Source of the DNA: an uncultured Alphaproteobacteria bacterium
GTDB taxonomy: Bacteria; Pseudomonadota; Alphaproteobacteria; UBA8366; JADFVY01
Assembly: GCA_947259105.1 (NCBI GenBank)
Contig: CAMYKU010000032.1
Span: 1 to 64,000, forward strand
Direction of reading: 5' to 3'
Length of the DNA stretch: 64,000 nucleotides
Translations under genes and position numbers: made by a program
Part shown: piece by piece, positions 1-64,000 of the stretch
Layout of the letters: each line of letters starts with the position of its first letter
Numbering within the stretch: position 1 is the first letter of the stretch
The notes under the pieces: model-generated
What the model was told of the DNA's origin: nothing
Database searches by the model: none
The model's input: the letters and a program-made list of their open reading frames with translations, nothing else

Positions 1-1
1 C

Positions 2-103
2 ACACACTTCAATGCCGGCGCGGTCTTCTGGCTCGAGGAAAATGCGGACCGGAAAGACCGCGTTCACATCTGGGCGGTCGAAATCATCGTCTCGAATAAC
101 TGA
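2..103 (+). CDS. C-terminal fragment of a protein truncated by the window edge
   Basis: Frame 2 reads THFNAGAVFWLEENADRKDRVHIWAVEIIVSNN* with natural amino-acid composition, ending at TGA 101-103, just upstream of the chaperone gene. Confidence 0.4.
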   Translation, partial: THFNAGAVFWLEENADRKDRVHIWAVEIIVSNN

Positions 104-203
104 CGCCGGACGGTTTGTTCGCAATTTATCAACCAATTTCGATTGTATTATGGGCCAGGCAAGCTCGAATGAGCTTACAGAGCTCCCAGGCTGGAGGAAA
201 CTT

Positions 204-1106
204 ATGCGAATCGGATCGGCGTCGTCTGTCGTCCCTGCGGGCAGGTCCTGGTGGCCCCTCGCACTGGTGGCGCTCGCCTTCGCCCTGTTTGGCTTGTCCA
301 CGCCCGGGCCAGGGCACGCCCAGGGCATCGGCGACCTGGCGGTGGCGCCGACGCGCATAATCCTCGAAGGGCGCACGCGGACCGCCCAGGTCTCGCTGCT
401 CAACAAGGGATCCACGCCCGCGACCTACAGAATATCGATCATCAACATGCAGATGACGGAGTCCGGCGAATACCGCCGGGTCGAGGAATCGGGCGTCGAC
501 GGCGGCTATGCCGGTTCGCTGGTGCGCTACGCACCGCGCCAGGTCGAGCTCGCCCCCGGCAAGTCGCAGACGGTGCGTATCATCCTGCGCAAGCCCGGCG
601 GCCTCAAGGAGGGCGAATACCGCTCGCACATCCTGTTTCAGGCGGTCCCCGATCCGACGGTCGGCCAGAGTGTCGAGGTGACGACCACGGAAGAAGGGCT
701 GAGCATCCGCCTGGTCGTCGTGCCGGCGATCACCATCCCGCTCATCGTCCGCCACGGCACGCTGGACGCGACCGCTTCGCTCAGCAACCTGCAGCTCGCC
801 GCAGCGGGCGCAACGCCGGACGGCCGGCCATCCCTCAAGTTCCAGATCAACCGCAGCGGCGACCGCTCGGTGTTCGGCGACATTTCGATCGCCTATCACC
901 CGCCCGGCAGCACTCAGGAATACATCATCGGCGAGATCAGCCAGCTCGCGGTCTACACGCCGAATTCGCGCCGCAGCGTCACCATGCCGCTGCGCGTCCC
1001 GGAACACGTCAAGCTCGCCGGCGGCCGCATCGCCGTCCAGTACCGCGCGCGCGACGACGACGGCAAGGGCGACGTCCTCGCAACGGCTGAACTGAACGTC
1101 CCGTAA
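204..1106 (+). CDS. PapD-like fimbrial/pilus assembly chaperone (periplasmic)
   Basis: ORF 12..1106 with probable start ATG at 204 behind ggagg; signal peptide; IGDLAVAPTRIILEGRTRTAQVSLLNKGSTPATYRISIINM and PGKSQTVRIILRKP, typical of the chaperone Ig fold. Confidence 0.8.
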   Translation: MRIGSASSVVPAGRSWWPLALVALAFALFGLSTPGPGHAQGIGDLAVAPTRIILEGRTRTAQVSLLNKGSTPATYRISIINMQMTESGEYRRVEESGVDGGYAGSLVRYAPRQVELAPGKSQTVRIILRKPGGLKEGEYRSHILFQAVPDPTVGQSVEVTTTEEGLSIRLVVVPAITIPLIVRHGTLDATASLSNLQLAAAGATPDGRPSLKFQINRSGDRSVFGDISIAYHPPGSTQEYIIGEISQLAVYTPNSRRSVTMPLRVPEHVKLAGGRIAVQYRARDDDGKGDVLATAELNVP

Positions 1107-1141
1107 TCCGTCCGCAGTCGCTTCCGCGACCCGACCATTCA

Positions 1142-4045
1142 CTACCGATCGTAAAGTGTAAATTCGATGCCGCTGACCACGGTGCCGTCGCCACCAATGC
1201 GCACGGCGATCGGCGGGGATGACCGCAGGTCAAGGCGGTCCAGTTGCGCCGGGTTTACCCGCACGGTATATCGCCCGGGCAGCAGCGACTCGAAGAGATA
1301 GAAGCCGTCATAGGCCGTCTCGATCTCCTGCACGAGATTGCCTTCTTCGTCGAAAAGCTGGATCGCAACTTCCGAGACTTCCCGGCGCTGGCCATCGCGC
1401 AACCGATATGCAGTGCCATCGACTTCGCCCGTGGTGACAACGGGAAATTCTGCGATCGCCGCGCGGCCGGGCCGCGGCGTCAGGGTTAAGCCTTCAGGTT
1501 GCGCCACCCAGTAGGGGTCGTCGAGGCTCCGTGGCGGCAGGGTGATGTTCACCCTCTCGTACGACGAGAGATTGGTGACGAAGGCGACGCCGTTCTCGTC
1601 GGTGCTCTGGCGCGGGCGTCCCCGGCTGGTCTCGAACCGGACGCCCTCGATCGGCTCGTCGCCGTCGTCAAAGGTGCCTGAGAGGTTATGGTCGAGGAAG
1701 GCGCGCGCCGAGACCGCCCCCTGCTCGGCCGTCGGGTCCGCGCCGGCGTACCAGGAGCCGGTCCGCGGGTCGCGCCCGAGCCCGAACGAGATCGTGAGCA
1801 GCGCCGATGCACTTTCGTCCGATCCGTATTCCCCGGTCAAGCCGACCGAAGCATGCTTGAACTTGCGGCTTATTCCGGCGCCGTAGACCGTACGGGCAGG
1901 CGCCACGAACTGCCTCTGAACACTAAGCCGTGCGCTCATGTCGGTACCGAAATACCAGTCGCCGGTCAGCCCACTCGCGGCCACGCGGGAGTCGGGTTCG
2001 ACGTCGTATTGCATTTCGCCACGGATGTTGGCGCGTCCGAAGCGACCGCCGATCAAGAGCGATCCGTTGGCCGTTTCGGTCTCAACCCCGGCGTTATCGA
2101 CGTTCAGCCATGTGTATGTATTCGACAGCGCGATCATCCGAATCGCCAGCGATAGCCGGTTGCTGATCTCGGTCTCCCGATAACCACCCTCGCGCCGTTC
2201 GTGCCGGCCGGTGATGCTGAACGGAAGGCGCGGCAGGGCCGGCGCCGATATCACACCGTCGAGACGCAGGTTCGACAGGCTCTGCAGCGGCCCGTTCACG
2301 TCGTCGGCTTGCTCGCTGACAAAATTGTCGAACTGCGCGTGCTGCAGCAGCAGCGAGAGATCGGCCGGCAGAACCATCTGCAGGCTGGCCTGCCCGGCGA
2401 CACCGCCCTCACTGTCCGCGATGAGATCCAGCTCCGAGAAGGTGTTGCGAAAACCAAGCCGTGCGCCGAGCGATCCGTAGTTGCGCCGCCCGGACAGCAG
2501 CGGGATGCTGCTGGCGCCACCAGCCACAGAGAAATTCCGCGTGATTCCATATTCCGCCTCCGCAAAGAAGCGACCGTCGCCCTCGAGGGCGCTTTCCGGG
2601 GTCACGACGCTGTCGTCGTTCACGTCGATCAGGTCGGTGTCGTGCTGGTTTGCCGACAGACGGAAATTGAACTTGCCCTTCGGCGCCTGCTCGTCCCCGA
2701 CCAGGATACGCCTGGATTCCGTCCGCCGCTGGCCTTGCGGTCCGAAAAAATCCAGGCGCAGGACATTGACGCCATAGACCAGCGGCACGTCGCGGAACTC
2801 GTACCGGCCGTCCGGCCGCGCAAGCTGAAAATCTATGAGGACCTCGTTGCGATAGAGTTCGATGTCCCAGCCCAGCGGCACGTCGCCGGTCAGGTCGATA
2901 CGGCTGAACAGACCGGAGCGTCCGATCGGGAAGCTGGAGATCTCGGCACCGCGTCCAAAATTGCCTTCAGATATCAGCGTCGTGCTCGGGCTGTTGATGT
3001 CGCCCAGCGCGAACTCGCTGACGTGAAGCGGGCCCAACAGTTCGCCCTGCGGATCCTTGCGCCCGAGGGTGAGCCGCGCCTGCGACAGGCCGTCGTCCTG
3101 GTCGCCGGCCACGAACATGGTCGCGTTCATCTTCAGGACGTCGCCCGTAATCAGGCTGTTGTAGCGGGACAACCATGTCTCGCCGGTGTCCGGATCGTGG
3201 GTATAGCCGCCTTCCGTGCTGAAATCGATGAACGGCCAGTCGATCCACCGGTACGGAACGTCGAGTTCCGCGTAGCGCGGCTGTTCGGCACCCTGTCGGC
3301 CCGAGAGCCGTGCCCCCGCCTCCTCGCGCGCCAGCCGGGCTTCCACCGGCAGCGGCTCGCGCGAATGCACCTTGACGATCGAATTCGAAAGATCGTAACG
3401 CAGATCGACCGGAAACCAGCGCGACAGAAGGCGCGAGTCGACATAAATATCGTCGGCGTGGAGTTCCACCGACCGCGGATCATAAGTGCCGCTGCGTCCC
3501 TCGACGACGACTTCCTGCCGCGCCATATCGAGCGAGAACAGGCGGTTTTCGCTCAGGAACCAGCCGCTCGCCCGACCGCCGAGCGGATCGACGCTGATCG
3601 GAAAATCGAGCGCCTCGGAGATCTGGCCGAGCGGCAGATACAGGGTGCTGTCGTCGAGATAGCCAAGGACCCCGGGGCTGAGGACGAAGCTTTTGAGCCG
3701 CAACTCCAGAATATAGAGCTCGTCATCGGAGCGGTTGACGAGCACCGGGATGTCCGCCGGTCCCGACCGCGAGTATCCCGCCTCGTCGATACCGTCGACG
3801 GATGCCTGCGCCGTGATCTGCGGACTCGGCGCGCCATCCGTCGCGCCGGTCGTCGGTGCCGCGCCACCGGCGCAGGCCGACAACCCGTAGGCCAGCAGCA
3901 TCGCCACCAGAACGCGACACAGGACGTCATCCCGGCGTAACCGAACGCCAACAACGAGATCCCGGCCGTCTTCGGTAGCCGGGGTGATCAGGCCGGATGC
4001 CCGGAGGGCCAATGTTCGCCAGCAGTGGTCTCGCGGGACAGTCAT
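1142..4045 (-). CDS. Usher-like outer-membrane beta-barrel protein with C-terminal carboxypeptidase-regulatory-like domains; possible lipoprotein
   Basis: 967 aa; usher-like repeats (YRNEVLIDFQLARPDGRYEFRDVPLVYGVNVLRLDFFGPQGQ), beta-barrel-like stretches, C-terminal DGFYLFESLLPGRYTVRV; lipobox-like LLAYGLSAC near the N-terminus; start uncertain. Confidence 0.7.
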   Translation of the reverse strand: MTVPRDHCWRTLALRASGLITPATEDGRDLVVGVRLRRDDVLCRVLVAMLLAYGLSACAGGAAPTTGATDGAPSPQITAQASVDGIDEAGYSRSGPADIPVLVNRSDDELYILELRLKSFVLSPGVLGYLDDSTLYLPLGQISEALDFPISVDPLGGRASGWFLSENRLFSLDMARQEVVVEGRSGTYDPRSVELHADDIYVDSRLLSRWFPVDLRYDLSNSIVKVHSREPLPVEARLAREEAGARLSGRQGAEQPRYAELDVPYRWIDWPFIDFSTEGGYTHDPDTGETWLSRYNSLITGDVLKMNATMFVAGDQDDGLSQARLTLGRKDPQGELLGPLHVSEFALGDINSPSTTLISEGNFGRGAEISSFPIGRSGLFSRIDLTGDVPLGWDIELYRNEVLIDFQLARPDGRYEFRDVPLVYGVNVLRLDFFGPQGQRRTESRRILVGDEQAPKGKFNFRLSANQHDTDLIDVNDDSVVTPESALEGDGRFFAEAEYGITRNFSVAGGASSIPLLSGRRNYGSLGARLGFRNTFSELDLIADSEGGVAGQASLQMVLPADLSLLLQHAQFDNFVSEQADDVNGPLQSLSNLRLDGVISAPALPRLPFSITGRHERREGGYRETEISNRLSLAIRMIALSNTYTWLNVDNAGVETETANGSLLIGGRFGRANIRGEMQYDVEPDSRVAASGLTGDWYFGTDMSARLSVQRQFVAPARTVYGAGISRKFKHASVGLTGEYGSDESASALLTISFGLGRDPRTGSWYAGADPTAEQGAVSARAFLDHNLSGTFDDGDEPIEGVRFETSRGRPRQSTDENGVAFVTNLSSYERVNITLPPRSLDDPYWVAQPEGLTLTPRPGRAAIAEFPVVTTGEVDGTAYRLRDGQRREVSEVAIQLFDEEGNLVQEIETAYDGFYLFESLLPGRYTVRVNPAQLDRLDLRSSPPIAVRIGGDGTVVSGIEFTLYDR

Positions 4046-4641
4046 CCAATAGGTACTCGCAGAAATCGTTTTATAAAATGTTAAATAAACTCTATGAGTC
4101 CGCCCTTTGATTCATTAAACACTGCAAGAAATGGGCCAAATGATCGCGACGATCAGGATAGTTTTCCGTCAGGGCAAGCCGGCGGCGCGAGCATGAGCAA
4201 CCGGCCGCAGGCCGTTGCCGGAGCTTCCTAAACCCGATCTTTACCAATTCCGCCGATCATTGAGTTGGGATCGGAGAACTATTATTTGACGGGAGTGCGC
4301 GGACCCTGCTTGTCGACCTGCATTCACGCGGACCTGCTCCTGACCGGAAGCCTGATGGCGCGAATTCGCATAGGCCGCGCTCCGGGCAGCGGTATCGCAC
4401 GCGGATGGGCGCATCCGGGTGTCCTGACGCCGATCGACAGGCCTGGAATCGTCCCCGATATCGCGGCGGCCGAGCACGCCATGCCCGAAATCCGGGACGT
4501 GATCACCGTATTCACGTCAATTCATGGTTAAAGCGGGGCAATGGCCGTGAAATCGAGTGCTGCAGCCGCCCATATGAGGTATGAATTTTGTGGCGGGGAC
4601 GAAAAAATAAGGGCCCCAGCGTTGTGAACCAAGGAAGACTC

Positions 4642-6492
4642 ATGGCGTCAGAGATCCTGACCCGCATCAAGGATATCGCCGGCCGGCTTCGTGACCGCAT
4701 CGGACCGCGGACGCCGCCCCCGGAAATTCCGGGGCCTCCGGAACCGCAACCCTATCCGTGGGAGGCGACGTATCCGGACGACGTCGACTGGTATGCGGAG
4801 ATCGCGACCGCGCCGGTCCAGGCGATCCTCGACGATGCGGTCGAGAAGTGGCCCAAGCGCCCGTGCCTTGCCTTCATGGGCAAGCAATACACCTACGCGC
4901 AGATCGGCAGCCTGGTCGCGCGCGCCGCCAAGGGATTCCAGGTCCTCGGAGTTGCCAAAGGCGTGCGGGTCGGCCTGTTCCTGCCGAATTCGCCCTATTA
5001 CGTGATCTGCTATTACGCGATCATCAAGGCCGGCGGCACCGTGGTCAATTTCAACCCGGTCTATGCCGAGCGCGAGATCGCCCGCCAGGTCGAGGATTCC
5101 GACACGCGTGTCATGGTCACGCTGCAGCTGACCGCGACCTATCCCAAGCTTGCTGGGCTGTTCGAGAAAACGGCACTGGAGAAGGTGGTGGTCTGCCCGA
5201 TGGGCAGTGTATTGCCGCTGGTTGCCCGCGCGTTCTTCACCCTGTTCCGGCGCAACGAGATCGCGAAAATCCCGGATGACGGCCGGCATATCGACTTCGA
5301 CGACCTGATCGACAACAAGGGCGACTACACGCGATACCCTGTCGATGTCGGGTCGGACATTGCGGTGCTGCAGTACACCGGCGGCACGACCGGATTGCCC
5401 AAAGGCGCCATGCTGACCCATGCCAACGTCTATGCCAACACCGTCCAGACGCGGATGTGGGCCGTCAACTCGCGACCCGGCGAAGAGAAATTCCTCGGCG
5501 TGCTGCCGCTGTTCCACGTTTTCGGCATGACGGGCGTTATGAATGTCGGCCTGTTCCTGGGCGCCGAAATCATCCTGGTGCCGCGCTTCAAGCTGGCGGA
5601 GGTGCTGAACATCATCGACAAGGAAAAACCCAGCGTGCTCCTGGGCGTGCCGATGATCTACGCCGCCATCAACGGATTCGATGAGCTCGACAAATACGAC
5701 CTGTCCAGCCTGACCGACTGCATATCCGGCGGCGCGCCGTTGCCCGTCGAGGTCAAGCTCACCTTCGAGAAATTGACCGGCTGCGTGCTGGTCGAGGGCT
5801 ACGGTCTCTCGGAGGCGTCGCCGGTATGCACAATCAATCCGTTCGTGGGCGTCAACAAGCCGGGCTCGATCGGCATGCCGGTACCGGGCACGGTCATCGA
5901 GATCACCTCGCTGGACGATCCCGACGAGTTGCTGCCGGTCGGCAAGCAGGGGGAAATCTGCGTGACCGGCCCGCAGGTCATGGCCGGTTACTGGAATCGT
6001 CCCGAGGAAACCGAGACCGCCTTCCACGGCGGACGTCTGCACACCGGCGATGTCGGCTATATCGACGAAGAGGGCTATGTCTTCCTGATCGACCGGATCA
6101 AGGACCTGATCCTGAACGCCGGCTTCAACGTCTATCCCAGGATGGTGGAGGAAGCGATCTACCTGCACCCGGATGTCGAGGAGGTGGTCGTCAGCGGCGT
6201 GCCCGACAAGCAGCGCGGCGAGCTCGTCAAGGCCTACATCAAACTGCGCAACGGTTCGGACCTCAAGGCCGGCGAACTGAAGCGCTTCCTCAAGGACAAG
6301 CTTGCGCCCTATGAGCAGCCGCGCCGCATCGAGTTCCGCGACGAGTTGCCCAAGACCTTCATCGGCAAGCATTCCCGCCGCGAGCTCGTGGCCGAGGAGG
6401 TGCGCCGCTTCAATAAGGGCCTGCCGCCGCTCGGCGACGAGATCGAGATCGATGACCTCGACGCCGGGCGGGCCCGCGCGGTCAATTCATGA
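4642..6492 (+). CDS. fadD: Long-chain fatty-acid--CoA ligase (AMP-binding)
   Basis: YTGGTTGLPKGAMLTHAN, GYGLSEASP, HTGDVGYIDEEGYVFLIDRIKDLI; RBS aagga before ATG 4642. Confidence 0.9.
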   Translation: MASEILTRIKDIAGRLRDRIGPRTPPPEIPGPPEPQPYPWEATYPDDVDWYAEIATAPVQAILDDAVEKWPKRPCLAFMGKQYTYAQIGSLVARAAKGFQVLGVAKGVRVGLFLPNSPYYVICYYAIIKAGGTVVNFNPVYAEREIARQVEDSDTRVMVTLQLTATYPKLAGLFEKTALEKVVVCPMGSVLPLVARAFFTLFRRNEIAKIPDDGRHIDFDDLIDNKGDYTRYPVDVGSDIAVLQYTGGTTGLPKGAMLTHANVYANTVQTRMWAVNSRPGEEKFLGVLPLFHVFGMTGVMNVGLFLGAEIILVPRFKLAEVLNIIDKEKPSVLLGVPMIYAAINGFDELDKYDLSSLTDCISGGAPLPVEVKLTFEKLTGCVLVEGYGLSEASPVCTINPFVGVNKPGSIGMPVPGTVIEITSLDDPDELLPVGKQGEICVTGPQVMAGYWNRPEETETAFHGGRLHTGDVGYIDEEGYVFLIDRIKDLILNAGFNVYPRMVEEAIYLHPDVEEVVVSGVPDKQRGELVKAYIKLRNGSDLKAGELKRFLKDKLAPYEQPRRIEFRDELPKTFIGKHSRRELVAEEVRRFNKGLPPLGDEIEIDDLDAGRARAVNS

Positions 6493-6514
6493 AATACGGA
6501 ATAGGACGGACGGC

Positions 6515-6817
6515 ATGAGCCTGGATACCATCGAGCAGGAGGTCCGCGACAATTTGATGAAGTTCGCGGGCCTGGGATACAAGGTGAAGTTCGTTTTCGA
6601 CGATGGCCCGGCTTTCGTGCTGGACGGCACCGCCACGCCGCCGACATTGACCGCGGAAGACGGCGACGCCGACTGCACCCTGCGCCTGTCGGCCGAGAAC
6701 ATGGAGAAACTGATGGCCGGGACGCTCAACCCGACGCTGGCCTACAGCCTCGGCAAGCTGAAAGTCGACGGCTCGCTCGGCGTGGCGCTGAAGCTCGCCG
6801 CGATGATGGAGGAATAG
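6515..6817 (+). CDS. SCP2 sterol-binding domain protein
   Basis: 100 aa; DADCTLRLSAENMEKLMAGTLNPTLAYSLGKLKVDGSLGVALKL is typical of the SCP2 fold; downstream of fadD. Confidence 0.85.
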   Translation: MSLDTIEQEVRDNLMKFAGLGYKVKFVFDDGPAFVLDGTATPPTLTAEDGDADCTLRLSAENMEKLMAGTLNPTLAYSLGKLKVDGSLGVALKLAAMMEE

Positions 6818-6834
6818 CGGGGCGGCGCGCGACT

Positions 6835-7506
6835 TCAATCCAGCGGCGTGATCCGCGTGAAGGTCAGGGTCGCGCCGTCGTTCACGAAGCGGAACTGCAT
6901 CAGATTCCCGTCCGGGTCGAACCAGAGCTCGCGCGCGAGGTCGCCGGAAATTTCGTATTTCCATGTCTTGACCACCTTCCCGGTCACCGTGACCTCATCC
7001 TCGCCGGCCGCCGCGACCGATACCTTCAGCAGTTTCCCCGTCTTGGTGTCCATCAGCAGGCGCGACTTGACGATATCGGGGTGCCAGGGATTGGTCGGAA
7101 ATACCGTCGCGTCGGCCTCCGCCCTGCCCTCCGGGCCCTCGATGACGAGCTTGCCTCCGTCGGTGCGCGCCGACACCTCGAACAGCTTTTTGTTCTCAAC
7201 GGTGCGGGACGTGTAGGCAACGAGGCGCCCGTCGCGCCAGGTCTCGCGACGTTCGGCGGCGACCGAATGCGCGGTGATGAACAGCAGCTTGACCTTGATC
7301 CTGACGGCGACGTCGACGACCAGGTCGTTGCCGCTACGCGAGAAGGTCAGGCTGTGCGTGCCGATTTCGTCGTATTTCGAGTGGCTTATCCGGTATTCGA
7401 CGGTGCCCGACGGCGGCTCGTACGCCAGTGCCTGCGCCGCCCACGCTATGGCGATCAGCATTGCCGCCACGATGCCGCCAGCGCGCTTGAGAAGAGATCC
7501 GGACAT
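6835..7506 (-). CDS. Secreted DUF6134-like protein
   Basis: Signal peptide MSGSLLKRAGGIVAAMLIAIAWAAQALA followed by a beta-rich domain; family assignment tentative. Confidence 0.55.
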   Translation of the reverse strand: MSGSLLKRAGGIVAAMLIAIAWAAQALAYEPPSGTVEYRISHSKYDEIGTHSLTFSRSGNDLVVDVAVRIKVKLLFITAHSVAAERRETWRDGRLVAYTSRTVENKKLFEVSARTDGGKLVIEGPEGRAEADATVFPTNPWHPDIVKSRLLMDTKTGKLLKVSVAAAGEDEVTVTGKVVKTWKYEISGDLARELWFDPDGNLMQFRFVNDGATLTFTRITPLD

Positions 7507-7545
7507 GCTGCCTCCGGCTGTTTGTGTGCCTTTACCGGCCACAGC

Positions 7546-9330
7546 CTAGAACGACTCCGCCTCCAGTTCCATCAGCGGCTTCTTGCCGGCCATGATCGCG
7601 GCGAACAGGCCGGACGACTGCGGCAATATCCGGGTCATGTAGAACCGCGCGGTGGCCAGCTTGGCGCGATAGAACCCGGTCTCGTCGCCCTCCGCCTTGG
7701 CCAGCGCCACGGCCGCCATGCGGGCCCACAGATAGGCCAGCGCGGTGAGGCCGAACAGCCGCAGATAGTCGCTCGCCGCGGCGCCCGCCTCCTCGGGATC
7801 GCGCAGCCCCTGCTGGGCGATCCAGGCGGTGGCCTGCTGCAGCCGGCCGAAAGCCTTGGCAAAGGGCAGCACGAAGTCCTGCATCTCGGGCTTTTCCATC
7901 TCGGCCTCGATGAAGTCCATGCCGGGATGGAAGAAGCTGCGCAGCAGCCTTCCGGTGTTCTGGCCGAGCTTGCGGCCGACGAGGTCGAGCGCCTGGATGC
8001 CGTTCGTGCCCTCGTAGAGCTGGGCGATGCGGGCGTCGCGAACCAGCTGCTCCATGCCCCACTCGCGGATATAGCCGTGCCCGCCGAACACCTGTACGCC
8101 GAGATTGGCGCATTCCGATCCGATGTCGGTGAGGAACGCCTTGACCGTGGGGGTGAGCAGCGAGACCAGGTCGTCGGCCGCCTGCCGCGTCGCCTCGTCG
8201 GGGTGTTTTGCGGCGATGTCCAGGTGCATCGCGGTCCAGGCGGCCAGGGCCCGGCCGCCCTCGGCATAGGCGCGCATGGTCAGCAGCATGCGCCGCACAT
8301 CGGGGTGCACGATGATCGGATCGGCCGGCTTGTCTGGCGCCATGGCGCCAGCCAGCGAGCGCATCTGCAACCGCTCCTTCGCATAGGAAACGGCGCTCTG
8401 ATAGGCGATTTCCGCCAGTCCCAGCCCCTGTATGCCGACCGCGAGCCGCGCATCGTTCATCATCGTGAACATGGCCCGCATGCCCTTGTGCGGCAGGCCG
8501 ATAAGCTCGCCCTCGGCCGCCTCGAAGTTCAGCACGCAGGTCGGCGAGGCCTTGATGCCCATCTTGTGCTCGATCGAGCCGCATGTGACGCCGTTGCGCG
8601 GGCCGACCGACCCGTCCTCCTTGAGCAGGAACTTCGGCACCACGAACAGGCTGATGCCGCGGATCCCCGGCGGCGCGTCGGGCAGGCGCGCCAGCACCAG
8701 GTGGATGATGTTCTCGGTCGCGTCCTGTTCGCCATGCGAGATGAAGATCTTGGTGCCGGTGACCGTGTACTTGCCGTCGCCGGCGGGTTCCGCCCTGGTG
8801 CGGATCAGGCCGAGGTCGGTGCCGCATTGCGGTTCGGTCAGGCACATCGTGCCGCTCCAGGTTCCCGCCAACATCTTTGGCAGGTACGTCGCCTTCTGCT
8901 CGTCCGTGCCCCAGCGCTCGAACGCGTGGCAGGCGCCCTCGGTCAGCCCCGGCAGCATGGCGAGCGAGACGTTCGTCGAGCAGGCCATCTCCTTGACCAT
9001 GGCGCCGACCAGTGCCGGCAGGCCCTGGCCGCCGTATTCCGGGTCCGCGACCAGCGAGCCCCAGCCCGCCTGCGCGAAGGCCTGATAGGCCTCCTTGTGG
9101 CCCTCAGGGAGGCGCACGACGCCGTTCTCATAGGTGCAGCCCTCCTCGTCGCCGCTGCGGTTCAACGGCAACAGGACCTCCTCGCAGAGCTTTCCAGCCT
9201 CGGTCAGCACGGCGTCGACAAGATCGGGGGTCGCATCCTCGAAACCCGGCAGTTCGGCGAGTTTTTCCGCCTCCAGCAACTCGTTCATGACGAACTTCAT
9301 ATCGTCCAGCGGTGCGCTGTATACGGTCAT
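7546..9330 (-). CDS. Acyl-CoA dehydrogenase with C-terminal extension (DmdC-like family)
   Basis: 594 aa; MCLTEPQCGTDLGLIRTRA, GHGYIREWGMEQLVRDARIAQLYEGTNGIQALDLVGRK. Confidence 0.9.
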   Translation of the reverse strand: MTVYSAPLDDMKFVMNELLEAEKLAELPGFEDATPDLVDAVLTEAGKLCEEVLLPLNRSGDEEGCTYENGVVRLPEGHKEAYQAFAQAGWGSLVADPEYGGQGLPALVGAMVKEMACSTNVSLAMLPGLTEGACHAFERWGTDEQKATYLPKMLAGTWSGTMCLTEPQCGTDLGLIRTRAEPAGDGKYTVTGTKIFISHGEQDATENIIHLVLARLPDAPPGIRGISLFVVPKFLLKEDGSVGPRNGVTCGSIEHKMGIKASPTCVLNFEAAEGELIGLPHKGMRAMFTMMNDARLAVGIQGLGLAEIAYQSAVSYAKERLQMRSLAGAMAPDKPADPIIVHPDVRRMLLTMRAYAEGGRALAAWTAMHLDIAAKHPDEATRQAADDLVSLLTPTVKAFLTDIGSECANLGVQVFGGHGYIREWGMEQLVRDARIAQLYEGTNGIQALDLVGRKLGQNTGRLLRSFFHPGMDFIEAEMEKPEMQDFVLPFAKAFGRLQQATAWIAQQGLRDPEEAGAAASDYLRLFGLTALAYLWARMAAVALAKAEGDETGFYRAKLATARFYMTRILPQSSGLFAAIMAGKKPLMELEAESF

Positions 9331-9333
9331 GGC

Positions 9334-11664
9334 TCAGTTCCTCAGGGGTTTGCCGGTGTCAAGCATATGCTCGACCCGCGCCAGGGTGCCGGGATGCCGG
9401 ATCAGCGTCATGAAGGCCTTGCGCTCGAGCTTGAGCAGGTCGTCCTCGCCGACCTCGTCGACGATGTCGGTGTCGCCGCCGGTCAGGACTTGTTTCAGCT
9501 CCTCGATCACGACCCGGTCATGCGGCGTGACCAGCCCCTGGAGCTCGAACACGCGCACCGCCATCTCGATCGCCGCGCGTCCCGTCTCGCCGGGAAGGTT
9601 CAGCTTGACCTCCTCGGGCGGCGCATAGCCGTCGGCCAGCTCCAGCGCCTTCGCCTTGGCGTCGGCCAGCAGACGGTCGCGGTTCATGGTGATCGCGTCG
9701 CCTTCCCGCAGGATCATCAGCTCCTGCGCTTCGGCGGCCGATTTGGCGACCTTGGCCGTGCCGATCGTCTCGAAGGCCTTGGCCACGGGCGGCATGGGGC
9801 CCTTGGGCGCCTTCGGCGCCGTCGCCCAGCGGGTCAGCAACTCCTTGCAGCCGCCCCAGCCCGGAACCACCCCGACGCCGACCTCGACGAGGCCGGTATA
9901 GGTCTCCGCATGGGCCTGGATCGCATCGCTATGCAACAAGATCTCGCAGGCGCCGCCGAGCGCCATGCCGGACGGCGCGCCGACCACCGGGAAGGGCGCA
10001 TATTTCAGCGCCTTGTAGACCCGCTGGCCGTTGGCGACGAGGTCTTCGATCATCGGCCACAGCGCGACATTGGCGGCGAACAGGGCGAGGCCGATATTGG
10101 CCCCGACCGAGAAATTGGAGCCCTCGTTGTAGACCACCAGGCCCTTGTGGGCCTTGGGCACGATCCTGACCGCGTCCTCGACCATCTTCAGGGAATCCTG
10201 ATCGAGCGCATTCATCTTGCTGTGGAATTCCAGACACAGAATGCCGTCGCCGAGATCCCACAGGCTGGCCGACCCGTTGCGTTTGACCGGCTCGGAGTCG
10301 CGCTTGATATCCTCCAGCAGCAGCACGCCCTCGCGGCGCGTGAGGTCGGCATAGGCGCCATCGACGGTCAGGTACTGCAGCACACCGTCCTCGACCCGGT
10401 AGAAGCCGCCTGCTTCGGCCGCCTTCCGAAGCAGCGCCGGGACCTCGCGTCCCTCTGCCTCGAGGCGTTCGACCAGCCAGCCCGCACCGACCCGGTCGGC
10501 GAGTTGGAACGGCCCCTCCTTCCAGGCATAGCCGAGCCGCATCGCCTCGTCCGCCGCCGCGACGTCGTCGGCGATCTCCGGGATCAGCGAAGCCGCATAG
10601 GTCAGCACCTGCGAGAGCACCCGCCACGCGTAGGCGCCGGTCTTGTCGTCGTATTCGGCGAGTTTGCGCAGATCCCTACCGGCGGCCGTGACGCTTTCCA
10701 GCCGCGGACGCTGCGCCGGCGCGTATTCGCCGGTGGCAAGGTCGATGGCCTGCTTCTCGCGCTTGCCCCCTTCCCTGTCGAGCCGGTAGAAACCGCCCTT
10801 GCCCTTGCGGCCCGTATAGCCACCGTCGATCAGCTTCTGGAACAGCGGCAGATCGGTCTTGACCTCGTGATAGGCGTCGCTCTTGGGCAGTGCCGCGGTC
10901 AGTTCGCGCGACACGTGGCGACTGAGGTCCAGCCCGACCAGATCCAGCAGCCCGAACACGCCGGTCCTGGGGATGCCCATCGGCCGGCCCATGACGGCGT
11001 CCGCCTCTTCGACGTTCAGCCCGCCCTCGACCGCACCGGACACCGCCGCCTCGATCCAGAAGGCGCCGAGACGGTTGGCGATGAAGCCCGGCGTGTCCTT
11101 GGCGTCGACCACGCCCTTGCCGAGCCGGCGGTCGCAGAATTCGCGGATTGTCTGTACAGCCTCCGGACTGGTCGTCGGGCCGGACACGATCTCCAGCAGC
11201 CGCATATAGCGCGGCGGGTTGAAGAAATGGGTGACCAGGAATCTCTCGGCGAAGCCCTTCGGCATGCCCTTGGTCAGCACCGCGATCGGCAGCGTCGAGG
11301 TGTTCGACGAGACAATCGAGCCCTTCTTGCGATGCTTTTCGATCTTCTTGTAGAGGTCCTGCTTGATCTTCGGATCCTCGAGCACGGCCTCGAGAATCCA
11401 GTCGCAGTCCGCCAGTTTTTCCAGATCGTCCTCGATATTGCCGGGCGTCACCAGCTTCGCGTTGCGCCTGTGCATGAAGGGCGCCGGATCGGTCTTCAGC
11501 AGCCTGGCCAGCGCCCCCTGGGCGATGGCGCTGCGCCCGCCTTCCGGTGCGTCCTTCGGCACGATGTCAAGCAGCAGGACGGGTACCCCCGCATTGGCGA
11601 TATGCGCGGCGATGCCGCTGCCCATGACGCCGGCGCCGATGACGGCTGCGCGTTTGATCTCCAT
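9334..11664 (-). CDS. 3-hydroxyacyl-CoA dehydrogenase / enoyl-CoA hydratase
   Basis: KRAAVIGAGVMGSGIAAHIANAGVPVLLLDI Rossmann motif; HFFNPPRYMRLLEIV; C-terminal crotonase-like region; start at MEIKRA (11664). Confidence 0.9.
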   Translation of the reverse strand: MEIKRAAVIGAGVMGSGIAAHIANAGVPVLLLDIVPKDAPEGGRSAIAQGALARLLKTDPAPFMHRRNAKLVTPGNIEDDLEKLADCDWILEAVLEDPKIKQDLYKKIEKHRKKGSIVSSNTSTLPIAVLTKGMPKGFAERFLVTHFFNPPRYMRLLEIVSGPTTSPEAVQTIREFCDRRLGKGVVDAKDTPGFIANRLGAFWIEAAVSGAVEGGLNVEEADAVMGRPMGIPRTGVFGLLDLVGLDLSRHVSRELTAALPKSDAYHEVKTDLPLFQKLIDGGYTGRKGKGGFYRLDREGGKREKQAIDLATGEYAPAQRPRLESVTAAGRDLRKLAEYDDKTGAYAWRVLSQVLTYAASLIPEIADDVAAADEAMRLGYAWKEGPFQLADRVGAGWLVERLEAEGREVPALLRKAAEAGGFYRVEDGVLQYLTVDGAYADLTRREGVLLLEDIKRDSEPVKRNGSASLWDLGDGILCLEFHSKMNALDQDSLKMVEDAVRIVPKAHKGLVVYNEGSNFSVGANIGLALFAANVALWPMIEDLVANGQRVYKALKYAPFPVVGAPSGMALGGACEILLHSDAIQAHAETYTGLVEVGVGVVPGWGGCKELLTRWATAPKAPKGPMPPVAKAFETIGTAKVAKSAAEAQELMILREGDAITMNRDRLLADAKAKALELADGYAPPEEVKLNLPGETGRAAIEMAVRVFELQGLVTPHDRVVIEELKQVLTGGDTDIVDEVGEDDLLKLERKAFMTLIRHPGTLARVEHMLDTGKPLRN

Positions 11665-11666
11665 GG

Positions 11667-12806
11667 TCACACCGCCTCCAGAATGGTCGCGATACCCTGC
11701 CCACCGCCGATGCACTGCGTCGCCAGGGCGTATTTGCCCTTCTCGCGCTTCATCACCTGCGCTGCCTTGCCGGTGATGCGCGCTCCGGTCGCGCCCAGGG
11801 GATGGCCCAGCGCGACGGCGCCGCCATCCAGGTTCGTCTTTTCGTAGTCGAAGGGCATTTCGCGGTGACAGGCAATCACCTGGCTGGCGAAGGCCTCGTT
11901 CATCTCGATCACATCCATGTCGTCGAGCTTCAGCCCGGCGCGCTGCAGCGCCTTGTTTGTGGCCACGACCGGGCCGATCCCCATGATCTCGGGCTGGCAG
12001 CCGGCGACGGCGATGCTCTTGACCCGGGCCAGCGTTTCGAGACCGTTCTTCGCCGCGTAGTCCTCCGTGCAGACCAGCACTGCGGAGGCGCCGTCGGTCA
12101 GCGGCGAGGACGTGCCGGCGGTCACCGATCCGCCCTCGCGGAAGGCGGGCTTCAGACCGGCCAGCGCCTCCTTGCTGGTGTCCGGGCGGATGCAGCCGTC
12201 GCGGTCGACGATGCCGTCCTTGGTTTCGACGGGCACGATCTCGTCGGCGAGCCGGCCGGCGTCCTGGGCCGTCGCCGCCTTGGCATGGCTTTTAACGGAG
12301 AATTCCTCTTGTTCGTCTCGGGTTATCTGATATTTCTCGACCAGATTCTCCGCCGTTTCACCCATCGACATGTAGGCGCCCGGGACGTTCGCGGCGAGCC
12401 CCGCATTGGGCATCGGGTTGTAGCCGCCGACCGGCACCCTTGTCATCGATTCGACCCCGGCGCAGACGAAGACATCGCCCGCGTCCATCTTGATCGCGCC
12501 GGCCGCCATGTGGATCGCGTTCATCGACGAGCCGCAGAAGCGGTTGATCGTGGCCCCGCCGACGGCGATGGGCAGGTCCGACAGCAGCCCGACCAGCCGC
12601 GCAACGTTGAGCCCCTGCTCCGCCTCGGGCATGGCGCAGCCGCAGATCAGGTCCTCGATGTCCTCGGGCTTCACGCCGGTTCGCTCGATCAGCCCGCGGA
12701 CGGCGGCGGCGGCCAGGTCGTCGGGCCGCACGCGCACGAGTTCGCCCCTGTTGGCGAAAGTGAAGGGGGTCCGGGCATAGCCCGCGATGACGACGTTCCT
12801 GCTCAT
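11667..12806 (-). CDS. fadA: Acetyl-CoA C-acyltransferase (thiolase)
   Basis: NRFCGSSMNAIHMAAGAIK, NEAFASQVIACHREM, GGAVALGHPLGATGARI, CIGGGQGIATI. Confidence 0.92.
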   Translation of the reverse strand: MSRNVVIAGYARTPFTFANRGELVRVRPDDLAAAAVRGLIERTGVKPEDIEDLICGCAMPEAEQGLNVARLVGLLSDLPIAVGGATINRFCGSSMNAIHMAAGAIKMDAGDVFVCAGVESMTRVPVGGYNPMPNAGLAANVPGAYMSMGETAENLVEKYQITRDEQEEFSVKSHAKAATAQDAGRLADEIVPVETKDGIVDRDGCIRPDTSKEALAGLKPAFREGGSVTAGTSSPLTDGASAVLVCTEDYAAKNGLETLARVKSIAVAGCQPEIMGIGPVVATNKALQRAGLKLDDMDVIEMNEAFASQVIACHREMPFDYEKTNLDGGAVALGHPLGATGARITGKAAQVMKREKGKYALATQCIGGGQGIATILEAV

Positions 12807-13234
12807 TGTCGCGCCTTTCGGGTGGGTTTGCAGTTCGGGTCGGCCAGCCAGCGTTCGGTGGCGGCCACGATGTCACGCAGTTCAGCGATGGTCGCGTCGA
12901 TGTCCCTGCGCTGCTGTTCCAGCGCCGCGATCCGCTCGCCAACCGTGGCCAGCAGCGTTTCCATCTGCTGGCGCTGGCCGGGCCCGGCCTCGTAGAGATC
13001 CAGCCATTCGCGGATTTCCCGCAGGCTGAAGCCCAGCCGCTTGCCGCGCAGGATGAGGATCAGCCGTCCCCGGTCGCGATGGGTATAGACCCGCGTATTG
13101 CCGATGCGCCGGGGCTCGATCAGCCCCTTGTCCTCATAGAAGCGCAGCGCGCGGGCGGTCACGCCGAGATTCGCGGCCAGTTCGGTCACGGAGAAAAGAT
13201 CTGTATGGCTCGAGGCGTCCATGGCATGCACCAT
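12803..13234 (-). CDS. MerR family transcriptional regulator
   Basis: LFSVTELAANLGVTARALRFYEDKGLIEPRRIGNTRVYTHRDRGRL, MerR HTH. Confidence 0.9.
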   Translation of the reverse strand: MVHAMDASSHTDLFSVTELAANLGVTARALRFYEDKGLIEPRRIGNTRVYTHRDRGRLILILRGKRLGFSLREIREWLDLYEAGPGQRQQMETLLATVGERIAALEQQRRDIDATIAELRDIVAATERWLADPNCKPTRKARQ

Positions 13235-13316
13235 ACACGCAACCTCACCTATACGTCAATACAATCACGAAAACGTTATTTGTATCTCATAAAGGTAAAA
13301 TCGGACCGGATGGACG

Positions 13317-13805
13317 TCATTTGCGCTCTCCCGGAAGGGCAATGGCGCGGCCGGCCTGTTTCGGCACCGGCAGCCCCGCATGTGCGGCCCGGATCGCAGC
13401 CAGCCGGTCGGCGATCTCCGGCGGGAACGGCGCCGATTTCGGGCCGCTAATGTCGACATGAACCAGCATATGCTCACCGGTGGCCAGCAGATCGCCGCTG
13501 CCGGCATGATACATGCTGTGGAACAGCCGGTAACGCTTTTCGTCGTGGCCCAGGAGTTGCGTTTCGACGCGCACCGCCCCGCCTTCGGAGACCTCCTGCA
13601 GATACATCACATGGGTCTCCAGCGTGTAGATCGAGGTGTTGCTGCGCTTGCGGTATTCCGAATGCTGGCCGGCAAAATCCATGAACGCATCGGTCGCATG
13701 GCTGAACACCAGCACGTAATACGCCTCGTTCATATGCCCGTTGTAGTCCAGCCAGTCCGGCCTGACAGTCGCGCGGTGCAGGCAAAGCGGCGCGTCGATG
13801 GTCAT
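13317..13805 (-). CDS. Hotdog thioesterase, candidate betainyl-CoA thioesterase (CdhB-like)
   Basis: RPDWLDYNGHMNEAYYVLVFSHATDAFMDF hotdog motif; divergent from BKACE and carnitine dehydrogenase genes; start at 13805 (MTIDAPL). Confidence 0.75.
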   Translation of the reverse strand: MTIDAPLCLHRATVRPDWLDYNGHMNEAYYVLVFSHATDAFMDFAGQHSEYRKRSNTSIYTLETHVMYLQEVSEGGAVRVETQLLGHDEKRYRLFHSMYHAGSGDLLATGEHMLVHVDISGPKSAPFPPEIADRLAAIRAAHAGLPVPKQAGRAIALPGERK

Positions 13806-14255
13806 GGCGAATCCCTGTCGTTGCCGGGAAGCATAGAGCATGAATCGGGTCGTGCGGAAGCGTCTCCGCACGGGCGAGCCAGCGTGGCCGCAATCCATGC
13901 ACTGCGCACTGCGCCAAATCGGGAAACTTGCTTTCGGGGGAACCGGCCTTGGCCGTTGTTGCCCTTTCGGCATTGCGCGCAGCCACCAGCAAATAGCGCG
14001 CAAATTAAAGGAGGCGCCAAGTGCTCAGACGCGGAGTCTTCGCATCGCACCCTCGCGGGCACATCCTGACGCCTCCTGAACCGTTCCGTCTGCAGCTATC
14101 TCGACCCGGTTGGCCCGAAGGCCTCCCGAACCGGTACACCTGCTGGCTTCCCGATCCACACGTCGTTCGGTCCGAAAACCTCGCGTCGTGCAATTGAATA
14201 TTGCCGGTCATTCAAATCGGTGGCAATAGAAAAATCGCCGCTGAAGTCATTTTCT

Positions 14256-14331
14256 TGTGGATTACATAGTGTTTATCTTGTGTATAACTTGATTATTTCT
14301 GTGGATAACATGGTGTCTTTCGTGTGAATAA
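14256..14331 (+). promoter_or_regulatory. Array of four DnaA-box-like 9-mers in one orientation (candidate DnaA-binding cluster or iteron-like operators)
   Basis: TGTGGATTA 14256-14264, TGTGTATAA 14279-14287, TGTGGATAA 14300-14308 (exact reverse complement of TTATCCACA), TGTGAATAA 14323-14331; starts spaced 23, 21 and 23 bp; AT-rich compared with surroundings. Confidence 0.6.
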
Positions 14332-14532
14332 GTTGCCAAATTCGCTGATATATCCGGCCCCTACCCCCTCTCCTCCCGCGGTGGATGACCGGGATGGGCG
14401 CGGCAAGCCCGGAAGAATCGCCGTCGCAAAAAAGCTTTCCCTGGTCGGTCGAACGCAAATACCCTGAGGGATATTCCACCAAGATGCGCGTCGTGGAGCA
14501 GGACGCTGGCCGCCGGTTCAGGGAGGAGAGAC

Positions 14533-15414
14533 ATGAACACCGATGTCATTATCGCGTGCGCCGTCACCGGATCCGGCGACTCGGTCGGCAAGCATCCGGA
14601 TATTCCCGTCACCCCGGAACAGATCGCCAATGCCGCCATCGAGGCCGCGAAGGCCGGCGCGGCGGTCGCCCACTGCCATGTGCGCGAGCCAGATACCGGC
14701 AAGCCGAGCCGCCGGGTCGATCTCTATGAAGAGGTCGTCGAGCGCATCCGCGCCAGCGATACCGACGTCATCATCAACCTGACCGCCGGCATGGGCGGCG
14801 ACTACGTGCCCGACCCGGATGACCCGACCCGGGGCATCGAGGGCACGGACCTGGTCAGCGCCACCGAGCGCCTGGCCCATGTCGAGGCGATCCAGCCGGA
14901 AATCTGCTCGCTCGACTGCGGCTCGCTGAATTTCGGCGACAGCCTCTATATCAGCACCCCCGCCATGCTGCGACAGATGGCCAAACGCATCCAGGAACTG
15001 GGCGTGAAACCGGAACTGGAAATCTTCGAGATGGGGCATCTGCGCTTCGCCAACCAGCTCGTCGCCGAGGGGCTGGTGGATGCGCCGCCGCTCTACCAGA
15101 TCTGCCTCGGCATTCCCTGGGCGCTGGGCGCGGACCCGGACACCATGCGGCTGATGCGCGACAATTTGCCGGACGGCGCGAACTGGTTCTCCTTCGGCAT
15201 CGGGCGCACGCAGATGCCGATGGCGGCGACCGCGGCGATCCTTGGTGGCAATGTGCGGGTCGGGCTGGAGGACAACCTCTATCTCGAGAAGGGCGTGTTC
15301 GCCAGCAACGCACAGCTCGTCGAACGCGCCGCCGAGATCGTGCGCCTGCTGGGCGGGCGCACGCTGACCCCCGGCGAGGCCCGCGAGAAGCTGGGCCTCA
15401 GGCCGCGCAACTGA
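14533..15414 (+). CDS. BKACE / 3-keto-5-aminohexanoate cleavage family; candidate dehydrocarnitine cleavage enzyme (CdhC-like)
   Basis: [60 protein letters not shown] ggagg before ATG 14533; followed by carnitine dehydrogenase. Confidence 0.88.
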
Positions 15415-15433
15415 CCCGGACCGGACAACGGAC

Positions 15434-16417
15434 ATGAAGGAAGTCAGGAAGATCGCGGTGGTCGGCACCGGCGTCATCGGCGCCGGCTGGGCGACCCGTT
15501 GCCTTGCCCGCGGCATCGACGTGGTGGCGACCGACCCCGGGCCGGATGCGGAGGCGAAACTGCGCGCATCGCTGGATAACGCCCGCCCGGCGGCCAGGAA
15601 ACTCTACGGTTCGCCGGACGTATCGCCGGGCGCCCTCACTTTCGTCGGCAGCGTTGCGGACGCGGTGGCCGATGCCGATTTCGTCCAGGAAAGCGCGCCC
15701 GAGCGCGAGGACCTGAAGCGCAAGCTGCACGCCCAGATCGATGCGGCGGCGCGGCCGGGCGTGATCGTGGCCTCGTCGTCGTCGGGCCTGATGCCGACCG
15801 CGATCCAGGCGGATTGCAGACATCCCGAACGCGTATTGATCGGCCATCCCTTCAACCCGGTCTATCTGCTGCCGCTCTGTGAGGTGGTGGGCGGCGAGAA
15901 GACCTCGGCGGAAAACATTCAGCAGGCTTGTATGTTCTACCGCTCGATCGGCATGTACGCGCTGCATGTGCGCAAGGAAATCGAGGGCTACCTTTCGGAT
16001 CGGCTGCAGGAGGCAATCTGGCGCGAAATCCTGCATCTGGTGAATGACGGCGTGGCAACCACCGGCGAGCTCGACGACGCCATCAAGTACGGCCCCGGCC
16101 TGCGCTGGGCGATCATGGGGACCAACCTGATCTTCCATCTGGCCGGCGGCGATGCCGGCATGCGCCATATGCTGCATCAGTTCGGCCCGGCCCTGAAACT
16201 GCCCTGGACCAGACTGGAAGCGCCGGAACTGACCGCGGAGCTGATCGACCGCATGGTCGAGGGCACGCAAGCGCAGGCGGCGGGCAAGACGGTCAAGGAG
16301 CTGGAGCAACTGCGCGACAACTGCCTGATCGACATCATGCGCGCGCTGCAGAAGTATGAAACGGGCGCCGGCAAGGTGCTGGCCGAGGACGAAGCGCGCC
16401 GCAAGGCGGGAGGGTAA
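15434..16417 (+). CDS. lcdH: L-carnitine 3-dehydrogenase (3-hydroxyacyl-CoA dehydrogenase fold)
   Basis: VRKIAVVGTGVIGAGWATRCLARGIDVVATDPGPDAE; ESAPEREDLKRKLHAQIDAAARPGVIVASSSSGLMPTAIQ; GHPFNPVYLLPLCEVVGGEKT; operon context. Confidence 0.85.
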   Translation: MKEVRKIAVVGTGVIGAGWATRCLARGIDVVATDPGPDAEAKLRASLDNARPAARKLYGSPDVSPGALTFVGSVADAVADADFVQESAPEREDLKRKLHAQIDAAARPGVIVASSSSGLMPTAIQADCRHPERVLIGHPFNPVYLLPLCEVVGGEKTSAENIQQACMFYRSIGMYALHVRKEIEGYLSDRLQEAIWREILHLVNDGVATTGELDDAIKYGPGLRWAIMGTNLIFHLAGGDAGMRHMLHQFGPALKLPWTRLEAPELTAELIDRMVEGTQAQAAGKTVKELEQLRDNCLIDIMRALQKYETGAGKVLAEDEARRKAGG

Positions 16418-16420
16418 CCC

Positions 16421-17581
16421 ATGGATTTCGGACTGACCGAAGAGCAGAACATGGTGGTGCAGACGGTTCGCGCCTTCGTCGAGAACGAGCTCTACCCGCT
16501 GGAAGCCGAGCTGGAGCGCAGCGGCGAGCTGCCGCGCGAGATCGCCCGCGATATCCAGGACAAGGTGCTGAAGATGGGCTTCTATGCGCCCAACATCCCG
16601 GAAGAGTTCGGCGGCGGCGGGCTGGACAATCTCACATTCGCCCTGCTGGAGCGCGAGCTCGGCCGCACCTCGATGGGCCTCAACCACTGGTGGGGCCGGC
16701 CGTCCAATATCCTCTGCGCCGGCACGCCGGAGCAGTTGGAGCGGTACCTGATCCCGTGCGTGAAGGGCGAGCGGCACGACGCGCTGGCGATGACCGAGCC
16801 CGATGCGGGATCGGACGTGCGCGGCATGAAATGCGCGGCCCGGCGCGACGGCGGCGACTGGGTGATCAACGGCACCAAGCATTTCATCAGCCATGCCGAC
16901 ATTGCCGATTTCGTCATCACCTTCATCGCCACCGGCGAGGAAGAGACATCGCGCGGGCCCAGGAAGCGCATCACCTGTTTCCTGATCGACCGCGATACGC
17001 CGGGCTTCGAAATCCGCAAGGGCTACAACTCGGTCTCGCACCGCGGCTATCAAAACTGCATCCTGGATTTCGACGACTGCCGGGTGGCGGACGCCCAGAT
17101 CCTCGGCGCGGAAGGCAAGGGCTTCGAGGTCGCCAATGACTGGCTCTACGCGACGCGCATCACGGTGGCGACCATGTGCGTCGGACGGGCGCGGCGGGTC
17201 TTCGACATCGCCGCTGAATGGTGCGCCACCCGAAAACAGTTCGGCCAGACCATCGGCAAGTTCCAGGGAACGTCGTTCAAACTGGCCGACATGATCACCG
17301 AAATCGACGCTGCGGACTGGCTGACCCTCGCCGCTGCCTGGACGCTGGACCAGGGCGGGGACGCCAACCGCGAGATCGCCTCAGCCAAGCTCTATGCGTC
17401 CGAGATGCTGGCGCGAGTGACCGACCACGCGATCCAGATCCATGGCGGCATGGGGCTGATGGACGACCTGCCGCTGGAGCGGTTCTGGCGCGACGCAAGG
17501 GTCGAGCGCATCTGGGACGGCACATCCGAGATCCAGCGCCACATCATCTCGCGTGCGATTTTGCGGCCGCTGGAGGGGTGA
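16421..17581 (+). CDS. Acyl-CoA dehydrogenase (candidate gamma-butyrobetainyl/crotonobetainyl-CoA redox step)
   Basis: MTEPDAGSDVRGMKCAARRDGGDWVINGTKHFISHAD; IHGGMGLMDDLPLERFWRDARVERIWDGTSEIQ; substrate inferred from neighbours only. Confidence 0.88.
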   Translation: MDFGLTEEQNMVVQTVRAFVENELYPLEAELERSGELPREIARDIQDKVLKMGFYAPNIPEEFGGGGLDNLTFALLERELGRTSMGLNHWWGRPSNILCAGTPEQLERYLIPCVKGERHDALAMTEPDAGSDVRGMKCAARRDGGDWVINGTKHFISHADIADFVITFIATGEEETSRGPRKRITCFLIDRDTPGFEIRKGYNSVSHRGYQNCILDFDDCRVADAQILGAEGKGFEVANDWLYATRITVATMCVGRARRVFDIAAEWCATRKQFGQTIGKFQGTSFKLADMITEIDAADWLTLAAAWTLDQGGDANREIASAKLYASEMLARVTDHAIQIHGGMGLMDDLPLERFWRDARVERIWDGTSEIQRHIISRAILRPLEG

Positions 17582-17586
17582 CGCGG

Positions 17587-19662
17587 ATGACACCGCGCCC
17601 TTCACCGGCGGCCCTGCGGCGCCTGCTGCGCCCGAAGACGATCGCCGTGGTCGGCGGGCGCGAGGCGGAGATCGTCGCCGAACAATGCGACCGGCTGGGC
17701 TACGACGGGACGATCTGGCCGGTCAACCGCAAGCGCGACGGCATTGCCGGCCGCGCGTGTTTCGGGCGCCTGGAGGATCTGCCGGGCCCGCCCGATGCCG
17801 CATTTGTCGCCATCCCCGCGGAGCCGACCATCGAGGCCGTGGAACTGCTCGCTGCCATGGGCGCCGGCGGCGCGGTCTGTTTCGCGTCGGGCTTCCGGGA
17901 AGTCGGCGGCGAAGGCGTCGAGCGCCAGGAACGGCTGGTCGCCGCCGCCGGCCCGATGCCGATGATGGGGCCGAACTGCCACGGCTTCGTCAACTACCTG
18001 GACGGCGCGGCCCTGTGGCCGGACCAGCATGGCGGCGCGCGCACGGAACGCGGCGTGGCGCTGATCACCCAGAGCGGCAACATGGCGATCAACCTGTCCA
18101 TGCAGCAGCGCGCGCTGCCGCTGGCCCATCTGGTCACGCTGGGCAACCAGGCCATGATCGGCATTCCCGAATGCATCGAGGCTCTGGCCGGAGACGAGCG
18201 CATCACCGCCATCGGCCTGCATATCGAGGGACTGGGCGACCTCGCCGCTTTCGAACGCGCCGCCGCCACGGCGCGGGCGCGCGATATTCCGCTGGTGGCG
18301 CTGAAGACGGGCCGGTCGATCAAGGGCGCCGAGATCGCCCTCTCACATACCGCCTCGCTGGCCGGGCCGGATGGACTCTACGACGCGCTGTTCGAGCGTC
18401 TGGGCGTCGCCCGCGTCCATACCATCCCGGAATTGCTGGAGACGCTGAAGCTGCTGTCCGTCTGCGGGCCGCTGCCCGGCGCCCGCATCTGCTCGATGAG
18501 CTGCTCCGGCGGCGAGGCCTCGCTGATGGCGGACCTGGCCGAGGGCCGCGCGGTGGCGTTCCCGCCGATGGCGGCGGACCACCGCGAACGCGTCGCGGCC
18601 ACTCTGAACCGGCTGGTCAGCGTCTCCAACCCGCTGGACTACCACACCTTCATCTGGGGCCGTGAAGAGCAGCTTACCGCGACCTTCACCGCCATGATGA
18701 GCGGCGGCTACGATCTCTCGATGGTGGTGCTGGACTTCCCGCGGCGCGACCGCTGCGACGACACGGACTGGTGGTCCACCGTCAACGCCGTCGCCGGGGC
18801 CGCGCAAGCATCCGGGGGCCGCGCCGCGGTGCTGGCCAGCATGCCGGAATGCCTGCCGGAGGACGTCGGCGCGTATCTCGCCGAACGGGGCGTGGCGCCG
18901 ATGCAGGGCATGGCCGAGACGCTGACGGCGATCGAGGCGGCTGCGCAGATCGGCCGCGTGCTGGCCGACGGCGACCCCCCTGCCCTGCTGCGGCCCGGGC
19001 CGCCGGCCCATGGCGGCGCGCGGCTCTACGACGAATGGGAGTCGAAACGCATGCTGGCGGCGCACGGGCTCACCGTCCCGGACGGCGCGCTGGTCACCAC
19101 GGCGGCCGAGGCCGTCGCGGCGGCGGAAGCCCTGGGCCATCCGGTCGCGGTCAAGGCGGTGTCGGCGGAGATGGCGCACAAGACGGAACACGGCGCGGTC
19201 GCCCTGAACCTCGTCGACGCCGACGCGGTGGATGCGGCGGCGGCGAGGATGCTCCCGATCTCGGGCCGCGTCCTGGTCGAGCGGATGGTGACCGACGGAA
19301 TCGCGGAACTGATCGTCGGCGTCGACCGGGATGTGCAGTTCGGCCCCTATCTGGTGGTCGGTTTCGGCGGCGTGCTGGTGGAGCTGATCGACGACAGCCA
19401 TACGCTGCTGCTGCCGACCGACCGCGGCCGGGTGCTGGCGGCCCTGCAATCGCTCAAGACCGCGCCGATGCTGACCGGCTATCGCGGCCTGCCGCCCGCC
19501 GACCTGGACGCGGCGCTCGACGCAATCCTTGCCGTCGCGGCGTTTACCGCCGAACATGCCGACACCGTCCTGGAGCTCGACGTGAACCCGCTGATCGTCC
19601 GCGCGCAAGGCAAGGGCGCCGTCGCCGCCGACGCCCTGATCCGCCTCGCGGAGCCGGAATGA
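17587..19662 (+). CDS. Acetate--CoA ligase (ADP-forming)-family protein, fused CoA-binding and ATP-grasp domains
   Basis: LRRLLRPKTIAVVGGREAEIVAEQCDRLGYDGTIWPVN; LITQSGNMAINLSMQQ; HPVAVKAVSAEMAHKTEHGAVALNL; start ATG at 17587. Confidence 0.88.
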   Translation: MTPRPSPAALRRLLRPKTIAVVGGREAEIVAEQCDRLGYDGTIWPVNRKRDGIAGRACFGRLEDLPGPPDAAFVAIPAEPTIEAVELLAAMGAGGAVCFASGFREVGGEGVERQERLVAAAGPMPMMGPNCHGFVNYLDGAALWPDQHGGARTERGVALITQSGNMAINLSMQQRALPLAHLVTLGNQAMIGIPECIEALAGDERITAIGLHIEGLGDLAAFERAAATARARDIPLVALKTGRSIKGAEIALSHTASLAGPDGLYDALFERLGVARVHTIPELLETLKLLSVCGPLPGARICSMSCSGGEASLMADLAEGRAVAFPPMAADHRERVAATLNRLVSVSNPLDYHTFIWGREEQLTATFTAMMSGGYDLSMVVLDFPRRDRCDDTDWWSTVNAVAGAAQASGGRAAVLASMPECLPEDVGAYLAERGVAPMQGMAETLTAIEAAAQIGRVLADGDPPALLRPGPPAHGGARLYDEWESKRMLAAHGLTVPDGALVTTAAEAVAAAEALGHPVAVKAVSAEMAHKTEHGAVALNLVDADAVDAAAARMLPISGRVLVERMVTDGIAELIVGVDRDVQFGPYLVVGFGGVLVELIDDSHTLLLPTDRGRVLAALQSLKTAPMLTGYRGLPPADLDAALDAILAVAAFTAEHADTVLELDVNPLIVRAQGKGAVAADALIRLAEPE

Positions 19663-19675
19663 GGAGGATGAAGGA

Positions 19676-20458
19676 ATGACCAAACCGGTGATCATCGAGC
19701 GCCGCGGCGCGGTGCTGGACGTGACGCTCGACCGGCCGAAGGCGAACGCCATCGACGCGCCGACCAGCCGCATCATGGGCGAGGTCTTCGCCGGCTTCCG
19801 CGACGATCCGGCGCTGCGCGCCGCGATCCTGACCGGCGGCGGCGAGCGGTTCTTCAGCGCCGGCTGGGACCTCAAGGCGGCGGCCGCGGGCGAGGCGCCC
19901 GACTCCGATTACGGGGCCGGCGGCTTCGGCGGCCTGCAGGAACTGCCGGGCTTGAACAAGCCGGTCATCGCGGCGGTCAACGGCATGGCGCTGGGCGGCG
20001 GCTTCGAGCTGATGATCTCGTGCGACATCATCGTCGCCGCCGACACCGCGACCTTCGCGCTGCCGGAGATCAGCTCCGGCACCATCGCCGACGCCGCCAC
20101 GGTCAAGCTGCCGCGGCGGATTCCGTATCACGTCGCCATGGAGCTGCTGTTCACCGGCCGCTGGATGGACGCGGCGGAGGCCAAGCACTGGGGCCTCGTC
20201 AACGAGATCGTGCCGGCGGACCGGCTGATGGCGCGCGCCCGCGAGATCGCCGGCCTGCTGGCCGGCGGCCCGCCGCTGGTCTACGCCGCGATCAAGGAGG
20301 TCGACCGCGAGACCGCGCACCTGCCCGTCCAGCAGGCCATGGACATGATCAACGGCCGGAAACTCAAGACCATCGAGACCCTCTATGCGAGCGAGGACCA
20401 GCTGGAAGGCGCCAAGGCCTTCGCCGAGAAGCGCGGCCCGGTGTGGAAGGGCCGGTAG
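19676..20458 (+). CDS. caiD: Crotonobetainyl-CoA hydratase (CaiD-like)
   Basis: LDRPKANAIDAPTSRIMGEVFAGFRDDPALRAAILTGGGERFFSAGWDLKAAAAGEAPDSDYGAGGFGGLQE...FAEKRGPVWKGR closely matches E. coli CaiD as I recall it, including the PVWKGR C-terminus. Confidence 0.85.
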   Translation: MTKPVIIERRGAVLDVTLDRPKANAIDAPTSRIMGEVFAGFRDDPALRAAILTGGGERFFSAGWDLKAAAAGEAPDSDYGAGGFGGLQELPGLNKPVIAAVNGMALGGGFELMISCDIIVAADTATFALPEISSGTIADAATVKLPRRIPYHVAMELLFTGRWMDAAEAKHWGLVNEIVPADRLMARAREIAGLLAGGPPLVYAAIKEVDRETAHLPVQQAMDMINGRKLKTIETLYASEDQLEGAKAFAEKRGPVWKGR

Positions 20459-20537
20459 CACCCCGTGGCGGGCCAATGCCGTGAAACAACCCCATGCACC
20501 GGCGTTTTCTGCGGGTTTCAGCGGGCCTTCGCGGCGT

Positions 20538-21005
20538 TCACTCCGCCACCACCAGCTTGTAGTCCGGGGTCGGGTTGAGCGGGCAGGAGTAGACGTATTC
20601 GCCGGGCTTGAGCTCGATCTCGTAGTCCTTCGTCGTGCCCCTGGTCAGGCCGCCGCCGGAGACGCTGGGCAGGGTCGCGCGGCTGACGATGCCGTCGCCG
20701 CGCAGCCAGAAGCCGAGGCCGTAGGGCACGTTGCTGTTGGTCACGCGGAAGACGTACTTGCCGGGCTTCAGCGTCATCGGCGCCGCGGCGGCCAGCCGTT
20801 CCGCGCCGGTGCGCTTGTTGATCGCCTCGCAGTCGGCCTTGCTTGCCGACTTGTAGCCATGGTCCGCGCCGCCCTCGGATTCGAGGAACTGGCAGGGCGT
20901 CTGCGTCAACTCGATAACGGTGGGCTCGGCCGCCAGGGCCGGGCCTGCGAGAGCGATCGCGAGGCCCAAGGATACGACGGAACCGACGAGGGTATTGCGC
21001 TTCAT
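20538..21005 (-). CDS. Secreted cupredoxin-like small protein
   Basis: Signal peptide MKRNTLVGSVVSLGLAIALAGPALA; TLKPGKYVFRVTNSNVPYGLGFWL and IELKPGEYVYSCPLNPTPDYKLVV, cupredoxin-like beta pattern. Confidence 0.6.
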   Translation of the reverse strand: MKRNTLVGSVVSLGLAIALAGPALAAEPTVIELTQTPCQFLESEGGADHGYKSASKADCEAINKRTGAERLAAAAPMTLKPGKYVFRVTNSNVPYGLGFWLRGDGIVSRATLPSVSGGGLTRGTTKDYEIELKPGEYVYSCPLNPTPDYKLVVAE

Positions 21006-21175
21006 ACTTGTCTCCATTGCCGGGAATGCAGGGTTGACCCCGGATATGCGCCGCATCGCCGGTGCCGGCAACCAACGATGCTTCACAAATTTGTCAGCAG
21101 TCATCTGCAGGACAACGGCCGCCTCTTGCGTCAGACCCTTGAACAAATGCAGTTTCCCGGCTCCGCCGGTCGCCC

Positions 21176-21287
21176 CACCCCCTCCCCAACCCCTCCCCCG
21201 CCCAGGCGGGAGAGGGGCTAAATAGTTCGGCCAAAACGATAAAAAGCCCCTCTCCCTTGACAGGGGGAGGGGTTGGGGAGGGGGGTG
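21176..21287. repeat. Nested palindromic intergenic repeat, family A copy 1
   Basis: Outer arms 21176-21199 and 21263-21287 complementary except one extra G; inner arms gggagaggggct 21208-21219 / agcccctctccc 21245-21256. Confidence 0.85.
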
Positions 21288-21354
21288 ACGCTCGGTTTCC
21301 CGTTCCGTGCAAAGGTCTCCATGTAGAACTGGCCGTCGACCCATGCTACGGCGC

Positions 21355-21768
21355 TTATCCTTTCTGTCGCCCCCGCGGCGCCTGCACCGGGCCGCCGGCT
21401 TCCTTCCAGGCCTCGAAGCCGCCCTCGAAATGGGCGACGGGGGCAAGGCCCATGTCCTGCGCCGCCCTGGTCGCCAGCGCCGAGCGCCAGGCCACCGCGC
21501 AGTAGAACACGAAGGTCCGCTCCTCGGCGAAGAACGGCTTGTGGTAGGGGCTCTTCGGATCGATCCAGAACTCCAGCAGGCCGCGCGGCACGTGGCGCGC
21601 GCCGGGGATGCGCCCGGTCTCGGCCAGCTCGCGCACGTCGCGCACGTCGATGAACAGCACGTCGTCGCGCCCGTGCAACGCCATCGCCTCGGCGACCGTG
21701 AGGATGCGTATATTCCTGTTGGCCTCGGCGACCAGCTCCTCGACCGAGCGGGTGATGTTCTGGGTCAT
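21355..21768 (-). CDS. Rhodanese-like domain protein
   Basis: VLFIDVRDVRELAETGRIPGARHVPRGLLEF; active-site-like FVFYCAVAWRSALA. Confidence 0.88.
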   Translation of the reverse strand: MTQNITRSVEELVAEANRNIRILTVAEAMALHGRDDVLFIDVRDVRELAETGRIPGARHVPRGLLEFWIDPKSPYHKPFFAEERTFVFYCAVAWRSALATRAAQDMGLAPVAHFEGGFEAWKEAGGPVQAPRGRQKG

Positions 21769-21978
21769 GTTGCCCCGTCCTTCGGTTCTGCGTCCGGCGA
21801 TCTCTCCCCGTCCTTACCATCCCGCCAAGCCTTCACCAATGACGGATCGCAGCCCGCGAGGTCGCACGGACGAGTGGATCGCGGTATCCTGTAACGAGAT
21901 CAACCGCCGGGCAGTCGGGATGCACGATGATATCTGCGCGTCGCCGGGGAAATCGCAGATCGGAACTGGAGGTTTGAA

Positions 21979-22371
21979 ATGAGCCGAAAACTCCGCTGGT
22001 TGAAGGCGAGCTTCCTGGCCGGCGCGGTGGCCGATGTCGGCATCGGAATCCTGACGCTCATACCAAGCCGCATGGGGCAAACGGCAGTCACCTACCCGAT
22101 GGGCCTGGCCGCCACCGCGATGTTCGGCTGGGCGGTGCTGCTGGCCTGGGGATACCGGAAACCGGTCGAGAGGAAGGGCCTTCTGGCCATCACGATCTTC
22201 CCGGTCATCACCGGGCTGATGGCGACCGGCCTGTACGCGGTCGCCGCCGGCATCTTCCCGGTCGGCAGGATCGTCCCGACCTCCGCTCTCGGAATCGGGC
22301 TGATCGCCTTGATGGCATACAGCTACCTTGGCGCGCGGGATCTGGAGCGGGAGAGCGCGTCCGTCCGCTAA
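21979..22371 (+). CDS. Hypothetical membrane protein
   Basis: 130 aa with about 4 hydrophobic helices. Confidence 0.65.
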   Translation: MSRKLRWLKASFLAGAVADVGIGILTLIPSRMGQTAVTYPMGLAATAMFGWAVLLAWGYRKPVERKGLLAITIFPVITGLMATGLYAVAAGIFPVGRIVPTSALGIGLIALMAYSYLGARDLERESASVR

Positions 22372-22405
22372 CGCGATTCTGGATTGCCCGGCGCCAGCAC
22401 TGAGC

Positions 22406-22517
22406 GATCTCGCCCTTCGAGACGGGCCTGTGGCCCTCCTCAGGGTGAGGACACAGGCGTTGGAGCCTCATGCTGAGGAGGCGCGGAGCGCCGTCTCGAA
22501 GCGTGAGGTCGCGCCGC
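22406..22517. repeat. Palindromic intergenic repeat, family B copy 1
   Basis: gcctcatgctgaggaggcgcggagcgccgtctcgaagcgtgaggtcgcgcc is nearly the reverse complement of the element near 26338-26385; contains outer cttcgagacgg/ccgtctcgaag arms. Confidence 0.75.
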
Positions 22518-22543
22518 CGGTGCGGGCGTAAATTGAAAGGCAC

Positions 22544-23866
22544 CTAGCCCGCCACGCCGCGCGCCAGCCGCGGGTAATACGCCGCCAGGGTCAGGCCGCG
22601 CAGGGCGTTCATGCACAAGAGCGCGAGCCACAGGCCGTGGTTGCCCCACAGCGGCAGAAGCGTCCACAGCGCCGCGACGTAGAGCGCCGTCGTGAGGATC
22701 GCCGCGTTGCGCATCTCGTGGGTGCGGGTCGCGCCCAGGAAGATGCCGTCATAGAGATAGCACCAGACGCTGATCAGCGGCATCGCCACCGCCCAGGGCA
22801 GGTAGACGCGGGCGAGGTCCCGGACTTCCGGAATGGTCGTCAGCAGGTCGATCAGCAAACCGCCGGCCGCCGCGAAGGCCGCCGCCGTCGCCACCGCGGC
22901 GATGCCGCCCGAGCGCATCGTCGCCCGCACCGCACCGGACAGATCGGCCCGGCTGCGCCGCCCCACCGCGCCGCCGACCAGGGCCTCCGCGGCATGGGCG
23001 AAGCCGTCGAGCGCGAAGGCGGACGTCGCCACCAGGTTCAGCAGCACCGCATTGGCCGCCAGCGTCACGTCGCCCAGCGTCGCGCCGCGGTCGGTGAACA
23101 GCGCGAACGAAGTGATCAGCAGCAGGGTGCGGATGAAGATGTCGCGGTTGACCGCCAGCATGCGGCGGAACCGGGCGCCGTCGAGAATGCGGCCCCTGGC
23201 ATGCCCCTCTCCCAGCATGCCGAGCCTTTTTGCAACCAGCACGAGGCCCAGCCCCAGCGCCGCGTATTCGGCGATCAGCGTCGCCGCGGCAACACCCTCG
23301 ACACCCCACCCCAGCCCCATGACGAAGACCAGGTCGAGGGCGATGTTGAGCCCGTTCATGAAGATCTGCAGAACGAGCGGCCAGCGCGCGTTCTGCAGCC
23401 CGAAGAACCAGCCGAGCAGCACGTAATTGGCGAGCGCCGCCGGCGCCCCCCAGACCCGCACCGCATAGTAGGCCGCGCCTTCCGCCTCCACCTCGGCGCT
23501 GGCATGCAACAGCCGGAAGGCGAGCACGCCGATCGGCCCCTGCACGAGCAGCAGGACGACGCCCAGCCCGAACGCCAGCAGCAGCGCCCTTGCCAGCACC
23601 GCGCGGATTTCCGCCGGATCGCCGGCGCCCCAGGCCTGGGCCGTCGGGCCGGTCGTGCCCATGCGCAGGAAGCCGAACCCCCAATAGACGAAATTGAAGA
23701 TCAGCGCCCCGATGGCCACGCCGCCGATATAGCGCGGATCGGGCAGATGGCCGACGACGGCGGTGTCGACCATGCCGAGCAGCGGAATCGTGACGTTCGA
23801 GACGATGATCGGCCCGGCCAGCGCCCAGATCCGGCGGTTCCAGGATGGTGCGGTGGGTGCGGTCAT
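22544..23866 (-). CDS. MATE family efflux transporter
   Basis: NRRIWALAGPIIVSNVTIPLLGMVDTAVVGHL; about 12 TM helices; start MTAPTAPSW at 23866 because the longer ORF runs into a palindromic repeat. Confidence 0.88.
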   Translation of the reverse strand: MTAPTAPSWNRRIWALAGPIIVSNVTIPLLGMVDTAVVGHLPDPRYIGGVAIGALIFNFVYWGFGFLRMGTTGPTAQAWGAGDPAEIRAVLARALLLAFGLGVVLLLVQGPIGVLAFRLLHASAEVEAEGAAYYAVRVWGAPAALANYVLLGWFFGLQNARWPLVLQIFMNGLNIALDLVFVMGLGWGVEGVAAATLIAEYAALGLGLVLVAKRLGMLGEGHARGRILDGARFRRMLAVNRDIFIRTLLLITSFALFTDRGATLGDVTLAANAVLLNLVATSAFALDGFAHAAEALVGGAVGRRSRADLSGAVRATMRSGGIAAVATAAAFAAAGGLLIDLLTTIPEVRDLARVYLPWAVAMPLISVWCYLYDGIFLGATRTHEMRNAAILTTALYVAALWTLLPLWGNHGLWLALLCMNALRGLTLAAYYPRLARGVAG

Positions 23867-23889
23867 TTCTGCGTTCCCCACCGGACGCC

Positions 23890-23984
23890 CCCCCACCCAA
23901 CCCTCCCCCACCAGGGGGGAGGGCTCATAGCTTGGCCTGGCGAAATCAAGCCCTCCCCCTTGATGGGGGAGGGTTGGGTGGGGG
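23890..23984. repeat. Nested palindromic intergenic repeat, family A copy 2
   Basis: Perfect 21-bp outer arms 23890-23910 / 23964-23984 and 11-bp inner arms 23915-23925 / 23949-23959. Confidence 0.88.
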
Positions 23985-24014
23985 TGGAAATCATCGCGGC
24001 CCGAGGATAGCCGA

Positions 24015-24956
24015 TCACTCCTTACCCGCCCTCTCGTAGGCCAGCAGGGCAGCAGCCAGGTCCTCCAGCGCGGCGCCGGCCGCCTTGAACAGGGTGATCT
24101 CGTCGTCTGTCGTGCGGCCGGGATGCTTGCTGCGGCACAGATCGTAGAGATCGGCCGGGATGTCCTCGAGCTTCAGCACACCGCTTGCCAGCGGCTGCAC
24201 GAGGTCGCCGGCCTCGACGGTGGCGCCGGCGCGGGTGTCGCAGAACACGGTGGCGCGGCGGACGCAGTCGTCGTCGGCTTCGCGCATCTTCGGCGTGAAG
24301 CCGCCGATCAGGTCGAGATGCTGGCCGGGCCGCAGCCATGCCCCGTGGATCAGCGGGTCGGTCGCCAGCGTCGCGCAGGAAACGATGTCGGCCTCCGCGA
24401 CCGCCGCCTCCAGGTCCGTTGCGACCCCTGCCTCGATGCCGCCGTCGAGCGCTTCGACGACCCTCGCGGCCCGGTCCGGATTGCGGCCCCAGACCGTCAC
24501 GCGCCCGATCGGCCGCACCGCCCTGAAGGCGCCGATCTGGTTCAGCGCCATCCGTCCGGTGGCGACCACCAGCAGGTGCGCGGCATCCTTGCGGGCGAGG
24601 TAATCGGCGGCCAGCGCCGAGACCGCCGCCGTGCGCCGTACCGTCAGTTCCCCGCCGTCGATCATCGCCAGCGCCTGGCCGGTCGTGCCGTCGAACAGCA
24701 CGTAGACGCCGCTGACCGCGGGCAGGCCGCGCTCCGCATTGCCCGGGAACACGTTGACCAGCTTGACGCCGAGGTAGTGGCCGACCGTCCAGGCCGGCAT
24801 CAGCAGCGCCGTCGCATCCGGCTCGCCGGGCACCTCCACGGTGTGATGGTGGCGCAGCGGCATCACGCAGTCCTGGCGGAACATCTCCCGGATTGCGTCG
24901 ACGAGCGCGCCGAATTCCATGAAGCGCTTAACCGCTTCCGCATCGATCATCTGCAT
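24015..24956 (-). CDS. Ornithine cyclodeaminase / mu-crystallin family protein
   Basis: ALAMIDGGELTVRRTAAVSALAADYLARKDAAHLLVVATGRMALNQIGAFRAVRPIGRVTVWGRN. Confidence 0.85.
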   Translation of the reverse strand: MQMIDAEAVKRFMEFGALVDAIREMFRQDCVMPLRHHHTVEVPGEPDATALLMPAWTVGHYLGVKLVNVFPGNAERGLPAVSGVYVLFDGTTGQALAMIDGGELTVRRTAAVSALAADYLARKDAAHLLVVATGRMALNQIGAFRAVRPIGRVTVWGRNPDRAARVVEALDGGIEAGVATDLEAAVAEADIVSCATLATDPLIHGAWLRPGQHLDLIGGFTPKMREADDDCVRRATVFCDTRAGATVEAGDLVQPLASGVLKLEDIPADLYDLCRSKHPGRTTDDEITLFKAAGAALEDLAAALLAYERAGKE

Positions 24957-25101
24957 GAAATCGCATCCCCGACAACCCGGAATCGCGGCGCATCCTGCTG
25001 ATAGGCGACAGGAAAGGCAAGCCTTCCGATTGACATAGCGGAACCGGCGGCCTATCCCTCTGCGGCCTTTCGAAAGGCCCCGCGGGAAGGGGGAAGAAAC
25101 G

Positions 25102-26289
25102 ATGAGCAAGGAGAGCAAACGACCCGGCCGGCCGCAGACGCAAGCGGTTCGCGGCGGCCTGGAGCGGAGCCGGTTCCACGAGACCTCCGAGGCCATCTAC
25201 ATGACCTCGGGCTACGTCTACGAATCCGCCGAGGAGGCCGAGGCCGCCTTCAAGGGGGACGCCGAGCGTTTCATCTATTCGCGCTACGCCAACCCCACCG
25301 TGGCCATGTTCGAAGAACGCCTGCGGCTGATCGAGGGGGCGGAAGCCTGCATGGCGACGGCCAGCGGCATGGCCGCGGTGTTCGCGGCGCTGATGAGTCT
25401 CCTGAAGGCCGGCGACCGCATCGTCGCCTCGCGGGCGCTGTTCGGATCCTGCCATTTCATCGTCAACGATGTCCTGCCGCGCTACGGCGTGGCGCATGAG
25501 TTCGTCGACGGCGCCGACGCCGCGCAGTGGGAGGAAGCGCTCTCGAAACCGGCGCAGGCGGTGTTCCTCGAGACGCCCTCGAACCCGGCGCTCGAGATCA
25601 TCGACCTCGACCTGGTGTCGGAACTCGCGCACAGGGCGGGCGCCCAGGTCGTGATCGACAACGTGTTCGCAACGCCGCTGCTGCAAAGGCCGCTGGAGCG
25701 GGGCGCCGACATCGTCGTGTACTCGGCGACCAAGCACATCGACGGCCAGGGCCGGACGCTGGGCGGCGCGGTTCTGGGGCGCAAGGATTTCATCGGCGGC
25801 GAACTGAAGACCTTCCTGCGCCATACCGGGCCGGCGCTCAGCCCGTTCAACGCCTGGGTCCTGGTCAAGGGGCTGGAGACCATGGACCTGCGGGTCGACA
25901 GGATGTGCGACAGTGCGCTGGAGATCGCCCGGTTCCTCGAAGGCCACAACAGCATCAGCCGGGTCCTGTATCCCCACCTGGACAGTCATCCCCAGGCGGC
26001 GCTGGCGCGCCGCCAGATGAGCAAGGGCGGCACCATCGTGTCGTTCGAACTGGCCGGCGGCAAGGCGGCCGCCTTCGGTCTTCTGAACGGCCTGGAGATC
26101 ATCGACATCTCCAACAACCTCGGCGATTCGAAGAGCCTGGCCACCCATCCGGCCACCACCACGCACCAGCGCCTGCCCGCCGAGGAGCGCGTGCGCCTCG
26201 GCATCACCGACGGGCTGGTGCGGCTGTCGGTCGGGCTGGAGGATGTCGAGGATTTGAAGGAAGACCTCGCCCGGGCGCTGGGAACCTGA
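25102..26289 (+). CDS. metZ: O-succinylhomoserine sulfhydrylase
   Basis: PLP Cys/Met-metabolism enzyme: YSRYANPTVAMFEERL, ASGMAAVFAAL, VVYSATKHIDGQGRTLGGAVLG, SLATHPATTTHQRL. Confidence 0.9.
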   Translation: MSKESKRPGRPQTQAVRGGLERSRFHETSEAIYMTSGYVYESAEEAEAAFKGDAERFIYSRYANPTVAMFEERLRLIEGAEACMATASGMAAVFAALMSLLKAGDRIVASRALFGSCHFIVNDVLPRYGVAHEFVDGADAAQWEEALSKPAQAVFLETPSNPALEIIDLDLVSELAHRAGAQVVIDNVFATPLLQRPLERGADIVVYSATKHIDGQGRTLGGAVLGRKDFIGGELKTFLRHTGPALSPFNAWVLVKGLETMDLRVDRMCDSALEIARFLEGHNSISRVLYPHLDSHPQAALARRQMSKGGTIVSFELAGGKAAAFGLLNGLEIIDISNNLGDSKSLATHPATTTHQRLPAEERVRLGITDGLVRLSVGLEDVEDLKEDLARALGT

Positions 26290-26344
26290 AGCGCGGCACC
26301 CCCGCGGACACCCGTTATCCCCCGTGCCGGTCACTTCGGCGCGA

Positions 26345-26403
26345 CCTCATGCTTCGAGACGGCGCTCCGCGCCTCCTCGGTATGGGCGTCTCGAAGCATG
26401 AGG
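26345..26403. repeat. Palindromic intergenic repeat, family B copy 2
   Basis: Perfect 17-bp arms cctcatgcttcgagacg (26345-26361) / cgtctcgaagcatgagg (26387-26403). Confidence 0.85.
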
Positions 26404-26446
26404 CCGCCCGGTGCAGATTGCGCCATCGCTAACGGACGGAACGGCC

Positions 26447-27397
26447 ATGACGGAGCATGACGAGGCACCCGCGGGAATCGGCATGGGCGAGACCGGGGCG
26501 ATCGCGGCGCCCCCGAACCGGGCCCCCTCACCCGCCGTCGAAAACCACCTGGCGGGCATCCTGTTGATCGTGGCCGCGATGATGGTCGTGCCGTTCATGG
26601 ATGCGCTGGCCAAGTATCTGAGCGACCGCTACGCCGTGTCGCAACTGACCTGGGCGCGGTTCTTCTTCCATTTCATGATCCTGGCGCCGATCGTCCTGTA
26701 CCGCCATGGCGCGGCGGCGCTGCGGCCGGCCCAGCCGGTTCTGCAGCTGGTGCGCAGCGGGTTCACGCTGCTGGCGACGCTCCTGTTCTTCGCGGCCATC
26801 GCGCGGATGCCGATCGCGGACGCGCTGGCGCTGCTGTTCGTCTCGCCCATGGTGGTCACCGCCCTGTCGCCGGTCATGCTGGGCGAACGCGTCGGCGTGC
26901 GGCGTTGGGCGGCGGTGGTCGCCGGGTTCGCGGGCGCGCTGATCATCCTGCGGCCCGGTTTCGGGGTGGCGCAGCTGGCATCGTTCCTGGCCATCGGAGC
27001 CGGCTGTTCCTTCGCGCTCTATACCCTGCTGACGCGGAAGCTCGCCGGCAGCGCGCCGCCGCTGATCACCCTGGCCTATACCGCCGTTACGGGCGCGGTG
27101 CTGATGAGCGTCGCGGTCATCCCCGACTGGATCACCCCGCCGCCGATGGACCTCCTGATGATGGCCGGAATCGGCGCCATCGCCGCCGGCGGGCACTTCC
27201 TTCTGATCCGCGCTTTCGATTACGCGCCGGCCTCGCTGCTGGCGCCCTACACCTATTCCGAGATCGTCATGGCGACCGCGGTGGGATGGTTCATCTTCAG
27301 CGATTTTCCGGACGGCTGGACGTGGACGGGGATTGCCGTGATCGTCGCGAGCGGAATCTACATATCGTGGCGAGAGCGGCGAACGAAAACAACATAG
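26447..27397 (+). CDS. DMT/EamA family transporter
   Basis: Two EamA-like repeats; about 10 TM helices; MPIADALALLFVSPMVVTALSPVMLGERVGVRRW. Confidence 0.85.
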   Translation: MTEHDEAPAGIGMGETGAIAAPPNRAPSPAVENHLAGILLIVAAMMVVPFMDALAKYLSDRYAVSQLTWARFFFHFMILAPIVLYRHGAAALRPAQPVLQLVRSGFTLLATLLFFAAIARMPIADALALLFVSPMVVTALSPVMLGERVGVRRWAAVVAGFAGALIILRPGFGVAQLASFLAIGAGCSFALYTLLTRKLAGSAPPLITLAYTAVTGAVLMSVAVIPDWITPPPMDLLMMAGIGAIAAGGHFLLIRAFDYAPASLLAPYTYSEIVMATAVGWFIFSDFPDGWTWTGIAVIVASGIYISWRERRTKTT

Positions 27398-27499
27398 TGT
27401 GTACAGCGCCGTTGCATTGTCCGGCTCCCAAAGCTAAACTCGCGCCTTGATGAGGGGATGTTCCGGCGGTCGCAACGGTTATATTAGGGAGGTACCCGA

Positions 27500-27922
27500 A
27501 TGTTTTTTCTGCGCAGATATTCCCGATTTGTAGCGCTGCCGCTGGCGGCCCTGATGATGGCGGTATCGATGCCTCTTGGCGCGGCGCAAGCGGCGCTGGT
27601 GAGCACGGACCAGGTCATCGACAAATCGGAAGTCGCAGCCGACCGGGCGCGTGTGGTCGCGTTTTTTGCGCGCGAGGACGTTCGCCGCGAAATGCAGGCC
27701 ATGGGCGTAAATCCCGGCGAGGCGAACGCCCGCCTCGCCGTCATGACCGATGCGGAAGTGCAGCAGATGGCGGCCAGGATCGACAGGCTGCCCGCGGGCC
27801 AGGGGGTCGCCGAGGCGCTGATTAGCGCTGCCCTGATTATTTTCATCGTTCTTCTGGTCACCGACCTCATGGGGGTCACGGACGTCTTCCCGTTCGTCAA
27901 GGGTGGCAGGGCCGGGCGCTAA
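27500..27922 (+). CDS. PA2779 family protein (copy 1)
   Basis: Signal peptide, helical VVAFFAREDVRREMQAMGVNPGEANARLAVMTDAEVQQMAARIDRLPAGQG, then one C-terminal TM; upstream of a PA2778-type peptidase. Confidence 0.8.
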   Translation: MFFLRRYSRFVALPLAALMMAVSMPLGAAQAALVSTDQVIDKSEVAADRARVVAFFAREDVRREMQAMGVNPGEANARLAVMTDAEVQQMAARIDRLPAGQGVAEALISAALIIFIVLLVTDLMGVTDVFPFVKGGRAGR

Positions 27923-27960
27923 CGACCGACGCGGCGCCTCCCCTCGAACGACGCGTCGCG

Positions 27961-28146
27961 GTGGCGGGCGTCGGGGCGTGGCTCGGCTGCAATCCGGCCG
28001 GCCGGGATGCGGCATCCGTTGCGGTCATTCTGTTGATTGTCGCATTGCCGGTCCTGATCTGGCCGTTCGACAGAATTTCGCGCGATCGGCCGATGGCGGA
28101 GGCGATACCGATGTCTCCTGTTTCTGGAAAGGTGACTGTCCCATGA
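27961..28146 (+). CDS. Possible 61-aa small membrane protein (GTG start)
   Basis: CNPAGRDAASVAVILLIVALPVLIWPF: a PAG motif followed by a hydrophobic segment, resembling the LPAG-TM tail of the flanking PA2779 proteins. Confidence 0.3.
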   Translation: MAGVGAWLGCNPAGRDAASVAVILLIVALPVLIWPFDRISRDRPMAEAIPMSPVSGKVTVP

Positions 28147-28508
28147 GCAAACTACGCAATATGCGGTCGGCGCTCGCCACGGTGCTGGCGGCGGCCATGT
28201 TCACGGTATCGATGCCCGTCGGTATCGTCCGGGCGGAGATGGTGAAGACGGACCGGATCATCGAGCGGATGGAAGTGGATGCGCGGCGCGCCGAAATCGC
28301 CGCTTTCGTGGCCCGGGCCGACGTCCGCGAACGAATCGCGGCGCTGGGCGTTGCGCCGGACGAAGCGTCAATGCGGGTTGCCAGCCTGTCGGATGCCGAG
28401 GTACTGCAGGTCGCCCAGGAAATCGAGAACCTGCCGGCGGGACAGGCCGGGGGCGTGTCCCTCGTCGTCATTCTCCTGCTCATTATCATCGTGATCCTGC
28501 TGGTATGA
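28143..28508 (+). CDS. PA2779 family protein (copy 2)
   Basis: MVKTDRIIERMEVDARRAEIAAFVARADVRERIAALGVAPDEASMRVASLSDAEVLQVAQEIENLPAGQAGG then TM VSLVVILLLIIIVILLV; parallel to copy 1. Confidence 0.8.
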   Translation: MSKLRNMRSALATVLAAAMFTVSMPVGIVRAEMVKTDRIIERMEVDARRAEIAAFVARADVRERIAALGVAPDEASMRVASLSDAEVLQVAQEIENLPAGQAGGVSLVVILLLIIIVILLV

Positions 28509-28564
28509 GCGTCCGCACCCGGGCCGTCGAATACCGCCACGCGTATGGATAGCGGGCATTCCCA

Positions 28565-29503
28565 GTGACGGTTGCGAGTCTCGCGAAACGTCTTCTGGCC
28601 GCGGCTCTTCTGATATCGGCCGCGGCCTGTGCCACGACCGAGCAGACCGCGCGGCTGCTGGACGACCCCGGCGTCCTGCCGCCCCGGGCCATGGTCGACG
28701 GGGTGCCGTTCTTCCCGCAGGAGAGATACTATTGCGGTCCGGCGGCCGTGGCCATGGCGCTGGCCTGGACCGGGCTGCCGGTCACCCAGGACGATCTCGT
28801 ACCGCAGGTTTACACGCCCGGCCGCGAGGGGACGCTGCAGCCCGACGTCATCGCGGCGCTGCGGCGCAACGGCAGGCTTGCCGTCGCGATCGACTCCCTG
28901 CCCGACCTGCTCGCCGAACTCGCGGCTGGCCGGCCCGTGCTCGTATTCCAGAACCTCGGCCTTTCCTGGGCGCAGCGATGGCACTTCGCCGTCGCCATCG
29001 GCTATGACCTCGAGGCGCGCGACCTGATCCTGCACTCGGGCACTTATGAAAATTACACGATGGATCTCGGCACGTTCGAGCGGACCTGGCAGCGTGGCGG
29101 TTACTGGGCCCTGGCCGTCCTCAAGCCCGGCCAGCTTCCGGTGCGGGCCGACGAGCTCGCGGTGCTTCGCGCCGCCGCCGGGCTGGAGCGCGTCGCCCGG
29201 TACGATGCCGCCGCCAGCGCATATGAGGCGATCGGACAACGCTGGCCGGCCAGCTTCGCGGCCCATTTCGGACTGGGAAACGTCCGGTACAGACTCGATG
29301 ATCTGGGCGGCGCCGAGGCCGCCTACCGGCGGGCGATCGCGGCGAATCCGGACGCCGCCGGGCCGGCCTGGAACAACCTCGCATACGTGCTGGCCGGGCT
29401 GGACCGCAAGCAGGAGGCGATCCTTGCTGCGCAGGAAGCGGTCGACAGCGATCCCCGGGATGCCAACTACCGGGCGACGCTCACCGAGCTGTCCGCCCGG
29501 TAA
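28565..29503 (+). CDS. PA2778 family C39-like cysteine peptidase, lipoprotein with TPR repeats
   Basis: Lipobox SAAAC; QERYYCGPAAVAMALAWTG (catalytic Cys), RWHFAVAIGYD (His); C-terminal TPR AYRRAIAANPDAAGPAWNNLAYVL. Confidence 0.87.
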   Translation: MTVASLAKRLLAAALLISAAACATTEQTARLLDDPGVLPPRAMVDGVPFFPQERYYCGPAAVAMALAWTGLPVTQDDLVPQVYTPGREGTLQPDVIAALRRNGRLAVAIDSLPDLLAELAAGRPVLVFQNLGLSWAQRWHFAVAIGYDLEARDLILHSGTYENYTMDLGTFERTWQRGGYWALAVLKPGQLPVRADELAVLRAAAGLERVARYDAAASAYEAIGQRWPASFAAHFGLGNVRYRLDDLGGAEAAYRRAIAANPDAAGPAWNNLAYVLAGLDRKQEAILAAQEAVDSDPRDANYRATLTELSAR

Positions 29504-29625
29504 CGCCGGCCCCGGCAAGAACTTGCAATAATTCCTTCCCTTGGAGTTTCGCTTGGGCCAGTATTGCGGGTATACGGACGGGATTCGCGCCAGAGAAGCT
29601 CGGCCCCAGAACGGAGGAGATTTCC

Positions 29626-30915
29626 ATGCATTACACGACGAAACCGTCGACCAGCCTGCGCGCGCGTCTGCTCGGCACGTCGGCGGTCATCGCGCTCACC
29701 GCCTCCCTGAACATCGTGCCCGCGCGTGACGCGGACGCGGCCGGCTTCGCGCTGAAGGAACAGAGCGCCGCGGCGCTGGGCAACGCCTTTGCCGGCGCAA
29801 CCGCCGGCGCCGAGGACGTGACCTACATGTTCTTCAACCCGGCTGGACTGACGCGGCACGACGGGAACCAGGTGTCGGTGGTTGGCAGCTATATCATCGT
29901 CGACGGCGAGACGAACAATGCAGCGACGACCCCGAACGTTGGCGGCGAGGCGTTTTCCGGAGATGCGGCCGATGACGCCTTCGTTCCGGCCGCCTACCTG
30001 ATGTGGTCCCTGAGCCCCGACCTGAAGCTCGGGCTTGGGATCAATGCGCCGTTCGGCCTGACCACCGAATACAGCCAGACCTGGCAGGGCCGGTTTCACG
30101 CGGTCGAGTCCTCGATGACGACGGTAAACCTGAACCCGACGATCGCCTACCGTGTGAATAGCCAGCTTTCGCTCGGTGTCGGCCTGCAAGCGCAATATAT
30201 GGACGTGACGCTCAGCAGTATCGTCGACGTCGACCCTGGTCCCGGGATAATCGAAGCACTCGGCGAAGTTACAGGCGACGACTGGGCATTCGGGGTCACG
30301 CTCGGCGCACTGTACGAGTTTTCGGACACGACCCGTATGGGGCTGGGCTACCGCTCACAGGTCTCGCAGACGCTGGAGGGCGACTTCACCGTTGGCGGCG
30401 CGCCGGTCAGCGGTGCAGAGGCGGATTTCAAGTCGCCCGATACGATTTCGCTGGGCCTCTACCATGATTACAACGACCAATTCGCGGTCATGGCCGAAAC
30501 AGTGTGGACGCGCTGGAGCACGTTCGACGAGCTTCGGATCGAGGATGGCAGCGGCGGCCTGATCAGCGTCACGCCCGAGGATTGGGATGACGTCTGGTTC
30601 TTCGCCCTCGGCGCGACCTGGAAACCCAATGAGAAGTGGGCTTTCCGGGGCGGCGTGGCCTACGATCAGACCCCCATTTCCGACGATCGGCGGACCCCGC
30701 GAATCACCGACGAGGATCGCACCTGGCTCGCCATCGGCGCGCAATTCCGTCCGACGCCGAACGTCACCATCGACGCCGGCTACACGCATATCTTCGTTAA
30801 GGATGGGGCGGTCAATCTGGCCGCCGGATATACCACGCCCGGGCTGCCGGCATTAACGGCGGATTACGAGAATAACCTCGACATACTGACGGTTCAGGCG
30901 ACGTTCCGGTTCTGA
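29626..30915 (+). CDS. OmpP1/FadL family outer-membrane transporter
   Basis: GFALKEQSAAALGNAFAGATAGAEDVTYMFFNPAGLTR; barrel ends ILTVQATFRF. Confidence 0.9.
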   Translation: MHYTTKPSTSLRARLLGTSAVIALTASLNIVPARDADAAGFALKEQSAAALGNAFAGATAGAEDVTYMFFNPAGLTRHDGNQVSVVGSYIIVDGETNNAATTPNVGGEAFSGDAADDAFVPAAYLMWSLSPDLKLGLGINAPFGLTTEYSQTWQGRFHAVESSMTTVNLNPTIAYRVNSQLSLGVGLQAQYMDVTLSSIVDVDPGPGIIEALGEVTGDDWAFGVTLGALYEFSDTTRMGLGYRSQVSQTLEGDFTVGGAPVSGAEADFKSPDTISLGLYHDYNDQFAVMAETVWTRWSTFDELRIEDGSGGLISVTPEDWDDVWFFALGATWKPNEKWAFRGGVAYDQTPISDDRRTPRITDEDRTWLAIGAQFRPTPNVTIDAGYTHIFVKDGAVNLAAGYTTPGLPALTADYENNLDILTVQATFRF

Positions 30916-30931
30916 TCGGGCGCACCCGCGC

Positions 30932-30972
30932 AAAAGAAAACGGCCGCCGGGGCGATCCGGCGGCCGTATTTC
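30932..30972. terminator. Bidirectional rho-independent terminator
   Basis: aaaagaaaacggccgccgg-ggcgat-ccggcggccgtattt: 11-bp stem with an A-run on one side, between convergent fadL-like and bioY. Confidence 0.8.
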
Positions 30973-30994
30973 ATTGTGCAGGGTTCGCCGGCGA

Positions 30995-31606
30995 TCAGCC
31001 GTCGCGCCAGCGCCGCACCGCCTTCCAGGCCAGCGGCATCACCGCCGCTGCGAGCGCCAGCTTGAAGACGTCGCCGATGAGGAACGGGTACAGGCCCCAT
31101 TCGAGAATCGGATTCTCCCAGGTGAAGATCGCGCCGAGCCACAACAGGCCGGGCAGGTAGATCGCCAGATTGCCGATCAGCATGGCCAGCGCCGTGGTCG
31201 CTACGCTCCGGTCCCAGCCGCGCTCCGCCAGCCAGCCGACCAGCGCCGCGGCGAGCACGAAGCCGAACAGATAACCCGCGGTCGTGCCCGTGACCGGATC
31301 GAGGAAGAAGGTCGCGACCCCGCCACCCTTGGCGAACACCGGCAGGCCGGCCGCGCCCTGGGCCAGGTACAGCAGCACGGTGGCGCCGCCGAGGCGCCAG
31401 CCATAGGCCATGCCGATGGCGAGCACGGCGAAGGTCTGCATGGTGATCGGCACCGGGTAGAACGGCACCTGGACCCTGGCGCTCAGCGCCAGCAGCGCGG
31501 TGCCGGCCAGCGCCAGGATGGCGAGGCGAAGCGGCTTCGAAAGGCTGCCCTCGGGCCAGATCGCGCCAGCCAGGGTCTGTTGCGGAAAAGCGGTGGAAGT
31601 TGCCAT
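30995..31606 (-). CDS. bioY: Biotin transporter BioY
   Basis: ALLALSARVQVPFYPVPITMQTFAVLAIGMAYGWRLGGATVLLYLAQGAAGLPVF; FLIGDVFKLALA. Confidence 0.9.
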   Translation of the reverse strand: MATSTAFPQQTLAGAIWPEGSLSKPLRLAILALAGTALLALSARVQVPFYPVPITMQTFAVLAIGMAYGWRLGGATVLLYLAQGAAGLPVFAKGGGVATFFLDPVTGTTAGYLFGFVLAAALVGWLAERGWDRSVATTALAMLIGNLAIYLPGLLWLGAIFTWENPILEWGLYPFLIGDVFKLALAAAVMPLAWKAVRRWRDG

Positions 31607-32062
31607 GTCGATCGTCTCATTCTGGAAAACCGTCGCGCCGTTTATAGCGGCCCGCCGGGAAAATCCATAGCCGATTCTTCGCATCGGGCTCACGCGCTGC
31701 CGGATTGGCATGCCGCGATCCGTCGCCGGGAGCGTGCCGCCGCGGTTTTCCCGGATGACAAAGTGCCAGTTGGTTCCGCCCCGGAACGAGTCCGATAGGA
31801 GCCGAAGTCCCCGTTGCCTGCGCCACGCAAATATGGCATTTTGATTTGAGGGGACAAGCGTGCAGTAAATGGCTCTCCCGGGGCGGCAGTTCAGCGGCAG
31901 ACCCCGGCGGGATTGAGGGACGCCCTGGCACGAATCGTGGCCGGGCTCTGCAAGCTGGGCTGAAGTCTCCGAGTTAACCGGTTCTGTCCTTATCTCCTGA
32001 GTACGAGCGTGTCTTGCGGCATGCTCGCGCGATTGGTTCTCTATTCGCACTGGGAGGAAATC

Positions 32063-33778
32063 ATGAAATCGTTCGGATTGAGCCGCATGGCTCTCGCACT
32101 GGCTGTCCTTGCGGCTGCAGGGGGGGTGGCGACGCAGGCGGCGTCCGCTCAACCGGAAATCACGCAGCATCCACTCGTCACCGCGCCTTCCCCTGTCTAT
32201 GAAACTACCCCTAGCTTCGGAAACGATGGGGTCAGCGATCTTGTCACTTATACGCAGAGAGAGATTCTCAGCAACGGCTTCTTCGATCAGGGCGACATCT
32301 ATTTCCAGCGCGTCAATCCGGATGGATCGGCCTCGGGCGCACCTGTGCCGGTAGCAACCGACCTCACGGACGATAAGCTGAACGATACGAGCGGCGACTA
32401 CATCGTCTTGACGTCCTACGACTCGGTCGACACCGCGACCGGCCGCATCCTGCTCTATCAGATCTCGACCGGGACAGTGACCGAGCTGGCGAATGAACTG
32501 ATCATCCAAGAGGCCCGCATTTATGGTGGTACGGTGGTCTGGGTCCAAGGCGGTTCTGGTGCCAGCGAGGTCATGATCTATGACCTTGCATGGCTCGGCA
32601 CCGGACAGATGGCGGAGCCCCTGACCGGGTCCATACCTCCAACCGGCAACGTAGATGTAGGGGACCGCTTCGTCACCTGGATCGAGCAGGTTGGGGATCT
32701 GGATATCGGGTTGCACGACTTTACAACGGGCACCCGTATGCAGCTCACGGACTCGCCGAACATCGACGAAAGGCATCCCGCAACATCGGGCGACTGGATT
32801 GTCTGGGAGTCTCAGGACCACGGTGCTTTGAGCAAGCGGATCGAGGCTATCAATTTGGCGACAGTCGATTACCGGATCATCGCCGACGATGGCTCGCGAG
32901 CGTCACGCCCCAGCATCGACGGCGACTTCATCGCATTCGAATCGGACATCGGCGGCGACTTCGATGTGTTTCTCTACCGGATCTCCACCGGCGAGACGAT
33001 TCAGGTCCTGGACGGCGCTGGCGACCAGTACCTCAACGATGTCTGGCAGAGCAGGGCCGACTCCGGCGTGGTGTTTGTCGCCTATGCCACGAGCATGTCA
33101 GGTTCAGAGGACATTTTTGTATCCCGGATCGACTTCAACCAGCCGACCATCGAGGTTGCCCCGCGGACCATCTCCTTCGGAGAGGTCGAGGTCGGCAGTT
33201 CGGCATCGCAGATCGTGACTGTCACAAACACGGGTGGTGCCAACTTGACGATCAATGCTGTTCTCCTTTCCGCCGGGACCGGCCCGGCTTTCTCGATCGG
33301 CGCGGCGCCGGAGACGCCATTCGTGTTGGCGCCGGGAGAGACTGCAGACATAGGGCTTACTTTTTCACCCTCGGCCGCGGGCCTGTACGCGGGTTCGATG
33401 AACGTAAGCAGCGATGCATCCAATGGGACCGAAGGAGAGGTGACGTTCAGCGGCGAAGGAGTCTTGGTCAACGTGCCGCCGGATCAGCAGGTTGAGGACA
33501 TCCTGGCGTTCTTCGACGACTCGGTGGCGGCCGGCACATTGGTCGGCAGTGGGCACGGTAACTCGGGCAATGGCCGCCTCGGCGCGCTGCGCAACATGAT
33601 CGAAGCGTCCAGCGACTACATCCAGATTGGTCTGACCGCCGAGGCTTGTCGACAGCTACTCGACGTATGGCGGCGCACCGATGGAGAAGCGCGACCGCCG
33701 GACTTTGTCGCCGGCGAAGCCGCGGCCGAACTGGCCGCCCAGATCGCGGCACTGCGCAACAGCCTCGGATGCAGCTGA
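32063..33778 (+). CDS. Secreted multidomain protein: TolB-like beta-propeller, choice-of-anchor-D-type Ig domain, helical C-terminal domain
   Basis: Signal peptide; repeated blades (GDWIVWESQD, GDFIAFESDIGGDFDVFLYRISTGE); PRTISFGEVEVGSSASQIVTVTNTGGANLTI; C-terminal VEDILAFFDDSVAAGTLVGSG...LRNMIEASSD. Confidence 0.75.
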   Translation: MKSFGLSRMALALAVLAAAGGVATQAASAQPEITQHPLVTAPSPVYETTPSFGNDGVSDLVTYTQREILSNGFFDQGDIYFQRVNPDGSASGAPVPVATDLTDDKLNDTSGDYIVLTSYDSVDTATGRILLYQISTGTVTELANELIIQEARIYGGTVVWVQGGSGASEVMIYDLAWLGTGQMAEPLTGSIPPTGNVDVGDRFVTWIEQVGDLDIGLHDFTTGTRMQLTDSPNIDERHPATSGDWIVWESQDHGALSKRIEAINLATVDYRIIADDGSRASRPSIDGDFIAFESDIGGDFDVFLYRISTGETIQVLDGAGDQYLNDVWQSRADSGVVFVAYATSMSGSEDIFVSRIDFNQPTIEVAPRTISFGEVEVGSSASQIVTVTNTGGANLTINAVLLSAGTGPAFSIGAAPETPFVLAPGETADIGLTFSPSAAGLYAGSMNVSSDASNGTEGEVTFSGEGVLVNVPPDQQVEDILAFFDDSVAAGTLVGSGHGNSGNGRLGALRNMIEASSDYIQIGLTAEACRQLLDVWRRTDGEARPPDFVAGEAAAELAAQIAALRNSLGCS

Positions 33779-33840
33779 CCGCGGCACGAGGGGTCTAGGT
33801 CCGCGTACGACCGAACGCCGGGGCGCAATGCCGCTCTTAT

Positions 33841-33875
33841 GCAGGCGCTGGACATTCCAGCGCCTGCCCCGTTTT
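33841..33875. terminator. Terminator hairpin between convergent genes
   Basis: gcaggcgctgga-cat-tccagcgcctgc: perfect 12-bp stem followed by cccgtttt, between the 32063 gene and parC. Confidence 0.78.
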
Positions 33876-33898
33876 GCTGCCGCTTTCAAGTGTGCGAC

Positions 33899-36127
<2,229 letters not shown>

Positions 36128-36155
36128 CTGGGCGCCTCCGCCAGGAAACGACCGC

Positions 36156-36245
36156 CGTCATTGCGAGGAGGCGAAGCCGACGCGGCAATCCAGACTCCCC
36201 GCGGCCAGCCTGGATTGCCGCGGCGCGTTGCGCCTCGCAATGACG
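36156..36245. repeat. Palindromic intergenic repeat, family C
   Basis: Arms cgtcattgcgagg (36156-36168) / cctcgcaatgacg (36233-36245) plus inner cggcaatccag (36183-36193) / ctggattgccg (36210-36220). Confidence 0.85.
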
Positions 36246-36315
36246 AAATCCTAAGTCGCACTAAAGTCTCCACCTGGGCAAATCTCCTACCAGATATGGT
36301 GTCTTTCATCAGGGC

Positions 36316-37056
36316 TTATACAATGTCTCGCCGGTCCGCGTCGAGCCCGCGCAGATGCGTCACCAGCCTCTCGCGGGCGTCCGGGCTCCTGCGGTCGTGC
36401 GGCTCGAAGACGTGGCGCTCGAGGAACCAGCCGGTCAGCCGCAGCCCGTCCACGACCTGCCGTGCATCCGCCGCACCGCCTTCAGGCGACAGGAACCGGG
36501 GCAGCGGCAGCATCCGGTCGCGCCACTTCTCCCCCGCCGACAGCGAGACCGCGCGCCCGCTCTTCGGAGACACAAATGCCAGCCCGTCATTCGCGCCCGT
36601 GGCGGCGCAGGACTCGAGATCCAGCCCGAAGCCGAGATCTGCCAGCAGCAGCAGCTCCCAGCGGACATAGGTTTCCGCCCAGTCCGGCCGTTCCAGGGCC
36701 CCGAGCAGAACGCCGAGCGAGCGGTACATTTCGGGATGCGGCGACCGCTCGGGCAACGTCGACTCCAGCAGCGCCATGGCCGCGGTCAGCGCCGCCAGCG
36801 GTCCCGGCCGATCGTACAGCGCCGCACAACTGTGCAGCGGTTCCACCACATAGGCGCCGAGATGCTCCTCCAGCCGCGCCCGCCACGTCGCCGACACCGT
36901 GTTGCCCGGCTGCAAAAACCCCCGCATGCGCCGCGACGCCCCGCCCCGCACCAGCCCCGCGTGGCGGCCATGCTCCGCCGTCAGCAGGCTGAGTATGGCG
37001 GAGGTTTCGCCATGCCGCCGGACCGCCAGGACAATCCCCTCGTCGCTCCATTCCAT
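36316..37056 (-). CDS. recO: DNA repair protein RecO
   Basis: MEWSDEGIVLAVRRHGETSAILSLLTAEHGRHAGLVRGG; NDGLAFVSPKSGRAVS. Confidence 0.88.
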   Translation of the reverse strand: MEWSDEGIVLAVRRHGETSAILSLLTAEHGRHAGLVRGGASRRMRGFLQPGNTVSATWRARLEEHLGAYVVEPLHSCAALYDRPGPLAALTAAMALLESTLPERSPHPEMYRSLGVLLGALERPDWAETYVRWELLLLADLGFGLDLESCAATGANDGLAFVSPKSGRAVSLSAGEKWRDRMLPLPRFLSPEGGAADARQVVDGLRLTGWFLERHVFEPHDRRSPDARERLVTHLRGLDADRRDIV

Positions 37057-37940
37057 CACCCCGGCGGCGGCGCCACGACCTTGGCGTAGGCGTCGCCCTC
37101 GACGGCGCGGCCGACGTTGCGGAAGACGTCGAGGGTGACCTCGAAGGCTTCGCGGGTGATCTCGACATGCTCCGACCAGTTGCCGAGTTTCTGGTAGGCG
37201 GCGATGGTGCTGGCCAGGACCTCCGGGTCGATCTCGGGGAAATGCTCGCGCTCGACGGCGGCGATCTCGGCGGCCGGGGTGGCGTTGATCCACTTGCGGG
37301 CCTTAGCGTACGCGCGCGTGAAGGCGCGGGCCATGTCGGTCTGCAGCCATTCGCGGGTGGCCGCGAGGCTGGAGAACGCGCAGGGGCCGATGGCGTCGCC
37401 CAGCCCGGTGACCACGTAGCCGACACCGTCGTGCTCGAGCTGTTGCGGGGCCGGGCCCTGCTGGTGGATGTAGTCGCCCTCGCCGGCGCGGAAGGCGGCG
37501 TCCATCTCATTTACGTTGCCGGCATCCACGGCGACGATCGAATCGTAGTCCAGCCCCTGTTTCAGGCACGCATACTTGAACATCGCCAGCGGCTGGCCGC
37601 CATGGTCGACGAGCACCCGCTTGCCGGCGAGCTTCGACCACGCGAACGCCGCGTCGGGGGCGCGCGCGGTCAGGAAGAAGCCGTCCTTCTCGTTGACCTG
37701 GGCGAAATGCACGGCCGGCGGGTCCTCGCCCTTTTCGAGGGAGCTAAGCCCCTGCGAGGGCGCCGACTGGACGACATGGGCGCTGCCGTCGAGCAGCGCG
37801 GCGATGGCCGAGACGCCGGGCGGCGCGATCGACAGCGCCGGCTCCAGCCTCTCTTCGGCCAGGAAGCCGCCCGCAGCGGTCGCGATCAGCGGGCTGTAGA
37901 AGGCGGAAAACCGGGTGAACTGGATGTTGATACGTGTCAT
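37056..37940 (-). CDS. ABC transporter substrate-binding protein (NMT1/THI5-like)
   Basis: INIQFTRFSAFYSPLIATAAGGFLAEERLEPALSIAPPGVSAIAALLDGSAHVVQSAPS. Confidence 0.8.
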   Translation of the reverse strand: MTRINIQFTRFSAFYSPLIATAAGGFLAEERLEPALSIAPPGVSAIAALLDGSAHVVQSAPSQGLSSLEKGEDPPAVHFAQVNEKDGFFLTARAPDAAFAWSKLAGKRVLVDHGGQPLAMFKYACLKQGLDYDSIVAVDAGNVNEMDAAFRAGEGDYIHQQGPAPQQLEHDGVGYVVTGLGDAIGPCAFSSLAATREWLQTDMARAFTRAYAKARKWINATPAAEIAAVEREHFPEIDPEVLASTIAAYQKLGNWSEHVEITREAFEVTLDVFRNVGRAVEGDAYAKVVAPPPG

Positions 37941-38001
37941 GGGATGTCCTCGCCCTTCAATGTGCAGTCGTTCGCAATGATACTCGCCGCAGCAGATCGG
38001 T

Positions 38002-38895
38002 TCAGCCGCGGATTTCCACGCCCGCCCAGTCCTCGATCACCCGGGCGATCGAGGTGAAGTCGGACTCAGGTCCGAATGTCGCGTTGGTGACGGCCATCAT
38101 CTCGCGCACCACCGCGCCGACGAGCATCGGCACGCCGAGTGCCTCCGCCTCGTCTACGCACAGGCGGACGTCCTTGTAGGCCAGGCCCGTGGCGAAACCG
38201 GCATCGAAGGTGCGGGTGAGGATCCGGCGCGGGAACTTGTCCTGGGTGGCGCTGTTGCGCCCGGTCCCGGCATTGAAGATATCGACCAGCACGTTGGGAT
38301 CGAGGCCGGCCTTGACGCCCATCGCCACCACTTCAGAGGTCAGCGCCAGCGCCGCCACCGACAGCATGTTGTTGCCCAGCTTGGCGACCTGGCCCATGCC
38401 CGGCCGCTCGCCGACGTAAAAGACCTTGCCGAACACCTCGAGGACCGGCTCGAGCATGGCCCGCTCCGCCTCGGGACAGGCCAGCATGACCGCGAGCGTA
38501 CCGGCCACGGCGCCGGCGACGCCGCCGCTTACCGGGGCGTCGGCCCAGACGATATCGCGCGCGGCCATCCGTTCCGCGATCAGGCCGGCGGCGCTCGGCC
38601 CGGTGGTCGAAAGGTCGACCGCGCAGCGGATCCGGGAGCCGTGGATCAAGCCCCCCTCCTCCAGCGCGACCGCCTCAACGATGGCGGGCATCGGCAGGCT
38701 GACGAACACCGTTTCCGTCTCCGAGGCGACCTCCCCGGCCGAGCCGGCGATGCGCGCCCCGCGACCGGCCAGCGGCGCGGTCGCCGCCGGATCGGTGTCG
38801 AACACGCAAAGGGAATGTCCCGCGTCCATGAGGCGCGACGACATCGGCCCTCCCATCTGGCCGACCCCGACGAACCCAAGTGTCTGTGCTGCCAT
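38002..38895 (-). CDS. NAD(P)-dependent oxidoreductase, 3-hydroxyisobutyrate dehydrogenase family
   Basis: TLGFVGVGQMGGPMSSRLMDAGHSLCVFDTD; DAPVSGGVAGAVAGTLAVML; KLGNNML. Confidence 0.9.
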   Translation of the reverse strand: MAAQTLGFVGVGQMGGPMSSRLMDAGHSLCVFDTDPAATAPLAGRGARIAGSAGEVASETETVFVSLPMPAIVEAVALEEGGLIHGSRIRCAVDLSTTGPSAAGLIAERMAARDIVWADAPVSGGVAGAVAGTLAVMLACPEAERAMLEPVLEVFGKVFYVGERPGMGQVAKLGNNMLSVAALALTSEVVAMGVKAGLDPNVLVDIFNAGTGRNSATQDKFPRRILTRTFDAGFATGLAYKDVRLCVDEAEALGVPMLVGAVVREMMAVTNATFGPESDFTSIARVIEDWAGVEIRG

Positions 38896-38949
38896 CGATC
38901 CTGCCTTCCTGTTCGGTCCATCCGCGTGAGCTCGCCCCCGCCGCGCGGC

Positions 38950-39732
38950 TCACGCGGGCGGCGCGTCGAGCCTCGCGACCCAGCCCTTGAGCGCCTCGTT
39001 CGGCGCCGGATACCGGTTCAGCACGTCGGGATCGTGGCCCGGTATCACATGGTCCGGCGAGTCCGCGAGGCGCCTGATCGTCGCGTAGCCCTCGAGCATG
39101 TCGCCGACATTGTAGACGATGGGAAACGGCCGCGCCTGTTCGATATTGGCATACAGGTGCGTGGCGTCGGACGCCAGCACGACCCAGCCGCGGCGGGTGC
39201 GCACCCGCACGACCTGAAGGCCGTTGGTGTGGCCGCCGACGAGATGGACGCTGACCCCGGGCGCGAGTTCGGCGGATCCGTCATGGAACGCGACCCGGCC
39301 CTCGAACAGGCGCCGCACCATCACCGCGACATCCTCGGGCTCGAAGGCATGCCGCAGGGCGTCGTGGCACATGCAGCGGCCGGTGCAGTACGCCATCTCG
39401 CGGTCCTGGATGTGGTACCGGGCCCGCGGGAACAGCGCGTGGTTGCCGGCGTGATCGTAGTGCATGTGGGTGACGATCACGTCCTCGACCTTCTCCGCCT
39501 CCAGCCCGATCGCCTTCAGCCCTTCCGATGGCGGCTGCAGCATCTCTCGCTGGCGCTGCTTGCCCATCGCGGGATCGAAGCCGGTGTCGACGACGAAGGT
39601 CCCGTGCTCGCCGACGATCGCCCAGACGAAATAATCGAGCGGCATCGGCCCGTCGTGCGGGTCGCCGCCGATGAAGTTGGCGCTCGCTTTGCGCTCGTGA
39701 TGTGCGTATCTGATCGCGTAGACTTCGCTCAT
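38950..39732 (-). CDS. Metallo-beta-lactamase-fold hydrolase, N-acyl homoserine lactonase-like family
   Basis: VIVTHMHYDHAGNHALFPRARYHIQDREMAYCTGR; VHLVGGHTNGLQVVRV. Confidence 0.82.
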   Translation of the reverse strand: MSEVYAIRYAHHERKASANFIGGDPHDGPMPLDYFVWAIVGEHGTFVVDTGFDPAMGKQRQREMLQPPSEGLKAIGLEAEKVEDVIVTHMHYDHAGNHALFPRARYHIQDREMAYCTGRCMCHDALRHAFEPEDVAVMVRRLFEGRVAFHDGSAELAPGVSVHLVGGHTNGLQVVRVRTRRGWVVLASDATHLYANIEQARPFPIVYNVGDMLEGYATIRRLADSPDHVIPGHDPDVLNRYPAPNEALKGWVARLDAPPA

Positions 39733-39761
39733 CGCGGCTTCCCCCCCTTGCAATCGTTACA

Positions 39762-40673
39762 TCACGCGTCGAAATCCAGGCCCCAGTCGCGGTAGCGCTC
39801 GGGGTCGTCGCCCCATTTTTCGCGCACCTTGACGAACAGGAACAGATGGACCGCGCAACCCAGCATCCCTTCCAGCTCCTCGCGCGCGGCGGCGCCGACC
39901 GATTTGATGCGCTGCCCGCCCTTGCCCAGGACGATCGCCTTCTGGCTGTCGCGCTGGACGTAGACGACCTGACCGATGCGCACGCTGCCGTCGGGCCGGT
40001 CCTCCCATTCCTCGGTCTCGACGGTCAGCGAATAGGGCAGTTCCTGGCGCAGCTGGAGGAACAGCTTCTCGCGGGTGATCTCGGCCGCCAGCAGCCGCTC
40101 CGGCATGTCGGAAAGCTGGTCCTCGGGATAGAGCCAGGGGCCTTCCGGCAGACGGGCGACGAGCGCCGTCATCAGATCGTCGACCCCGTCGCCCTTGCTC
40201 GCCGAGATCATGAAGGTGTCGGTGAAGACGCCGCTCGCATTGAGTTCGGCGCTCAGCGCCAGCAGCGAGTCCCGGCGCACCAGATCGATCTTGTTGAGCG
40301 CGAGGATCGCCTTGCGGCCGGCCTTTTCGAGCCCCTCGACGATGCGCCTTGCGTCACGGGAGGCGCCTTTTTCGGCATCGATCAGCAGCACCACGAGATC
40401 GGCATCCGCCGCTCCGGACCAGGCGGCGGCAACCATCGCGCGGTCGAGCCGCCGGCGCGGCTGGAAGATCCCGGGCGTGTCGATGAAGATGATCTGGGCG
40501 GCGCCGCGCAGCGCGATACCGAGGACCCGCGTGCGTGTCGTCTGCACCTTCGGCGTGACGATCGAGATCTTGGCGCCGACCAGCCGGTTGAGCAGCGTGG
40601 ACTTGCCGGCATTCGGGGCGCCGATCAGCGCGACGAAACCGCAGCGGCGCGGCGCGGTATCAGCCCGTGACAT
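39762..40673 (-). CDS. era: GTPase Era
   Basis: GFVALIGAPNAGKSTLLNRLVGAKISIVTPKVQTTRTRVLGI; C-terminal KH domain IVLGKGGQRIKSVG. Confidence 0.95.
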   Translation of the reverse strand: MSRADTAPRRCGFVALIGAPNAGKSTLLNRLVGAKISIVTPKVQTTRTRVLGIALRGAAQIIFIDTPGIFQPRRRLDRAMVAAAWSGAADADLVVLLIDAEKGASRDARRIVEGLEKAGRKAILALNKIDLVRRDSLLALSAELNASGVFTDTFMISASKGDGVDDLMTALVARLPEGPWLYPEDQLSDMPERLLAAEITREKLFLQLRQELPYSLTVETEEWEDRPDGSVRIGQVVYVQRDSQKAIVLGKGGQRIKSVGAAAREELEGMLGCAVHLFLFVKVREKWGDDPERYRDWGLDFDA

Positions 40674-41337
40674 CGGTGCCCTCGAGGCGTTCGAGCAGCC
40701 TTTCCGCGGCACTCTGCTCGGCGGCCCGCTTGGTCGGGCCCTCGCCCAGTTCCGGCGGGAAATCGCCGACCCCGACCTCGATTGTGAATTGCGGCGCATG
40801 GTCGGGCCCGCTGCGCGCAACCTGGCGGTAGGACGGCAGCGCGAAACCGCGGCCCTGCGCCCATTCCTGAAGGCTTGTCTTGGCGTCCTTGGGCGGCTCG
40901 GCGGTGCCTTCCATCAGCGCCGACCAGTGCTGCCCGATGAACGCGCGGGCGGCCTCCAGCCCGCCGTCACGATAGACCGCACCGATCAGGGATTCGCAGA
41001 CGTCGGCCAGAATCGCTGGGTTCTCGCGCCCGCCCGCCTCCTCCTCGCCGCGGCTGAGCCGGATCAGCGGGCCGACGCCAAGGTACGTTGCGACGTCGGC
41101 CAGGGTTTCCCGGCGCACCAGCGCAACCAGCCGCTTGGCCAGTGCGCCCTCGTCTTCCTGCGGGAACGCGTCGTAGAGCATGTCGGCGATCACCAGGCCC
41201 AGCACGCGGTCGCCCAGGAATTCCAGGCGCTCGTATGTCTGGTGTTCGCGCCCGACGGCGCTGCGGTGCGTCAGGGCGATCGGGGCCAGGGCCGGGTCGC
41301 CGAATTCATAACCGATGATGTCCGTCAGTTCATCCAT
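40660..41337 (-). CDS. rnc: Ribonuclease III
   Basis: YERLEFLGDRVLGLVIADMLYDAFPQEDEG; ADVCESLIGAVYRDGG; dsRNA-binding C-terminus. Confidence 0.95.
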   Translation of the reverse strand: MDELTDIIGYEFGDPALAPIALTHRSAVGREHQTYERLEFLGDRVLGLVIADMLYDAFPQEDEGALAKRLVALVRRETLADVATYLGVGPLIRLSRGEEEAGGRENPAILADVCESLIGAVYRDGGLEAARAFIGQHWSALMEGTAEPPKDAKTSLQEWAQGRGFALPSYRQVARSGPDHAPQFTIEVGVGDFPPELGEGPTKRAAEQSAAERLLERLEGTDVTG

Positions 41338-41358
41338 CGCGGCGACCGGTCCCGCCGG

Positions 41359-42144
41359 TCATTCGATGCCGTCGAATATCCGGTCGAAGCGGATAAAGAA
41401 ATTGTCGGGCTCCTGGTTCCAGTTCAAGGAAAAGAACAGGATCTCCGCCCGGCCGATGAAATTCTGCGCCGGTACCGACCCAATCTTGCGGCTGTCCGCC
41501 GAGTTGTCCCGGTTGTCGCCCATGGCGAAGTAATGCCCATCGGGCACGGTGATTTCACGGGTGTTGTCGCTGTCTGCGGCATCGCCCCTCGCTTCGATGA
41601 TCGGGTGCACCCTTCCGTTCGGCAGCGTCTCGAGGTACTGCGGCACCATGCGGCCGGGCGTGAGTTCGTAATCCTCGATCCGCTCCCGTTTGACCGGCTC
41701 GCCGTTGATGTGGAGGATTCCCTTGTTGACCTGGATGCGGTCGCCCGGCAGGCCGATGATCCGCTTGATATAGTCCTCCGAGAGGTTCTCGGGGTTGCGG
41801 AATACGGCAACGTCGCCCCGTTCGACGGGGCTTTCCCAGATCCGGCCATCGAACGGCGCCAGCCCGAAGGGGAAGGAATAGCGGCTGTATCCATAGCTGT
41901 ATTTCGAGACGAACAGATAGTCGCCGACCATCAGCGTCGGGTACATCGAGCCCGACGGGATATTGAAGGGCTGGAACGCGACGATGCGCACGACGAGCGC
42001 GATCAGAACCGCGTAGAAGACGGTCTGGACCGTCTCGTTCCACAGCCATCGGCGCAACGGGCCATGTTCCGCCGCCGCCGGCGCGCTGCCCGGTGCGGCG
42101 GCGGCAGGTTTGTTTGTTTCGGTCTCGCTGTTCTCTGTTGTCAT
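41359..42144 (-). CDS. lepB: Signal peptidase I (copy 1)
   Basis: IPSGSMYPTLMVGDYLFVSKYSYG; DYIKRIIGLPGDRIQV; HYFAMGDNRDNSADSR. Confidence 0.94.
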   Translation of the reverse strand: MTTENSETETNKPAAAAPGSAPAAAEHGPLRRWLWNETVQTVFYAVLIALVVRIVAFQPFNIPSGSMYPTLMVGDYLFVSKYSYGYSRYSFPFGLAPFDGRIWESPVERGDVAVFRNPENLSEDYIKRIIGLPGDRIQVNKGILHINGEPVKRERIEDYELTPGRMVPQYLETLPNGRVHPIIEARGDAADSDNTREITVPDGHYFAMGDNRDNSADSRKIGSVPAQNFIGRAEILFFSLNWNQEPDNFFIRFDRIFDGIE

Positions 42145-42246
42145 AAAATTCCGTGCATTTCTCGACCGTTTCGTGAGCGGCGGTGATAGGCGTTGCCGAC
42201 GGTCCCTGTCAAGGCGTTGACGGCACGGCCGGGGCGCCGCGGCCGG

Positions 42247-42999
42247 TTACTCGACGCCATGGAAGATCCGGTCGAACCGGATGTCGAACCCGTTCCGGGA
42301 AAAGAACAGGACCTCGGCACGGCCGATCAGATTCTCGGCGGGAACCGGTCCGATGACGCGGCTGTCCGCCGAGTTGTCCCGGTTGTCGCCCATGGCGAAG
42401 TAATGTCCCGGGGGAACGGTATATTCCCGTGTACGGTCGAATCCGGAGGTATCTCCCTGCGTCTCGATAATCCGGTGCACCCGTCCATTCGGGAGGGTTT
42501 CGAGGTACTGCGGGACCATGCGGCCCGGCGAGAGTTCGTAATCCTCGATCCGCTCCCGTTCGACCGGCGCGCCGTTGATGTGAAGGATCCCCTTGGCGAC
42601 CTGAATCCGGTCGCCCGGCAGGCCGACGATCCGCTTGATATAGTCCTCCGAAAGTTCGGTCGGGTTCCGGAATACCGCAACGTCGCCCCGTTCGACGGGG
42701 CTCTCCCAGACCCGGCCCTCGAACCGGACCAGCCCGAAGGGGAAGGAATGGCGGCTGTATCCGTAGCTGTATTTCGAGACGAACAGATAGTCGCCGACCA
42801 TCAGCGTCGGGTACATGGACGACGATGGAATACTGAATGGTTGGAACGCCACGAACCTTAAACCAATGACGGCCAAGCCGATCAGGGCGAGCAATAGGAT
42901 CGCGGCACGCCCCGGCCACCTGCGCCGTCCGCCGGCGGCCGCAAACGTGTCCGTCCGCGCCTGCGTGGAGTCCCGTACCGCCGCCTTTGCATCTTCCAT
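42247..42999 (-). CDS. lepB: Signal peptidase I (copy 2)
   Basis: IPSSSMYPTLMVGDYLFVSKYSYGYSRHSFPFGL; DYIKRIVGLPGDRIQV; HYFAMGDNRDNSADSR; paralog of 41359..42144. Confidence 0.92.
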   Translation of the reverse strand: MEDAKAAVRDSTQARTDTFAAAGGRRRWPGRAAILLLALIGLAVIGLRFVAFQPFSIPSSSMYPTLMVGDYLFVSKYSYGYSRHSFPFGLVRFEGRVWESPVERGDVAVFRNPTELSEDYIKRIVGLPGDRIQVAKGILHINGAPVERERIEDYELSPGRMVPQYLETLPNGRVHRIIETQGDTSGFDRTREYTVPPGHYFAMGDNRDNSADSRVIGPVPAENLIGRAEVLFFSRNGFDIRFDRIFHGVE

Positions 43000-43035
43000 C
43001 GAATGAGGTTCCCGGTTATTTCGAGTGCCGCTCCG

Positions 43036-43446
43036 TCAGGCGCCGGCACCATCGACGGCGGAAATAATGACGATCGCCTGGGCAAGCGGAAAATCGTCGG
43101 TGATGGTGAGGTCGATCTGCGCCGTCATGCCGGCGGGCGTCATCTCCCGAAGCCGCACCAGCGCACCACCGGTCAGCGCCATGGTCGGCTTTCCCGACGG
43201 CAGGTTCACGACGCCGAGATCGCGCCAGAACACGCCCCTGCGGAAACCGGTCCCCAGCGCCTTCGAACACGCCTCCTTCGCGGCGAAGCGCTTGGCGTAG
43301 CTCGCCGCCCGATTGGCCCGCCGGTCCGATTTCCGGCGCTCGATCTCGGTAAAAATGCGGTCCTCGAAGCGTGCCCCGAACCGCTCGAGCGTCGCCTCGA
43401 CCCGGCGAATATCGATGAGATCGTTGCCAATCCCCAGGATCATCAC
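43036..43446 (-). CDS. acpS: Holo-[acyl-carrier-protein] synthase
   Basis: [52 protein letters not shown]. Confidence 0.93.
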
Positions 43447-44198
43447 GCGCTCTGCTCGCCCTGGGCGTTGGCGCGGGCCTTGTCCATGAGTGCACGCATC
43501 CGTTTGATGGTGCTGTCGAGCCCGCCGAAGATCGCCTCACCGATCAGGAAATGGCCGATATTGAGCTCGACGACCTGCGGAATCGACGCGACCGGAACCA
43601 CGTTGTCGAAGGTCAGCCCGTGACCGGCATGGCATTCCAGCCCCAGCCCGTCGCAGTGTGCCGCGGCGGCGCGCAGCCGGCCGAGTTCCGCCTCGCGCGC
43701 CCGGCCCTTGAGATTGGCGTAACTGCCGGTGTGCAGTTCGACCACCGGGGCGCCCAGCCGCACCGCGGCGTCGAGCTGCGCCGGGTCGGGCTCGACGAAC
43801 AGCGACACGCGAATCCCGGCGTCTCCAAGGCGATCTGCAAAGGGTTTGAGCTTGTCGAATCCGCCGGCAACGTTCAGCCCGCCCTCGGTCGTCCGTTCCT
43901 CGCGCTTCTCGGGCACCAGGCAGGCGGCGTGGGGGTTGTGGCGCAGCGCGATCGCCAGCATCTCGTCGGTTGCCGCCATCTCGAAATTCAGCGGCAGGTC
44001 GATTTCGCCCGTCAGCCTGGTGATATCGTTATCGGTAATGTGGCGCCTGTCCTCGCGCAGATGCGCAGTGATCCCGTCTGCCCCGGCCCGCGCCGCAAGG
44101 CTGGCCGCGCGGACGGGATCCGGGTCCGGGCCGCCGCGCGCGTTGCGTATGGTCGCGACGTGGTCGATGTTGACGCCGAGCCGCAAAATCCGTTTCAT
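43443..44198 (-). CDS. pdxJ: Pyridoxine 5'-phosphate synthase
   Basis: [66 protein letters not shown]. Confidence 0.95.
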
Positions 44199-44280
44199 CG
44201 ATCCTCTCCTTCCATTACGGCGGTTTTCCTGTCCTCCAGAGCCGATCCTTGAAACCACCCGCCTGGAAAGTCTCGGCCGG

Positions 44281-44988
44281 TCAGCCGCTGGACTCCCGGT
44301 TCACCGGCATGCTCTCGGCCAAGGGGGCATCTTCGCGTACCGGCAGCGTCGTGACCTCCGGGCTTTCGGCGTCGGCGAGAGCCTTGGCCTCGCGTGCCTT
44401 CTTCAACTTCCGCCGGCGGCGCGCGATGCGCCGGGCCTGATAGGCCGTCACAAGGGGTTTCAACATCAGGTAAGCGACCATCCAGACGACGATGAAGGTG
44501 GGCACGCTGCCAACCATCATGGGCCAGATGATCGTCCAGACATTCTCGAAATATGCCGAGTCCAGCTGGAACTTCACGACCGCCTTTCCCAGCACGCCGA
44601 ACAGGTCGGTAAAGATCCTCAGGAAGTCCGGCTGGCGTCCGTGCAGCGCGGAACCCGCCCCCATCTTGGTGCCCAGCGTATAGGTCCACCACCAGATGAA
44701 CGGAAACGTCCAGGGGTTTCCCACCCCGGTGCCGATCAGCCCGGCGATGACGTTGCCGCGCGATAACAGGGACATCAGCGCCGCCAGGATGAAATGCACG
44801 CCGAGGAACGGCGTGCAGGAAATCGCCGCGCCGGACGCGAAACCCGCGGCGATGCTGTGCGGCGTGCCGTGCAGCCGCCCGACCCGGTGCCACAGATACA
44901 TGACCACCCGGCCCCACCCCATGCGGGGCCAGATCAGGTTGCTGACCCGGTGGTGAACCGGCTGCTGGGCGCGGCGTCTGAACATCAT
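44281..44988 (-). CDS. DUF2062 domain-containing membrane protein
   Basis: [60 protein letters not shown]. Confidence 0.85.
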
Positions 44989-45053
44989 TGGCAGAATATA
45001 CCGTCGTGCACCGACTGACACGGTGGAATTTCGATACGGAATTGCGGCGGACG

Positions 45054-47189
45054 TCAGCCCCTGGCGCGATCGACCGTGTTTACGACCCGCGTCGCGCGAA
45101 GCGCCGCCATAATGTCCGTCAACTGCCTGAGGTCCGCAACCTCTATATCGATCAGCATTTCGAAAAAATCCACCGACCGATGAACGATCTTGAGGTTGGT
45201 GATGTTGCCGCTGTCACGCCCGATGACCGTGGATATCGTGCCCAGCGCGCCCGGTTCATTGTTCACGACGACATGAATCCGGCCGACATGCATGGCCTGT
45301 TCCGCATTCTCGACATCCCAGGAAACGTCGAGCCAGCGCTCCGGCATGTCGGCGAAGCCCTCCAGGGCGTCGCAATCGATGGTGTGTATGGTGACACCCT
45401 TGCCGGTGGTCACGATGCCGACGATTCGATCCCCCGGCAGCGCGTGGCAGCAACCCGCGAAATGAACCGCCATGCCCGCGATCAGGCCGCGAATCGGGAT
45501 GGCATGGCTTTTTTCGGTGCGCGCGCGGCGGGCGATCGGGACGACTTTCCGCGAGCGTGCCTTCTTGGCGCCCGGGAATACGGCCCAAAGGACTTCGCGC
45601 CCGGTATGCTGGCCCTCGCCCACCACGGCATAAAGATCCTCGACGTTGTGGCAGTCGAAGGTCTTGAGCACACCCTTGAGCGCCTTCTCGGTCAGCTCAT
45701 AGCCTTCCTGACGGAAGGTCTTGGCGACGATCTCGCGGCCGAGGCTGACATACTGCGAACGTTGCTGGCTGCGCACAAAACGGCGGATGCAGGCGCGCGC
45801 CTTGCCGGTGACGACGAAGCTCTCCCATGTCGGAGACGGCGTCTGCGCCCGCGACGTGATGATCTCGACCTGGTCGCCATTGCGCAGTTGCGAGCGGAGC
45901 GGGACGATCCGTCCGTTGATCTTCGCGCCGACGCACGTGTTGCCGACCTCCGAATGCACCGCGTAGGCGAAATCGACCGGGGTCGCACCGTGCGGCAAGG
46001 CGTACAGGTCGCCCTTGGGCGAAAAGCAGAACACCTGGTCGGAAAACATTTCGAGCTTGGTGTGCTCGAGGAATTCCTCGGGCTCGGAGGCGTGTTCGAG
46101 AATTTCCAGCAACTGCCGCAGCCAGCGGTACTGTGTGCCCTCGGTCTGCGGCTTGCCCTCCTTGTAGAGCCAGTGCGCCGCGACGCCCATTTCCGCGATC
46201 TCGTGCATTTCGCGGGTCCGGATCTGGATTTCGATCCGCTGGTTTTCGGGCCCGATCACGCCGGTATGGATCGAGCGGTAGCCGTTCGGCTTGGAAATCG
46301 ACACGTAGTCCTTGAAGCGGCCCGGCACCACGCGGTACGTGTTGTGAATCACACCCAGCGCGCGGTAACAGTCGTCGACCGATTCGACGATGATGCGGAA
46401 CGCCATGATGTCCGACAGCTGCTCGAACGCGACATCCTTGCGCTGCATCTTGCGCCAGATCGAATGCGGTGTTTTCTCGCGCCCCGAAACTTCCGCCGAA
46501 ATGTCCGCTTCCGCGAGTGTTTCGCGCAGTTCCGCGATAACGCGACCGATCACGTCGCCACCGCGCGACCGCAGGAAATCCAGGCGCTTGGCCACCGAAT
46601 CATGGGCGTCGGTGTTCAGCTCCTGGAACGCCAGGTTCTCCAGTTCGTCCTTCCAGTCACGGATGCCGATGCGCTCCGCCAGCGGGACGTAGATTTCCAT
46701 CGTTTCCCGGGCGACACGCTTGCGTTTTTCTTCGCTCTTGACGTGGTGGAGCGTCCGCATGTTGTGCAGCCGGTCCGCCAATTTGACCAGCAACACCCTG
46801 ATATCCTCCGACATCGCCAGCAGTAGCTTGCGGAAGTTCTCCGCCTGCCGCGCCTTGTCGGATTGCAATTCGATCTGGCTGAGCTTGGTGACGCCGTCGA
46901 CCAGCCGCGCGATCTCGTCGCCGAACAGCTCGTTGATGTCTTTGAGCGTCGCGACGGTGTCTTCGACCGTATCGTGCAGAAGGCCGGTGATGATCGACGC
47001 AGAGTCCAGCTTCATGCTGGCCAGGATGCCGGCGACTTCGACGGGGTGCGAGAAATACGGATCGCCAGATGCGCGCAGCTGCGAGCCGTGCACCTTCATC
47101 GAAAAGACATAGGCGCGGTTGAGGGTCTCCTCATCCGCGCCCGGATCGTAACTCTTTACCCGCTCGACCAGTTCATATTGCCGCATCAT
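45054..47189 (-). CDS. rsh: Bifunctional (p)ppGpp synthetase/hydrolase, RelA/SpoT homolog
   Basis: HD domain (GLLHDTVEDTVATL), synthetase (FRIIVESVDDCYRALGVIHNTYRVVPGRFKDYISxPKPNGYRSIHT-like), TGS and ACT domains. Confidence 0.95.
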   Translation of the reverse strand: MMRQYELVERVKSYDPGADEETLNRAYVFSMKVHGSQLRASGDPYFSHPVEVAGILASMKLDSASIITGLLHDTVEDTVATLKDINELFGDEIARLVDGVTKLSQIELQSDKARQAENFRKLLLAMSEDIRVLLVKLADRLHNMRTLHHVKSEEKRKRVARETMEIYVPLAERIGIRDWKDELENLAFQELNTDAHDSVAKRLDFLRSRGGDVIGRVIAELRETLAEADISAEVSGREKTPHSIWRKMQRKDVAFEQLSDIMAFRIIVESVDDCYRALGVIHNTYRVVPGRFKDYVSISKPNGYRSIHTGVIGPENQRIEIQIRTREMHEIAEMGVAAHWLYKEGKPQTEGTQYRWLRQLLEILEHASEPEEFLEHTKLEMFSDQVFCFSPKGDLYALPHGATPVDFAYAVHSEVGNTCVGAKINGRIVPLRSQLRNGDQVEIITSRAQTPSPTWESFVVTGKARACIRRFVRSQQRSQYVSLGREIVAKTFRQEGYELTEKALKGVLKTFDCHNVEDLYAVVGEGQHTGREVLWAVFPGAKKARSRKVVPIARRARTEKSHAIPIRGLIAGMAVHFAGCCHALPGDRIVGIVTTGKGVTIHTIDCDALEGFADMPERWLDVSWDVENAEQAMHVGRIHVVVNNEPGALGTISTVIGRDSGNITNLKIVHRSVDFFEMLIDIEVADLRQLTDIMAALRATRVVNTVDRARG

Positions 47190-47244
47190 TCGGCGCTATT
47201 CCCAAATTCGCGGCAATTTCAGTTGCGGTGAACGGGGCGTCGAC

Positions 47245-47655
47245 TCACTCCGTCGGCGCCGGTTCCAGCGTCTCGTTACCGCCCTCTTCCTCGCCGGCGC
47301 CGATTTCCTCGCTGTTCTGCTCGACCAGTTCGCCTTCCTTCAGATACTGGGCCGGGTCGGCCTCGTCGCCGGCCATGATCGCGCCGGCCATGAGCTCGAG
47401 GGTATCCTCTTCCTCGGGCTCGTCGACCTCGACGTGGCGCTGCAAGCTGCGGATCAGCGAATCCCTTGTCTCGACCAGGCCGATCGTTTCGTCCGCGATC
47501 TCCCGCAGCGCGACCACCGGGTTCTTGTCGTTGTCGCGATCGATGGTCAATGCCGCGCCGGCCGAAACGGCACGGCTGCGATGCGCCGCCAGCATCACGA
47601 GGTCAAAGCGGTTGGGTATTTTGAGGACGCAGTCCTCGACTGTTACACGCGCCAT
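47245..47655 (-). CDS. rpoZ: DNA-directed RNA polymerase subunit omega
   Basis: [58 protein letters not shown]; long acidic tail; next to rsh. Confidence 0.95.
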
Positions 47656-47987
47656 CTGGTCCGGTTCCGTAAATTGCCTGAAAATCGGCTTGGAATATAG
47701 GGTCGCTACCGCGGCCTTGCAAGCGATTTGGCGGATACCGGGACGGCGGATCCGCTGGCCGGTTGCCTTCAAATTGACATATTTTTCCAGAATTCGGGTC
47801 GCAACCCTTGCCGGATGTCTCCGCAAAGGGTAAATATTTGGTATAGATGCAAATCGGTTTCGTATTACTGCTGTGCATCTTTGGGTGGCAGGCTGCCCTT
47901 CGACAGTACGGGTCAGGGTAATTGACGGATCCGGCTGTAGTAATCGGGCATCCTTGCTTTGAGAATTTTTTTTGGGATCTTAACGCC

Positions 47988-48596
47988 ATGCCTATGAATT
48001 TCTATCCCGGTGAACGGATCGCACTGTTCGTCGATGGCGCGAATCTGTATGCCGCCGCCAGGGCACTCGGATTCGACATCGATTACAAACGGTTGCTGGC
48101 CCTGTTCAAGAAGCAGGGCCGCCTGGTCCGGGCCTTCTACTACACAGCCCTTATCGACGATCAGGAGTATTCGCCTATTCGCCCGCTGGTCGACTGGCTC
48201 GACTACAACGGCTACACGATGGTCACCAAGCCGACCAAGGAGTTCACGGATGCGTCCGGGCGTCGGAAGATAAAGGGCAACATGGATATCGAGTTGGCCA
48301 CCGACGTGATGGAAATGGCGGAGCGCCTGGACCACGTGGTGCTGTTTTCCGGAGACGGTGATTTCCGGTGTCTGGTCGAGGCCACCCAGCGCAAGGGGGT
48401 TCGCGTCACGGTGGTCAGCACGGTCAAGTCCTCGCCGCCGATGGTGGCAGACGAACTGCGGCGGCAGGCCGACAATTTCATCGAGCTGCAGGATATCGCC
48501 GACGAGATCTCCAGGGCGCACGCGCCTCGTGAACCCGGCGAGCCAGTTGATCTGGCCGAGGACGAGGAAGAGCCAGCGTACGATCTCGCCACGTGA
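47988..48596 (+). CDS. NYN domain (LabA/DUF88-like) protein
   Basis: ERIALFVDGANLYAAARALGFDIDYKRLLALF; DHVVLFSGDGDFRCLVEATQRKGVRVTVVS. Confidence 0.88.
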   Translation: MPMNFYPGERIALFVDGANLYAAARALGFDIDYKRLLALFKKQGRLVRAFYYTALIDDQEYSPIRPLVDWLDYNGYTMVTKPTKEFTDASGRRKIKGNMDIELATDVMEMAERLDHVVLFSGDGDFRCLVEATQRKGVRVTVVSTVKSSPPMVADELRRQADNFIELQDIADEISRAHAPREPGEPVDLAEDEEEPAYDLAT

Positions 48597-48632
48597 CCCC
48601 GCAAGGGGCGGGCGTGGCGGCCACAGTATAGA

Positions 48633-49271
48633 ATGGGTTTCGCAGGTCCGGCTGCGGATTGCGGGCTGTGCTCGAGACTCGTCCAGTTTCGCTGCGCCAA
48701 TACGGCCGCCTTTCCGGACTGGCACAATGCGCCGGTTCCCAGCTTCGGCGCCTGCGACGCGCGGCTCCTGATCGTCGGGCTCGCGCCGGGTCTGCGGGGC
48801 GCCAATCGTACGGGACGCCCGTTCACGGGCGATTTCGCCGGCGATCTGCTCTATCCCACCATCAAGGCCTTCGGCTTCGGTACCGGGCCTTACGACGCGC
48901 GGCCGGATGACGGGTTCCGGATGGCCGGCACGCGCGTGACCAACGCCGTGCGGTGCGTACCGCCGGAAAACAAGCCGACCACGCCCGAGATCAAGGCCTG
49001 CAACCGGTTCCTCAAGGCGGAAATCGCGGCCATGCCGGAACTCCGGGTGGTCCTGGCGCTGGGGCTTGTGGCGCATAAGGCGATCTTGCGGGCGCTCGGC
49101 CTGGTCGCCGCCCGCTATCCGTTCGCCCACGGGGCGATGCACGCACTACCGACAGGCCTGATGCTGGCCGACAGCTACCACTGCTCGCGTTACAACACCA
49201 ACACCGGCCGCCTGACCGAAGACATGTTCCGCGCCGTGTTCGCCGAACTGAGCGAACGGCTGAACGCCTGA
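48633..49271 (+). CDS. Uracil-DNA glycosylase, family 5 (UDGb-like)
   Basis: ADCGLCSRLV; ARLLIVGLAPGLRGANRTGRPFTGDFAGDLLY; VTNAVRCVPPENKPTTPEIKACNRFL; SYHCSRYNTNTGRLT. Confidence 0.87.
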   Translation: MGFAGPAADCGLCSRLVQFRCANTAAFPDWHNAPVPSFGACDARLLIVGLAPGLRGANRTGRPFTGDFAGDLLYPTIKAFGFGTGPYDARPDDGFRMAGTRVTNAVRCVPPENKPTTPEIKACNRFLKAEIAAMPELRVVLALGLVAHKAILRALGLVAARYPFAHGAMHALPTGLMLADSYHCSRYNTNTGRLTEDMFRAVFAELSERLNA

Positions 49272-49292
49272 CAGGCCGTCGCGAAACCCGGG

Positions 49293-49760
49293 TTAACCCT
49301 TCTCGCGCATCAGGCGGGCCTGCTGGCGCTTCCAGTCGCGGTCCTTGTCGGCCTGCCGCTTGTCGTGCTGCTTCTTGCCCTTGGCCAGCCCCAGCAACAG
49401 CTTGGCGATGCCGCGCTCGTTGAAATAGATCTTCAGCGGAACGAGGGCCACGCCCTTCTGCCTCACCGCCGCCAGCAACCGCTCCATCTCCTTTTTGCGC
49501 AGCAGCAGCTTGCGCGGGCGCTTGGCTTCGTGGTTCTCGGGGCCTGCCTGCTGGTAGGGCGGGATATGGCAGTTAAGCAACCAGATCGCGCCGTCCTTGG
49601 GTCCGGCGTAGGATTCCGCGAGGCTGGCATGGCCCGCGCGCAGCGACTTGACCTCGCTGCCCATCAGCACCATGCCGGCCTCGACCGTGTCCTCGATAAG
49701 GTAGTCATGGCGGGCCCGCCGGTTTTCGGCGGCGGCGCGCCCACCCTTCTTCGCAGCCAT
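49293..49760 (-). CDS. smpB: SsrA-binding protein SmpB
   Basis: [66 protein letters not shown]. Confidence 0.95.
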
Positions 49761-49764
49761 GGGA

Positions 49765-50640
49765 TCAGTTCAACAGCCCAACGGACCGCATCGTCTCCTC
49801 GACCCGGCTGCGACTGGCCTCAGCGATCGGCGCAATCGGCAGTCTCGTCTCGTCGGTACACTTGCCGAGCAGGCTGGCGGCGTACTTCACCGGGCCGGGG
49901 CTGGACTCGCAGAACAGCGCCGCGTGCAGCGGCATGAGCCGGTCGCGGATCTCGCCGAACCTGTCGAAATCCCTCGCCTGCCATGCCTTGTGCAGGTCCG
50001 AGCAAAGCCGCGGCGCAACGTTGGACGTCACCGAGATGCAGCCGTGTCCCCCCTGCCCCAGGAACGCGGCGATGGTCGCGTCCTCACCCGAAAGCTGGCA
50101 GAAATCCGGCCCGATCGTCGTGCGGGTGGCGAGCGGCCGCGCAAGATCGGCCGTCGCGTCCTTGACTCCGACGATGTTCGGCAGCCTGGCAAGCCGCGCC
50201 ATGGTGTCGACCGACATGTCGACGACGCTGCGGCCCGGGATATTGTAGATGATGATCGGAATATCGACCGCGGTGGCAATCGCCTCGTAATGGCGGTAGA
50301 GGCCTTCCTGCGTCGGCTTGTTGTAGTAGGGCGTTACGATCAGCGCCGCATCGGCGCCGGCCTCCCTGGCGTGGCGGGTCAGGTCGATGGCCTCCGCCGT
50401 GGAGTTCGAGCCGGCGCCCGCGATGACCGGCACTTTGTCCTTCGCAACGTCGAGGCATAGCGCGACCACGCGTTTATGCTCATCGTGACTGAGCGTCGGC
50501 GACTCGCCGGTCGTCCCCACCGGCACGACGCCGTCCGATCCCTCGTGGATCTGCCAGTCGACGAATTCCTGGAACGCCTTCTCATCCACCTTGCCGTCGC
50601 GGAACGGGGTAATCAGCGCGGTGATTGAGCCGCTGAACAT
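49765..50640 (-). CDS. dapA: 4-hydroxy-tetrahydrodipicolinate synthase
   Basis: [74 protein letters not shown]. Confidence 0.95.
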
Positions 50641-50847
50641 CTTTTTCTCCTCGATATCTCTCTGCGAGCGCCGGTTCTTGACGGGCGATCGTGCGAACGG
50701 ACGCGTTTGGCGCGACCATACCGTCCCCGATCAGACACGGCAAGCGCGCATGATCACGTCATTGTGCCCCACTCTTTACAGTTTTTTGGTAGTATGATTG
50801 ATACGATAGACTCGGTCAGGCAAGATCGAGTCCGGAGAGGCGGCAGA

Positions 50848-53046
50848 ATGCAGAGTTGGGGCAGATCGGGCCGGACCGGACGTAAGGCCAAATCGTGCGC
50901 CTTCGCTTTATCGTGCGGCGTCGTTTTCGCGCTGGCAGTCTGGTTCAGCCCACCGGCGATCTCCCTGTCCCTCGCGGCCGAGGGACAGGACATCATGCTC
51001 GCGCGCGCGGTGGAGCCGGACGAAATCCAGGACCGGGCCAACCTCGCACCCTGGGGGGCCATTTCACCCCGGATCGAGACGCCGGAAATCGAGCCGAAGA
51101 CCGGGGCGCTGCCGGAACCCGGCGCCGGAATTCCCGTCCATGCGACCGACGATCGCCTGGTCGAAATGCTCGCCGAATGGGTGCTGCTGATCGACCGCAG
51201 CGAGTCTCAGTCGTTTGGCGAGATCACCGGTTTCATCAGGGCCAACCCCGGCTGGCCGAGACTGGGCGCGCTCCGCAACAAGGCGGAACGGGCCATCACG
51301 CGGGACGACAGCGACGGTTCCATCCTGGCGTGGTTCCGCGCCTATCCGCCCCGCACGGTCGAGGGCGCCTCGGCTTACGCCGCGGCGCTCGACCGCAACG
51401 GCGAGAAGGACGAGGCGGTCGGCGTGATCCGTCGCGCATGGATCGATTTCGACATGAAGGCCGCCGACGAGAAGGCCTTCCTGTCGCGCTTCGCCGGAGA
51501 TCTGGCGGCCGAACACCACTGGGCACGTCTCGACAGGCTGCTCTGGGACAACCGCAGATCCGCCGCGACCCGCCAGATGAAACGTGTCGGCGGGGAATAC
51601 CGTGCGCTGGCCGAGGCACGCCTGCGCCTGATGCGCCGCAAGAAGAATGCCAAGGCGGCGGTGGAGACCGTCCCGGCGTGGCTGGCGAAAGACCAGGGCC
51701 TGATATACGAATTGGTGCGGTGGAACCGCCGCAAGGAAAACAACGACGTCGCCATTGCGGCTCTGCTGGCGTTCAAGGGCGATCTCGATCATCCGAAGCA
51801 ATTGTGGACGGAACGGCAGTTGCTGGCGCGTCGCGCGCTTCTCGACGGCGACGCGAAGACGGCTTACCGGTTGATTAGCGATCACGGGCTGGACAGCGGC
51901 GTCGCGCGCGCCGACGCGGAATTCCTGGCCGGTTGGATCGCGCTGCGCTTTCTCGGCAAACCTCGCGCCGCGTTCGATCATTTTTCGGGTCTTTACGAGA
52001 CCGTCCGCTATCCGATCAGCCTTGCCCGCGCGGCGTACTGGTCGGGCCGTGCCGCCGAGGCCGCCGGCGAGAAGCAGATCGCGCGGCAATGGTTTCACAC
52101 CGCCGCACGCAACACGACGACCTTCTATGGGCAGCTTGCGGCGCGGCGGATCGGCATTGCCGCAACGCCCTTCGCGTCGCAGGAGCCCGAAATTTCACGG
52201 GTCGCCCGGGCCGAGTTCGACCGGGGCGAACTGGTGCGGGCGGTGCGGATCCTCGTCGCGCTGCGGGACGCGCCACGCGCGCAGGCCAGGGGCAAGCCCG
52301 ACCCGCGCGACGATCCCAGGGGGTTTCTCGCGAGTCTGAACAATGACGACATGCTGAGGCAGTTTCTGCGGCATATCGCGCGGCAATCCGAGACCGCCGA
52401 AGACTGGACGCTGGCAGCGCAGCTCGCCCGTGATTCCGGCCGCATCGACGTTGCGGTCTATATCGCCCGCAAGGCGGCGCGGGACAGCGTGGTGCTCGGC
52501 GAACACGGTTATCCGACGATGGTTCTGGCCGACGATATTCCACCCGAGCCGGCGCTGCTCCACGCCGTGATCCGGCAAGAGAGCGCATTCGACGTGCACG
52601 CACGCAGCCGCGCCGGCGCCCGCGGACTGATGCAGCTGATGCCGGCGACGGCAAAGAACGTCGCCCGCAAACTCAAGGTCAAGGGTCATTCGACGGCGCG
52701 CCTGACCAGCGATCCCAACCACAACGTCGCACTGGGCAGCGCCTACCTGGAATCGATGCTCGGCCGCTATGAAGGCTCTATGATCATGGCCCTCGCCGCA
52801 TACAATGCGGGACCCCATCGGGTCGACAAGTGGCTCGTCGATTATGGCGACCCCAGGGGGTCGCTGGACGATGCCATCGACTGGATCGAGTCGATCCCGT
52901 TTTCCGAGACCCGCAATTACGTGCAGCGGATCATGGAAGCGCTGCCGATCTACCGCCAGAAACTGACCGGGGCGCAGGTCGCAGCACTGAGGGCCGAGGA
53001 TATCGCGGGCCGACTGCCCGGATACGAGGCGCCCACAGCGCCCTGA
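50848..53046 (+). CDS. Soluble lytic murein transglycosylase (Slt70-like)
   Basis: VIRQESAFDVHARSRAGARGLMQLMPATAKNVARKL; MALAAYNAGPHRVDKWL; start chosen behind ggagagg. Confidence 0.92.
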   Translation: MQSWGRSGRTGRKAKSCAFALSCGVVFALAVWFSPPAISLSLAAEGQDIMLARAVEPDEIQDRANLAPWGAISPRIETPEIEPKTGALPEPGAGIPVHATDDRLVEMLAEWVLLIDRSESQSFGEITGFIRANPGWPRLGALRNKAERAITRDDSDGSILAWFRAYPPRTVEGASAYAAALDRNGEKDEAVGVIRRAWIDFDMKAADEKAFLSRFAGDLAAEHHWARLDRLLWDNRRSAATRQMKRVGGEYRALAEARLRLMRRKKNAKAAVETVPAWLAKDQGLIYELVRWNRRKENNDVAIAALLAFKGDLDHPKQLWTERQLLARRALLDGDAKTAYRLISDHGLDSGVARADAEFLAGWIALRFLGKPRAAFDHFSGLYETVRYPISLARAAYWSGRAAEAAGEKQIARQWFHTAARNTTTFYGQLAARRIGIAATPFASQEPEISRVARAEFDRGELVRAVRILVALRDAPRAQARGKPDPRDDPRGFLASLNNDDMLRQFLRHIARQSETAEDWTLAAQLARDSGRIDVAVYIARKAARDSVVLGEHGYPTMVLADDIPPEPALLHAVIRQESAFDVHARSRAGARGLMQLMPATAKNVARKLKVKGHSTARLTSDPNHNVALGSAYLESMLGRYEGSMIMALAAYNAGPHRVDKWLVDYGDPRGSLDDAIDWIESIPFSETRNYVQRIMEALPIYRQKLTGAQVAALRAEDIAGRLPGYEAPTAP

Positions 53047-53236
53047 CCGCATCGAGAGGCGCGCGCCCGAGTTGGAGCTTTACCTGGTTTCCGCCATGCT
53101 GTAGTGCAGACTGGCGACGGACAGCCGCGTCAACTAGGCTGTCCGACAATTTACCCGAGGCGTGAAACGGCCGCCGCACCGCGAAGGACCGGGGCGAATA
53201 TGCACCGGCGACATCCCTTGAATGAAGGAGGACCCG

Positions 53237-53926
53237 ATGCCCAATCCCGAAATTCCCGGCATTCGGGCCTGTGTCTTCGATGCATACGGCACCCTGTTCG
53301 ACGTGCATTCGGCGGCGGCGCGGTGCCGCGACGACCTTGGCGGCAAGGCGGATGCGCTTTCGGACACCTGGCGACAGAAACAGCTGCAATACACCTGGCT
53401 GCGGAGCCTGATGAGGACCCATGCGGACTTCTGGCAGGTCACCGGCGACGCGCTTGATTTCGCACTGGCCGCCGTCGGCCTGGACGACCCGGCGATGCGG
53501 CAGCGCCTGATGGATCTCTACCTCGAGCTCGATCCATACCCGGAAGTGCCGGCGATGCTTGGCCGCCTCAAGGCCGGCGGCATCGCGACCGCAATCCTGT
53601 CCAACGGCGCCCCGGCGATGCTGGATGCGGCGGTCGAATCGGCCGGACTCGCAGACACGCTGGACCATGTCTTTTCGGTCGAGGATGTCGGTATCTTCAA
53701 GCCGGACCCCCGGGTCTACGGGTTGGCGGCCGACCGGCTGGGCGCCGCGGCGCACGAAATCTGCTTCCAGTCTTCCAACGCGTGGGACGCCTATGCGGCC
53801 TCGCATTTCGGATTCCGCGTGGTCTGGATCAACCGCTTCAACCAGCCGCCCGAACGCATTCCGGGTGCGCCCGACCGGCAGTTGAGCGACCTTTCGGCGC
53901 TGCCCGAACTGGTCGGCGTGGCCTGA
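53237..53926 (+). CDS. Haloacid dehalogenase type II
   Basis: IRACVFDAYGTLFDVHSAAARC; AILSNGAPAMLDAAV; VGIFKPDPRVYGLA; CFQSSNAWDAYAASHFGFRVVWINR. Confidence 0.9.
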   Translation: MPNPEIPGIRACVFDAYGTLFDVHSAAARCRDDLGGKADALSDTWRQKQLQYTWLRSLMRTHADFWQVTGDALDFALAAVGLDDPAMRQRLMDLYLELDPYPEVPAMLGRLKAGGIATAILSNGAPAMLDAAVESAGLADTLDHVFSVEDVGIFKPDPRVYGLAADRLGAAAHEICFQSSNAWDAYAASHFGFRVVWINRFNQPPERIPGAPDRQLSDLSALPELVGVA

Positions 53927-53929
53927 CGC

Positions 53930-54778
53930 ATGGCGGCATTCCGGGAATGCCGCTTCCTGTCCCAGGACGGGCGGTCGCTTTACTACCGCGACTACGGCGA
54001 TCCGCTGGCCGCCGCGCCGCCCGTGCTCTGCCTGCCGGGACTGACGCGGAACTCGAAGGACTTCCACACGCTCGCGGGCCGGCTTGCCGCATCGCGGCGG
54101 GTGGTCTGCCCCGACTATCGCGGACGCGGCCGGTCGGACTACGATCGCGACCCCCGCAACTACCATCCCGCCGTGCACGTCAACGACACGCGCCATCTGA
54201 TGACGGTCGCCGGCCTGGACGACGCGGTCGTGGTCGGCACCTCGTTCGGCGGGTTCATGGCCATGGGCCTTGCGATCATGGTGCCGGCGAGCCTCCGCGC
54301 CATCGTCCTGAACGATGTCGGCCCCGCGGTTTCCGATACCGGGCTGCGGCGGATCATGGACTATATCGGCAAGGACAGCCCGCAACCCGACTGGGACGCG
54401 GCGATCGCCGAACTGCAGCGCATGTTCCCGGCGCTGTCCGGCGAATCCCGCGCGGCGTTGCTGGAGGAGGCCCGGGCCACGTGGCGCGAGGGCGAAGACG
54501 GTATGCTGCATTTCGACTGGGATACGCGACTGGCGGAGGCGGTCGCCAGGTCACGGGCCGAAACCGATCCGTGGGTGTTGTTCCGGGCGCTGTCCGGGTT
54601 TCCGGTTCTCGCCCTGCGCGGCGCGCTATCGGACGTCCTCAGCGCCGAGACCTTCGATCGCATGGCGCAGGCGCACCCGGACCTGACCGCGGTGACCGTC
54701 CCGAAGCGGGGTCATCCCCTGACCCTCAACGAACCCGAGGTCACGGAGGCGCTCGATGGGTTCCTTGCGCGGATCTGA
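53930..54778 (+). CDS. Alpha/beta hydrolase
   Basis: PPVLCLPGLTRNSKDFHTLA; CPDYRGRGRSDYDRDPRNY; VVVGTSFGGFMAMGLA nucleophile elbow. Confidence 0.9.
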   Translation: MAAFRECRFLSQDGRSLYYRDYGDPLAAAPPVLCLPGLTRNSKDFHTLAGRLAASRRVVCPDYRGRGRSDYDRDPRNYHPAVHVNDTRHLMTVAGLDDAVVVGTSFGGFMAMGLAIMVPASLRAIVLNDVGPAVSDTGLRRIMDYIGKDSPQPDWDAAIAELQRMFPALSGESRAALLEEARATWREGEDGMLHFDWDTRLAEAVARSRAETDPWVLFRALSGFPVLALRGALSDVLSAETFDRMAQAHPDLTAVTVPKRGHPLTLNEPEVTEALDGFLARI

Positions 54779-55805
54779 CGGCTACGCGGTCACCTGGGCG
54801 GACATCGAAGCCGCAGCGGCGCGTCTTGCCGGCGTCGCGGTCCGCACGCCGCTCCTGGAGTCGCCCCTGCTGAACGAACAACTCGGGTTCCGCCTGCTGG
54901 TCAAGGCCGAGCCGCTGCAGCTTACGGGGTCGTTCAAGTTCCGCGGCGCCTACAACGCGATCGCGCAGTTCGACAGCGCGGCGCGCAAGGCAGGCGTAAT
55001 TGCGTATTCCTCCGGTAACCATGCACAAGGGGTGGCCGCCGCGGCATCATTGCTGGGTGTCCCGGCGACCATCGTCATGCCGGCCGACGCACCACGCATC
55101 AAGATCGACAATACCCGGGCCTGGGGCGCCGAAATCGTGCTGTACGACCGCGCCGGCGAAGACCGCGAGGCGATCGGGGCGCAGATCGCAAGCGACACCG
55201 GCGCCACTCTGGTCAGGCCCTATGACGAGCCGCAGGTGATCGCCGGGCAGGCGACGATCGGCCTGGAAATCGTGCAACAGGCCGGCGATGCGGGAGTCGG
55301 CCCGGCCGCCGTCGTCATCCCCTGCGGCGGTGGCGGGCTCAGTTCCGGTGTTGCGTTCGCGCTATCCGACGCCTGGCCGGACACGCGGGTCTGGACCGCG
55401 GAGCCGGAGGGGTGTGACGACACTGCCCGCTCGCTCGCGGCCGGGCATCGTGTGGAAGCGCAGCCCGGCGCAACCTCGATCTGCGACGCCCTGCTCGCGC
55501 CGATGCCGGGGGAACTGACCTTCCCGATCCTCAAAGGGCTCGGCGTGCGCGGGCTCGCCGTCAGCGAAGATTCGGTACGGCACGCGATTGGCCAGGCGTT
55601 CCGGCATTTCAAGCTGGTCGTCGAACCGGGCGGGGCGGCGGCGCTGGCGGCGGTGCTCGACGGCAAGTCCGGCTGGGGGGATGCGCCTGTGCTGTGCATC
55701 TGTTCGGGCGGCAATGTCGACCCGGTGCTGTACGCCGATATCCTGAAGGGTTGGGCAGAACGAAATCCGGCCGGACGCGATGTCCGGCCGGTCATTAACG
55801 GTTGA
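54756..55805 (+). CDS. Threonine/serine dehydratase (PLP)
   Basis: LQLTGSFKFRGAYNAI (PLP Lys); YSSGNHAQGVAAAASLLGVPATIVMP; IPCGGGGLSSGVAF. Confidence 0.92.
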   Translation: MGSLRGSDGYAVTWADIEAAAARLAGVAVRTPLLESPLLNEQLGFRLLVKAEPLQLTGSFKFRGAYNAIAQFDSAARKAGVIAYSSGNHAQGVAAAASLLGVPATIVMPADAPRIKIDNTRAWGAEIVLYDRAGEDREAIGAQIASDTGATLVRPYDEPQVIAGQATIGLEIVQQAGDAGVGPAAVVIPCGGGGLSSGVAFALSDAWPDTRVWTAEPEGCDDTARSLAAGHRVEAQPGATSICDALLAPMPGELTFPILKGLGVRGLAVSEDSVRHAIGQAFRHFKLVVEPGGAAALAAVLDGKSGWGDAPVLCICSGGNVDPVLYADILKGWAERNPAGRDVRPVING

Positions 55806-55830
55806 ACCGGCGTCTTTCGCCGGGGAAGCG

Positions 55831-56346
55831 TCAGTTCGGCAGACTCTTCGCCGACTCGCCGCCCTTCTTTTCCATCTTGTCCATCTTGTCCATCTTGTCC
55901 ATTTCGGGCGCCACCAGGGCCGGCTTCGCCTGACCCGCGCCGTTGGATGCGGGTTTCAGCTTCTGCTCGTCCACATGGCTCATCTGGCCCTGGACGAAGG
56001 CGCCGGGCTCGATGGCGAGACTGAAATGGTTGATGTCGCCGGTGATCCGTGCGCTACGACCCAGTTCGACGACGCGGGCGGTAATCGATCCGTTGACCGT
56101 CCCGGAGATCCGGGCCATGTCGGCCATGATCGCGCCGTTGACCACACCGGATTCGCCGAGCGTGATCGCCTTGCTGTTTACGTCGCCGTCGATCTCTCCG
56201 TCGATCTGCACATCGCCATCGGTGTTAAGATTGCCGGTAACCTTCAGGTTGTTGCTGATGATCGAGGGCGCGCTCGACTTGCCGCCGCGTTCGGGAGAAG
56301 CTGTGGGAGTCACGGTGGGTACATCCTTCTCAGTTTTTGAAAACAT
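55831..56346 (-). CDS. Bactofilin (polymer-forming cytoskeletal protein)
   Basis: APSIISNNLKVTGNLNTDGDVQIDGEIDGDVNSKAITLGESGVVNGAIMADMARISGTVNGSITARVVELGRSARITGDI. Confidence 0.93.
   Translation of the reverse strand: MFSKTEKDVPTVTPTASPERGGKSSAPSIISNNLKVTGNLNTDGDVQIDGEIDGDVNSKAITLGESGVVNGAIMADMARISGTVNGSITARVVELGRSARITGDINHFSLAIEPGAFVQGQMSHVDEQKLKPASNGAGQAKPALVAPEMDKMDKMDKMEKKGGESAKSLPN
55871..55902. repeat. 9-bp tandem repeat (about 3.5 units of tccatcttg) inside the bactofilin C-terminus
   Basis: tccatcttg x3 plus tccat, encoding MDKMDKMDKM. Confidence 0.9.
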
Positions 56347-58105
56347 ATCGTCCAGCCTTTATGAATTTCATGGGGTCCAAGGGTTTTCCATCATAAAGAA
56401 CCTCGTAATGCAGGTGCGGACCCGTGCTTCTGCCGGTGCTGCCCAGAAGGGCGATGCGCTGACGGTGGCCGACGACCTCGCCAACCTCCACGAGGGTCTT
56501 GTTGAGGTGAGCGTAGCGGGTCTTTATGCCGAAACCATGGTCAATTTCGACAACATTGCCATATCTCCCCTTCGGACCCGAATGGACGACGGTTCCGGGC
56601 GCCGCGGCCCAGATCGGCGTGTTCGTCCACCCACCCATGTCAAGACCGTTATGCTGCGAGCGCCGCTTCTTGACCGGGTCGATGCGCGGACCGAACGTGC
56701 TGGTCAGGTGGTAGGTATCGACCGGCAGAGCCAGCGGCATTACCCGCAGAATTTCCGTAAGCGATTCCCACCGCGTCATATTGCTGTCGAGCGACAGCAT
56801 GGTCTCGCCGAGTTGCTCGTCTGACGGAATTTCCCCCGCCGCGATGAACGGACCGCCCTGTCCGAGCTGACCCTGGCGCGCCTTGGCGAGCAAGCGGTCC
56901 GCGTCGAGACCGGTCATGGCCACGATCTTCTCGACCTCCTGAATACTGCTGGCGGCCCGCTCCGTGGCGCGCTGCAGCACGACTTCCTCGACCGCCTGCC
57001 GGTTGGTCAGATCCGCCACGAGGTTGTCGATCTGCGTGCGCAACTGCCGCGGGCTGCCTTCCAGTTCGGTGGCGTCTCCGGTAACCTCCTGCAGGCTCTG
57101 CGCCACGCCACGAAGATCATCCCAGATCACGTCCTGCTGGGCGCGGGTCAGCATCAACTCGCCGTCCGCCGCGGCCAGCAGCTCCTGCAGGCCCTCGCGC
57201 TCGTTTGCCAGATTTGCCGCCAGCGAATTCGTTGCGCTCAGATCATCGGACAGGCCGGCATTCTGCTTCTCGAGGCGGTCGCGTTCATGCTGCAACGCCG
57301 CGATCTGGCTGTCGAGGTTATCGATCGTGCCGCGCAGCTTCTGGCGCTGCTTCAAGAGTCCGTCACGCTCGGCTGACGTGACCTGAAGATTGGAGGTCAG
57401 GGCGGCATTCCGCTCCTGCATCTTCTGGTTCGTGCCGACCACCGTTGCAAGCCTGTGTTCCAGACCCTCGGCCCGCTCCTTCAAGCGGGTCCGCGCGTTC
57501 TCAACCAGGGCCCGGCCTTTGTCGCTCGCCGCCAGATCCGCGCGGATCTTGGCGATCATGCTCTCGAGCTCCTCGCCGTCGTTGGCGACCCCGGTCAGCG
57601 CCCCGTTCACCTTGTCCAGATGCTGCTGCAGGGCCTCCCGCGACTGCGCTACGGCGGCCCGCGGGCCGGCCTGGGCGTCCCCCGCCTCGGCGAGCTGGCG
57701 CTCGAACTCTCCGGCCTGGGCGAGCTGTGTTTCGAGTTCCACCTTGCTGGCCCGCAACTCGGCGGTGACCTGGTCCACCGTGTCCCGGTATTCGATAATC
57801 TCGTCCAGCAGGTCCTCGTATGCCAGCTTGGCCTCGAAGATCTGGGATTCATTGGTGGAGATTGTCAGCCCTTGCATGACAGCGACCGGCAACGCGGTCG
57901 CCGCCCAGATCGTGCCGCCGACGAGCACGCCGGCCACAGCCATCTGGAAGCGCGGCCCGAAACGCAGGAACTTGACCTCTCCGTCACTGCGAATGAGAAG
58001 TTCGCGTTCACGGAAGATCCTGGCAAGAACCCGGCGGATACCTGTTTCGTCTGCGTCGAAGTTGAAAGGCGAAGTCGCCTCCTTTTTCTTCCAGGGTAAC
58101 ATCAT
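56330..58105 (-). CDS. M23 family metallopeptidase with long coiled-coil
   Basis: HNGLDMGGWTNTPIWAAAPGTVVHSGPKGRYGNVVEIDHGFGIKTRYAHLNKTLVEVGEVVGHRQRIALLGSTGRSTGPHLHYEVLYDGKPLDP. Confidence 0.93.
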   Translation of the reverse strand: MMLPWKKKEATSPFNFDADETGIRRVLARIFRERELLIRSDGEVKFLRFGPRFQMAVAGVLVGGTIWAATALPVAVMQGLTISTNESQIFEAKLAYEDLLDEIIEYRDTVDQVTAELRASKVELETQLAQAGEFERQLAEAGDAQAGPRAAVAQSREALQQHLDKVNGALTGVANDGEELESMIAKIRADLAASDKGRALVENARTRLKERAEGLEHRLATVVGTNQKMQERNAALTSNLQVTSAERDGLLKQRQKLRGTIDNLDSQIAALQHERDRLEKQNAGLSDDLSATNSLAANLANEREGLQELLAAADGELMLTRAQQDVIWDDLRGVAQSLQEVTGDATELEGSPRQLRTQIDNLVADLTNRQAVEEVVLQRATERAASSIQEVEKIVAMTGLDADRLLAKARQGQLGQGGPFIAAGEIPSDEQLGETMLSLDSNMTRWESLTEILRVMPLALPVDTYHLTSTFGPRIDPVKKRRSQHNGLDMGGWTNTPIWAAAPGTVVHSGPKGRYGNVVEIDHGFGIKTRYAHLNKTLVEVGEVVGHRQRIALLGSTGRSTGPHLHYEVLYDGKPLDPMKFIKAGRYVFKN

Positions 58106-58523
58106 TCACCCCCGAAAGAAATAGCCGCAACGCATTTTAATATAAGCGAAAATCCACTGAATGTCATTTTCTTAACGTGCCCGGCGGTTGTTGAACGGCA
58201 TTGTCGTCACACTATTCTCACGTTTCCCCGCTATGCCGAGCCACCCTGACGCCAACTCGATTATCTAGCGCATCGAACTTTGCCGATGCAAGAGACCATC
58301 CCAGCACAAACGTTATTATTGGGAGCAAGCTGGCCCTCTGACCCAATCGGACCGAACACGTTCCTGGTTAACGAACGCAGATTATCGCGCCACACCTTTA
58401 GATTTCGTAAACGATAGACAGTCACGTGCAGCGCATTTCTCGCCGATGATTATGGCGGGAGTTAGGCAGTCGCGTGGCGCCGCCGTCGGCAATCCGGGCA
58501 GCGTTGCGCGGGCCCGCCCGCGT

Positions 58524-59048
58524 CTACTGCGATTGCCGTGTGATCTGCTCTTGCCGCCGGCGGATCTCGGGCGGCCAGTGCGACTTGATGAAGGCGATCG
58601 ACGCCGAGATTTCCCGGTCCGTCAGGGTGCCGGCAAATCCTGGCATACCGGACTCGTACCCCGCAGGCGCCACCGCCTGACCACCCGACCTGGTAATCAC
58701 GAACAGCATTCCGTCGGGATGGTGCCAGGTATGGCCGGATTCGTCATGGGGCGGCGCGGGCAACGTGCCGTCCTCCTTGCGCGAGCGCCAGTCCGGCTCG
58801 CCCTCCCGCCCGGCGCCGTGACACGCGGCACAGTTCGCCGCATAGACCTTGCGGCCCAGCGCGACAAGTGCGGCATCGCCCGCATCGATACGGACGGCGC
58901 CGCCGGCCGGCCCTGCACCCGTGCCGGCGTACCGCCACAGCACCACCGCGGCGATGGCCAGCACAACAAGTCCCGCCGCCAGAACAACGATCGAGAGACC
59001 CTTGCGAACTCCCGCCTTCCCGTCTTCGCCTGCCATGTGCCGGCTCAT
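58524..59048 (-). CDS. Membrane-anchored c-type cytochrome
   Basis: N-terminal TM; CAACH heme motif in GRKVYAANCAACHGAG; Met ligand region SGMPGFAGTLTDREISASIAFIKS. Confidence 0.88.
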   Translation of the reverse strand: MSRHMAGEDGKAGVRKGLSIVVLAAGLVVLAIAAVVLWRYAGTGAGPAGGAVRIDAGDAALVALGRKVYAANCAACHGAGREGEPDWRSRKEDGTLPAPPHDESGHTWHHPDGMLFVITRSGGQAVAPAGYESGMPGFAGTLTDREISASIAFIKSHWPPEIRRRQEQITRQSQ

Positions 59049-59221
59049 CCTCCTTCGGCCCGGATCGATAAGACCCGTCTGCCTATCCCCTCCAGCCGCT
59101 GGAAGGTCAAGCCGGACGCGCCGCCGCCCACGCCGCCGCCATGTACAACCATCCCGAATTTACGTTAGACTCGCGGCACTCGAATTCCAGCCGGACAGAC
59201 AGGCCGGGGAAAGATTCCGGA

Positions 59222-60226
59222 ATGCGTTCGATCATTGCCACGGTGATGGCCGTGCTCGCCCTGGCGGGCGCTGGGGGCGCCGCAACAGCCTCCGAGAAGA
59301 TAACGTTCTTCCGCATCGCCACCGGCGGCGTGGGCGGCACCTATTACCCGGTCGGCGGACTGATCGCCCAGGCGATCAGTAACCCGCCGGGATCGCGTCC
59401 GTGCGACAAGGGCGGCAGCTGCGGCGTACCGGGGCTGGTCGCCGTGGCGCAGTCGGCCCACGGGTCGGTTGCCAATATCGCCGCCGTGGCGGCCGGCGAG
59501 GTCGAGTCCGCGTTCGCGCAGTCGGACGTCGCCTACTGGGCGCACACGGGCACCGGCATCTATCTGGAGTCCGGCAAGGTCGAGGGGATCCGGGTGATCG
59601 CCGCCCTGTATCCCGAAAGCATCCATCTCGTCGCCCGCAAGGGCTCGGGCATCCGCTCGGTGCTGGACCTGGCCGGGCGGCGCGTCTCGCTCGACGAGGA
59701 GGGCTCCGGCACGCTGGTCGACGCGCGGCTCATCCTGTCGGCCTTCGGGTTGGCCGAAACCGGCCTGCAGGCGGAATACCTCAAACCCGTCCCGGCGATC
59801 GAGAAGATCAAGGCGGGCGAGCTCGACGCCTTCTTCATCGTCGCCGGCTATCCGGCGAGCGCAGTGGTGGAGCTGGCCGAAACCACCGGCGCGGAGCTGG
59901 TGCCCATCGAGGGGCCGGAGGTCGACCTGCTGGCCGAGAAGTACGGGTTCTTCACGCGGGTGACCATCCCGGCCGGGAACTACAAGGGCGTCAGCACCGT
60001 GCGGACGCTGAGCGTCGGTGCCCAGTGGATCGTCGGCGCGGCGGTGGACGAGGAACTCGTTTACCAGATCACCAAGGCGCTGTGGCACGACAGCACACGG
60101 CCGCTGCTACAGGCGCGACACCCGCAGGCGAGTGCGATCACCCGCAAGACCGCGCTCGACGGCGTCGCCATCCCGCTCCACCCGGGCGCCGAGCGTTACT
60201 ATCGCGAAGTCGGGATGATCGAGTAG
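59222..60226 (+). CDS. TAXI family TRAP transporter solute-binding protein
   Basis: ITFFRIATGGVGGTYYPVGGLIAQAIS; Sec signal; GVSTVRTLSVGAQWIVGAAVDEELVYQITKAL. Confidence 0.9.
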   Translation: MRSIIATVMAVLALAGAGGAATASEKITFFRIATGGVGGTYYPVGGLIAQAISNPPGSRPCDKGGSCGVPGLVAVAQSAHGSVANIAAVAAGEVESAFAQSDVAYWAHTGTGIYLESGKVEGIRVIAALYPESIHLVARKGSGIRSVLDLAGRRVSLDEEGSGTLVDARLILSAFGLAETGLQAEYLKPVPAIEKIKAGELDAFFIVAGYPASAVVELAETTGAELVPIEGPEVDLLAEKYGFFTRVTIPAGNYKGVSTVRTLSVGAQWIVGAAVDEELVYQITKALWHDSTRPLLQARHPQASAITRKTALDGVAIPLHPGAERYYREVGMIE

Positions 60227-60337
60227 CGAGACGGAACACGACACCGCGCCGATAGGCCGAGGCGCAAATGATCGTATCGTCGCGGGGCGCGCGGCGGTGA
60301 ATCACTATTGGACCACCGGACAGCTCCATTTGGTCGG

Positions 60338-60901
60338 TTATTCATCGTCCAGTGGTCGAATCGGGGGTCGACTACGAAGACTACGGAAATATTCCGCCGA
60401 ATTATGATCGGACCCCCACCCAACCTCGTTTTCAAAGTCTTTGCCTTTGAAGTGCCTCTTGAAGTATTTGATGTATACAATGGTGGCCCGGATTTCACCG
60501 TCTGTCAGGGTTTTCTCAAATCCGGGCATATTGGACTCAACGGGCGCGGTTCTCGCTTGAACTGATCGTCCACCTTGGCTGATGATCCGAAACATCCAAT
60601 CGTCGGAGCGATGCGGCGTCGTATCGTCGTGCAGCGGCGGTCCGAATGACACATCCCTCGGGTGACCCGTCAAATCGGGATCATGGCAGTGCGCGCAGTG
60701 AGTGCGGTACACGGAACCGCCAAGCCGGAGATCGGCACCCAAGTCATAAACCCGCGTAATGCTCGACGACGATTCCCCTTGATCCGCGTACCATACAACC
60801 AGACCACCCGCCAGGAAGACCGATGCCACCACTGCCGTTGCGGCGAGCCGCCGCCGGAATTCCCCGGCGGCCCGATTATTCGGCGAATTAGGGTACGCCA
60901 T
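60338..60901 (-). CDS. Membrane-anchored c-type cytochrome (paralog of 58524..59048)
   Basis: N-terminal TM; CAHCH motif in GSVYRTHCAHCHDPD; SNMPGFEKTLTDGEIRATIVYIKYF. Confidence 0.87.
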   Translation of the reverse strand: MAYPNSPNNRAAGEFRRRLAATAVVASVFLAGGLVVWYADQGESSSSITRVYDLGADLRLGGSVYRTHCAHCHDPDLTGHPRDVSFGPPLHDDTTPHRSDDWMFRIISQGGRSVQARTAPVESNMPGFEKTLTDGEIRATIVYIKYFKRHFKGKDFENEVGWGSDHNSAEYFRSLRSRPPIRPLDDE

Positions 60902-60983
60902 TACAAGAACTCCCGGGCAAATTCGTGCGACCCTACCGGGGCAATCCCTTCCAGACTGTAAACGAGTCCCGTCGGCCGGCCGT

Positions 60984-61379
60984 TCAGCCTTCGAGCCGCG
61001 CCTTTAGATACTTCTGATTGCTGCGCGCCAGCCGCGCGCCGACCTGCATCTGCAGCAAGTCCAGAAGCGGCCGCGGGGCCCGATCCCAGTCGCCGCGGCG
61101 GATCTCAACGGCAAGGCGGCGGTTGAGGCCGGCGATCCGGGCCTCATCGTCGGCCCCTGCAGCTTCGACGATCACCGCATCCCACAACTCCGCGAACTGG
61201 CGCAACTCTCGGGCACGGTCGGCGGCGGCATATTCCCGGTCGTACGCGGCAATCGAGAGCGCCTTTGCGGCCAGGCGCTGTTCGTAGCTGCGCGCCTTCG
61301 GGTCGTCCGGCAGCGGGTCGTTGCCCAGGATCGCGGCGGCGAGCCGCTCCAGCTCGTCGGGGCCCGGGCATTGCCTCAT
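60984..61379 (-). CDS. DUF6285-like protein
   Basis: 131 aa; PDDPKARSYEQRLAAKALSIAAYDREYAAADRARELRQFAEL; overlaps the start region of the downstream phosphotransferase locus. Confidence 0.7.
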   Translation of the reverse strand: MRQCPGPDELERLAAAILGNDPLPDDPKARSYEQRLAAKALSIAAYDREYAAADRARELRQFAELWDAVIVEAAGADDEARIAGLNRRLAVEIRRGDWDRAPRPLLDLLQMQVGARLARSNQKYLKARLEG

Positions 61380-62395
61380 GCCGCGCCCCGCGCCTCGATG
61401 GCGGCGATGTCGAGCAGGGCGTCCAGTTCCATCTCGGGCGCCCTGAGGCCGGTGAGCGCGAGTTCGAGCGACTCCTCGCCGCCGGTCAGATGGCGCTCGC
61501 CCTGCTGCAGCGCGATCACGGCCCAGCGCACGGCGGCCATGACCTCCCAGTAGGGAATGGCTCCCCGGTCGACCGCGCGGCCGGACCCGGCCTCGTAGCC
61601 GCGGTAGAAGGCCTCGCGGGAGCCGATCCCGCCGGCCTCCCGATCCCAGGCGCCGAATCGCCAGCAGCGCGCGCAGAACCAGGCGACGTCCTCCATCGGG
61701 TCGCTCCAGCAGGCGAACTCCCAATCGAGGATACCGGTGATCCGGGCGCCGTCGATCATGATGTTGCCGGTGCGGAAGTCGCTGTGGCAGAGGGTGATCT
61801 CGCGGCTCTCCGGCGCGCGACGCTCGAGCCAGCGCAAGGCGTATTCCAGCGGCGGGTTCGGATCCGGCATCTCGTCCAGATAGCGGCGATATGCCGCAAC
61901 CCGCGACAGCGCCGGCGCACCGTCCGGCAGCGTAAGGAATCCCAAATCGTGCCGCGGCGGCCGGATCGCATGGATGCGCGCAAGCTCACGGCCGAGACGT
62001 TCGACCAGCGCGTCGCCCGCCTCCGCGACGGCCGCATCGCGCACCAGGACATGCCCCTCGGCGCGGCCGGTAACGCGGGCCATCACGTAGAACGGCTTGC
62101 CGAACACCGATGCGTCCTCGCACAGGAACAGCGGCTCCGGCACCGTCACGCCGGCCTCGTGCGCCGCCTTGAGGAGGGCGAATTCCTGCGCGCGGCTGTG
62201 GCTGGTGGCGACGCCGGACGGCGCGTCGGTGCGCAGCACCCAGTCCCGCGCGGCGGCGCCGATTTCGACCGTCAGCCCCCAGTTCTCCTGGATCGCCCCG
62301 CCGGACAGCTTGTCGAGCGCCACGATCCGCAGGTCGTCGACCCCCGCCGCCGCGCCGAGCCAGCGGGCCAGCGCCGCCCGGCCCGCTTCGCCCAT
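61376..62395 (-). CDS. Phosphotransferase family protein (APH/ACAD10-like kinase domain)
   Basis: LCHSDFRTGNIMIDGARITGILDWEFACWSDPMEDVAWFCARCWRFG; start MGEAGRAALAR at 62395. Confidence 0.9.
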   Translation of the reverse strand: MGEAGRAALARWLGAAAGVDDLRIVALDKLSGGAIQENWGLTVEIGAAARDWVLRTDAPSGVATSHSRAQEFALLKAAHEAGVTVPEPLFLCEDASVFGKPFYVMARVTGRAEGHVLVRDAAVAEAGDALVERLGRELARIHAIRPPRHDLGFLTLPDGAPALSRVAAYRRYLDEMPDPNPPLEYALRWLERRAPESREITLCHSDFRTGNIMIDGARITGILDWEFACWSDPMEDVAWFCARCWRFGAWDREAGGIGSREAFYRGYEAGSGRAVDRGAIPYWEVMAAVRWAVIALQQGERHLTGGEESLELALTGLRAPEMELDALLDIAAIEARGAA

Positions 62396-63594
62396 CACAC
62401 GCCCCAGCGCCAGAAATCCGTGCCTTCCTGCATGTAGAAGCGGGCCAGCACCATCATGTGCACCTCGGACGCGCCGTCGACGAGCCGCGCCTGGCGGGCG
62501 TAGCGGTACATCCATTCCAGGGGCGTGTCGCCGGAATAGCCGCGCGCGCCGCAGAGCTGGATCGCCGTGTCCACCGCCTTGTGCAACGTGTCGGCGACAT
62601 GGACCTTGGCCATCGAGACCTCCTTGCGGGCGAAATCGCCCTGGTCGAGCGTCCAGGCCGCGTTCATCACCAGCAGCCGGCCGATCTGGATCTCCTTGGC
62701 GACCGCGCCCATCTGGATCTGAATGCCCTCGCGCTCGGCCAGTTTGACGCCGAAACTCTCGCGCTCGGCAACGTAGGCCCCGGCGATCTCCATCGCCCGC
62801 CTGGCGAGGCCGAGCCAGCGCATGCAGTGCGTCAGCCGCGCGGTGCCGAGGCGGATCTGCGTTACCTTCAGCCCGTCGCCGACCTCCAGCAGGCGGTTCT
62901 CGTCCGGGATCTCCAGCCCGTCGAACTCGAGCTCGCAATGGCCGCCATGCTCCTCCGGCCCCATGACCGGGATGCGCCGCAGCACCCGCCAGCCCGGCTG
63001 GTCCTTGTGGAACAGGAAGGCGGTCAGCCCCTTGCGCGGATCGTCCGAGGTCTTGGCGATCAGGATGAAATGCGCCGCGCCGTCGGCCCCGGTGATGAAC
63101 CATTTGCGGCCGTGGACGACCCAGTTGTCACCCTGTTTCCCGGCCGTGGTCAGCATCATCGCCGGGTCCGAGCCCGCGCCCGGATGCGGCTCGGTCATGG
63201 CGAACGCCGAGCGCACCTCGCCGTTGACGATCGGCTGCAGCCATTTCGCCTTCTGCGCGTCGGTGCCGATCTTCTCCAGCGCCGTCATGTTGCCGTCGTC
63301 CGGGGCGGCGCAGTGCAGCGCGACCGGCCCGAAGATCGAGCGGTTGGCCTCCTCGTAGAACACCGCCCGCTCGGCCACCGACAGGCCCAGCCCGCCGCGC
63401 GCCTCCGAGACCTGTGGCGCCCACAGCCCGGCCGCCCGCGCCTTGCCGCGCAGCGTCTCCAGGATGGGCTCGTCGATATTGCCGTGCTGGTCGTAGTTCG
63501 CGTGCTCGGCTTCCAGCGGGATGATCTCGGCATCGACGAACGCGCGCACCCTGGCGCGGTAATCCTCAGCCCTGGGTGAAAGCGTGAAATCCAT
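62395..63594 (-). CDS. Acyl-CoA dehydrogenase
   Basis: FAMTEPHPGAGSDPAMMLTTAGKQGDNWVVHGRKWFITGADGAAHFILIAKT; QLCGARGYSGDTPLEWMYRYARQARLVDGASEVH. Confidence 0.92.
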   Translation of the reverse strand: MDFTLSPRAEDYRARVRAFVDAEIIPLEAEHANYDQHGNIDEPILETLRGKARAAGLWAPQVSEARGGLGLSVAERAVFYEEANRSIFGPVALHCAAPDDGNMTALEKIGTDAQKAKWLQPIVNGEVRSAFAMTEPHPGAGSDPAMMLTTAGKQGDNWVVHGRKWFITGADGAAHFILIAKTSDDPRKGLTAFLFHKDQPGWRVLRRIPVMGPEEHGGHCELEFDGLEIPDENRLLEVGDGLKVTQIRLGTARLTHCMRWLGLARRAMEIAGAYVAERESFGVKLAEREGIQIQMGAVAKEIQIGRLLVMNAAWTLDQGDFARKEVSMAKVHVADTLHKAVDTAIQLCGARGYSGDTPLEWMYRYARQARLVDGASEVHMMVLARFYMQEGTDFWRWGV

Positions 63595-63612
63595 CGGACC
63601 TCCTAGTCCTCG

Positions 63613-64000
63613 TCAGGGAATGACCTGGCTGTGGCCGCCGTCGACCGTGACCACGCTGCCGGTCGTGTAGGACCCGCCCGCCCCCGCCAGCATCAGCAGC
63701 GCCGCGTCGAGCTCTTCCGGCCCGGCGGCGCGGCGCATGGGAACCCGCTTGAGCATCTCGTGCGCGGGTTCCGTCTTGAAGTACGCGTCGTTCATCTCGG
63801 TTTCGAAATACCCCGGCGCGAGGGCGTTGACGCGGATGTTATGGCGCGCCAGCTCCAGCGCCAAGCTGCGCGTCAACTGGATGACCCCGGCCTTCGAGGC
63901 GCAATAGGCGGCGCCGCCCTTCATGGCCCGCTCGCCGAGGATCGAGGCGATATTGACGATCGCACCGCCCGCCCCTTGCGCGATCATCCGCCGGGCGCCC
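63613..64000 (-). CDS. SDR family oxidoreductase, truncated at its 5' end by the window edge
   Basis: GGAIVNIASILGERAMKGGAAYCASKAGVIQLTRSLALELARHNIRVNALAPGYFETEMN; C-terminal VVTVDGGHS. Confidence 0.9.
   Translation of the reverse strand, partial: GARRMIAQGAGGAIVNIASILGERAMKGGAAYCASKAGVIQLTRSLALELARHNIRVNALAPGYFETEMNDAYFKTEPAHEMLKRVPMRRAAGPEELDAALLMLAGAGGSYTTGSVVTVDGGHSQVIP

Follow-up and report, generated by a model that had tools for sequence, protein, structure and literature searches.

Four 9-nt repeats resembling DnaA boxes lie between a thioesterase gene and a divergent BKACE gene of a carnitine cluster in an uncultured alphaproteobacterium, and they raise two questions: which gene do they serve, and which protein binds them? 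The window, i.e. the whole stretch of DNA analysed, comprises 64,000 nt of contig C32 of the genome (G000; 4.2 Mb in 121 contigs). The first-pass annotation had described the repeats as lying in a single orientation at spacings of 23, 21 and 23 bp, with a pair of 17-mers identical at 15 of 17 positions, and both descriptions were confirmed, the former to the base. Its candidate roles were a replication origin, a DnaA-titration site, DnaA-linked control of the carnitine locus, and operators for a different regulator. Here we report that the control element is real and conserved, but was assigned to the wrong gene. An operator role, for DnaA or for another regulator, stands as a candidate; the gene regulated would be an overlooked minus-strand gene for a structured non-coding RNA (ncRNA). 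Features are summarized in Table 1.

Table 1. Features of the intergenic stretch and its flanking genes (window coordinates; box positions in the last column are relative to the predicted RNA start).
Feature	Coordinates	Strand	Sequence	Remarks
Thioesterase (4HBT_2) gene	13320..13805	-		neighbour only; downstream of the RNA
Structured ncRNA gene, predicted	14003..14191	-	5' end GCACGACG, inferred	~186-189 nt
Conserved 3' domain	14006..14078	-		stem, then U-rich, terminator-like
Outer stem of 3' domain	14076-14065 paired with 14021-14010	-		12 bp
Hairpin I of 3' domain	14062-14047	-
Hairpin II of 3' domain	14044-14022	-	loop UCCGC	loop at 14035-14031
5' hairpin region	14079..14191	-	NUUCGG-type loops	enlarges in relatives to arrays of up to 15 such loops
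Former fifth box	14152..14160	-	CGATCCACA	part of RNA segment GUGUGGAUCGGGAAGCC
Predicted -10 element	14198..14203	-	CAATAT	17 nt from -35
Predicted -35 element	14221..14226	-	TTGCCA	family TTGCNN
AT-rich, UP-element-like	14227..14236	-	GATTTTTCTA	abuts -35 upstream; recurs in relatives
Extended proximal element	14249..14264	-	TAATCCACAAGAAAAT	family consensus TNATNCACA(A)RAAAWT
Box 1 (proximal)	14256-14264		TGTGGATTA	TAATCCACA on RNA strand (-); ~-69
Box 2 (distal)	14279-14287		TGTGTATAA	TTATACACA on (-); ~-92
Box 3 (distal)	14300-14308		TGTGGATAA	TTATCCACA on (-), perfect DnaA box; ~-113
Box 4 (distal)	14323-14331		TGTGAATAA	TTATTCACA on (-); ~-136
BKACE gene	14533..15414	+		neighbour only

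A predicted structured RNA on the minus strand

A block at 14005-14175 is retained at 83-92% identity in relatives. In a single-contig Rhodospirillales MAG of the same genus (G001; CP070634.1) it stands at 92% identity, and the intergenic sequence outside it has diverged. The same genome holds a second copy at 71 kb (83% identity) with two adjoining TTATCCACA boxes; G005 has the block as well, and in G004 it is truncated at a contig end. Its minus strand folds better than shuffled sequences (z -2.7), and its plus strand folds no better than shuffles. A protein-coding reading was rejected, as each frame contains a stop in at least one close relative and none is open throughout. From its conservation and folding, the minus-strand block is predicted to be an unannotated gene for a folded ncRNA. 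The first-pass annotation had also pointed to CGATCCACA as a fifth DnaA box on the other strand; the sequence is present but falls within the RNA gene, where the surrounding segment (GUGUGGAUCGGGAAGCC) hardly varies between close relatives, so that RNA sequence accounts for it better and it was rejected as a regulatory box.

A scan with a 19-nt core identified seven places in six named MAGs, including a Magnetovibrio. A covariance model of the 3' domain (73 nt, 25 bp) extended these to 22 of the 386 genomes scanned from the class (E<=0.01), with values as low as E 1e-19 outside the family, and further to more copies within the order and, in a phylum sample, to six genomes of one additional family; the phylum sample gave no match outside Alphaproteobacteria. 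The weakest model matches (L140 and L142) are probably false. The RNA is spread over approximately a dozen families of Alphaproteobacteria, and three genomes (G001, G226, and G346) carry two copies each. Plasmid records gave no match to an RNA query from a relative, and viral contigs gave none to the 3' domain core, leaving a plasmid or phage source unsupported.

Compensatory base changes back one structure for the RNA in both a fitted and an independent alignment. Among 40 distinct matches, 18 of the 25 pairs stay paired through double-sided changes (8.0 in shuffles) and 97% of cells are paired, falling to ~40-50% in partner-slid controls, figures that lean towards the covariance model since the alignment was fitted to it. 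The independent MAFFT/RNAalifold alignment yielded 20 pairs, 10 of which have double changes.

The 3' domain is kept across the family, with a C-rich loop (UCCGC or CCCGC), and the 5' hairpin array is variable. Predicted RNA lengths in relatives range from 134 to 999 nt with no more than 15 UUCG-type loops, and G346 has approximately eleven repeats of a single hairpin unit. Tandem, near-identical hairpins GGNUCGGGAAGCCUUCGGGCGGAACGGUCC (~30 nt, with a purine-rich internal loop) make up the 5' body, in 4 to more than 10 units, in L115 (Arabian12_MAG_54), L124 (G346), and L117 (Magnetovibrio). Members of family f26 (L182, L183, L186, and L187) carry a second, shortened copy of a 3' domain hairpin (CAGGAAUGCA..CCGCGUCC..UGCACCUG) 50-110 nt past the 3' domain of the RNA, downstream of a terminator-like hairpin. 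In genus g83, matches to the Rfam rpsB sRNA (RF01815) lie near the new RNA (L129 937-1059, L132 2108-2229). Neither in the window nor in relatives did any Rfam 15 family reach its gathering threshold at the RNA, the matches being chance-level or unrelated only, and literature searches found no description of the RNA; the family is undescribed and absent from Rfam 15.

Repeats and predicted promoter upstream of the RNA

Three of the four repeats match the consensus TTWTNCACA exactly, and the proximal one (TAATCCACA) has a single mismatch. Given that the genome holds 54 such sites, three within 53 bp are expected ~1e-5 times in it, and the cluster is thus more than chance; in the local 200 nt, 4 near-boxes were observed against 0.08 expected in dinucleotide shuffles, and no near-box cluster in the window is denser. 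The DnaA-box likeness noted at first pass is real and holds over a class-wide set of relatives: the AT-rich 200 nt upstream of 25 RNA loci contain 50 near-TTATCCACA 9-mers, compared with 1.3 expected. This shuffle count over the 25 loci provides the unbiased test, because the positions of proximal boxes and of the 17-nt spacer had been chosen by eye ahead of measuring. Both genus genomes also share a conserved pair of DnaA-box-like sites where another gene begins (G000:C65:19338 and 19499; G001:C1:1736899 and 1737061).

The proximal box (TTATNCACA) and its A-rich flank lie 37-39 nt before a TTGCNN -35 element in 24 aligned copies, the distance being 38 nt in 20 of these; in the window, 38 nt separate the start of the proximal box from the -35 element. 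The fixed combination of box and TTG at this distance is present at more than half of the loci and rare in shuffles. Alignment of 26 RNA promoters reveals that the proximal box never varies at T1, T4, and C8 (26/26) and that position 5 is relaxed as in the DnaA consensus, and that the flank RAAAWT is also conserved, beyond what a DnaA 9-mer alone requires. Matches to the extended element are rare, and across six genomes the only exact ones fall at RNA promoters. A -10 element is recognisable in the close relatives of the window and in about half of the others, and is weak or unrecognisable in several long members; in G018, where the RNA match is weak (E 0.005), the promoter fit is loose, and this copy alone lacks a TTG at the 38-nt distance. 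Most distal boxes consist of the 9-mer without the A-rich flank. Their spacing is two helical turns in the window and one turn (~11 bp) in many relatives, often as an array of TGTGGAWAA with an ~11-bp period (e.g. G346b, G347, and G250; read by eye).

Upstream of a ybjN-like/proC operon, both genus genomes also have one extended box whose distance to a TTGCGC -35 element is exactly 38 nt (G000:C44:6558-6573, L198; G001:C1:3358812-3358827, L197; gene names read from translations).

The genes adjoining the RNA differ by genome, and include sdhCDAB and asd/leu genes, rpsB-tsf, groESL, or the BKACE/carnitine cluster (names again read from translations); no regulator gene accompanies it among these neighbours. 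Because the RNA changes neighbourhood and the boxes move along with it, the boxes were assigned to the RNA. On this evidence the repeats are very probably the upstream promoter part of the structured ncRNA gene on the minus strand, from ~14191 to 14003. A protein occupying the boxes along a single helical face would activate RNA transcription from approximately -69 outward. Strong sigma70 promoters such as rrn P1 have upstream activating regions with Fis sites; the arrangement here similarly combines helically phased sites upstream of -60 with an AT-rich stretch before the predicted -35, although the sites are DnaA-box-like, not Fis-like.

Candidate proteins and competing readings

We lean towards DnaA as the protein bound at the boxes, since the relaxed 9-mer fits the DnaA consensus, the same box occurs upstream of hemE, and the boxes form multi-box arrays; the conserved A-rich flank RAAAWT is the reason for doubt, and the proximal box of the window, one base off the canonical box, also counts against DnaA. 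Binding by DnaA would couple RNA output to the amount of active DnaA, and hence to the replication cycle or growth.

A real, if less probable, alternative is that the boxes are operators of a non-DnaA factor that recognises TNATNCACA(A)RAAAWT and activates both the ncRNA and the ybjN-proC operon of this genus. The conserved flank and the fixed position relative to the -35 element are consistent with such a factor, and the second promoter, whose single box keeps the 38-nt distance in both genus genomes, makes a dedicated activator possible; the regulator may thus have a small regulon comprising the ybjN-like/proC operon besides the RNA. Against it, most distal boxes lack the flank, position 5 varies freely, as the N of TTWTNCACA allows, hemE is preceded by the same 9-mer, and no regulator gene travels with the RNA.

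It is unlikely that the repeats are a datA- or DARS-like site for titrating or resetting DnaA which the RNA promoter adjoins only incidentally. While this is the densest DnaA-box cluster of the window and several boxes are conserved class-wide, the strict spacing between box and -35 in nearly all copies implies promoter work, some genomes have two copies, and the number of boxes varies. The datA and DARS loci of E. coli are intergenic DnaA-box clusters away from oriC. Like them, the new site is intergenic, contains several boxes and is separate from oriC; it differs in that its boxes stand at a fixed distance from a promoter and in that no IHF or Fis arrangement is demonstrated. Titration of this kind would be compatible with the promoter reading, not exclusive of it.

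Control of the divergent BKACE/carnitine operon, as first proposed, is less probable still. The repeats do precede the BKACE start by 200-280 bp and the same-genus relative keeps this arrangement, but the upstream sequence read for BKACE genes outside the genus contains no boxes, a divergent GlxA/AraC-type regulator being found there in several cases, and the boxes go with the RNA to unrelated neighbours; as they do not follow BKACE, the carnitine-operator reading was rejected. BKACE is divergent from the GlxA/AraC-type regulator in other family members (L010 in G004, L013 in G002, and L011/L104 in G005); in the genus of the window this regulator is absent here and the RNA gene adjoins BKACE.

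The proposal of an unrecognised chromosomal origin fares worst. An alphaproteobacterial chromosome has a single oriC, as a rule close to hemE, dnaA or parAB, and in Caulobacter it is marked by hemE. A dnaA gene is present, and hemE lies on another contig of the genome (C1), with boxes at -391, -302, and -200, and at 1.30 Mb in the complete relative, with TTATCCACA at -397 and 1.2 Mb away from the RNA element. Hence TTATCCACA occurs 391-397 bp upstream of hemE in both genus genomes, and the hemE region is a likely Caulobacter-type oriC. Raw and codon-position-corrected GC skew of the complete relative gave no clear replication skew and revealed no origin. DnaA boxes next to an AT-rich stretch, and the Caulobacter oriC that likewise encodes an ncRNA, CcnA (PMC8959179), speak for an origin; it is nevertheless very unlikely, given the probable hemE-linked oriC elsewhere and two copies of the element in each of three genomes, and no origin genes are shared among the recurrent neighbours of the RNA. 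Plasmid iterons were rejected, as no rep gene was found among the Pfam-scanned neighbours and the 81 kb contig carries catabolic genes.

Known RNAs and the possible role of the new family

CsrB/RsmZ RNAs are regulatory RNAs with hairpin arrays of variable length and GGA apical loops. The new RNA likewise repeats similar hairpins in varying number, which may suggest a protein sponge, and differs in its units, which have purine-rich internal loops and UUCG-type caps, and in having a distinct 3' domain. The nearest precedent, though differing in location and control, is CcnA of Caulobacter crescentus, a cell-cycle ncRNA encoded inside the hemE oriC beside DnaA boxes, thought to be driven by CtrA and held to act on mRNAs through a C-rich loop (PMC8959179). 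Both are alphaproteobacterial ncRNAs of ~180 nt with adjoining DnaA boxes and a C-rich loop, and by analogy a cell-cycle link is plausible here. Compared by description, the new RNA differs from CcnA in lying away from hemE, and so outside the hemE origin, in its conserved 3' three-way domain, and in its promoter with a box 38 nt from TTGC.

A C-rich loop suits base pairing and an expandable hairpin array suits protein binding. The RNA might act in trans on mRNAs via the C-rich loop that its 3' domain exposes, and the array might serve as a variable scaffold or protein sponge; these are the weakest steps of the proposed mechanism, and the role of the RNA, whether in mRNA pairing or protein binding, is a guess. 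We propose, tentatively and judging from sequence, that DnaA could directly switch a conserved ncRNA of variable length via phased boxes, thereby relaying replication or growth status to gene expression, a scheme that may well prove wrong.

An RNA with clear covariation, a strict promoter module and a class-wide spread that is missing from Rfam 15 represents a substantial gap in alphaproteobacterial annotation, and, as an evolutionary pattern, a size range of 134 to 999 nt around a 3' domain that stays constant is unusual. Its DnaA-like promoter offers a testable hypothesis in which, beyond the Caulobacter paradigm, a trans-acting RNA is tied to DNA replication; if true, a DnaA-RNA circuit would have been kept in a dozen or so families and yet be unannotated.
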